Below the pieces are notes generated by a model. It made no database searches. It saw nothing but the letters and a program-made list of their open reading frames with translations, and was not told where the DNA came from. The translations under genes and the position numbers were made by a program. 33,919 nucleotides of DNA, taken from Bacteroidales bacterium. GTDB lineage: Bacteria; Bacteroidota; Bacteroidia; Bacteroidales; P3. This document shows positions 1-33,919 of this stretch, in pieces (the first letter of the stretch is position 1; every line of letters begins with the position of its first letter). The stretch is taken from positions 1 through 33,919 of the forward strand of contig JAKSMQ010000022.1 of assembly GCA_024400565.1 (NCBI GenBank), read 5' to 3'.

Positions 1-179
1 TTAACCACGAATTTTAAAGAATTATTTATTTTGTACAAGAAGAATAATTTATGAAGAAATTTATGGATAATTCATAGGCATTTATGTGCGCCACAGGCAA
101 TATTTTTACACGAATTGCCATGAATTAACCACGAATTTTAAAGAATTATTTATTTTGTACAAGAAGAATAATTTATGAA
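1..179. repeat. Tandem duplication of about 124 bp, degenerating
   Basis: Bases 1-55 recur exactly at 125-179, starting TTAACCACGAATTTTAAAGA in both. The sequence after each copy (56-124 and 180-235) is similar but diverged; both contain a GGATAATT..GGGCAT or AGGCAT stretch and a GCGCC(A/G)CAGGC block. This looks like an intergenic tandem duplication with decay of the distal half. No coding function is apparent. Confidence 0.85.
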
Positions 180-234
180 TTAATTCATGGATAATTTACG
201 GGCATTCGTGTTGCGCCGCAGGCTTTATTCTTTA

Positions 235-383
235 CGTTCATATAGCGTCCACATAAAGTCCATATAGCGTCCATATAAAGTCCACCTAGCGTCCACCTAG
301 CCTCGGAGTAGCGTCGCGAAACGGGTCCGAAAGTGGACGCTAAGTGGACGCTAGGCCGACGCAATAGGGACGCTACTCTGAGG
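235..383. repeat. REP-like inverted array of GCGTCCAC repeats
   Basis: The left part (about 239-300) holds several direct copies of TAGCGTCCA(C/T) alternating with AAAGTCCA. The right part (about 338-375) holds the reverse complement, GTGGACGCTA, in direct copies. An additional clean inverted pair is CCTCGGAGTAGCGTC at 301-315 against GACGCTACTCTGAGG at 369-383. The whole block could fold as a long hairpin. A close relative lies at 16931-17031, and the core GCGTCC(A/G)CCTAG reappears in the tandem array at 31224-31333, so this is a dispersed genomic repeat family. No gene is visible in it. Confidence 0.75.
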
Positions 384-680
384 CAACAGGCCACCAGTAT
401 GTAATCAGGCCGAAAAGTCTGCAGACAGAATTTTGTGACCAGGACGTGCGTATCGAGAAAAGTTGTACAATGGTATGGACATCCTGTGAGTGTGGAGGGG
501 AAACCCATCGGCAAATGGGTTATATCGGTTGATTGGAAAAGGACCAAATTTGAAAAATCCGAGAGTGGAGAGGGCAAAAACTGCGCCATATCGGACGGGA
601 ACGGATGAACTTTTTTGAATGTATAAATGTTTAATCCATAGAGAGAAACCGAAAAATGTAAGAGGATGGGATAAAAAAAA
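384..680. other. Gap without a convincing gene
   Basis: Several frames are open here on both strands, but none has a recognisable domain, start signal or codon pattern. A plus-strand frame ending with a TGA near 606 reads like the tail of a protein (it includes VSVEGKPIGKWVISVDWKR) and may be coding debris. I assign nothing. Confidence 0.4.
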
Positions 681-712
681 TTTGGCCGGTTCCAAAAATG
701 TTAGTACTTTTG
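681..712 (+). promoter_or_regulatory. Bacteroidetes-type promoter of tRNA-Gln
   Basis: TTTG at 681-684 and TACTTTTG at 705-712, separated by 20 bases, match the Bacteroidetes -33/-7 consensus (TTTG, N19-21, TAnnTTTG). Transcription would start near 719, about 20 bases upstream of the tRNA. The leader GCACCCGATTTCGA just downstream is shared with the tRNA-Phe leader at about 9789-9802. Confidence 0.85.
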
Positions 713-739
713 CACCCGATTTCGAAAGAAACAAGAGCT

Positions 740-810
740 TGTCCAATGGTGTAATGGTAGCACATCTGACTCTGGATCAGCCAGTCTAGGTTCGAGTCCT
801 GGTTGGACAA
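740..810 (+). tRNA. tRNA-Gln (anticodon CTG)
   Basis: The acceptor stem TGTCCAA (740-746) pairs perfectly with TTGGACA (803-809), followed by discriminator A810. The D arm is GTGT/GCAC, the anticodon loop is CTCTGGA (770-776) with anticodon CTG at 772-774, and the T arm CTAGG-TTCGAGT-CCTGG is present. One mismatch closes the anticodon stem (T765 against C). CCA is not encoded. The gene has its own promoter and terminator. Confidence 0.95.
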
Positions 811-814
811 CAAA

Positions 815-846
815 AAGAGGGAATTGCGAAAGCGGTTCCCTTCTTT
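815..846 (+). terminator. Intrinsic terminator after tRNA-Gln
   Basis: AGAGGGAA at 816-823 pairs with TTCCCTTCT at 836-844 around a GC/GAAA loop, and is followed by TTTG. It begins 5 bases after the tRNA end. Confidence 0.75.
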
Positions 847-1134
847 GTCTGCTATTCCCTGTCAACAAGAGAGCCAGTAGGTCTGCTCTATCTGGCATTC
901 CTAATCCATGAGAGGGCGGAACGGGCGGACGTGCAGACAGAGGGAGGGGCAGACATCTGCGGGGATTGGAAGTGTGCAGGGGTGAGAGTTCTATACCATT
1001 AGAGTAAAAAGACCGTGATGGGGAAGGAGCCGTTTTGGTCTGTTCCGGTCGGCAGAGAGCAGGGGTGGGAGAGGAGCAGGACGTCTTCGGGGTGTTGCAA
1101 GAAGAATAGATTCTGACGAAAACATGATAGAAAT
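847..1134. other. Intergenic spacer
   Basis: This is a G-rich spacer between the tRNA terminator and trmN6. I see no Bacteroidetes-type promoter core, no RNA gene and no ORF with coding character. Confidence 0.5.
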
Positions 1135-1839
1135 ATGTTTCAGTTTAAGCAATTTAGTGTAGCCGACGACAACTCGTCGCAAAAGGTGGGTAACGATGCC
1201 GTGCTGCTGGGGGCGTGGGCCCGGTCGCTCCACAACGGCAGTCCCGCCCGCATACTCGACATAGGTACGGGCTGTGGCGTAGTGGCGCTGATGATGGCCC
1301 AACAGTATCCTGCCGCCCAGGTGGAGGGACTCGACCTCGATCAGCCTTCAATTGACGAAGCAAGGGTAAACTTTGCAGCTTCGCCCTGGGGAGAGAGGCT
1401 CTCTCTGATTCATTGCCCCCTCCAGGAGTACCAGACCGAGAGGCGCTACCAGCTCATAGTGAGTAATCCTCCCTTCTTTACCAACTCGCTCAAGGGACCC
1501 AACAAGCAACGCAATACAGCCCGCCATACCGACACGCTTCCCTTTGCAGACCTGCTGGAACACGCCTCGCGTCTGCTGTCGGAGGATGGTACCTTCTGTG
1601 TGATGCTGCCCAACCTCGATGCAGACAACGTGGTGCGTAAGGCCCGTCTGCACTACAATCTCAACCTCCATCGCCGGCTGGATATCAGAACACGTGTGGA
1701 CCTCCCCATAAAGCGCAGTCTGCTGGCATTTACCTTCCGTGTGCCGGAGGAGCCGGAAAGGGGCGAACTGGTGCTCCGCGAGGCCGACAATACCAACTCT
1801 GTGCCCCACAGGCAGCTGACGGCCGAATATTATCTGTAG
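1135..1839 (+). CDS. trmN6: tRNA1(Val) (adenine37-N6)-methyltransferase
   Basis: 234 residues, the usual length of the YfiC/TrmN6 family. The N-terminus FQFKQFSVADDNSSQKVGND matches the family signature (F.FKQF.V..D....KVG.D). The SAM-binding motif I is DIGTGCGVVAL (42-52), an acidic motif II follows (GLDLD, 65-69), and NPPFF (111-115) is the N6-adenine methyltransferase catalytic motif. By family knowledge it methylates A37 of tRNA-Val using SAM in the cytoplasm. The ATG at 1135 puts the conserved FKQF motif at the N-terminus, so it is preferred. It ends with TAG. The gene is followed 88 bases later by lrgA, with no sign of functional linkage. Confidence 0.93.
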   Translation: MFQFKQFSVADDNSSQKVGNDAVLLGAWARSLHNGSPARILDIGTGCGVVALMMAQQYPAAQVEGLDLDQPSIDEARVNFAASPWGERLSLIHCPLQEYQTERRYQLIVSNPPFFTNSLKGPNKQRNTARHTDTLPFADLLEHASRLLSEDGTFCVMLPNLDADNVVRKARLHYNLNLHRRLDIRTRVDLPIKRSLLAFTFRVPEEPERGELVLREADNTNSVPHRQLTAEYYL

Positions 1840-1927
1840 AATAATGAAGGACTCCGGGCTGCCGGCGGCAGGAGAATGGCGTAGAGGCCATAGTCCCGGC
1901 GGGAGTCGAAAAAGTCAAAAGAATGTC

Positions 1928-2308
1928 ATGCTAAAACAGATTGCTATACTTCTCTCCTGTCTGGCCCTGGGCCATCTGGTGGTGTGGGCTGTGGGAGTTA
2001 GTTTTCCGGGCAGCATAGTAGGCATGCTGCTGATGGCGGCAGCTCTGCAGATGGGCATTATCAGGCTCGAGTCGGTGAAGGGAATCTCCGACGTGCTCAT
2101 CTCCAATATGTCGCTCTTCTTTGTCCCCAACGGCGTAGGGCTGATGCTCTACTTCGATATTATCAAGGCCGAGTTCTGGCCTATAGTGATTGCTACCCTG
2201 GTGAGTACCGTGGTGGTCTTTGTGGTTACAGGATGGTGCTATCAGGCGGTGAGACGCATCAGACTGATGCGGGTGATCAGAATGCGTCGTGCCAGAACTT
2301 CAATATAA
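1928..2308 (+). CDS. lrgA: LrgA/CidA family holin-like membrane protein
   Basis: 126 residues, typical for LrgA/CidA. The reading frame is open from 1844, but the ATG at 1928 gives the normal N-terminus (MLKQIAILLSCLALG, a first membrane segment). The upstream 28 residues are Gly/Arg-rich and not family-like. Four hydrophobic segments are visible; the region around SFPGSIVGMLLM and NMSLFFVPNGVGLM matches conserved family patterns (FPGS.IGM, FFVP..VG). Family members are inner-membrane holin/antiholin-like proteins linked to autolysis control, and some are now linked to pyruvate or glycolate export. lrgB starts 10 bases downstream, so the two are co-translated. Confidence 0.9.
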   Translation: MLKQIAILLSCLALGHLVVWAVGVSFPGSIVGMLLMAAALQMGIIRLESVKGISDVLISNMSLFFVPNGVGLMLYFDIIKAEFWPIVIATLVSTVVVFVVTGWCYQAVRRIRLMRVIRMRRARTSI

Positions 2309-2318
2309 TAGACGTACT

Positions 2319-3008
2319 ATGGAATTTCTCTCCAACAGGTTCTTCCTCATAGCCCTTACCGTAGGAGTCTTCTTTGCCGCGCGTTCGCTCCAGCAGAAGA
2401 CCAGACAGGTGTGGCTCAACCCCATCCTTATCTCTATCATTGTGCTGATAAGTTATCTGAAGATAACGGGCATCAGCTATGACGACTATATGAAGGCAGG
2501 GACGATGGTCGACTTCTGGCTGCAGCCCACCATAGTGGCGCTGGGTGTTCCGCTCTACCTGCAGCTGAAGGCTATCCGCCAGCGGTGGCTTCCCGTCCTG
2601 CTGTCGCAGGTGGCAGGGTGTGTAGTCGGTATTACCGTCTGTGTCTTTGTTGCCAGGTGGACGGGTGCCAGCGAGCCTATTATCCGTTCGCTGGCGGCTA
2701 AGAGTGTCACTATGCCCATAGCCATAGAGGTGACCAATACGCTGGGTGGCGTGTCGGCCCTCACGGCGGCGGTAGTGGTCTTTGTGGGCCTCTTTGGAAA
2801 TCTGGCAGGACTGGGACTGCTGCGCCTCTTTGGTATCAGCGACCCTAAGGCAGGAGGCCTCAGCATGGGGGCAGCCTCCCACGCTCTGGGCACCGCCCGA
2901 GCCTGGGAACGTGGCAGGATGTGGGGCACCTATTCCAGTCTGGGACTTATCCTGAGCGGTATTGTTACAGCATTGCTGGCACCTGCGCTGGTAAGATGGC
3001 TGATGTAG
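2319..3008 (+). CDS. lrgB: LrgB/CidB family membrane protein
   Basis: 229 residues from the ATG at 2319; an in-frame GTG at 2289 inside lrgA is possible but less likely. Multiple hydrophobic segments span the protein. The conserved LrgB motifs are present: RSLAAKSVTMPIAIEVTNTL, then GVSALTA, and GAASHALGTARA near the C-terminus (compare KSVT.PIA..I....GG...LTA and A.HG.GTA.A in the family). It acts with LrgA in the inner membrane. The order lrgA-lrgB is conserved across bacteria. A hairpin terminator follows at 3042-3072. Confidence 0.93.
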   Translation: MEFLSNRFFLIALTVGVFFAARSLQQKTRQVWLNPILISIIVLISYLKITGISYDDYMKAGTMVDFWLQPTIVALGVPLYLQLKAIRQRWLPVLLSQVAGCVVGITVCVFVARWTGASEPIIRSLAAKSVTMPIAIEVTNTLGGVSALTAAVVVFVGLFGNLAGLGLLRLFGISDPKAGGLSMGAASHALGTARAWERGRMWGTYSSLGLILSGIVTALLAPALVRWLM

Positions 3009-3041
3009 GCTTCTACAATACGAAAGAAACGATCTCAATAA

Positions 3042-3072
3042 GAAAGGCGTCCCCACAAAGGAGTCGCCTTTC
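3042..3072. terminator. Bidirectional terminator between convergent genes
   Basis: GAAAGGCG (3042-3049) and CGCCTTTC (3065-3072) form a perfect 8-bp stem with a 15-base loop. It lies between the stop codons of lrgB (plus) and the outer membrane protein (minus). T-rich sequence follows on the minus strand. Confidence 0.7.
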
Positions 3073-3096
3073 CTGTCAATGTATATATAGTAGTGT

Positions 3097-5748
3097 TTAT
3101 TCGGCTGAAGAGCTGTCGCTATCGCCACCCTCTTTAGCATTGCGTTCAAGCTCCATGCGGCCAAAACGGAGAGTAAGACCGGCGCTGATGTAGCGCGAGT
3201 TGATGGTGTAGGTGGTCGAACTGCTCTCGAGGAAGGGGTTGGTATTGGTGGAACCGCCACCAATGGTCTTGCCCCAGTTGAAGATGTCCTGTACGTTCAG
3301 AAAGACGGAGAGCTTGCGCTTGAAGAAGTCGCTGCGTACGCCACAGTCCATAGAGTATCTTGCCTTGCGGGTGGAGAAGAGGCTCTGGGTGGGCGAAGAG
3401 TAGCTGGCAGAAGCGAATACCTGATACTGGTTCCAGACTTTAGCCCATGCGTTGAGGCGGAAAGAGTAGCTCCACATGTTGTCGGAGTAGACCTCGCCCA
3501 GCTTGGCGTAGTCGTAGGTATAGCCCGAGTTGTAGAGATTGCCATAGAAACGGATGTTGAAGAAGCCGGAGGGGCGAATCATCATGTTGACAGAGGTACC
3601 GGCACGGTAGGAAGAACCCATATTGTAGGGCATGGTGTACTGAATAAGTCGGTCGAGGTAGAGGTCTACAGCGTCGGTGACATCGGAGAGAGAGGAAATC
3701 TCGTTCTGCGAGTAGCGTACATAGCCCTCTACTCCTATATTGCCGAACGATCTGAAATACTTGCTCCAGCCGGCTTCGGCATTGTGAGTGAGGGAACTCT
3801 TGAGGTTGGGGTTACCGGTAGAGTAGGAGTCCTCGGAGTAGTTGCGACGGGTAGAGAGCTGGCTGCTCCCGGGATTGCGCATGCGAAGGGTGTAGTTGAG
3901 TTTGAAATTGTGGAGGCTCTGTGTGCGGTAGGAGGTGTGAATGGAGGGAGTGAAGGTTAAGAAGGTGAGCGTATTGGCATCGTTGAGGTTGGCGATGGGG
4001 AATGCGGCTGCATTGTCGGCATTGTACTCAAAATGTACGTTGGTCAGGTCGGCACCCATGCCCAGTTCGAGAGTGAATCCACCCCAGCGGTGGGTCCAGT
4101 TGACATCGCCGCTGACAGCATGCTCGTAGTCGGTGAAACGGTACTGACGCAGACCATCGACAGAGTCGCGGCCATCGGCGAGGGTAAAGGTGGGAAGATA
4201 GTTGCGTGAGGAACTGTTGTAGTCGTAGTTGAGACCATAGCTCATCTCACCATCCTTGGAGTAGGGACGGTTGTAGCGTCCGCGAAGGGCGAAGTGTCCG
4301 CCGTTGTCGACCGAAGAGTAGTATTTCTGCTGGTCGAGCGGGTTGGTGTAGAGGGTAGTGCCGTCGTAGTTGCGTACAAAACGGCTGTCGCTGTTGTTGT
4401 GGTTGAAGTTGCCGTCGGCGAAGATGCGAAGGTTGTGGCCCTCGATGTCAAACTTCTTGGTGTAGGCAGCACCAAACATGCCGAAGAGAGAGTTGGAACC
4501 GGGGTTCTCGGTGGAGTCGGCATAGTAGAGACGCTGACGTCCCGGCTGGAAACTCTCGTCACGGAGCGCCTCGGAATAGGAGTAGGAGTTGCTGTTGCTA
4601 TAGTTGATGGAACCATGCACTTCCAGTTCAGACATGGAGTCTATGGTATAGTTCATATTCATGAAGATGTTGCCTCCGAGATTGGATGAGTGGCTCAAAG
4701 AGCTGGAAGAGTCTATTTCGGTGATGGCAAAAGAGGAGTCTTTCTTAATGGTCCACCCTTCGCTCTCGCGGTCGGTATAGCTGTAGCGGCCGCTGGCATA
4801 GATGTTGAACGAGAGGCGTTCGTTGGCCCACATGTAGCTCATCCAAGGACTTACCGAGGGGCGGCTGGAACCGTTAAGACCAAAACTGATAAAGTGGTTC
4901 TTCTTGATGTGGGCGGAAGTGATGATGTTGATTACGGCTTCGCTCTCGGTGGCATATTTGGCCGAGGGATTGGTGATGGTCTCTATGTGGTCGAGGGCGT
5001 TGGCGGGGAGTGTCTCGAGATAGGTCTTAAGATTCTCGGCCGTGAGCTTGGAGGGCTTGTCGTTAACCCAGATTTCGACAGAACTTACGCCACGAAGAGT
5101 GATGTTGCCTTCGATGTCGACCTCTACGCCAGGCGCATTCTGAAGAGCGTCGCTGGTGGTTCCGCTCTGTATGGAGGGGTCTTCAGCCACGTTGTAGATC
5201 ATCTTCTCGCCATCCATGGCGTAGAGGGGACGCTTGGCGGTGATGGTGGCAGCCTGAAGGGTCTGGGCACCGGGTTTGAGGAATATGGTGCCCAAGGCTG
5301 TGTTGTTTTCTACCTTGATAGGCATAAAGAGGGTTTGGTATCCGATATACGAGACGCGCAGGAAATATTCGCCAGTAGGAATCTCTGTTATCTCAAATTG
5401 TCCGTTGAGGTCGGTACTTGCTCCACGCACAAACGACGAGTCTTCCTTCTGGAGTAGGGCTACGTTAACATAGAGCAATGTCTCTTTGCTTATACTGTCG
5501 CGAAGAGTTCCCACTACCTTAAAAGTACTTCCACTACGCACAACTTTTTTCTGGCGCACCTGTTGTGTGTTTCGGTCCATTTTTGATGGGTCAAAATTGC
5601 CGCCAGGACGTTCACCTCTGGGTGGACGACCACCAGGATGTCCGCCACCGGGGTATCCACCACCGGGATGTCCGCCGCCTGGAAACTGAGCCATAGCCAT
5701 AGCGGCAACAAAAAGCATATTGAGTGCGAAAAATAGTATTCGTTTCAT
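3097..5748 (-). CDS. Outer membrane beta-barrel protein with carboxypeptidase-regulatory-like domain
   Basis: 883 residues. A signal peptide (1-20, ending AMA) is followed by a Gly/Pro/His repeat segment at about 22-50 built from PGGGHPGGGYPGG units. A carboxypeptidase-regulatory-like beta-sandwich follows (about 77-160; typical LNGQFEITEIPTGEYFLRVS). Next come a plug-like region (about 190-285; NAPGVEVDIEGNITLRGV) and a long beta-barrel (about 290-862) with alternating aromatic strands. The last strand (SAGLTLRFG) is followed by a polar acidic tail of about 20 residues. This is the architecture of the Bacteroidetes TonB-dependent-receptor-like family (OMP_b-brl type). The substrate is unknown; no SusD-like or DUF4249 partner is adjacent. 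It is divergent from the M16 peptidase gene. Confidence 0.88.
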   Translation of the reverse strand: MKRILFFALNMLFVAAMAMAQFPGGGHPGGGYPGGGHPGGRPPRGERPGGNFDPSKMDRNTQQVRQKKVVRSGSTFKVVGTLRDSISKETLLYVNVALLQKEDSSFVRGASTDLNGQFEITEIPTGEYFLRVSYIGYQTLFMPIKVENNTALGTIFLKPGAQTLQAATITAKRPLYAMDGEKMIYNVAEDPSIQSGTTSDALQNAPGVEVDIEGNITLRGVSSVEIWVNDKPSKLTAENLKTYLETLPANALDHIETITNPSAKYATESEAVINIITSAHIKKNHFISFGLNGSSRPSVSPWMSYMWANERLSFNIYASGRYSYTDRESEGWTIKKDSSFAITEIDSSSSLSHSSNLGGNIFMNMNYTIDSMSELEVHGSINYSNSNSYSYSEALRDESFQPGRQRLYYADSTENPGSNSLFGMFGAAYTKKFDIEGHNLRIFADGNFNHNNSDSRFVRNYDGTTLYTNPLDQQKYYSSVDNGGHFALRGRYNRPYSKDGEMSYGLNYDYNSSSRNYLPTFTLADGRDSVDGLRQYRFTDYEHAVSGDVNWTHRWGGFTLELGMGADLTNVHFEYNADNAAAFPIANLNDANTLTFLTFTPSIHTSYRTQSLHNFKLNYTLRMRNPGSSQLSTRRNYSEDSYSTGNPNLKSSLTHNAEAGWSKYFRSFGNIGVEGYVRYSQNEISSLSDVTDAVDLYLDRLIQYTMPYNMGSSYRAGTSVNMMIRPSGFFNIRFYGNLYNSGYTYDYAKLGEVYSDNMWSYSFRLNAWAKVWNQYQVFASASYSSPTQSLFSTRKARYSMDCGVRSDFFKRKLSVFLNVQDIFNWGKTIGGGSTNTNPFLESSSTTYTINSRYISAGLTLRFGRMELERNAKEGGDSDSSSAE

Positions 5749-5871
5749 GTTTAAGGGGTATTTATTCTTTGTTGTATGTAATTTTGTGCTGAGAGATACT
5801 ATTTTATTGCAACTTATGCAATATTTTTTTTATTATTGTGTTATATATAGGTTAAAATATCCATAGAGGCT

Positions 5872-7137
5872 ATGATAAACTATACCCAGCATACCCTGTC
5901 TAACGGACTTACCCTCATCGTCAACGAGGATCACAATACTCCTTTGTGTACGGTAAACCTGCTCTACAACGTGGGTGCTCGCGACGAAGACCCCAATCAT
6001 ACCGGATTTGCTCATCTGTTTGAGCATCTTATGTTCGGCGGAACCAAAGAGGTGCCTGACTACGATCTGGTAGTAGACGGTATCAGCGGTGAGAATAATG
6101 CCTTTACTAACAACGACTATACGAACTATTATCTCACCTTTCCTGCCGAGCATCTCGAGACGGCATTCTATCTGGAGGCAGACCGCATGAGACTGCTGGA
6201 CTTCTCGCAGAAGAGTCTGGATGTGCAGCGTCAGGTGGTGACTGAGGAGTATCACCAGCGCTATGAGAATCAGCCTTACGGCGACTTGTGGATGCTGTTG
6301 CGTCCCCTCTGCTACAAGCGTCATCCCTACCGTTGGAATACAATAGGAGCTACCATTGAACATGTGCAGCAGGCTACCATACAAGAGGTAGAAGATTTCT
6401 TCTTCCGCTACTACCGACCCGACAACTGCGTGCTGGCAGTAGCAGGCAACGTGAAGGATGCAGAGGTGCTGGAACTGGCCGAGAAATATTTCGGCAGCAT
6501 AGTTCGTTCCGATGGTGTGAGAGAACATACGGAGACAATGGCGTTCTCGCGCCATTATGACCAGGAAGAGCCTCAGACAGAAGCCCGCCGTCAGCAGGTG
6601 CACAGACCAGTACCCAGCGACAGTCTGGTAATGGCTTTCCCCATGTGTGCCCGCAATCATCCAGACTATTATGCCTTTGACATCATAAGCGACATACTGA
6701 GTAATGGGTCTTCATCGAGAATGTACAAGAGACTGGTCAAAGAGCAGCAGATATTTGTGGAGGTGAGCGCCTACATCTCGGGCGAGACAGACTGTGGCCT
6801 CTTTATCGTCAACGGCAAACTGCACGATGGCGTTACCATCGCCCAGGCCGAAGGGGCTGTGTGGAAAGAGTTGCGCAAGTTGCAGGAAGAGTTGGTCTCC
6901 GCGCATGAACTTACTAAGGTGGTCAACAAATTTGAGAGTACTTACCTCTTCTCACAGTACAAAGCTGCTGACCGTGCCCTAGGTCTGTGCTATTTCTATT
7001 GGCTCGGAAAACTCGACTGGATTAATACAGAGCCCGAACGCTACAAACAGGTGAGTGCTGAACATCTGCAACAGGTAGCCCGTAAGACGTTCCGCCCCGA
7101 AAACTGCTCCGTCCTGGAGTATCTTAAACAAGAATAA
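5872..7137 (+). CDS. M16 family zinc peptidase (pitrilysin/insulinase type)
   Basis: 421 residues. The inverted zinc motif HLFEH (H48-E51-H52) is present. The third ligand glutamate is expected about 74-76 residues later, where QVVTEEYHQR supplies E125/E126. The following N-domain and the second half (about 190-400, including the SRMYKRLVKEQ motif typical of M16 C-domains) make one full M16 pair. There is no signal peptide, so the protein is probably cytoplasmic or exported by another route. M16B enzymes act as dimers on peptides or protein precursors. The ATG at 5872 is the first in frame. The K+ channel gene starts 14 bases downstream, which suggests an operon. Confidence 0.92.
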   Translation: MINYTQHTLSNGLTLIVNEDHNTPLCTVNLLYNVGARDEDPNHTGFAHLFEHLMFGGTKEVPDYDLVVDGISGENNAFTNNDYTNYYLTFPAEHLETAFYLEADRMRLLDFSQKSLDVQRQVVTEEYHQRYENQPYGDLWMLLRPLCYKRHPYRWNTIGATIEHVQQATIQEVEDFFFRYYRPDNCVLAVAGNVKDAEVLELAEKYFGSIVRSDGVREHTETMAFSRHYDQEEPQTEARRQQVHRPVPSDSLVMAFPMCARNHPDYYAFDIISDILSNGSSSRMYKRLVKEQQIFVEVSAYISGETDCGLFIVNGKLHDGVTIAQAEGAVWKELRKLQEELVSAHELTKVVNKFESTYLFSQYKAADRALGLCYFYWLGKLDWINTEPERYKQVSAEHLQQVARKTFRPENCSVLEYLKQE

Positions 7138-7151
7138 CACACCTTCCTACC

Positions 7152-8264
7152 ATGAGTCTGAACTCTTTTCTGCAAAAGATACAATCAATACCCCTTCGCC
7201 GAATAGCCCGCAATACCGTCGTGCTGATAGGTAATTTCCTTCACTGGATTATCTTTCATCTGCTTCTTCCCCGCCGATACAGGAAGGCTACGAAAACGCA
7301 GATCTTTGATGTTATCTTCAAGAGTGATACCCCTAAGGGAAAAGCTTTCGATATCATTCTGCTTATTGCCATCGGCATCAACCTCTTTCTGATGATAATC
7401 GACAGCTCGCCACGCATCACGGGCTGGCTCAGCTTTGCCCTGCAATGTGTGGAGTGGCTCTTTACGATAGGGTTTACACTTGAATACTATCTGCGTATCT
7501 ACTGTCTTAAGAATCCCCGCAAGTATATTCTCTCGTTCTATGGAATTATCGATTTCCTTTCTATCTTCCCTGCTTATCTGAGCATTCTCTTCCCTGCTAC
7601 TCACACTATGTCGGTACTGCGTATCCTCCGCGGACTGCGTATATTCCGTATTCTCAAGATGGAACGTTTCATCAACGAAGGCCGTCGTCTTATTCGTTCC
7701 CTGCAGCGAAGTGCCTATAAGATAGCTATCTTTATGGTATTTACCCTGCTTACCTCAGTGATACTGGGTGCTATCATGTATATGTTTGAGAACGGACGCA
7801 ACGAACAGTTCTCTTCTATCCCCCAGGGTATCTATTGGGCCGTGGTGACCATTACTACGGTAGGCTATGGCGATGTTACACCGGTTACCCATGCAGGCCG
7901 TTTTATAAGTATTGTCGTCATGCTGCTCGGTTACTCTATCATAGCTGTGCCTACGGGAATTGTGGCGGGTGAGACTATCAAAGAGGCAAACGAGGCCCGT
8001 AAAGAACGTAAGCGTCATCGCGAAGATATTGACGACGAGGAAATGGCGGTATTGTCGACTCTCGAGGTGGCATACGACGAAGATGACGAGGCGGAAGATG
8101 AAGCATCGGCTGTGCCTTCTTCTGCCGAAAGGAAAGAGGTGGTAAAACGCTGTCCCCATTGTGGCTTTGAGGAGATTGACGAGACGGCTACCCACTGTCG
8201 CCATTGTGGCGTGCGACTTACCAAGATCGACGAGCGTTCCTGGATTGATGACTTCTTTGCATAA
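7152..8264 (+). CDS. Voltage-gated-type K+ channel with C-terminal zinc ribbon
   Basis: 370 residues. Six membrane segments run from about 66 to 275. An S4-like helix with regularly spaced arginines is seen at 155-168 (VLRILRGLRIFRIL), and the pore loop carries the K+ selectivity filter TVGYGD (236-241). The C-terminal cytoplasmic part has a basic stretch (281-290), a strongly acidic stretch (about 291-318) and a four-cysteine zinc ribbon (C334, C337, C349, C352; CPHC..CRHC). It is therefore an inner-membrane potassium channel of the KvAP/ion-transport type. The zinc ribbon is an unusual soluble attachment that may bind a partner or regulate gating (inference). It overlaps neither neighbour; the YqaA-like gene starts 6 bases downstream. 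Confidence 0.93.
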   Translation: MSLNSFLQKIQSIPLRRIARNTVVLIGNFLHWIIFHLLLPRRYRKATKTQIFDVIFKSDTPKGKAFDIILLIAIGINLFLMIIDSSPRITGWLSFALQCVEWLFTIGFTLEYYLRIYCLKNPRKYILSFYGIIDFLSIFPAYLSILFPATHTMSVLRILRGLRIFRILKMERFINEGRRLIRSLQRSAYKIAIFMVFTLLTSVILGAIMYMFENGRNEQFSSIPQGIYWAVVTITTVGYGDVTPVTHAGRFISIVVMLLGYSIIAVPTGIVAGETIKEANEARKERKRHREDIDDEEMAVLSTLEVAYDEDDEAEDEASAVPSSAERKEVVKRCPHCGFEEIDETATHCRHCGVRLTKIDERSWIDDFFA

Positions 8265-8270
8265 ATAGGT

Positions 8271-8696
8271 ATGTTAGCCAGTTGGGGTATATGGGGCTTG
8301 TTTGTGGGCAGTTTTCTTGCTGCTACGGTGGTTCCATTCTCCAGCGATGTACTGTTTGTCGGTGTGCTGGCAGCAGGAGTGCCTGCGTGGGCCTGTTTTA
8401 TAAGTGCAACAGCGGGCAACTGGCTGGGCGGCTTGACTTCTTATGGTTTGGGGTGGCTGGGTAAGTGGGAATGGCTTGAACGATGGCTTCATGTCAAGCC
8501 CGAGACGCTGGAGAAGCAGAAATCACTTGTCGACAGATGGGGCGTATTATTGGCTTTGCTGACCTGGGTGCCTATAGTGGGTGATGTCTTTGCCATAGCA
8601 CTTGGCTTTTATCGCCTCAATGCATGGAAATGTGCACTTTTTATGCTCATAGGAAAGGCTGCACGTTTTCTCTTGTGGATGCTACTATTCATGTAG
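8271..8696 (+). CDS. DedA/YqaA-like membrane protein
   Basis: 141 residues, mostly hydrophobic, with the YqaA pattern: an early FVGSFLAATVVPFSSD motif (the family S.....PFSSE), then GNWLGGLTSYGLG, and a late re-entrant segment PIVGDVFAIALGFYRL. It belongs to the SNARE-associated/DedA (VTT) superfamily of inner-membrane proteins implicated in lipid flipping and membrane homeostasis. The short form is normal for YqaA. It begins 6 bases after the K+ channel stop codon, so it is the last gene of the M16-channel-YqaA operon. It ends with TAG. Confidence 0.85.
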   Translation: MLASWGIWGLFVGSFLAATVVPFSSDVLFVGVLAAGVPAWACFISATAGNWLGGLTSYGLGWLGKWEWLERWLHVKPETLEKQKSLVDRWGVLLALLTWVPIVGDVFAIALGFYRLNAWKCALFMLIGKAARFLLWMLLFM

Positions 8697-8783
8697 ACCT
8701 TCCATAAAGATGTTTTATAAAGGTTAAATGTAGAGGAAATTCTCTTTCTGGATTTGAATATTTCATTCGATGAGAAATTAGTA

Positions 8784-8831
8784 AGGCGGTCTGACAGAGA
8801 AAATGTATTCCATTATTTTGTCAGGCCGCCT
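8784..8831. terminator. Hairpin terminator between convergent units
   Basis: AGGCGG(T)CTGACA at 8784-8796 pairs with TGTCAG(G)CCGCCT at 8819-8831, extended by an AAAAT/ATTTT pair. It lies between the end of the YqaA-like gene (plus) and the end of the decayed lipoprotein gene (minus, TAA at 8836-8838), and probably served both. Confidence 0.65.
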
Positions 8832-8835
8832 GTAT

Positions 8836-9480
8836 TTACTCTTCTGCAGTCAGGAAGTAGTAGTTGTTTTGTCCTGGCTAGTTATCTATCAGTCGAGCAA
8901 TAGATGATGTCAGCATACGCCCTATTTTGTCGAACTCAGAATGACTAAAGAAGAGTTGGCTGTTGCCCAAACGGTTTAACTTTATGTGGTTGTGCTCGTC
9001 GTGATTGATGGTAATACTCATGTGAACCTCATCAGCCCAGCGAGTGCACCACTCCTCGAAATCGGCAACACTACGTAAACTTTGAGGTGGCCGTTGTTGA
9101 GGGGGACTCCAGCTCGGTGATGGGCACTCAATCTCGTTGATAGTGATGTCAAACTTATCGCCGATGAGGGTATAGGTGTCGTTGCGTCTCTCATTCTATG
9201 CAGGCATGGTCATCGAACAGGTGTTATCAGCCCTAAAACTGAGATGAATACGAACCTACTCGTCAATACTAGTGTTGATTGTTTGAGGAATAGAATCTTT
9301 GTCATCGCCTATTACAATTCTCTATTTGCCAACATGGTTGAATGTCTTGTTATCTTTGTGGTTTTTATTTTCACAGGAGGCAAAGGTTGTGGCCTTGAGC
9401 AAGCTGGCCATCAGGGGAAAGAGATATTCTTTTCCTTCATAATATAAAAGGGCGGAGTGATAAACATTCTCCTGCGGCAT
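8836..9480 (-). pseudogene. Decayed lipoprotein gene with four in-frame TAG codons
   Basis: One minus-strand frame reads coherently from about 9450 to a TAA at 8836-8838, interrupted only by TAG codons at 9322-9324, 9256-9258, 9196-9198 and 8878-8880, and by no TAA or TGA. The N-terminal part resembles a lipoprotein signal (LMASLLKATTFASC, lipobox FASC, lipidated Cys around 9374). A natural start ATG at 9438-9440 (MKEKNISFP) is in a neighbouring frame, implying a frameshift just after the start. Further on are beta-strand-like segments (RIHLSFRADNTCSMTMPA, NDTYTLIGDKFDITINEIE) and a C-terminal part ending NNYYFLTAEE. Other genes here end in TAG, so TAG is a true stop in this genome and the gene looks dead. 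The family is not recognised. Confidence 0.6.
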
Positions 9481-9670
9481 GAGCAGAACTCCTAAAATAT
9501 TTCAGATAAGAAAGGTAGGTCTAAGATCCAATCAAAGATACATTTCAACGACGGATTCAGTCGAATGTGAACTGGCTTGGATAAAGATGGATTTATGTTT
9601 GCTACGTTTTTTTCTCTCTCTAACCCCTATCGGCATACAGGTTATAAGACGCACACTCTCCGGTCACAAA

Positions 9671-9702
9671 GAAAAGAGGAAGCATTGTTGCTTCCTCTTT
9701 TC
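9671..9702 (-). terminator. Intrinsic terminator of tRNA-Phe
   Basis: GAAAAGAGGAAGCA (9671-9684) and TGCTTCCTCTTTTC (9689-9702) form a perfect 14-bp stem with a 4-base loop. It starts 2 bases beyond the 3' end of the tRNA, and the distal arm supplies the U-rich tail on the minus strand. Confidence 0.88.
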
Positions 9703-9704
9703 TG

Positions 9705-9777
<73 letters not shown>

Positions 9778-9802
9778 ATCGATTATCTCTCGAAATCGGG
9801 TG

Positions 9803-9834
9803 CAAAAATACACACTTTTTTTGAATTGACCAAA
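9803..9834 (-). promoter_or_regulatory. Bacteroidetes-type promoter of tRNA-Phe
   Basis: Read on the minus strand, TTTG (plus 9831-9834) and TATTTTTG (plus 9803-9810) are separated by 20 bases. The predicted start is about 15-20 bases upstream of the tRNA. The leader GCACCCGATTTCGA is the same as that in front of tRNA-Gln. Confidence 0.85.
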
Positions 9835-10200
9835 TTATTTTTACTTTCTAAGTTGTTTTTATTTATAGTTGTTTGCCTTATAGGATATTATGACGTAATT
9901 TTTTTTATCTATTCAAGACGAAATGTTGTGTTTTTTCTCTAAATAACTATCAAAATATTCTGTTTTTGGGTGGTGTGTAAGATGTTATAAATGGTATGTG
10001 TTATTCTATTATTCAGATATTGTGATTGTTAAGTATTGTTTTGTATAATAGGAGAGTGTAAGAGATAGTGTCTAAATGTTATTGATATAGGGCGGGAAAA
10101 CCTACCTTTAATAGATGTAAATAATTATTATTCAGTAATTAGTTTAACTGTTATGCCTTTGGGACGGTAGGGAGATGTATAGCATTACTGACGCAGAGGA
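9835..10200. other. AT-rich spacer, no gene seen
   Basis: A strongly AT-rich intergenic stretch between the tRNA-Phe promoter and the stop codon of lspA. No ORF, RNA fold or repeat stands out. Confidence 0.5.
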
Positions 10201-10860
10201 TTATTGGTTGGCTTGGCCGTTATCGGTTGCAGGCTCTTCTACTTGGGCCGATTCCTTGCGGCAGAAGAGTATGTCAACCAGGAGTAGGATAACGCCAATA
10301 GTGATAGCGGCATCTGCTACGTTGAAGATAGCGTTGAAGAACTCAAAGTGACTGCCTCCAAGTCCGGGTATCCATTGGGGCCAGTCGAATTCAAACAGCG
10401 GGAAATAGAACATATCTACCACACGCCCGAAAAGGAATGGCGCATAGCCTCCCTCGGCAGGGAATAGGGTTGCAAGCTGGTAGTAGCTTTCATTGAAGAT
10501 AAGTCCGTAGAAGCAACTGTCAATAAGGTTGCCTACGGCACCACAGAAGATGAGGCTGAGGCTGGTGAGGGTAAGCGTACTCTCGTTTCGTCTGATGAGG
10601 CGAATAAGATACCACATGATGGCTCCTGCTGCAACGATACGGAACAGGGAAAGGATGAGTTTTCCTACCTTTCCACCAAAGGCCATACCAAAGGCCATAC
10701 CTTCGTTCTCTACAAAATGCAGGCGACACCATTCTCCAATCAGGGGTATGTCTTCGCCTATCTGCATTCTGGTTTTTACCATAATCTTTACAATCTGGTC
10801 TACCACCAGAACAAATCCGATGATTAAGAAACAGAACCAATATTTTTTCTTCGTAGTCAT
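10201..10860 (-). CDS. lspA: Lipoprotein signal peptidase (signal peptidase II)
   Basis: 219 residues, longer than the E. coli enzyme because of an insertion of about 30 residues before the catalytic region, as is common in Bacteroidetes. Four membrane helices are visible. The conserved motifs are VENEGMAFGM (50-59), GAVGNLIDS (107-115), GRVVDMF (first catalytic Asp, D149) and FNVADAAITIG (second catalytic Asp, D183). It cleaves prolipoproteins before the lipidated cysteine in the inner membrane; this window encodes at least two such substrates. It is the last gene of a minus-strand run, 81 bases after the HD-domain gene. Confidence 0.96.
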   Translation of the reverse strand: MTTKKKYWFCFLIIGFVLVVDQIVKIMVKTRMQIGEDIPLIGEWCRLHFVENEGMAFGMAFGGKVGKLILSLFRIVAAGAIMWYLIRLIRRNESTLTLTSLSLIFCGAVGNLIDSCFYGLIFNESYYQLATLFPAEGGYAPFLFGRVVDMFYFPLFEFDWPQWIPGLGGSHFEFFNAIFNVADAAITIGVILLLVDILFCRKESAQVEEPATDNGQANQ

Positions 10861-10941
10861 TTTGTTAGATGATGAATAGGATGATGATATTTTGATAGCA
10901 AGTGTTGGAGTTGAATTATAAATCCTTGGATACGGCTGTGG

Positions 10942-11556
10942 CTAGAAATTCTCCTCTCCGGTACGCTCCATTATCTTGGAAGCCAGGGTGTCGGCACAAT
11001 GCAGGATTGAAACAAGCGGATGCATGGTTGAAGCAGCATCGTAGGAACGCATATCTTCGAGACTGTTGAAATTGAGTCCCCAGGGTCCCATATGCCAGCG
11101 GATTGCAAACATTTCGGATTCGGTAATTTCAAGTCCGGTATAATAGAGAAGCATAATAACGCTCTTTTCGCCATGTCCCATAGGAAAGTCGCGGTAGCTG
11201 ACATCATATCCCGGAACTTCTTCCCAGGTACCCATATAGTTCTTTCTCTTCTTCATGGTGGGTTTGTAGATGTCGCTCTTGCAGACGTCGTGAAGCAGGC
11301 TTGTGATAATGATGCTGTCTTTCTTTACTTCGCGTTCCAGGTTAGGCTCTAAGGTTTTCATGGATTCAAATACGGCAAGGGCGGCCTTGCAGGTGTTGAG
11401 GGAATGCTGCAGAAGTCCTCCCTCTATGTTGAGGTGGTGTCCGGCGGAGGCGGGAGCTTTGAAGAAGCCGTTGTTTTCGAGTTCTTCAATCACATCTTCT
11501 ATTCCAGGTCGGTTGGTTGAGCGCAAAAGCTCGAGAAATTCTTCTTTGTTGGACAT
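10942..11556 (-). CDS. HD-domain phosphohydrolase-like protein
   Basis: 204 residues with a full set of HD metal ligands: H51 (GLLQHS), the HD pair H89-D90 (SLLHDVCK), H128 (GHGE), H155 (RWHMG) and D189 (HCADTLAS). This pattern resembles the HD domain of YhaM-type and related nucleotide or RNA phosphohydrolases. It has no membrane segment and no second domain, so it is a stand-alone cytoplasmic metal-dependent hydrolase. The substrate cannot be told from sequence. It lies 23 bases downstream of the DUF3109 gene and upstream of lspA, probably in one transcript. Confidence 0.85.
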   Translation of the reverse strand: MSNKEEFLELLRSTNRPGIEDVIEELENNGFFKAPASAGHHLNIEGGLLQHSLNTCKAALAVFESMKTLEPNLEREVKKDSIIITSLLHDVCKSDIYKPTMKKRKNYMGTWEEVPGYDVSYRDFPMGHGEKSVIMLLYYTGLEITESEMFAIRWHMGPWGLNFNSLEDMRSYDAASTMHPLVSILHCADTLASKIMERTGEENF

Positions 11557-11579
11557 GAGAAGGAAATATGGTTGTCAGA

Positions 11580-12158
11580 TTAATGTTGGTTTTCTTTAAA
11601 AATCTCTACCTGTTCGAGTAGTTCGTCGTACCATTTCTCGCCAAAGCGGCGGATGAGGGGCTCCTTGAGATATTCGTAGAGTGGTACGCCGCATTCCTTG
11701 CCTTTGGCAACGGCACAACGGCAGATGTCCCACTCATGGTAGTTGACGGAAATAAACTCGCCAAAGTCGTCAATACGCAGAGGGTAGAGGTGGCAGGAGA
11801 CAGGTTTCTTCCATCCGATCTTGCCATCGCGGAAGGCTTGTTCAATGGCGCAATATGCTGTTCCGTCTTCGCCCCACGCCACGTAGGCACATTCGCGGTT
11901 GTTGACCAGGGGAGTACATGGCTCCTCGGTATTGTCGAGGGCTGATACGCCTTCTTTCTCCACTACGGCTATGCCTTCGGCCGTCATATAGGGCTTTACC
12001 TGAGGGAGAATCTCCTCGAGAACGGGAATCTCCTCTTCAAGAAGGGGAGCTCCGCAGTCGCCCTCTACGCAGCATTCTCCTTTACATTGGGCAAGGTCGC
12101 AGCAGAAGCATCTGTCGACGATATTGTCTGAAACTATGGCGTTGTCTACTATGAGCAT
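11580..12158 (-). CDS. DUF3109 family cysteine-rich protein
   Basis: 192 residues from the ATG at 12158. The frame is open from 12221, but MLIVDNAIVSDNIVDRCFCC is the usual family N-terminus. Many cysteines are clustered (CFCCDLAQCKGECCVEGDCG near the start; later CAYVAWG, CAIEQ, SCHLYPLRI and CRCAVAKG), as in the YkgJ/DUF3109 group thought to bind zinc or an Fe-S cluster. Function is not established. Neighbouring gaps are 40 bases (from the dehydrogenase) and 23 bases (to the HD gene), which suggests co-transcription. Confidence 0.85.
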   Translation of the reverse strand: MLIVDNAIVSDNIVDRCFCCDLAQCKGECCVEGDCGAPLLEEEIPVLEEILPQVKPYMTAEGIAVVEKEGVSALDNTEEPCTPLVNNRECAYVAWGEDGTAYCAIEQAFRDGKIGWKKPVSCHLYPLRIDDFGEFISVNYHEWDICRCAVAKGKECGVPLYEYLKEPLIRRFGEKWYDELLEQVEIFKENQH

Positions 12159-12198
12159 TTTTCTTGTGTGGTGGTTGTATGGTTTATGAATAGTGTCA

Positions 12199-13167
12199 TT
12201 ATTGGGCAGAAAGGACTGCAATTATCTTGTCGGCCAGGAAGGATGCCAGCTTGTATTTGCTCTCTACGGTCCATCCTCCCACGTGAGGAGTCAGTATGGT
12301 ATTGGGACTGTCAAGAATGTATCTGAAGTCGTCGGGCAGGTTGCTTATATCGTAAGAGTCCTTAGTCATCTGCTCGTATTCGTTGACGTCGAGGGCTGCA
12401 CCCAGAATCTTACCTTCCTTCATGGCCTGAGCCAGATCGGAGGTCTTGACACACTTGCCGCGGGCTGTATTGATAAGGTAGAATGGTTTGGCAAAGCCAT
12501 CGATGAACTCCCGATTTACCATATAAAGAGTAGTCTCAGTCAAAGGCACATGGAGAGACAATACGTCGGCCCGAGTCTGCAACTCGCTGAGTGATACCTG
12601 TCTGACGAAATCCTTCATACGCTCAAAATTGGATCGGGTATGGTCGGGCAGGTATCTGTCGTAAGCGATAATGTTGCATTCAAATCCTTGCAGCCGTTGG
12701 GCAAAGGCTGCTCCCATATTGCCAAAACCGATTATTCCTATTGTCTTGCCCTTTACCTCAATCCCACGATTGGCTTCGCGTTGCCACAAGCCATGTCTGA
12801 CCTCGCTATTGGCGACGGTAATCTTGTTGAAGAGAGACAGAAGGAGCGAGGTGGCGTGTTCTCCTACAGCGTCGCGGTTGCCTTCGGGCGAGTTGACGCA
12901 ACGGATGCCCTTGCTTTCGGCATAGTCCACGTCGATAGTCTCCATGCCGGCTCCCACACGTCCGATAACCTTGCAACGGTCGCCCATATTGTCGATAAAA
13001 TGGCGGTCGATCTCTATCTTGCTGCGAACAACGATGCCGTCGTATTCTCCCATGCGGGACAAGAGGCTTTCGTAGGTGCAGAGGGTGTCAATCTCAACTT
13101 CGAGGCCTGCTTCTTGTAGTTTCTGTTCGAGGATTGGATGGGCGTTGTCGGTAATGAGAACTTTCAT
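12199..13167 (-). CDS. D-2-hydroxyacid dehydrogenase, SerA-like without ACT domain
   Basis: 322 residues. The NAD-binding Rossmann motif is GIIGFGNMG (144-152), with D170 at the end of beta-2 indicating NAD rather than NADP. The catalytic triad is R236 (NTARG), E263 (ALDVNEYE) and H295 (TPHVGG). The N-terminal substrate domain carries VGAGMETIDVDYAESKGI, close to phosphoglycerate dehydrogenase. There is no C-terminal ACT regulatory domain. The most likely role is 3-phosphoglycerate to 3-phosphohydroxypyruvate in serine synthesis, but serC is not adjacent and other 2-hydroxyacids remain possible. Confidence 0.85.
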   Translation of the reverse strand: MKVLITDNAHPILEQKLQEAGLEVEIDTLCTYESLLSRMGEYDGIVVRSKIEIDRHFIDNMGDRCKVIGRVGAGMETIDVDYAESKGIRCVNSPEGNRDAVGEHATSLLLSLFNKITVANSEVRHGLWQREANRGIEVKGKTIGIIGFGNMGAAFAQRLQGFECNIIAYDRYLPDHTRSNFERMKDFVRQVSLSELQTRADVLSLHVPLTETTLYMVNREFIDGFAKPFYLINTARGKCVKTSDLAQAMKEGKILGAALDVNEYEQMTKDSYDISNLPDDFRYILDSPNTILTPHVGGWTVESKYKLASFLADKIIAVLSAQ

Positions 13168-13232
13168 AGGATTGTATCAGAATCGTATAATTTAATCAAG
13201 GAGAATAGGATAATAGGCCCTAATGGAGTTGG

Positions 13233-14258
13233 CTATTTAATTATTACACGAGCAGGTACACATGTGATAGAACTGGCGCCTAATATTCCCAGGCCGTTCT
13301 TTACATTACAATGGATGCGTACAGGCTCGCTGAAGATGGCTGTGAGCTCGTTGCCATTCATCTGCTTCTCCTTGGTGGCTAGGTAGAGATAGTAGTCGCG
13401 CGAGATGGATTCTACTCTTACCTCAACATAGGAATGGAGCATTCGGAGGTAGTTGCAGTATAGGTAGGGTATGTTTATGGCCAGATGAATCTCGTGGTTG
13501 TGACCATTTATTCTCTCATCGGTAAACAGGAGGTTGCTGCCTTCGTAGCTGCCAGTTTCAACACCTTCGTCAAAGATGTCTCCGAGGTTTGTGCTGGCGT
13601 TGATGATGGCAGGGTCGATAATCTTGAACTCACAGGAACTCTGCTGGCGGTAGAGAGTGTCGGTGACAGTATCTGATATGCTGCCGTTATAGTTGTAGTA
13701 GTACTCATCTTTGATGAGGGTATCGCGGTAGTAGACGTGAATTCTATAGTAGTTCCGTTCGTCAGCTCTGTCGTGGAGTTTGAATTTGAAATGGATAATG
13801 TTGTCGCTGACGTTGTACCAGCTGGGGTCATAGTAGGAGTTGGCAGAGTCGTAGATATGGGATGTGCTGATATCAGAAATGGTAAGGCGTGAGGGTATCT
13901 TGGCAGAGGCACTTACCTCGTCGCGGCCAGGTATTAAGGCGCGTAATGTAAGGCTGTCGCCAGGTTGGGGTTTGTATAATACTGAATATTCGCCCTTTTG
14001 CCCGCTTGTGGTGGCGTTATAGTCTGTTCCGTTTACGTTGAGGATTACTTGTGCGTCGTTTATAGGACGGAAGGAACTTCCGTCGAGGAAGAAACGGCTG
14101 TAGGTGAGCTTTGCAGAGAAGGAACTGTCGGCCTGTGCACAGGCATTCATTACTACTAGAGTCTGAGTCTCGTCTTCGTCAAATTCAACTACTTTCTCGC
14201 ACGATGCAAAGCAGATTACGACTGCGAAAAGATAAATTATATAGCGAAAAGTTTTCAT
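13233..14258 (-). CDS. DUF4249 outer-surface lipoprotein
   Basis: 341 residues from the ATG at 14258; the open frame extends to 14306 but only this start gives a signal peptide. The lipobox CFASC (lipidated C20) is preceded by a hydrophobic stretch (IIYLFAVVICF). The body is beta-rich, with an early sandwich domain (INDAQVILNVNG..YNATTSGQKGEYSV) and a later domain typical of DUF4249. In Bacteroidetes this family is encoded directly beside a TonB-dependent receptor, as here (72 bases downstream of it), so it is likely its surface-exposed partner. LspA, encoded in the same run, would process it. Confidence 0.85.
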   Translation of the reverse strand: MKTFRYIIYLFAVVICFASCEKVVEFDEDETQTLVVMNACAQADSSFSAKLTYSRFFLDGSSFRPINDAQVILNVNGTDYNATTSGQKGEYSVLYKPQPGDSLTLRALIPGRDEVSASAKIPSRLTISDISTSHIYDSANSYYDPSWYNVSDNIIHFKFKLHDRADERNYYRIHVYYRDTLIKDEYYYNYNGSISDTVTDTLYRQQSSCEFKIIDPAIINASTNLGDIFDEGVETGSYEGSNLLFTDERINGHNHEIHLAINIPYLYCNYLRMLHSYVEVRVESISRDYYLYLATKEKQMNGNELTAIFSEPVRIHCNVKNGLGILGASSITCVPARVIIK

Positions 14259-14330
14259 GTTTCGTGTACTTGTTGATTGAGATTGCAAGGTTGTTAAATA
14301 TTGCACTTTTCTGTTTGACCCTCTTGTCGT

Positions 14331-16787
14331 TTAGAACTTGAAGGTGTAGGATACGGAGGGGATGATGGGGAATATGCTCAGCTGTACGAGCGAGGAACTG
14401 TAATGCTGGCCGCTGGGGCTGGTATAGGGAGAACCGGTCTTTTCGTAGATGATGTATGGATTCTTGCGGTTGTAGAGGTTGTAGACGCTGATGTTCCAGG
14501 TGCGAGTGCCTCGTTTGAGTTTCTTGTGGAAATTGACGCTTACGTCCATACGATGATAGTCGGGCATACGATAATTGTTGCGATTCTCGTAGTTGCTGAG
14601 CTGGTTGTAGTAGTAATAGTAGTCGTAGTAATAGTCGTTTTCGTTGTAGTCGGAGTTGGGGTTGTAGGGTTCAAACTCTTGAGTTGCCAAAGAGGCTGCA
14701 TTTCCGGTTGAATATACCCACGAAATGCTGGCGTCAAATTCCTCGTTGGGTTTGTACATCATCACGATAGAGAGGTCGTGGCGACGGTCGTATTTGGCAG
14801 GGAAAATGTTTCCGCCACTCAGCTCTTGGCCAGGACGGTTGAAACGGCGGTCGCTACGGCTGAGGGTATAACCTATCCATCCTGTGAATTGACCTACGGT
14901 ACGTTGTGCCAGGAATTCCAGACCATAGCTCCATCCTTCGCCCAGACATACTTTCTCTTCCCATCCGGTCGAGCTGCCCCAGAAGGAGGCTCCGTCTTTA
15001 TACTCCATCAGGTTGTTCATTTTCTTGAAGTAGCCTTCAATACTGAGATCGCAGATGGTGCCCCAGTTGTAGAAGAATCCGGCTGCTACCTGGTGGGCAT
15101 TCATAGGTGCTATCTTAGCAGTCACGGGTACCCAGAGGTCGGTAGGCAGAGAGATGGATGAGTTGCTCAACAGGTGGAGATACTGGGTGGTGTAGGCGTA
15201 GCCGGCCTTGAAGGAAAGGTCGTTGGTAATGAGAACGCGTCCGCTGAGTCGGGGTTGGATGGAGGGATAGAAGGTGCCCTGAACAGCAAACCCGCTGAGT
15301 GCTACACCTGCGTTGGCCTTGATGGTGGATGTGATGTTCCAGTCGTCTTCGATAAAGGCATTCATCTCGTTGGCACGGATAATACTCTCGCCGAGAGTGG
15401 TGTCGATACCCATCTGGCTGGGAACGCCGTTGTTCTGCTCAAAAATGTCGATCTTGGTACCGATAATCTCGGGGGTAAATTTGTGGTTGAGTACATAGGC
15501 TCCGAATTTGACGCTGTGGTCGGGATGAGGAGCATAGTCGAAGTCTACACGGGCTGTGAGGTCCTGGATGCCCGAATTGTAGCTCATGTCAATAGTGGTT
15601 TCGTCAATATCTCCCTCTATAGTAACGAAGGTTTCTTCGGCTCCCAGACCGAGATTGTTGCGATAGCGGGTGTAGGAACCTGTTACGTTCATAAAGAGCT
15701 TGGGATTGATGATGTAGTTCCATCGTGCAGAACCTACAATATTGCCCCAGTTGTAGCCTAACTTCATAAAGATTTTATCGCTGTGGTCAGAGAAGATGAC
15801 ATCGCGGGTCTTGATTCTGGCATATACCTTGTCGTCGCCCGAATACCAGGAGAGGAAGAGGCGGCTGCGGTCGTTGAACTTGTGGGTTACCTTTCCGTTG
15901 AGGTCGTAGAAATAGTAGCCGGCGTTGGTTGCAACCTCTGTGCCAAGAGTGGCAATTCCGAGGAACGGCTGAAGGAGCACATCGGCATAGGTGCGTCGTG
16001 CCGAGAGCGAGAAGGTGGTCTTCTCCGACACAATGGGGCCTTCGAGGTAGAACTTGGTAGCGATGGCTCCGACAGAGATGCCTCCGTGGAGTTTCTTGTC
16101 GTTACCGTTGTTGGTCGTAATGTCGAGCACACTCGAGAGTCGGCCTCCGAAATGAGCGGGGAAGGAGCCTTTGTAGAGGGTGATGTTCTTGACGGCGTCG
16201 CTGTTGAAGGCCGAGAAGAATCCGCCCATGTGGTTTACATTATAGAGAGGAACGCCGTCGAGGAGGAAGAGGTTTTCGTCGGGTCCTCCGCCACGCACAT
16301 ACATGCCTGCCGTTCCCTCGCTACCGCTCTGCACGCCAGGCAGCAGCTGTACGGCTTTCACCACGTCGGCTTCGCCGAAGAGAACGGGAACGGCCTTGAG
16401 ATGCTCGACGGGAATCTGGATGGCACTCATCTGCGAGCTCTTGGCATCGGTAGGTCTTTGTGCCTGAACCACAACGGCATCGAGGGTTGTACTCGAAATC
16501 AGCTTGACGTTGTAGACTTTGTTCTCGGTGAGCTGGAATGTGTCGAGAATCTGCTGGTATCCTACATAGCTTATGCGCAACTGTACGTTGCCCTGAGGCA
16601 GGGTGAGGGAGAATTGTCCGAATGCATTGGTGACGGTACCTTTGCCCGATACGTAGTCGAGCACGGTGGCGCCGATAAGGGTTTCGCCTGTTTCTCGGTC
16701 GGTAATGGTTCCGCTAATGGTTCTGTTCTGAGCCAGCAACGTGCTTGTTACCAGAGTGGCAAGCATAATCAGGATTAGTTTTCTCAT
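14331..16787 (-). CDS. TonB-dependent receptor with carboxypeptidase-regulatory-like domain
   Basis: 818 residues. Signal peptide (1-19, ending LLA), then a carboxypeptidase-regulatory-like domain (about 21-100; ISGTITDRETGETLIGATV, TVTNAFGQFSLTLP). The plug follows (about 120-230; VVKAVQLLPGVQSGSEG, MYVRGGGPDENLFLLDGVPL, HFGGRLSSVLDI), then a beta-barrel ending in the aromatic C-terminal strand SVSYTFKF. An extracellular loop near 735-755 is extremely Tyr/Asn/Asp-rich. It takes up an unknown ligand across the outer membrane using TonB energy. The partner is the DUF4249 lipoprotein directly downstream. No metal- or glycan-specific neighbour tells the substrate. Confidence 0.93.
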   Translation of the reverse strand: MRKLILIMLATLVTSTLLAQNRTISGTITDRETGETLIGATVLDYVSGKGTVTNAFGQFSLTLPQGNVQLRISYVGYQQILDTFQLTENKVYNVKLISSTTLDAVVVQAQRPTDAKSSQMSAIQIPVEHLKAVPVLFGEADVVKAVQLLPGVQSGSEGTAGMYVRGGGPDENLFLLDGVPLYNVNHMGGFFSAFNSDAVKNITLYKGSFPAHFGGRLSSVLDITTNNGNDKKLHGGISVGAIATKFYLEGPIVSEKTTFSLSARRTYADVLLQPFLGIATLGTEVATNAGYYFYDLNGKVTHKFNDRSRLFLSWYSGDDKVYARIKTRDVIFSDHSDKIFMKLGYNWGNIVGSARWNYIINPKLFMNVTGSYTRYRNNLGLGAEETFVTIEGDIDETTIDMSYNSGIQDLTARVDFDYAPHPDHSVKFGAYVLNHKFTPEIIGTKIDIFEQNNGVPSQMGIDTTLGESIIRANEMNAFIEDDWNITSTIKANAGVALSGFAVQGTFYPSIQPRLSGRVLITNDLSFKAGYAYTTQYLHLLSNSSISLPTDLWVPVTAKIAPMNAHQVAAGFFYNWGTICDLSIEGYFKKMNNLMEYKDGASFWGSSTGWEEKVCLGEGWSYGLEFLAQRTVGQFTGWIGYTLSRSDRRFNRPGQELSGGNIFPAKYDRRHDLSIVMMYKPNEEFDASISWVYSTGNAASLATQEFEPYNPNSDYNENDYYYDYYYYYNQLSNYENRNNYRMPDYHRMDVSVNFHKKLKRGTRTWNISVYNLYNRKNPYIIYEKTGSPYTSPSGQHYSSSLVQLSIFPIIPSVSYTFKF

Positions 16788-16930
16788 GCAAAAATATAGT
16801 TATTGATACTACTGATTTATTTTCTTATTAGGTTTAAATAACGACGAAACATTTTTTTTATTGTACAAATAGTAAAAAGTTATTCAAAAAGCAAGAATAA
16901 CATCCGTCCTTTCGTCGGCTTAGACTCTAC

Positions 16931-17031
16931 ATAGAGTCCATATAGCGTCCACATAAAGTCCATATAGCGTCCACCCGGAGACCGATTTTGCGACGCTAAG
17001 TGGACGCTAAGTGGACTCTATGTGGACGCTA
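16931..17031. repeat. REP-like inverted array of GCGTCCAC repeats (second copy)
   Basis: The left arm (16931-16973) holds ATAGAGTCCA, then ATAGCGTCCACATAAAGTCC and ATAGCGTCCAC. The right arm (about 16991-17031) holds the complementary GACGCTAAGTGGACGCTAAG, then TGGACTCTAT (17012-17021) and GTGGACGCTA. The order of sub-units mirrors that of 235-383. The arms would form a hairpin of about 40 bp around a short centre. CTAGGTGCTG-like short repeats trail to about 17060. It lies between the TonB receptor and a lipoprotein gene. Confidence 0.78.
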
Positions 17032-17114
17032 GGTGCTGCCTAGGTGCTGTCTAGGAGCTGGCATCTGGGATGTGGCAGGGGCTGATGGCCGATGGCGGGC
17101 GAGAAGAAAAAATA

Positions 17115-17144
17115 ACGGAACGATCGGGAGTATGGTCGTTCCGT
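17115..17144 (-). terminator. Intrinsic terminator of the small lipoprotein gene
   Basis: ACGGAACGA (17115-17123) and TCGTTCCGT (17136-17144) form a 9-bp perfect stem. On the minus strand it is followed by TATTTTTTCTTC. It starts 36 bases past the stop codon. Confidence 0.85.
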
Positions 17145-17179
17145 AGAGAGGGGAGATATAGGAAATAATGAATGTTTTT

Positions 17180-17536
17180 CTACTCTTCTTCGGCGATTGA
17201 CTCGGTTTCGATTATTTCGTCTGCCGTAGGCGCAAGGTCCATACAGTCTAATTCCTTGTTCTTCTTGTTAATGGCAATCATCAGGTCTATGGTAGGAGTG
17301 TTGAGCTTGGACTGTTCCTCTACGGAGAGTTTTTCGTAGAGCAGGTCGTAGTCTTCCATAGGGGCTGTGAGCTGGATGAATTCCTCGCAGGTCGATACTT
17401 TTTCTATGGCTTTTGTTCTGTCGGTAAGTATCTTATACGCCTCTTGAAAATTCTTGCTTCCGGAGGGAGCGGGGTCGGAACAGGATGCTGTAATGACAGC
17501 AACCAGGGCTAACGGAAGAGAGAACAGGGTTTTCAT
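17180..17536 (-). CDS. Small hypothetical lipoprotein
   Basis: 118 residues with a clear lipoprotein signal: MKTLFSLPLALVAVITASC, lipobox ITASC, lipidated C19. The mature part is polar and probably helical (EAYKILTDRTKAIEK, LLYEKLSVEEQSKL) and ends in an acidic tail (TADEIIETESIAEEE). No family is recognised. It is a single-gene unit with its own terminator; the 345-base region upstream also serves the divergent hydrogenase operon. Expected location is the periplasmic face of the inner or outer membrane. Confidence 0.8.
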   Translation of the reverse strand: MKTLFSLPLALVAVITASCSDPAPSGSKNFQEAYKILTDRTKAIEKVSTCEEFIQLTAPMEDYDLLYEKLSVEEQSKLNTPTIDLMIAINKKNKELDCMDLAPTADEIIETESIAEEE

Positions 17537-17760
17537 AATAAGAGGATATTTTGTTTATAGTTCTATCGGGTTGTGGTCGTATGAATGAGTTCGCGGAGCA
17601 GAATCGGATTTGACAATCGTAAAAGGGGAAAGACTCCAGCAATTCTTTTAAAGAAATACGCAGATCGGGTCGATTTATTGTGCAAAAAATCAAAAATGAT
17701 GTTTTTTTTCGACGTTTTATCTATAGTAAATTATTTTTAAGAAGTATTAATATTTAAGTA
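17537..17760. other. Divergent regulatory region
   Basis: AT-rich region between the small lipoprotein gene and the hydrogenase operon. Besides the hydrogenase promoter at its right end, I see no ORF. A Rex operator would be expected here or over the promoter, but I could not find a convincing TTGTGAA-N4-TTCACAA palindrome. Confidence 0.5.
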
Positions 17761-17791
17761 ATTGATATGTGAGAAAAAAATGCTATCTTTG
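17761..17791 (+). promoter_or_regulatory. Promoter of the HydABC hydrogenase operon
   Basis: ATTG at 17761-17764 and TATCTTTG at 17784-17791 are separated by 19 bases, matching the Bacteroidetes consensus with one mismatch in the -33 element. TSS is expected near 17798, giving a 5' leader of about 84 bases that includes a CATTC (17798-17802)/GAATG (17814-17818) inverted repeat. Confidence 0.7.
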
Positions 17792-17881
17792 CAACGACAT
17801 TCTACACCATTTGGAATGATGTAAAATGTTTATATAAAAGCAATTAATCTAAAATAAACTATAAACTAAAAGAACAAACAC

Positions 17882-18259
17882 ATGAGAAAGGTACAATCAT
17901 TAGCTGACTTACAGTCTTTGCGTGATGAGTTCCGTGCTGAGTTTTGCCCTGCCGATGTGAAGAAGGTGCAGGTGAAAATCGCCATGGCTACTTGCGGCAT
18001 TGCTGCTGGAGCAAAACAGGTGATGAACCACATGGTAGAGAAATCCAAGGAGCTCGGCCTCGACATCGATTTTACTCAGGCAGGCTGCATGGGCTACTGC
18101 TATGCTGAACCCACCCTCGAGGTAAGCGTTCCCGGACGCGAATCTGTAGTATTCGGCTACGTGGACGAAACCCGCGCCGACGAGATTCTTACCAAGTATA
18201 TCCAGAACAATGAGCTGGTAGAAGGAATTATCCCCGTTAATTACGAAACCACCGACTAA
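17882..18259 (+). CDS. hndB: Thioredoxin-like [2Fe-2S] ferredoxin, HndB-type hydrogenase subunit
   Basis: 125 residues. It has the thioredoxin-like [2Fe-2S] fold seen in HndB of NAD(P)-linked [FeFe] hydrogenases. The four cysteines are C22, C38 (ATCGIAAGAKQ, the typical HndB loop), C69 and C73 (GCMGYC). A helical N-terminal part precedes the fold. It is the first gene of the operon, 17 bases before hydB. In family context it passes electrons within the NAD-linked hydrogenase complex in the cytoplasm. Leu and Val codon use is strongly biased in this and the next three genes, consistent with high expression. Confidence 0.88.
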   Translation: MRKVQSLADLQSLRDEFRAEFCPADVKKVQVKIAMATCGIAAGAKQVMNHMVEKSKELGLDIDFTQAGCMGYCYAEPTLEVSVPGRESVVFGYVDETRADEILTKYIQNNELVEGIIPVNYETTD

Positions 18260-18276
18260 ACACACATTTTCTTAAT

Positions 18277-20073
18277 ATGGCAACATACAATAAGCATATT
18301 CTGGTTTGCGGTGGCAGTTGCTGCACCAGTGGCAACAGCGCCCAGATTGCAGATAATTTCAAAAGCACCCTCGCCGAAAAGAATCTGAGCAACGATGTTC
18401 AGGTAATCCAGACCGGATGCTTCGGCTTGTGCGACCAGGGCCCCGTAGTAAAGATTATGCCCGACAATACTATCTACACCCATGTTAAACCTAACGATGT
18501 AAGAAGAATTGTCGAAGAGCATATCGAAGGCGGCAAGAAGGTTGAAGACCTCCTCTATGTCAACCCCATTACCGGCGAGCGCGTAGAGGATAACAAAGAG
18601 CCCAACAAGTTCCATAAGAAACAGATCCGTATCGCTCTCCGCAACTGCGGCGTTATCGACCCCGAAAATATCAAGGATTATATTGCTCACGACGGTTACA
18701 TGGCTTTGGCCAAGTGTCTTACCGAATACACCCCCGAGCAGGTTATTGAGGTGGTTTCCGCTTCAGGCCTCAGCGGCCGTGGTGGCGCAGGTTTCCCCAC
18801 CGGCAAGAAATGGGCAAGTTCCGCCCGTGCCAAGGCTGACCAGAAATACGTAGTCTGCAATGCTGACGAAGGTGACCCTGGCGCATTTATGGACCGTTCC
18901 ATCCTCGAAGGCGACCCCAACAGCGTACTCGAGGCTATGGCTATCTGCGGCTATGCCATCGGCGCAGACAAGGGTCTTATCTATATCCGTGCCGAGTATC
19001 CTCTCGCTATCGAGCGTCTCAAGATTGCTATCAGCCAGGCTGAAGAGATGGGCCTCCTTGGCGACAATATCATGAATAGCGGCTTCAATTTCCATATCGA
19101 GCTCCGCTATGGTGCCGGCGCATTCGTATGTGGCGAGGCTACCGCTCTTATCCACTCTATGGAAGGCAAGCGTGGCGAGCCCACCTTCAAACCTCCACGA
19201 ACCAGCGAGAAGGGCTACAACCTCAAGCCCACCAACGTAAACAATGTTGAGACCTATGCCAACGTGCCTATCATCATTACCAAGGGCGCAGAATGGTTCA
19301 GCAGCATCGGAACTGCAAACTCAAAGGGTACCAAGGTGTTCGCTCTTGCCGGCAAGGTAAACAATGTAGGTCTTATCGAGGTTCCTATGGGTACTACCCT
19401 CCGCGAGATTATCTACGAAATCGGCGGCGGTATCAAGGACAACAAGAAGTTTAAGGCTGTTCAGACCGGCGGTCCTTCAGGCGGATGCCTTACCGAGCGT
19501 CATCTTGACATTCCTATCGACTATAAGTCACTTACCCAGGCTGGCTCTATGATGGGCTCTGGCGGTATGGTTATCATGGACGAAAGCTCCTGTATGGTCA
19601 GCATCGCCAAGTTCTATCTCGATTTTACCGTTCCTGAGAGCTGCGGAAAGTGTACTCCCTGCCGTATCGGTAACAAGCGTCTCTATGAGATGCTCGACAA
19701 GATTACCAAAGGCAATGGTACAATGGAAGATCTTGAACATCTGCGCAACCTCAGCGTAGTCATCAAAGATACCGCTCTCTGTGGTCTCGGTCAGTCTTCA
19801 CCCAACCCCATTCTCTCTACCCTCGACAATTTCTGGGATGAGTACGTAGAGCATGTTCAGGACAAGAAATGCCGTGCAGGTGCCTGCAAGGACCTCGTTC
19901 AGTATGAGATCAATCCTGCCGTATGTGTCGGATGTACTGCATGTTCGCGCAACTGCCCCGTTGAGGCTATCAAGGGTGAACTCAAGAAACCCCACCAGAT
20001 TGACAACAGCATCTGCATCAAGTGCGGTACCTGTATTACCAAATGTAAGTTTAACGCAATTCGAATCAAATAA
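18277..20073 (+). CDS. hydB: NAD-linked [FeFe] hydrogenase subunit HydB/HndC (NuoF-like)
   Basis: 598 residues. Domains in order: thioredoxin-like [2Fe-2S] module (about 1-90; C11, C15/C16, C48, C52); NuoF core with FMN/NADH motifs GRGGAGFPTG (168-177) and NADEGDPGAFMDR (195-207); SLBB-like region (about 350-430); NuoF [4Fe-4S] ligands C456, C459, C462 and C502; and a C-terminal 2[4Fe-4S] ferredoxin (C550/C553/C556/C560 and C580/C583/C586/C590). This is the arrangement of HydB of the Thermotoga-type bifurcating hydrogenase and HndC of Desulfovibrio. It oxidises or reduces NAD(H) at FMN, the proposed bifurcation site. hydA starts 11 bases downstream. Confidence 0.96.
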   Translation: MATYNKHILVCGGSCCTSGNSAQIADNFKSTLAEKNLSNDVQVIQTGCFGLCDQGPVVKIMPDNTIYTHVKPNDVRRIVEEHIEGGKKVEDLLYVNPITGERVEDNKEPNKFHKKQIRIALRNCGVIDPENIKDYIAHDGYMALAKCLTEYTPEQVIEVVSASGLSGRGGAGFPTGKKWASSARAKADQKYVVCNADEGDPGAFMDRSILEGDPNSVLEAMAICGYAIGADKGLIYIRAEYPLAIERLKIAISQAEEMGLLGDNIMNSGFNFHIELRYGAGAFVCGEATALIHSMEGKRGEPTFKPPRTSEKGYNLKPTNVNNVETYANVPIIITKGAEWFSSIGTANSKGTKVFALAGKVNNVGLIEVPMGTTLREIIYEIGGGIKDNKKFKAVQTGGPSGGCLTERHLDIPIDYKSLTQAGSMMGSGGMVIMDESSCMVSIAKFYLDFTVPESCGKCTPCRIGNKRLYEMLDKITKGNGTMEDLEHLRNLSVVIKDTALCGLGQSSPNPILSTLDNFWDEYVEHVQDKKCRAGACKDLVQYEINPAVCVGCTACSRNCPVEAIKGELKKPHQIDNSICIKCGTCITKCKFNAIRIK

Positions 20074-20084
20074 GTTATCAAGAT

Positions 20085-21857
20085 ATGGAAAATATGATAA
20101 CCCTCACTATAGACGACCGCCAAGTAACCGTGCCCAAAGGCACAACTATCCTCAAGGCCGCCCGCAGCATTGGTATCGAGATTCCTACCCTTTGCCACTA
20201 CGAACTCAAGGGACAGGGCGTTGAGAACCGTCCCGGCAGCTGTCGCGTTTGCGTTGTAGAGGTAGAAGGCAAATCCAACCTTGCCGCTTCCTGTGCTACC
20301 AACGTTTCTGAAGGTATGGTAGTCCGTACCAACAGCCTCCGCGTCATTATGGCTCGTCGTACCGTTGTAGACCTCATGCTCTCTGACCATCCCGCTGATT
20401 GCCTTATCTGCCCCCAGAGCGGCAACTGCGAGCTTCAGAAACTGGCTAACGACCTCGGCCTCCGCGATATTACCTATTCAGGAGAACAGTCTAAGAATAA
20501 AGTTGAAATCTCTCCCGCTATCATACGCGACGAGAACAAGTGTATCATGTGCCGTCGTTGCGAAACCGTATGTAACAGCCTTCAGACCGTAGGTGCCCTT
20601 ACTGCTGTTAATCGTGGTTTCGGAGCTGTCGTTTCCACCTCCTTCCGCATGAATCTTGAAGATACCTCATGCGTTATGTGCGGCCAATGTGTACAGGCTT
20701 GTCCCGTAGGAGCTCTCAGCGAGGTTAACAACACCCGTCAGGTGATGAGCGCCATCGCTAATCCTCGTAAGAAAGTTATCGTTCAGACCGCTCCTGCTGT
20801 TCGCGTAGCCCTTGGCGAAGAGTTCGGTATGGAACCCGGTTCACGCGTTACCGGTAAGATGGTTACCGCCCTCAAGAAGATGGGCTTCGACTATGTGTTT
20901 GATACTGATTTTGCAGCCGACCTCACTATCATGGAGGAAGGAACTGAGATGCTCGACCGTATCGCTCGCTTCATGAAGGGTGACAAGAGCGTTAAGCTTC
21001 CTATCATGACCAGCTGCTGCCCCGGTTGGGTTAACTTCTTTGAGACCAACTATCCCGACATGCTCGATATTCCTTCTACCGCTAAGAGCCCTATGCAGAT
21101 GTTCGGCGCTATTGCCAAGAACTATTGGGCAGAGAAGATGGGTATCAAGCGCGAGGACCTCGTAGTAGTTTCCATCATGCCTTGCGTAGCAAAGAAATAC
21201 GAGTGTCAGCGCGACGAGTTCAAGGTTGACGGTAATCCAGACGTAGATTACTCTCTCACTACCCGCGAGCTTGCAGATATGGTCAAACTTCTTGGCGTTA
21301 AGTTTGAGGATCTTCCTGACAGCGACTTTGACAAGCCTCTCGGCGAGAGTACAGGTGCTGCAGTTATCTTCGGCGCTACTGGTGGCGTAATCGAGGCTGC
21401 AACCCGTACCGCTTACGAAATCTTCACCAAGAAGGAACTCGGCAAGGTAGAATTTACCGAACTCCGTGGTCTTGAAGGTGTACGTGAAGCTACTGTTGAC
21501 TTCGACGGAACTCCTATCCATATCGGTATTGCTCATGGTCTTGGCAACGCCCGCAAACTTCTCGACAAGGTACGTGCAGGCGAAGCTCAGTTCCACGCTA
21601 TTGAGATTATGGCATGTCCTGGTGGTTGTGTAGGTGGCGCAGGTCAGCCCTACCATCATGGCGACTTCAGCAAGGTTGAGAAACGTCTCCAGGCTATCTA
21701 CGAAGAAGATCGTGAGAAACCTATCCGTAAGAGTCACGAGAATCCTTATATCCAGCAGCTCTACAAAGAGTTTCTTGGCGAACCCTGTGGCGAGAAGGCA
21801 CATCACCTGCTCCATACCCACTATTTCGACAAGAGCGAGAAGAAATTCGGTATCTAA
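20085..21857 (+). CDS. hydA: [FeFe] hydrogenase catalytic subunit HydA/HndD, group A
   Basis: 590 residues. N-terminal NuoG-like [2Fe-2S] domain (C37, C53, C56, C70), a His-Cys3 [4Fe-4S] motif (H102, C106, C109, C115) and a 2[4Fe-4S] ferredoxin (C153/C156/C159/C163; C196/C199/C202/C206). The H-cluster domain has L1 TSCCPGW (309-315), L2 MPCVAKKYE (365-373) and L3 MACPGGCVGGAGQP (509-522). The glutamates of the proton path (EEGTE, 284-288) are kept. The C-terminal small-subunit-like segment (NPYIQQLYKEF) is fused. All H-cluster cysteines (C312, C367, C511, C515) and the proton-relay C311 are present, so it should be active in H2 formation or oxidation. Confidence 0.97.
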   Translation: MENMITLTIDDRQVTVPKGTTILKAARSIGIEIPTLCHYELKGQGVENRPGSCRVCVVEVEGKSNLAASCATNVSEGMVVRTNSLRVIMARRTVVDLMLSDHPADCLICPQSGNCELQKLANDLGLRDITYSGEQSKNKVEISPAIIRDENKCIMCRRCETVCNSLQTVGALTAVNRGFGAVVSTSFRMNLEDTSCVMCGQCVQACPVGALSEVNNTRQVMSAIANPRKKVIVQTAPAVRVALGEEFGMEPGSRVTGKMVTALKKMGFDYVFDTDFAADLTIMEEGTEMLDRIARFMKGDKSVKLPIMTSCCPGWVNFFETNYPDMLDIPSTAKSPMQMFGAIAKNYWAEKMGIKREDLVVVSIMPCVAKKYECQRDEFKVDGNPDVDYSLTTRELADMVKLLGVKFEDLPDSDFDKPLGESTGAAVIFGATGGVIEAATRTAYEIFTKKELGKVEFTELRGLEGVREATVDFDGTPIHIGIAHGLGNARKLLDKVRAGEAQFHAIEIMACPGGCVGGAGQPYHHGDFSKVEKRLQAIYEEDREKPIRKSHENPYIQQLYKEFLGEPCGEKAHHLLHTHYFDKSEKKFGI

Positions 21858-21934
21858 ACTATAGAATAGGGTAGGGAAACTCCCCCTATCCTATAGTCTA
21901 ATAGCTCATAATTTACTCAAAACTGAAAGAAACT

Positions 21935-22411
21935 ATGTCACATATAGAAATAAATGCTGAAAAGCTGAATATTATCAAGGATATTTGCGCTCAGTACGAC
22001 AATCGTCCCTCCGATGTTATTCATATTCTGCACGGCGTTCAGGGCGCTCTTGGCTACCTCCCTATGGAAGTTCAGGAAGCTATCGCAAAGCAGTTGGGAA
22101 TCCCCGTATCGCGCGTTTACGGTATCGTTACCTTCTATTCCTTCTTTACTATGGAGCCCAAGGGTGAGCACCCTATTTCAATCTGCCTCGGTACCGCCTG
22201 CCATGTTCGTGGCGCAGACCAGATTCTCGAGGAGTTCAAGCGCGTTCTCGGTATCGGCGTAGGTCAGACTACCCCCGATGGTAAGTTCTCTATCGATTGC
22301 CTCCGTTGCGTTGGCGCCTGTGGACTTGCTCCCGTAGCAATGATTGGCGAGAAGGTTTATGGCCGTCTCACACCCAATATGGTAACAGGTATCATTGAGG
22401 AATACAACTAG
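21935..22411 (+). CDS. hydC: NAD-linked [FeFe] hydrogenase subunit HydC/HndA (NuoE-like)
   Basis: 158 residues, standard for NuoE-like proteins. A helical N-terminal domain (IIKDICAQYDNRPSDVIHIL, GALGYLP) precedes a thioredoxin-like [2Fe-2S] domain with ligands C84-x4-C89 (CLGTAC) and C125-x3-C129 (CVGAC). GIPVSRVYGIVTFYSFF is the conserved NuoE stretch. It relays electrons between HydB and HydA. It lies 77 bases after hydA, a wider gap than the others in the operon. It ends with TAG and is followed by a terminator. Confidence 0.95.
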   Translation: MSHIEINAEKLNIIKDICAQYDNRPSDVIHILHGVQGALGYLPMEVQEAIAKQLGIPVSRVYGIVTFYSFFTMEPKGEHPISICLGTACHVRGADQILEEFKRVLGIGVGQTTPDGKFSIDCLRCVGACGLAPVAMIGEKVYGRLTPNMVTGIIEEYN

Positions 22412-22436
22412 CATATACCTCTATACAGCAAACGAT

Positions 22437-22464
22437 AAGGGCAACCCCATTTGAGGTTGCCCTT
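22437..22464. terminator. Terminator of the hydrogenase operon
   Basis: AAGGGCAACC (22437-22446) and GGTTGCCCTT (22455-22464) form a perfect 10-bp stem with an 8-base loop, 25 bases after the hydC stop codon. The tail GTTAGTTG is only moderately T-rich. The stem may also block transcription from the convergent operon. Confidence 0.85.
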
Positions 22465-22549
22465 GTTAGTTGAATGCCTTGTTCGTTGAATGAGAGAAGA
22501 AGACCTCCCATTTTAGAGAAGCCTTCTTTCGTAATCTCAACTCATAATA

Positions 22550-22578
22550 AGGAGATTCCAATGTATGAATTGTCTCCT
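22550..22578 (-). terminator. Probable terminator of the minus-strand hydrogenase operon
   Basis: AGGAGA (22550-22555) and TCTCCT (22573-22578) form a 6-bp stem 19 bases after the stop codon of the group B hydrogenase; on the minus strand TATTATG follows. A further GAAGAAG/CTTCTTTC pair lies at about 22496-22530. Confidence 0.45.
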
Positions 22579-22597
22579 GATTATGAATCGTCTCAAG

Positions 22598-24049
22598 TTA
22601 TTTCTTTTCGTTCTCGAGGCTAAGTTTGTAGAGTTTAACCGAGTTGTCAATAGTCTTTTCTTTGGCAGCTTCTCCATATTTGTCAACGTCGGCTACATTA
22701 CGAGGACCATGAGTGATGGAGAGAGGACCATTGATACAGCCACCATCACAGGCCATACCCTCAAAGAAGTTCTCGGTAGCACGATTGAGTTTGAGGCGCA
22801 TAAGAGCCGCACGGCATTCGTCTATACCATTCATCTGGCAAGTCTTCAGACCCTCAACTCCCATTTGTTTTGCAACATCGTTAACGCCTTGAGCAATACC
22901 ACCACTCTTGGCGAAGATACGTCCATAGAAGGAAGCATTATCAAGTTCGGAATCTTCGCATTGGGTATCGTCAATACCACGTGCATCAAGGAAAGCCTGA
23001 AGCTCTTCAAACGACATAACGCTGTCAATCATACCCTGAGTCTTCTCAAGTTTGAATTCCATCTTCTTAGAAGCACAAGGTCCGATAAAGATAACCTTTG
23101 CATTGGGGTCGGAACGCTTAATCAGCTTAGCGGTCTCAACCATAGGAGAAACAGAATGGGAGATATATTTCACCAAATCAGGGAAATTCTTCTCAACAAA
23201 AGCTACAAAGGAAGGACAGCACGAGGTGGTAAGAATTTTTTTCTCTGCCCATTCGTTTGCTTCATGGTAAAGAGTAATATCTGCACCAAGAGCAGCTTCA
23301 ACAACCTGATAGAAACCGAGTTTCTTGATAGCGCTGACTACCTGTTCAATTCTTGCTGAACGACATTGTCCTACAATTGCTGGAGCAATAACAGCATAAA
23401 CATGATATTTCTTGTTTTCTTCGCTCTTCTTGAGAATATCAATGATATCAAGGATGAGAGATTTATCGGTAATAGCACCAAAGGGGCATTTGTAGACGCA
23501 AGCGCCGCAGGAGATACATTTGTTGTTGTCGATCTGAGCCTTCTTATCATCGTCAATACTGATAGCTTTTACTTTGCAGGCTACCATACAGGGACGCTTT
23601 TGGAGTATGATTGCAGAGTAGGGACAAGCCTTAGTACACTTTCCACATTCGATACATTTGCTCTTGTCTACAACAGCATGGTGGTCAATTATGGTGATTG
23701 CATCTTTAGGACAAGCGTCCTTGCAAGCATGGAGCATACAGCCACGACAGGCAGGGGTGACATAGATGCCATCGGCGGGGCATTCGTCACAAGCAGTATA
23801 CATGACCTCTACGGGGTTTTCGTTGTCCTTATGGCCACCCATAGCCATTTTGATTCGGTCCTGCATAATAGCACGCTCTTTGTAGATGCAGCAACGTACA
23901 GAGGGCTTGGGACCTGGAGCGATAATCTTGGGTATCTCAAGGTAAGCGTCCTCAAGACCTCCCTCATAGGCTCGGCGTATCACTTCTTTCAGTACCTGAT
24001 ATTTGATGTACTGAACTGTTGTGTCGAATAATCGGTTATTTTGTGGCAT
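22598..24049 (-). CDS. [FeFe] hydrogenase, group B-like, with multiple ferredoxin motifs
   Basis: 483 residues. The N-terminal half is crowded with Fe-S motifs: C87/C90, C101/C104/C109/C113, C132/C135/C138/C142, C154/C158 and C178/C181/C184/C188, enough for about four [4Fe-4S] clusters. The H-cluster domain has L1 TSCCPSF (275-281), L2 IGPCASKKME (322-331) and L3 MACDGGCINGP (432-442). These loop variants fit the uncharacterised group B rather than bifurcating group A. Both L1 cysteines (C277, C278) are kept, so catalysis is plausible. There is no NuoG-like [2Fe-2S] domain and no PAS domain. It is the last gene of the rex operon, 51 bases after the phosphatase. Probably a ferredoxin-linked monomeric enzyme (inference). 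Confidence 0.92.
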   Translation of the reverse strand: MPQNNRLFDTTVQYIKYQVLKEVIRRAYEGGLEDAYLEIPKIIAPGPKPSVRCCIYKERAIMQDRIKMAMGGHKDNENPVEVMYTACDECPADGIYVTPACRGCMLHACKDACPKDAITIIDHHAVVDKSKCIECGKCTKACPYSAIILQKRPCMVACKVKAISIDDDKKAQIDNNKCISCGACVYKCPFGAITDKSLILDIIDILKKSEENKKYHVYAVIAPAIVGQCRSARIEQVVSAIKKLGFYQVVEAALGADITLYHEANEWAEKKILTTSCCPSFVAFVEKNFPDLVKYISHSVSPMVETAKLIKRSDPNAKVIFIGPCASKKMEFKLEKTQGMIDSVMSFEELQAFLDARGIDDTQCEDSELDNASFYGRIFAKSGGIAQGVNDVAKQMGVEGLKTCQMNGIDECRAALMRLKLNRATENFFEGMACDGGCINGPLSITHGPRNVADVDKYGEAAKEKTIDNSVKLYKLSLENEKK

Positions 24050-24100
24050 ATTTAATTGTATGTTGGATGTATGTGATTATTTTGGTTTATTTACAGGCAA

Positions 24101-25273
24101 TTAGTCATAGTTGAGCACTACTTGTTTACCCATCAGTTGTAGGTTCTGTGCCAGGCGCTCAACAAGTTTTAGTTTCATAGTAATGTCGATAGGAAGCCCT
24201 TGATGGGCAGCATTGACGCTTTGGCCCACAAAGAAGGTTATATGAGTGGCTTCTTCAAAGAGAATGTTTGCCAAAAGTGAGGCTCCATCGCGTTTGGTAA
24301 AGGTCTTGGGTGAGAGATCTGTTACAGAAAGATATCGCTCGCTTAATTCCAATAGTCTGCGAAGAGTGATGACCCCTTCGGTAGTAAGATCTATTCCATC
24401 AATGAATCCAATGGGGGGAACATCGCGGTCTGGGAATTCAAAACTGGTTTTGACACTAGTGCCTAGATGGCGAGCAACAATCTGCGAACTGGTTCCGCCA
24501 CAAACAATCTTTTTACCTTCTCCTTCTAAAAACTGGCTTACGTAGAAGTTGTCTTTCTCCTTGTCGACAGGAGGCCCAACCATAAGGTTTACATTGAGTC
24601 TCGGTCGTAATTTTACAGCTGCTACAGTAGTATCATCGCCCGGTTTGTCAAGATAGAGGTCGTTGCAAGCCGAAGCAAAGAGACAGGCAATTGCTCGAGC
24701 CGACATGGTAGGAACAACGCTACGATTAAGATGTGCCATAATAGCCTCGCGGTCCCATCCGAAGTTGAGTATCATGCCAATTCCGGCATGAATGGTTCCG
24801 TCGCTCATCACAATCACCACGTCGTCTTCTTTAAGGTGCAGCTGGCTGCGGTAAACTGTCTTGTCGCAGATAAGAAGTTCTTCCCGTTCCAGGTCGTGGC
24901 ATTGGCCATTGTGGTAGAGTATGGCCTGGGGATTGTCGAACTCGATGAGGGTCCCTTCTCCCTGTGTGTTGACATGGATAATGCTAAAGGTAGAATAGGC
25001 TACACCGCGTTCGCGGCATACGGGGAGGGTCTGAATGATTGTCTCAACGCATTCTTCGATATCAATCTCGTTCGAAGCCATCGTACAGAGAATCTTCGAG
25101 GTGAGGGTCGATAATATGTTGGCCTTCACTCCGCTTCCCAATCCGTCGGCAAGTACCAAGGTGGTATAGTCGCCCAAGGTGGTAGCCTCTACCTTATCTC
25201 CGCAGAGTTCCTCTCCTACATGGTTGCACGAGGTGTATCCATATTCCAGGCAATATTCCTTCATCTTGCTCAC
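24101..25273 (-). CDS. SpoIIE/PP2C-type phosphatase linked to sensory hydrogenase
   Basis: 390 residues. The N-terminal SpoIIE/PP2C domain (about 10-222) has the metal-binding motifs LADGLGSGVKAN (D43), MSDGTIHAG (D158) and PGDDTTVAAV (D213, D214). The C-terminal domain (about 226-390) begins LNVNLMVGPPVDKEKDNF and has no fold I recognise, although GKKIVCGGTSSQIVARHLG suggests a nucleotide- or ligand-binding pocket. The start is a GTG at 25273 overlapping the hydS stop (TAGTG, one shared base); an ATG three codons later (25264) is an alternative. Such tight coupling implies that the hydrogenase and phosphatase act together. SpoIIE-type enzymes dephosphorylate Ser/Thr proteins such as anti-sigma antagonists. 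The target here is unknown. Confidence 0.9.
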   Translation of the reverse strand: MSKMKEYCLEYGYTSCNHVGEELCGDKVEATTLGDYTTLVLADGLGSGVKANILSTLTSKILCTMASNEIDIEECVETIIQTLPVCRERGVAYSTFSIIHVNTQGEGTLIEFDNPQAILYHNGQCHDLEREELLICDKTVYRSQLHLKEDDVVIVMSDGTIHAGIGMILNFGWDREAIMAHLNRSVVPTMSARAIACLFASACNDLYLDKPGDDTTVAAVKLRPRLNVNLMVGPPVDKEKDNFYVSQFLEGEGKKIVCGGTSSQIVARHLGTSVKTSFEFPDRDVPPIGFIDGIDLTTEGVITLRRLLELSERYLSVTDLSPKTFTKRDGASLLANILFEEATHITFFVGQSVNAAHQGLPIDITMKLKLVERLAQNLQLMGKQVVLNYD

Positions 25274-26970
25274 TATTTTTCTTCGCTTAATTGATGTTTC
25301 AGTTTGAGAAGAGCAACCTTCGTTTCAGCAGTAGTTTCGCCAAGGAGAGATGCTATCTCTTGGGCTACACGCATCTGCTTCTTTATGACTGCATCTGTGG
25401 TGGCTAGGGTGTCCATCTTCACTTGGTTGATCTGCTTTTCGTAGTTAACGGCTTCGGTCACATCTTGCATAATGCCGAATAGTACATTCTGACCTTCAAG
25501 ATAGTTGACACTAAGGTTGATGTATTTCTTTGTAGCAACAATAAACTGTTGTTTTGACTCGGTGTGACGTTTGCGCGTAAGGGCAAGTACAAAGTCGGTA
25601 GGATTAAAGAACTTGGATGCAGGATATCCCTTCACGTTGGGGTCGTCAATACCTAGAAGTTCACAACCTTTATCGTTTATTTCCACAATATTCATATCGG
25701 AGTCGAGAACTATTATTCCCTCGGGACTGGCTTTGATAATTTCATAGCTCAGCGACTCGGCACGTTGGCGCATATAGGGCATACATATCTCAATCTCGCT
25801 ATAGCCATTGAATACAGCCCAGGCTTTTTGTCGGCAAGTCTCATATCCGCAGGCGCCACAGTCAAGTTCGTCCTCTTTCGAGAATTTACCTGTTTTGTGC
25901 AGTATCTCTTGGAGATCGCGCTCGGTGGGAGTGATACTTTTGTTACGAAGACGTGGATACTCGGCTTTGATATCGATGTCGTAGTGTGGAGCAACGCTCT
26001 CGTGGAGGACGTTTTTCTCTCGGTTGACATAGTCTCGCACGTCGCTGGTCGCTTTGATGCTTCCTCCTGACTGAACAAGACTGCAAGGACCATTCACACA
26101 GGCATCTTTGCAGATATTCAACTCTATGAATACGTGGTCGAGGTATTCAATATTGTCAAGGGCATCAATACAACGGTCGTGGCCGTCAACGCTCATATAT
26201 TCATAGCCTTCGGGCAATACGTCAAACGCCTTGATGATGCCGTGGCTGATGGGGTATAGTTTCGAAAGGTTGACGCTTTCGTGCTGAGTCATAGAAGGGA
26301 TACGTGCCATCTCTTTGAGGTGGATATCTGCTTCGTCAAACCAGCATTTGAGGTCTTCAAAGGTAAGTACATTGTCGACCATTCCACACTCCGAACCTTC
26401 TCGTTTCTTGGCTATACATGGGCCGATAAACACGATGTGAGCTTCGGGAATCTGCTTCTTGATAATCTTGGCATGTGCCACCATGGGTGAGTCTACGGGA
26501 GCCAAGAAGGGGAGGGCTTTGGGATAGTATTCCTGAATGAGTCGGCAGGCGGCAGGGCAGGCAGAGGTAATAAAGTTCTTCATTGTTCCCTCTTGTAGCA
26601 GACGTCGGTATTCTTCCGTCACAGCTTGTGCTCCTATAGCCGTCTCTTGTGCGTCAACAAATCCCAGTCGTATCAGAGCCAGACGCATCGCAAGGAAGTC
26701 CTCCTGTTCAAAACTGCTGATAAACGAAGGTGCCACCGAAGCTACAACTTTTTCTCCGTTGGCGATTAGACGTTTTACCTCGGACACTTCACTATGTACT
26801 ACCTTGGCATTCTGAGGACATATCAGGGTGCAATGACCACAAAGTATGCAACGGTCTTCTATGATGCGAGCCTGATGACTCTCTACATCAATGGCCTTTA
26901 CAGGGCACTCGCGCAGACATTTGTAGCAGTCTTTGCATTTGGCATCGCGAAATTCTAAGTATTGCGCCAT
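25273..26970 (-). CDS. hydS: Putative sensory [FeFe] hydrogenase with PAS domain (group C, HydS-like)
   Basis: 565 residues. Domains: 2[4Fe-4S] ferredoxin (C12/C15/C18/C22; C41/C44/C47/C51); H-cluster domain with L1 TSACPAAC (135-142), L2 IGPCIAKKRE (182-191) and L3 NICKDACVNGPC (285-296); an RnfB-type [4Fe-4S] motif (C371, C374, C379, C396; CGACGYETC); a PAS domain (about 405-510); and a C-terminal coiled segment (about 511-565) like a signalling helix. The proton-relay cysteine of L1 is Ala137, while the H-cluster ligand C138 is kept, as reported for sensory group C enzymes. There is no kinase or GGDEF output, so the signal probably passes to the co-translated phosphatase. Confidence 0.92.
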   Translation of the reverse strand: MAQYLEFRDAKCKDCYKCLRECPVKAIDVESHQARIIEDRCILCGHCTLICPQNAKVVHSEVSEVKRLIANGEKVVASVAPSFISSFEQEDFLAMRLALIRLGFVDAQETAIGAQAVTEEYRRLLQEGTMKNFITSACPAACRLIQEYYPKALPFLAPVDSPMVAHAKIIKKQIPEAHIVFIGPCIAKKREGSECGMVDNVLTFEDLKCWFDEADIHLKEMARIPSMTQHESVNLSKLYPISHGIIKAFDVLPEGYEYMSVDGHDRCIDALDNIEYLDHVFIELNICKDACVNGPCSLVQSGGSIKATSDVRDYVNREKNVLHESVAPHYDIDIKAEYPRLRNKSITPTERDLQEILHKTGKFSKEDELDCGACGYETCRQKAWAVFNGYSEIEICMPYMRQRAESLSYEIIKASPEGIIVLDSDMNIVEINDKGCELLGIDDPNVKGYPASKFFNPTDFVLALTRKRHTESKQQFIVATKKYINLSVNYLEGQNVLFGIMQDVTEAVNYEKQINQVKMDTLATTDAVIKKQMRVAQEIASLLGETTAETKVALLKLKHQLSEEK

Positions 26971-26980
26971 GGCGAGAAGT

Positions 26981-27268
26981 TTAGATGTTGAGGAGTGGAC
27001 GGATCTGTTCGGTAAATACGCTCTCGGCGTTGTCTTTAGTTACGTTGTGAAGCAGAAATTTATCATCGCCAATTTTCTCGATGTGAGGCTCTTCAACTCC
27101 GTCTACCTGAAGGGTTACGCCATTGGCACAGTTGCCCAGGCAGAAGCTGGCTTGCAGCTCGACGAGGTCTTCTACATCGTGACGTTTCAGTATTTCTTTG
27201 AAGGCCTCAATTACATCGTAGGATCCTTTCAAGTGGCAAGAACTGCCAACACAGACTTTGATTTGCAT
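26981..27268 (-). CDS. Small thioredoxin-like [2Fe-2S] ferredoxin
   Basis: 95 residues. It is the isolated C-terminal domain of NuoE: C6-x4-C11 (CVGSSC) and C43-x3-C47 (CLGNC), the [2Fe-2S] ligands of thioredoxin-like ferredoxins, with the KGSYDVIEAF helix between. It lacks the helical N-terminal domain of HydC. It lies 21 bases after rex and 10 bases before hydS, so it probably carries electrons to or from the sensory hydrogenase or the group B enzyme (inference from position). Confidence 0.9.
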   Translation of the reverse strand: MQIKVCVGSSCHLKGSYDVIEAFKEILKRHDVEDLVELQASFCLGNCANGVTLQVDGVEEPHIEKIGDDKFLLHNVTKDNAESVFTEQIRPLLNI

Positions 27269-27289
27269 AATGTATAGTGTATAAAGTTT

Positions 27290-27985
27290 TTATTCAGATA
27301 AAGTTGATCCCTCTTCGATGAGGTGTAGCTGTAGCTGTTGAGAGAGAGCTGCCAGCGAGGCTGCCAGATTCTCGTAGCGCACCAGCACGTCGTCGGGGGT
27401 TTTGATGTGAGTGGGAGCAAAGTTCCAGATTGCCTTGATGCCCGATCTGACCATAAGGTCGGCCACCTCTTGTGCATTCTCGGCAGGCACGGTAATGATG
27501 CCGATAAGGATTCTCAGTCGCTCGGCAAGCAGAGGCAGCTGGCTCACGTGGAACACGGGCTTTCCGTTGATGTCGAGGTCTACAAAGTCGTCGTTGGCAT
27601 CAAATCCGGCCACGATGTTGAGACCACAACGCTCAAACCCCTTGTAGGAAAGAAGTGTGCGACCCAGACGTCCTACCCCCACAAGGAGTGCATCGGTAGT
27701 GTTGTCGTAGCCCAGAATTGTCGTCAGGTCGTTCATAAGGGGGGCAATCTCAAATCCCATACGGGGCTTGCCTGCCTGACGGGCCACAAAGGCCAGGTCT
27801 TTGCGCACCAGGATAGAATTCAGCTTCAGCGCACGGGCTATCTCTGTCGAGGATACATAGCAGATTCCTTGGCGTTGCTTTTCGGCAATATAGGCGTAGT
27901 AGAGGGGAAGTCTGGCTAGCATATTTTTTTGAGGAGCGGCCGACTGAAGGTTGCTTTCGGGGTGCGTTGAGTTATCTTGCGACAT
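27290..27985 (-). CDS. rex: Redox-sensing transcriptional repressor Rex
   Basis: 231 residues. Winged-helix DNA-binding domain at about 22-80 (ARLPLYYAYIAEKQRQG, VSSTEIARALKLNSILVRKD, GKPRMGFEI, all Rex signatures). A Rossmann NADH-binding domain follows with GVGRLG (103-108) and an acidic residue after beta-2 (GFDAND). A C-terminal helix for dimer swap is present. Rex leaves DNA when NADH/NAD+ rises, inducing fermentative and H2-producing genes. It heads the operon rex-ferredoxin-hydS-phosphatase-hydrogenase, so it probably regulates itself and the facing hydABC operon. The N-terminal 20 residues are polar and could be shorter if ATG22 (MLARLP) is used. Confidence 0.95.
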   Translation of the reverse strand: MSQDNSTHPESNLQSAAPQKNMLARLPLYYAYIAEKQRQGICYVSSTEIARALKLNSILVRKDLAFVARQAGKPRMGFEIAPLMNDLTTILGYDNTTDALLVGVGRLGRTLLSYKGFERCGLNIVAGFDANDDFVDLDINGKPVFHVSQLPLLAERLRILIGIITVPAENAQEVADLMVRSGIKAIWNFAPTHIKTPDDVLVRYENLAASLAALSQQLQLHLIEEGSTLSE

Positions 27986-28056
27986 GATTTCGTTCCTTTT
28001 GCTGTTAGGGTTCTCTCTGTTGCTATTGTTTGGTATTTAATGATATATGCGACATA

Positions 28057-28096
28057 GAACCCTCGATAAGAGGGCTTCTGTCAAGTTGCAAATATA
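28057..28096 (-). promoter_or_regulatory. Rex operon promoter element and leader hairpin
   Basis: Read on the minus strand, TATATTTG (plus 28089-28096) matches the -7 element. The -33 TTTG is not evident at the right distance, so the promoter may need an activator or be weak. Just downstream, GAAGCCCTC/GAGGGTTC (plus 28057-28064 and 28070-28078) forms a leader hairpin. About 100 bases separate the predicted start from the rex ATG. Confidence 0.5.
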
Positions 28097-28256
28097 CGAA
28101 CTTTTTTTAATATGTATATACTATTCAATAATAGTTGAAAGAATTCTTCTTCAACAATCATCCCTTGCCGAGGTCAGTCATCAGCATCAGGGACGTACCA
28201 GATCACTCTCGGCCTTTGTTATTGGGGAGACTGCCGAAATACAAGACAAATGTCGG

Positions 28257-28598
28257 TTATTGTTTGTCGCGGTTGTAGGTGGGACAGTCGGCAGGAATCT
28301 CAATCTCAAACTCTATCAGTCCGCTCACTTCGCCGCCTGGCTCGGCAAACCAGGGGGTGTGATGGATGAAAAAGTGTTTGCTGTTGTGGATAATCTGGTA
28401 AGAGTTGCTCATACCGGTCTCCATCATATGGCGTATTTTTTCGGCCGATTTTGCTCCGTGGCAGTTGAATAGATTCTTGCCTCTTACCTCGCCGTCGCGC
28501 TTGCGTGCTATAGCATTCTGATAGAGCACGATGCCCTCTTTGTCGCATACTGTAGCGGAGAAAGCCGCGTTTTCCAGATAGTCGAACGTCTGCTTCAT
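28257..28598 (-). CDS. PAS-domain protein
   Basis: 113 residues forming one PAS-like domain: FDYLENAAFSATVCDKEGIV, LYQNAIARKRDG, then GKNLFNCHGAKSAEKIRHMM and HHTPWFAEPGGEVSGLIEFE. The NLF.CH....EKI..M pattern and the ending (G..E....IP) resemble the PAS domain of DUF438-type proteins. There is no output domain. The conserved Cys46-His47 could hold a cofactor (inference). Its ATG overlaps the previous gene by 4 bases (ATGA), so the pair is co-translated. It lies upstream of the rex operon on the same strand. Confidence 0.75.
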   Translation of the reverse strand: MKQTFDYLENAAFSATVCDKEGIVLYQNAIARKRDGEVRGKNLFNCHGAKSAEKIRHMMETGMSNSYQIIHNSKHFFIHHTPWFAEPGGEVSGLIEFEIEIPADCPTYNRDKQ

Positions 28599-28858
28599 AT
28601 TGTCAATAGTTTATTCAGTTTGTCGTCATTTATTATCTTGGGCTGGGCTTTGCCAGCAAGAATAAGAATCTTCTTGCCGTTGCGGTAGATGTGTAACTGC
28701 CTGCTACGAACCACGGCTGTCAACTCCTCGTCTGCTTCAATGGCATTCCATATGGGGCTATACACCCCGTCGGGCTCGAAGAGTTTCTTCTTGAGATGCG
28801 AACACATATCTGATGTATCAATGTTCATCCGTTCTTTCTGTTGGAGAGTCTGTTGCAC
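28595..28858 (-). CDS. Short hypothetical protein upstream of PAS gene
   Basis: 87 residues, or 77 if the in-frame ATG at 28828 (MNIDTSDM) is used. The sequence looks like a compact soluble domain (FEPDGVYSPIWNAIEADEEL, VVRSRQLHIYRNGKKILILA, KAQPKIINDDKLNKLL). I do not recognise the family. It overlaps the PAS gene by 4 bases, which supports it being real. It could be a truncated version of a longer protein, since it stops immediately after a conserved-looking motif. Confidence 0.6.
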   Translation of the reverse strand: MQQTLQQKERMNIDTSDMCSHLKKKLFEPDGVYSPIWNAIEADEELTAVVRSRQLHIYRNGKKILILAGKAQPKIINDDKLNKLLTI

Positions 28859-29249
28859 GAGGCGGGTCTCATCGACTCGTCGTTCATCAGCTTATAGGTT
28901 TTCTATGTTTTCAAAATGCAAAAATACACAATTTTCTTCATATAGCCGCAGACTTATACGTTTTTTTTTCATATGAGGCGTTTATAAAATTGATACATAA
29001 TGATATCTTCGGGCAATAGCCTCATTAGAAGTATAAACCTGTCGCGATAGGATGTCGGTCTTCCCATAGTCCTGCTTTGGTCATCGTTCGGGCATCTATT
29101 AAACGATTGACAACTCTACTATTATGCTCCTTTCGGCCGAGTATTACCGGTAAGGGTAGCAGACTTTTCCCTCTTTGTAGGTTAAAATGTTCCCTCTTGA
29201 ACAATAATATCTCGCATAGGAGCGTTAAACGTAAAAAATAAGCCATTCT
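28859..29249. other. Intergenic region between divergent genes
   Basis: AT-rich near 28900-29010. On the minus strand TATTTTTG (plus 28919-28926) is a candidate -7 element for the PAS gene pair, with only a one-mismatch -33 (plus 28948-28951). No plus-strand promoter for the kinase is clear. A minus-strand frame ending near 29025 is open but overlaps the kinase gene and has no family features. Confidence 0.4.
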
Positions 29250-31049
29250 ATGCATCTTAAGCCCGGAACTCTCCTTCAAGGAGGCAAATATCAGATTGTA
29301 CGCCATATCAGTAGTGGCGGTTTTGGCAATACCTACGAATGTATGTTTCCAGCTATGGGAATTCGTGTTGCTATCAAGGAGTTCTTTGTGAATGACTTCT
29401 GCAACCGCGACGAGCGAACCAATCAGGTAACTGTAGGAACGCAAAGTAAATGTCATTTGGTGGAGAAACTCCGCAAGAAGTTTGTCGACGAAGCCCGTGC
29501 CATCAACTCTATGCATCACGATAATATTGTACGGGTTTCCGATATCTTCAGCGAGAATAATACCGAGTATTATGTGATGGATTTCATCGACGGCTGTTCG
29601 CTACACGATATGCTAAAACAATGTGGCTCATTCAACGAAACTGACGCCTTGATTTATATCAGACAGGTCTGCGACGCCCTTCGCTACATCCACAGCCTGA
29701 ATCGTCTGCATCTCGACATCAAGCCGGGTAATATCATGGTGGAAGCCAAGAGCAACAAGGCTATTCTGATCGATTTTGGGGCCAGCAAGCACTATGATGA
29801 TGCTACGGGAGAGAACACATCAACCCTCTTGGGCGTCAATACTCCAGGATATGCTCCTCCCGAGCAATATAGTGGATTTTCGCAGTTTACCCCTTCGGCA
29901 GATATTTATGCCGTGGGTGCTACGCTCTACAAGTTGCTCACAGGGGTGACTCCGCCCCAGTCTGTTCTGATAAGTGCCGGCGAGAAAGAGCTGCCCCCTC
30001 TCCCTTCAGCCATATCCAGAGCTACGAGCCATGCTGTGTATGTGGCTATGGAATCGAGAAAGAGTAAGCGTCCGCAATCTGTCGACGACTTTCTTGCTTT
30101 GCTCAACAACACAAGCGAAGATGATGCCACTATCATCGAAGGCGAGCCTATGCGTCCGGAGCCTCAGACCATCGTTACCGGCATTTCCGATACAATACCC
30201 TCCGATAGGGTAGACGAATATGGGAAAAAGGAGCCCAAGAAAAAGAAAACACTTTTGTTCCTTTTAATAGGAGTCTTTATCGCAATTGCGGCGGCCGCAG
30301 TCTATTTTCTTACAAGCAGCAAACCAGACGTTGTCTCTCCAGAATTGGACGAAGTACGGACTATCTTGGTTAATGGAGTAGATTTCGATATGATCAAGGT
30401 CGAAGGTGGCACGTTTACTATGGGAGCTACTAACGAACAGGTGGCTGAGGCAGAGGGTGATGAGTATCCGCTTCACGAGGTTTCCCTCTCCACCTTCTAT
30501 ATCGGCAAGACCGAGGTCACTCAGGCTCTATGGAAGGCTGTTATGGGTAATAATCCCAGCGCAACAAAGGGCGACAACTATCCTGTCGAGACTGTTAGTT
30601 GGGCCGACTGTCAAACCTTCATTCAAAAGCTGAACGCCCTCACGGGCATGCATTTCCGTCTGCCAACCGAGGCAGAGCGCGAGTATGCCGCAAGAGGCGG
30701 ACAGAAGAGTCGCGGCTACAAGTATGCCGGCAGCAACTATCTCAACGAAGTGGCTTGGTATAGAGATAATAGCGGCAATCATTCTCATCCCGTGGCTACC
30801 CGACAGCCCAACGAGCTGGGTCTCTATGATATGAGCGGTAATGTATGGGAATGGTGCCAGGACTGGATGGGTATGTATAGAAGCGAAGCCCAGACCAACC
30901 CTACCGGCCCCGGCTCGGGCTCCGACCACGTGAGTCGTGGAGGCAGTTGGCGCAACTATGCTGATTTCTGTCGCGTGTCGCGTCGATGCTACGGAAAGAC
31001 CGATCTCAGCGGCAACCTTCTGGGCCTCCGTCTGGTCTTGGAACCCTAG
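29250..31049 (+). CDS. Membrane-anchored Ser/Thr protein kinase with C-terminal FGE/sulfatase-modifying-factor domain
   Basis: 599 residues. Kinase domain at about 12-285: glycine loop ISSGGFGNTYE (20-30), Lys43 (VAIKEF), catalytic loop HLDIKPGN (154-161, Asp156; Leu instead of Arg, a non-RD kinase), DFG at 175-177 and APPEQY. A polar linker precedes one membrane helix (about 334-355). The outside part (about 375-599) is a formylglycine-generating-enzyme-like domain: FDMIKVEGGTFTMG, IGKTEVTQALWKAVMG, LPTEAEREYAARGG, YDMSGNVWEWCQDW, RGGSWRN and LGLRLV. The catalytic cysteine pair of true FGE is not evident, so this domain is probably a sensor. It signals from the periplasm to a cytoplasmic kinase and may oppose the nearby PP2C enzyme (inference). 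Confidence 0.92.
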   Translation: MHLKPGTLLQGGKYQIVRHISSGGFGNTYECMFPAMGIRVAIKEFFVNDFCNRDERTNQVTVGTQSKCHLVEKLRKKFVDEARAINSMHHDNIVRVSDIFSENNTEYYVMDFIDGCSLHDMLKQCGSFNETDALIYIRQVCDALRYIHSLNRLHLDIKPGNIMVEAKSNKAILIDFGASKHYDDATGENTSTLLGVNTPGYAPPEQYSGFSQFTPSADIYAVGATLYKLLTGVTPPQSVLISAGEKELPPLPSAISRATSHAVYVAMESRKSKRPQSVDDFLALLNNTSEDDATIIEGEPMRPEPQTIVTGISDTIPSDRVDEYGKKEPKKKKTLLFLLIGVFIAIAAAAVYFLTSSKPDVVSPELDEVRTILVNGVDFDMIKVEGGTFTMGATNEQVAEAEGDEYPLHEVSLSTFYIGKTEVTQALWKAVMGNNPSATKGDNYPVETVSWADCQTFIQKLNALTGMHFRLPTEAEREYAARGGQKSRGYKYAGSNYLNEVAWYRDNSGNHSHPVATRQPNELGLYDMSGNVWEWCQDWMGMYRSEAQTNPTGPGSGSDHVSRGGSWRNYADFCRVSRRCYGKTDLSGNLLGLRLVLEP

Positions 31050-31108
31050 TCTTTTTTTATTCCAACCGACCGTTTTTCGGTTATAGAAAAGAACGTTCAC
31101 CTCAAGAA

Positions 31109-31173
31109 GCCCTGTCAGGAATAATCGTAGTTCGTGCCTGATACGCATCGAGAACGGTTCTTCCTGACAGGGC
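31109..31173. repeat. Perfect 13-bp inverted repeat downstream of the kinase gene
   Basis: GCCCTGTCAGGAA (31109-31121) and TTCCTGACAGGGC (31161-31173) are exactly complementary, with 39 bases between them. It may be a terminator stem or a palindromic mobile repeat. The tail is not T-rich. A shorter stem AACCGA/TCGGTT (31064-31082) precedes it. Confidence 0.75.
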
Positions 31174-31223
31174 AAATAGTATATTCCCCCCAAGCAGAAA
31201 AGAGCAGTCAGGGTAAGGCAAAA

Positions 31224-31333
31224 GTCTTCCCGACGTCCGCCCAAGGTTTTCCTAATGACTGTCCAAGGTCTTCCTAATGTCTGTTCAAGGTTTTCCTAAT
31301 GTCCGCCTAGAGTCTTCCCAGCGTCCGCCTAGG
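31224..31333. repeat. Five tandem copies of a 22-bp repeat
   Basis: Units start at 31224, 31246, 31268, 31290 and 31312, each 22 bases with no spacer. The pattern is G-T-(C/T)-T-T-C-C, variable middle, then (T/C)C(C/A)AAG or CCTAG(A/G). The GCGTCCGCCTAG core in the last unit matches the GCGTCCACCTAG core of the repeat at 235-383. It is not a CRISPR because there are no spacers. Confidence 0.85.
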
Positions 31334-31370
31334 GTCGCTTATCAGAGCACTTTGTTCTGAGTTTCGAAGG

Positions 31371-31452
31371 ATGTTTCTCCGACGTTTCTCGGGCTAAAAT
31401 GTTAAAAAGTCCGAGAAACCTCCGAGAAACATCCGGGAAAGGTCCGAGAAAC
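31371..31452. repeat. Hairpin-forming CCGAGAAAC repeat block
   Basis: The left arm (31371-31392) has two copies of (G/C)GTTTCTC(C/G)G-like units. The right arm (31411-31432) is its reverse complement at 20 of 22 positions, leaving an 18-base loop that contains AAAATGTTAAAA. Two more CCGAGAAAC/CCGGGAAAG units follow to about 31452. The design (short direct repeats facing inverted copies) is the same as at 235-383 and 16931-17031, but the sequence is different. Confidence 0.8.
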
Positions 31453-31461
31453 CTGCCTCCA

Positions 31462-31935
31462 ATGCAGATACATTATGCTACATTCTTAGAGTCTAGGTCG
31501 AACCACAGAAAGACTTATATTGCAGAACTGACCGATGTTGATATTGCAGATCGAGTGATAAAAGCTGAAAAAAAACGTTGTATGGAAGGACCTGTTCTTG
31601 AATGAAAAGAGACGCAACTCGTTGCAAGAGATGTTGGTAGAGAATGAACTTTGGAGTCATGATGGACGAACTCAAAGGATTTTGTAATTCATGGCGAAGA
31701 AGATACAAACAAAAAAGAAGAAAACCATAATGACACCCGAAGAGAAGATCCAATTGATAAAGGAACAGATGCAAATCGGATAGAGGCATTGAAGCAAAAG
31801 CGAATGACGAAATAGGAGATGAAACAATCTGTAAGAGTGGAAAGCCAAAGATGGACGGATTTTCACAGCCTGCCATTGAATACTCTAGACGTGACGAACG
31901 CGAGTTAGGAGGAGCAAGAACACCAGAGAACAATT
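31462..31935 (+). pseudogene. Coding debris, broken by frameshifts
   Basis: An open frame from the ATG at 31462 (MQIHYATFLESRSNHRKTY, then ADRVIKAEKK) runs into an A8 tract at 31568-31575. After that a neighbouring frame continues coherently (KDLFLNEKRRNSLQEMLVEN) to a TAA at 31685-31687. Further right, another frame (GIEAKANDEIGDETICKSG) ends in TAG near 31935. None matches a family I recognise; a decayed mobile-element gene is possible. The frame breaks are directly visible, but the interpretation is weak. Confidence 0.3.
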
Positions 31936-32246
31936 AGAGGTTCCCAGGGAAGGGACTATAATAATCTCCTGAATAATGTCCGACTCCTGAAGGATTCCTG
32001 CTTTCAACCCGACCAAAAAGGAAGAAGCATCCCAATAGCATCCCCTCAGCCTCGCAAATCGAACTATTTCCGCGACCCAACTCCGATGTAAATAGGTTGA
32101 CTCATCTACTTCATTTGTCTCTCTAACTTATGCCCTATTTGAGCGGCTATAGCTTTTACAGCGAGGATAGCAAGATGAGTGAGGACAAAATAGGGGATTT
32201 ATTAAGCAAACATAAATCCATATAAATCAACTTAAAGAAAGAAAAA
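31936..32246. other. Spacer before ncRNA candidate
   Basis: No clear gene. A 31-codon ORF at 32130-32225 (starting MPYLSGYSFYSEDSKM, ending KHKSI) is possibly a fragment of a longer protein and is too short to support. Confidence 0.35.
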
Positions 32247-32278
32247 TTTGTTCGGTTTAATTATAATGCGTACTTTTG
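32247..32278 (+). promoter_or_regulatory. Strong Bacteroidetes-type promoter
   Basis: TTTG at 32247-32250 and TACTTTTG at 32271-32278 with exactly 20 bases between them is a consensus match as good as that of the tRNA genes. TSS is expected near 32285. No ORF follows for more than 300 bases. Confidence 0.8.
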
Positions 32279-32284
32279 CAAAAT

Positions 32285-32545
32285 CGTTTCCGAAAGAAGG
32301 AACCGATCGAGAAAGACGCATTTGTGCCTTATTCTTCAAATGAGAACTTGGACAATTCTCTAATGAAAACGAAAGAATAATTGGTAAAATGTAAGTCTCC
32401 ATTGTATTGTATCTATGCAGTTTGCATCTGCATACGGTTCGGTGGAGCAATTTGCTAACCTTTATTTTTTGTTTTCAGGGAGTCCAAGCCCTTCATTTGG
32501 AAATAACGGCTCGGGTGAATGGCTCCACTTTCTTGTTATTTTGTA
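32285..32545 (+). ncRNA. Candidate structured non-coding RNA (about 260 nt)
   Basis: The region starts at a consensus promoter and ends at a terminator-like hairpin (AGCC 32487-32490 with GGCT 32521-32524, TTCA/TGAA inside) followed by ACTTTCTTGTTATTTTG. Between them there is no ORF, but local stems are dense: GTTTCC/GGAAC near 32286-32302, CTTATTCTT/AAGAATAA near 32329-32380 enclosing GAGAA/TTCTC, and ATGCAG/CTGCAT near 32414-32432. CTTGGAC near 32347 also matches GTCCAAG at 32482-32488, a possible long-range pair. The size suits a 6S-like or other housekeeping RNA, but I cannot name it. Confidence 0.42.
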
Positions 32546-32616
32546 AAATTTAACGGCAACTTCGAGCCAAAGTAGCAAACAAAAGTTGCACCCGACACGT
32601 AGTTAGGGAGGAATTA

Positions 32617-33213
32617 ATGAAAAAGAAGATCACAATTACAATCGTTTGCGTAACCATAATTGTTATTTTTATTTATTTATTTTGCAAAGAGTATGATGAA
32701 AAAATGGCCCAAGAGAGAAGGACGGCACAAATTGCAGATTCGATTGCTAAAAGTGAAGCATTTGTTGCAGATTCGATTGCTAAAAGAGAAGCATTTGTTG
32801 CTGATTCGCTAGCAAAAATGGAAAGGATAAATACAATTAAAAATAGTATAAGAATCACATCATATTGGTTATCATCTGCAAATTCTGCTGGTGGTAGAGA
32901 TGTTCATTTTAACTTTAAGAATAAATCTGACAAGACTATTAAATATTTAACATTCGAGGTTTACTTCTATAATGCAGTTGACGATTTAGTATATTGTGAG
33001 ATAAGAAATTATTGCTCTTTTAGGGGAAAATATACAGGCCCAGTTAAGCCCCAAGGACATAGTGATGGTGGGTATTGGGATTGTGTGATATATAATTACC
33101 AAGCAAAGAGAATCGTTTTAACAAGTATTGATATAGAATATACCGATGGTTCATCTTTACATATCAACAAAGAAGAATTAAAATATATTGAGGGATATAA
33201 AGGAGATGAGTAA
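32617..33213 (+). CDS. Membrane-anchored hypothetical protein with 11-residue repeats
   Basis: 198 residues. One N-terminal membrane anchor or uncleaved signal (ITITIVCVTIIVIFIYLFC, about 5-23) is followed by a coiled-coil stalk made of an 11-residue repeat (ADSIAKSEAFV and variants, about 40-70). A beta-rich C-terminal domain follows (about 78-190; DVHFNFKNKSDKTIKYLTFE, WDCVIYNYQAKRI), similar in pattern to FxLYD-like domains. No family name is certain. A good Shine-Dalgarno (GGGAGGAA, about 32606-32613) lies just before the ATG, which is unusual for this phylum. The gene is far more AT-rich than the core genes, suggesting acquisition by transfer. A terminator follows. Confidence 0.8.
   Translation: MKKKITITIVCVTIIVIFIYLFCKEYDEKMAQERRTAQIADSIAKSEAFVADSIAKREAFVADSLAKMERINTIKNSIRITSYWLSSANSAGGRDVHFNFKNKSDKTIKYLTFEVYFYNAVDDLVYCEIRNYCSFRGKYTGPVKPQGHSDGGYWDCVIYNYQAKRIVLTSIDIEYTDGSSLHINKEELKYIEGYKGDE
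32734..32826 (+). repeat. 33-bp tandem repeat inside the stalk coding region
   Basis: Units begin at 32734, 32767 and 32800, each starting GC(A/T)GATTCG(A/C)T; the third is partial. They encode the 11-residue ADSIAK.EAFV repeat and should be prone to copy-number change in frame. Confidence 0.85.
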
Positions 33214-33244
33214 CTTGCCAGGTGAGTTATTCTATCTTGGAAAA

Positions 33245-33283
33245 AAGACACTTATAAACAGAGATAATATGTATAAGTGTCTT
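33245..33283 (+). terminator. Terminator after the repeat protein
   Basis: AAGACACTTATA (33245-33256) and TATAAGTGTCTT (33272-33283) form a perfect 12-bp stem, 31 bases past the stop codon. The tail is only weakly T-rich. Confidence 0.7.
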
Positions 33284-33556
33284 GCAATTGTATTGTGACA
33301 TAATAAGAGTCATCAGTATTCCTTAAAGAAGCAGAAAAGACCATTCTTTAGATTGATTATTAATACTTACATAAACACATCTTGATTCTTATTTGCTAAC
33401 ACAAATATATCTTCAAAATGGGGTTGACGCAATGTTGATCCCATTTTTTTCTATTTCTGTTTTGGGATGCAAAATCACGATTTTTTGTTTCTTGAATAAA
33501 AGAAAATATGCTGAAATGTTAAGGGGGGTTCTATAAATTAAAAAACTGTTAATCAT
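33284..33556. other. AT-rich spacer, possible IS left end
   Basis: No ORF. The left end of the insertion sequence should lie here, perhaps around AAGGGGGGTTCTATAAATT (about 33520-33539), but the partner inverted repeat is outside the window, so the boundary is not established. Confidence 0.35.
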
Positions 33557-33587
33557 TTTGTTATATTGATAATTTTTCGTATTTTTG
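33557..33587 (+). promoter_or_regulatory. Promoter of the IS transposase
   Basis: TTTG at 33557-33560 and TATTTTTG at 33580-33587 with 19 bases between them fit the Bacteroidetes consensus. The transposase ATG is 24 bases downstream. Confidence 0.7.
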
Positions 33588-33610
33588 CAAAATAACTGAA
33601 GAGCCTTGAT

Positions 33611-33919
33611 ATGGCATACAAAAAATCATCTGAAACAGGCATGTTCGACCAGGAATTTACCATTGAAGCACTTTCTGGAATTGGGAACCCACTATCAGCC
33701 CTCAAGGAGGTTCTGGATTTTGAGCAGTTCCGCCCAATACTTGAGCCTGTGTTCGCTAAGGAGAATCGCAAAAGCAATGCCGGCCGACGTGGACTGGATC
33801 CCGTATTCATGATGAAAGTAATGTTTCTACAAAGGCTGTATGGTCTTGGAGACAAACAGATAGAAAATGAGGCTGTAAAAGAAGTTAAATTACCTAAAAG
33901 GAGGAATAAAGGGTTAGCT
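33611..33919 (+). mobile_element. IS5-type transposase, N-terminal part, apparently broken
   Basis: 103 codons are visible and open to the window end. The N-terminus has the IS5/IS4-like DUF772 pattern: a short lead, GNPLSALKEVLDFEQFRPIL, then NAGRRGLDPVFMMKVMFLQR and LYGLGDKQIENE. In the family this is followed by a conserved (D)RLSF..F.G. segment. Here the sequence instead turns into AVKEVKLPKRRNKG at about 33868, without family character. So the element is either truncated, interrupted by another sequence, or misjoined at the sequence end. The DDE catalytic region is not in the window. Confidence 0.75.

Follow-up and report, generated by a model that had tools for sequence, protein, structure and literature searches.

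A clostridial-type hydS operon with rex, convergent to a hydABC-type operon in a Bacteroidales genome

Genes and hydrogenase types at the locus

The stretch of DNA that was analysed (referred to here as the window) comprises 33,919 nucleotides of a contig from a Bacteroidales bacterium. The nine open reading frames described below form two convergent sets, four on the plus strand (17882-22411) and five on the minus strand (22598-27985):

17882..18259, plus strand: hndB-like [2Fe-2S] subunit of the thioredoxin type (125 aa), heading its operon (weak match to PF01257, 20.3 bits, where the Pfam cut-off is 24.8)
18277..20073, plus strand: hydB (hndC), NuoF-type NADH and FMN subunit (family profile matches; N-terminal [2Fe-2S] and C-terminal [4Fe-4S] domains)
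20085..21857, plus strand: hydA (hndD), [FeFe]-hydrogenase of group A (NCBI A6; NF040763, 906 bits, cut-off 765)
21935..22411, plus strand: hydC (hndA), NuoE-type [2Fe-2S] subunit (PF01257, 174.6 bits)
22598..24049, minus strand: monomeric [FeFe]-hydrogenase of group B, HfsD-like, last gene of its operon (TIGR04105, 539 bits, cut-off 450)
24101..25273, minus strand: SpoIIE-type (PPM) protein phosphatase, HfsC-like (PF07228, 56.6 bits, cut-off 25)
25273..26970, minus strand: hydS, putative sensory [FeFe]-hydrogenase of group C (M2f-type) with PAS (PF02906, PF04060 and PAS matches)
26981..27268, minus strand: small thioredoxin-like [2Fe-2S] protein, 95 aa, with cysteines 6, 11, 43 and 47 (PF01257, 33.3 bits)
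27290..27985, minus strand: rex, of the NADH-responsive repressor family, first gene of its operon (NF003994, 260.9 bits, cut-off 130)

The spacing within both sets is operon-like, ranging from a 1-base overlap to 77 bases (the rex and [2Fe-2S] frames are 21 bases apart), and the 3' ends of the two operons are separated by 186 bases, with no terminator found between them (0.2 expected). A search around the minus-strand operon for direct or inverted repeats left as scars of a transfer returned only short imperfect matches. In the genome from which the window comes, a fragmented assembly that is 71.6% complete, a profile search gave three matches to PF02906, all of them at this locus. A Ser/Thr kinase encoded at 29250-31049 was considered as a conserved missing partner kinase and rejected, as a protein query gave no match listed in the 10 + 80 loci searched.

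The three [FeFe]-hydrogenases belong to three different types (A, B, and C), as had been claimed in a preliminary description of this DNA. They carry the H-cluster loop motifs TSCCPGW (from residue 309), TSCCPSF (from residue 275) and TSACPAA (from residue 135). In a tree of 134 rows, for which 128 of the 202 usable H-domains (207 were found) were retained by thinning at 78% identity, no two of them fell into the same group, those of types A and B branching in two clades and that of type C outside of both. The claim of three types holds. The group B clade, with 34 rows (support 94), stood separate from A and C. Within it, the window enzyme belonged to an 8-row set (support 100) whose members come from copies of this operon in Bacteroidales and Clostridia.

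HydA, whose NCBI group A6 corresponds to A3 in HydDB naming, shared a clade with A. woodii HydA1 and CpI and was sister to a HydA from the same family (support 100; 76% identity to same-family genomes); its top-scoring solved chains were HydA1 of 8a6t and 7q4v. For HydB, which is 74% identical to its same-family homologs, the best solved chain was a NiFe-hydrogenase subunit (7t2r_B, 817 bits), followed by the FeFe-hydrogenase HydB 7q4v_B (793 bits). The identity to same-family genomes is 66–67% for HydC, and 56% and 47% for the hndB-like subunit, which heads the same operon there (L057 and L061). The passing of the A6 cut-off, together with the co-encoded NuoF- and NuoE-type subunits, places the complex in the HydABC/Hnd type, and it is putatively bifurcating or confurcating with ferredoxin. 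This operon is most likely native to the Bacteroidales lineage.

In HydS, a PAS domain (PF00989, 30.4 bits at residues 410-474, cut-off 22.6) is located C-terminal to the H-domain, and its presence led us to reject an assignment to group D, which has no PAS. The proton-path cysteine (C299 in CpI) is replaced by alanine in the loop TSACP at residue 135, and the four H-cluster cysteines (C138, C185, C287, and C291) are kept, being invariant in 14/14 rows. A Cx2Cx4Cx16C motif, as defined for group C in the cited part of PMC8163306, begins at residue 371 in the C-terminal part. In the H-domain tree, HydS was observed outside the A plus B set (54 rows, support 98) and within a clade of 52 rows (98); rows of native-type HydS split into two further branches (19 rows, 91; 7 rows, 92), the junctions of which are not firmly placed. 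None of the chains listed in a search of solved-structure sequences was named HydS or sensory hydrogenase, and the sensing is termed putative in the portion of PMC8924675 drawn upon here.

Two of the earlier labels for the minus-strand genes stand in part. The gene for a PP2C phosphatase does encode a phosphatase, but one from the SpoIIE branch (PF07228), and the supposed [2Fe-2S] ferredoxin is a [2Fe-2S] protein but a thioredoxin-like one. Residues D26, D43, D158, D213, and D214 of the phosphatase are invariant in all 26 aligned copies, as are C24 and C86; the aspartates presumably constitute the metal-binding motifs of the family. Its C-terminal domain is conserved and has no Pfam match. The presence of rex, likewise noted before, is confirmed by its profile score, and the GxGxxG nucleotide motif of Rex reads GVGRLG at residue 103.

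The search for Rex operators was based upon a 14-position consensus, from which the operator in the Bacteroidales lineage may differ; no match to it stands out before rex or hndB, which counts against Rex control. Two palindromic patterns with up to three mismatches gave 9 matches where 15.3 were expected and 21 where 14.4 were expected (8/100 shuffles). The best site before rex agreed with this consensus at 10/14 positions, which was equalled in 51/200 shuffles, and that before hndB at 9/14 positions, equalled in 196/200. Among 29 upstream stretches, which are all listed regardless of fit and of which two (L054 and L068) come from one genome, only L112 and L116 reached 12/14 positions (1/200 shuffles each).

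Gene order and origin of the minus-strand operon

Gene order was compared across 80 named loci, with each count limited to those having enough flanking DNA. The phosphatase gene directly follows hydS in 72/72 testable loci, the [2Fe-2S] gene is adjacent and upstream in 69/79, and the gene for the group B enzyme lies within 3 kb in 55/66, while rex, adhE, and the kinase are present in 17, 22, and 25 of 52 loci, respectively. In the loci with Bacteroidota titles the kinase was found in 0/16 and adhE in 5/16; rex was within reach in only six of these 16 copies, and hence the operon can do without a nearby rex. The window operon contains neither the kinase nor an alcohol dehydrogenase. Since the kinase, alcohol dehydrogenase, Rex, and the group B enzyme are each present in some of these loci and missing from others, the family amounts to a natural deletion series, which suggests that HydS and the phosphatase are the core sensor unit.

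In a HydS tree based upon 47 loci, chosen for spread from 113 HydS segments, 12 operon-type Bacteroidales rows formed one clade (100/98) that was nested among clostridial rows, and 16 native-type Bacteroidales rows branched apart (100/99); a single Bacteroidales clade was rejected (AU p = 0.000124). A single clade was also rejected for the phosphatase (38 of 105 loci; AU p = 0.0096), in whose tree the operon-type Bacteroidales rows were not one clade (2 changes). In the Rex tree, eight operon-type Bacteroidales rows formed one clade (98/93), which joined with the clostridial operon Rex (81/80) and was apart from 28 other Bacteroidales Rex. This tree omits L055 and L068 (duplicates of kept genomes), L063, and three window copies, and also L082 and L092, short or stop-containing pieces that were dropped. 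No Rex match at E 1e-8 was obtained in any of three near-complete genomes of the same family.

The usual Bacteroidales versions of HydS, phosphatase, and Rex branch away from those of the window, which group with the copies of the operon in Clostridia and other Bacteroidales. In view of these positions, and of the lack of Rex matches in the three same-family genomes, acquisition from Clostridia is most likely for the whole minus-strand operon, rex among its genes, although the direction of transfer is drawn mostly from metagenome-assembled rows. The case suggests that genes can carry a neighbouring NADH regulator along when they are transferred. The full set with Rex and the group B enzyme had earlier been singled out as deserving attention in a Bacteroidales genome; the HydS and Rex trees and the gene order show it to be not a Bacteroidales novelty but a clostridial kind of operon. 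In the open-licence literature, surveyed by titles and abstract openings (subscription papers are mostly outside it), we recognised no paper describing transfer of the hydS operon to Bacteroidales.

Proposed working and alternative readings

The reading that we favor, with a probability of about 0.62, is that a clostridial-type operon for H2 or redox control (rex, [2Fe-2S], HydS, SpoIIE phosphatase, group B) was horizontally transferred and lies convergent to a native NADH- and ferredoxin-dependent hydABC. The build-up of H2 would stall the oxidation of NADH by HydABC, and NADH would then release Rex, leading to expression of the minus-strand operon. With its slow H-cluster, HydS would respond to H2 or to the redox poise of H2 and relay this state via its Fe-S and PAS domains; the phosphatase would receive it and act on some phosphoprotein. 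The group B enzyme would dispose of ferredoxin electrons as H2, for which NADH would not be needed. Counting against this explanation, no match to HydF passed the cut-off in the genome, which is incomplete. In fermenting gut and rumen bacteria, the way in which H2 is sensed and its release shifted between the NADH-coupled and the ferredoxin-only route bears on H2 and methane output.

An alternative that we regard as unlikely, though it fares better than the others, is that HydS is not an H2 sensor but works alongside the group B hydrogenase as a slow enzyme of electron transfer or redox chemistry, the work of the phosphatase being unrelated. This would fit with the measurable activity of T. 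maritima HydS, whose sensory role was inferred from the PAS domain (excerpts of PMC10055695 and PMC8924675); however, it is opposed by the adjoining of the phosphatase gene to hydS in every testable locus, the Cys-to-Ala change at the proton-path position, and the phenotypes of hfsB deletion (PMC5707799, in the part cited).

We give somewhat less credence to the view of the preliminary description that the convergent operons are a unit, forming one co-evolved hydrogen-homeostasis module in which Rex and HydS control hydABC too. The operons do adjoin in the window, and in two genomes of one genus rex is found ~3 kb from hndB of the hydABC operon (G201) and ~11.5 kb from hydA (G101); the operons of R. 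bromii YE282 are convergent as well (~0.7 kb), and in G054 (L055) a different, native-type HydS follows rex-hndA-hydB-hydA in one gene row. However, hydA/hydB were near in only 2/80 named loci (2/38 where each flank spans 9 kb or more). Among 16 operon-bearing Bacteroidales genomes searched, of which 15 had a group A-level match, hydA and hydS shared a contig in at least 1/15 (G303, 17 kb apart), a lower bound due to short contigs. The trees, furthermore, indicate different origins for the two operons. These results run largely against the claim that the operons are conserved together and lend no support to a single dedicated module.

Equally doubtful is a stand-alone two-protein H2 switch, in which the SpoIIE phosphatase would be a direct target of HydS, with no need for the kinase that has been proposed in the R. 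albus system and, in the window, for alcohol dehydrogenase; its own Rex would have been brought into a family seemingly without Rex, and the switch wired to the native hydABC. The invariant cysteines C24 and C86 of the phosphatase might then serve as its redox input. If true, cells could release H2 either by confurcation or from ferredoxin only, and would choose between the two.

Vertical inheritance within Bacteroidales, by which native- and operon-type HydS would be old paralogues of this order and the clostridial copies derived from there, appears quite improbable. The operon type does occur in several Bacteroidales groups, judged by record titles and group codes, but of 295 genomes sampled from the order only 4 carry it, counting that of the window; moreover, operon-type Bacteroidales HydS is nested among clostridial rows, the clostridial copies, with kinase and adhE, have the more complete operon, and the three same-family genomes gave no Rex match. 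That a clostridial piece was joined to a Bacteroidales contig during assembly or binning is very improbable, despite the fragmented, 71.6% complete genome and the lower G+C of four of the five minus-strand genes (0.444-0.478 vs. 0.495-0.512 in hydABC; rex 0.536), since the nearest operon copies are in other Bacteroidales-titled records and genomes, one of them ~3 kb from a hydABC operon (G201), and the window HydS groups with Bacteroidales copies (100/98) and not inside the clostridial ones.

Comparison with known systems

The related pieces in Firmicutes, to which the preliminary description rightly alluded, are the hydS-hydA2 cluster of Ruminococcus albus and hfsABCD of Thermoanaerobacterium; the order hydS, phosphatase, ferredoxin hydrogenase in the window is of this hfs/R. 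albus type and is the same in the named loci. The R. albus cluster reportedly (Zheng, in 2014) also includes rex. Compared by description, it is similar to the window in having a group C PAS hydrogenase, a Ser/Thr phosphatase, and a ferredoxin-only hydrogenase, which are co-transcribed in R. albus, and the sensory hydrogenase of this eight-gene cluster was 111-fold down in co-culture (excerpts of PMC6776011). It differs in possessing a bifunctional alcohol/aldehyde dehydrogenase (PMC6776011) and an adjacent kinase (as cited in PMC5707799); with neither of these, the window operon is not of the R. albus form. The ferredoxin enzyme of R. albus is given as group A1 in the cited part of PMC6776011, whereas its positional counterpart in R. 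bromii fell here in the group B clade.

The Thermoanaerobacterium operon, also compared by description, encodes in the same order as the window a PAS hydrogenase (HfsB), a serine-phosphatase homologue (HfsC), and a ferredoxin-linked hydrogenase (HfsD) (PMC11837493, in part), the last of which is termed group B in the excerpt of PMC8924675. However, hfsA has no established counterpart in the window, where the small [2Fe-2S] gene and rex are upstream. Deletions in hfs alter the product pattern and hydrogenase activity (portions of PMC5707799 and PMC11837493); as deletion of hfsB in T. saccharolyticum raised hydrogenase activity and did not lower it, HydS may act negatively, and rex expression in this species went up with ethanol, opposite to the simple Rex model (both from the cited part of PMC5707799). 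HydS of Thermotoga maritima, by its description in excerpts of PMC10055695, is likewise a group C PAS hydrogenase with alanine at the Cys299 position, and it is assumed there to regulate the hydrogenase gene in its own operon.

A face-to-face arrangement similar to that in the window is seen in R. bromii YE282 (L102), where [2Fe-2S] genes, hydS, pp2c, and hydB1 are followed ~0.7 kb behind by a convergent hydA-hydB-hndA; its HydS is 40% identical to that of the window, and its hydABC order differs, with hndA first. Much closer are the operon-type Bacteroidales copies (G101, G201, G148, and L062-L068), which share [2Fe-2S]-hydS with 64-69% identity in HydS, and also pp2c and hydB1 where the contig is long enough (in L065 and L066 the match to hydB1 falls in two frames). 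Upstream, adhE is present in G101, G148, L062, L064, and L066 (L065 has an adhE match too), and an iron-type alcohol dehydrogenase in G201 and L063, whereas the window has neither, and there the [2Fe-2S] gene is immediately preceded by rex. In L067 no alcohol dehydrogenase gene is seen upstream, and rex is at the 3' end. The minus-strand set is a known clostridial kind of operon from which the kinase and, in the window, also the alcohol dehydrogenase have been lost, and it is the probable transfer and trimming that make it of interest.

Gene content and hydrogenase types

ORF calls recovered all nine genes that the preliminary description had assigned to two convergent operons, each in its proposed place, and the intergenic spacings were small in both operons. 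The features of this region are as follows:

17000-17043: short 11-base tandem repeat (GTGGAC...CTA) upstream of hndB, beyond a small ORF
17882-22411 (+): hydABC operon, with a thioredoxin-like [2Fe-2S] subunit (weak family match) followed by NuoF-type hydB, hydA and NuoE-type hndA
22598-27985 (-): in order of transcription rex, a thioredoxin-like [2Fe-2S] gene (95 aa product), hydS, a SpoIIE-type phosphatase gene and the group B hydrogenase gene hydB1
24104-25273 (-): the phosphatase; all 26 aligned copies retain Cys24, which adjoins a conserved Gly-Asp, and Cys86, and redox control through these cysteines is possible
28257-28598 (-): small protein whose PAS_4 match is weak (21.6 bits against a cut-off of 23.1); its relatives in two loci (L073, L077), 37-40% identical, are encoded some 4 kb away from the operon
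28595-28858 (-): small ORF overlapping the preceding one, both just upstream of rex
29250-31049 (+): protein combining a Ser/Thr kinase with a GldK-like domain, its gene transcribed divergently from rex; no match was listed near the operon in 10 loci, nor in the best 80 of 593 loci

HydA was assigned to NCBI group A6 (906 bits vs a cut-off of 765), and Rex (260.9 vs 130) and the group B hydrogenase (539 vs 450) also exceeded their cut-offs. HydS (565 aa) consists of two [4Fe-4S] motifs, an H-domain, an FeS domain and PAS; Ala replaces its proton-path Cys, the four H-cluster cysteines are retained (invariant in 14 of 14 rows), and it contains a Cx2Cx4Cx16C motif of the kind described for M2e/M2f enzymes in PMC8163306.

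That these are three distinct hydrogenase types, as previously proposed, was borne out by an H-domain tree of 134 rows (128 of 202 usable rows after thinning, three from the window and three references), constructed by a quick method with SH-aLRT as the only support value. HydA grouped with CpI, A. woodii HydA1 and 8a6t HydA1 (20 rows, support 100), HydB1 branched within the B clade (34 rows, 94), and HydS belonged to a clade of 52 rows (98) outside the A+B set (54 rows, 98), besides which the native-type HydS rows, the usual Bacteroidales versions, formed two further branches.

The genome from which the window comes is 71.6% complete (1.89 Mb in 57 contigs). It contains three PF02906 matches, every one in this locus, and HydG (501.8 bits). 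No HydF exceeded the cut-off in this 71.6% complete genome, which likely reflects its incompleteness, as HydF was over the cut-off in five of seven compared genomes, including all three of the same family. A fourth, shorter [FeFe]-hydrogenase (458-466 aa stop-to-stop; L057:17277-18674 (+) and L069:14386-15759 (-)), with a C-terminal Cx2Cx4Cx16C and no PAS-length tail, is similar to the 'group D' enzymes described in PMC8163306. In G183, a genome of the same family, its gene is separated from hydABC by about 4 kb, and in L069 and L070 it adjoins the operon. A weak PF02906 match in a frame of 455-478 codons was present in 15 of the 16 operon-bearing Bacteroidales genomes; the PF02906 search of the window's own incomplete genome did not find such a frame.

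Origin of the minus-strand operon

Native HydS-phosphatase-group B sets in Bacteroidales, e.g. those of G183 (L056, L058-L060), are about 28-38% identical to those of the window. Of 295 genomes sampled from the order, only four, counting the window's own, had a HydS with at least 64% identity to that of the window; among the matches listed, the next best-scoring was 33% identical and the highest other 44%, over partial length. A careful tree of 48 rows placed the 12 operon-type HydS of Bacteroidales in a single clade (100/98) within clostridial rows, the nearest five of which are metagenome assemblies, where one could be mis-binned, and the 16 native-type rows were separate (100/99). A single Bacteroidales HydS clade was rejected (p-AU 0.000124 when the long row L026 was excluded, 3e-15 when it was included). 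The phosphatase gave the same outcome more weakly (p-AU 0.0096 for one Bacteroidales clade); in its tree, from a set including one very long row, the operon-type rows needed two changes rather than one. Eight operon-type Bacteroidales Rex also formed one clade (98/93), which joined the clostridial operon Rex (81/80); a further 28 Bacteroidales Rex, for the most part the top-scoring of a wider search, were placed elsewhere. Across the order, 94 of 149 genomes had a Rex match at E 1e-10, and no match was found at E 1e-8 in three near-complete genomes of the same family. In the 134-row tree, the window HydA was the sister of a same-family HydA (76% identity). Based upon these trees, the lack of a Rex match in the three same-family genomes and the sisterhood of HydA, the minus-strand operon, including its Rex, was most likely acquired from Clostridia, and hydABC is most likely native. 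We infer that the transfer ran from Clostridia to Bacteroidales.

Conservation of gene order

Scanning a collection of named genomes with a HydS alignment gave 593 confirmed loci, of which the best 80 were analysed, gene order being counted where flanking DNA sufficed. Among these 80, the phosphatase gene adjoins hydS in 72 of 72 testable loci, the [2Fe-2S] gene is adjacent in 69 of 79, and a group B gene lies at most 3 kb downstream in 55 of 66; rex occurs anywhere in the locus in 17, adhE upstream in 22 and a kinase in 25 of 52 testable loci. The group B gene is separable from the rest, since in G306 and G307 (L073, L077) its match is on a different contig from hydS. In L065:5859-7269 and L066:8672-10026, the hydB1 match is split into two overlapping parts that differ in frame, possibly a frameshift. 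The records L100 and L125, titled Methanocorpusculum and Atopobiaceae, carry a clostridial-type hydS and phosphatase and may be mis-binned contigs or transfers.

The suggestion that both operons form one module found no general support in their conservation. Only two of the 80 loci (L096, L102), or two of the 38 in which each flank extends for at least 9 kb, contained hydA/hydB. Of 16 operon-bearing Bacteroidales genomes (G301 sharing match positions with G148), 15 had a group A-level match, which was on the hydS contig in one (G303, 17 kb apart). Proximity nevertheless recurs without being the rule: rex has hndB about 3 kb away in G201 and hydA about 11.5 kb away in G101, two genomes of one genus, and Ruminococcus bromii YE282 has the same convergent layout as the window. 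In G054:C21:12731-20739 (L055), a native-type HydS is encoded in the order rex-hndA-hydB-hydA-[2Fe-2S]-hydS-phosphatase, all in one direction.

Among the best 80 of 593 loci, 16 are titled Bacteroidota, 12 of them with at least 6 kb of upstream sequence; adhE was present in five of the 16, rex in six and a kinase in none. ORF listings of L053, L063, L064, L066 and L068 show an ADH-to-[2Fe-2S] interval too short for a kinase, and in the window rex is directly 5' of the [2Fe-2S] gene. No full AdhE was found in the 71.6% complete genome; its best match, G000:C54:45689-46906 (-) (L175), is a 416-codon frame with 44% identity to the C-terminal alcohol dehydrogenase half and one internal TAG, which may indicate a broken gene, a sequence error or another cause.

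Proposed working and related operons

In the proposed working, NADH would release Rex, HydS would read H2, the phosphatase would be the output of its signal, and the group B enzyme would act as a ferredoxin valve; H2 production by Bacteroides group B enzymes is reported in PMC12578642. In R. albus a kinase has been proposed as the HydS partner (cited in PMC5707799). The phosphatase is the better candidate, because the kinase-less Bacteroidales copies would otherwise be unworkable, unless a kinase from elsewhere served. No Rex operator stood out in pattern searches and an upstream scan which, with the rise of rex with ethanol in T. saccharolyticum (PMC5707799), counts against a simple Rex model. 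In that species, deletion of hfsB, which encodes the PAS hydrogenase of hfsABCD, raised hydrogenase activity (PMC5707799), so HydS may act negatively.

The full clostridial form of the operon is rex-adhE-kinase-[2Fe-2S] (often two)-hydS-phosphatase-hydB1, an order which the ORF listing of L075 shows as far as hydS. It resembles the R. albus cluster, which reportedly contains rex. That cluster is described as eight genes, including a sensory hydrogenase, an alcohol/aldehyde dehydrogenase and a ferredoxin-only hydrogenase, and was 111-fold down in co-culture (PMC6776011). The clostridial form also resembles hfsABCD, which is described without rex (PMC11837493, PMC5707799).
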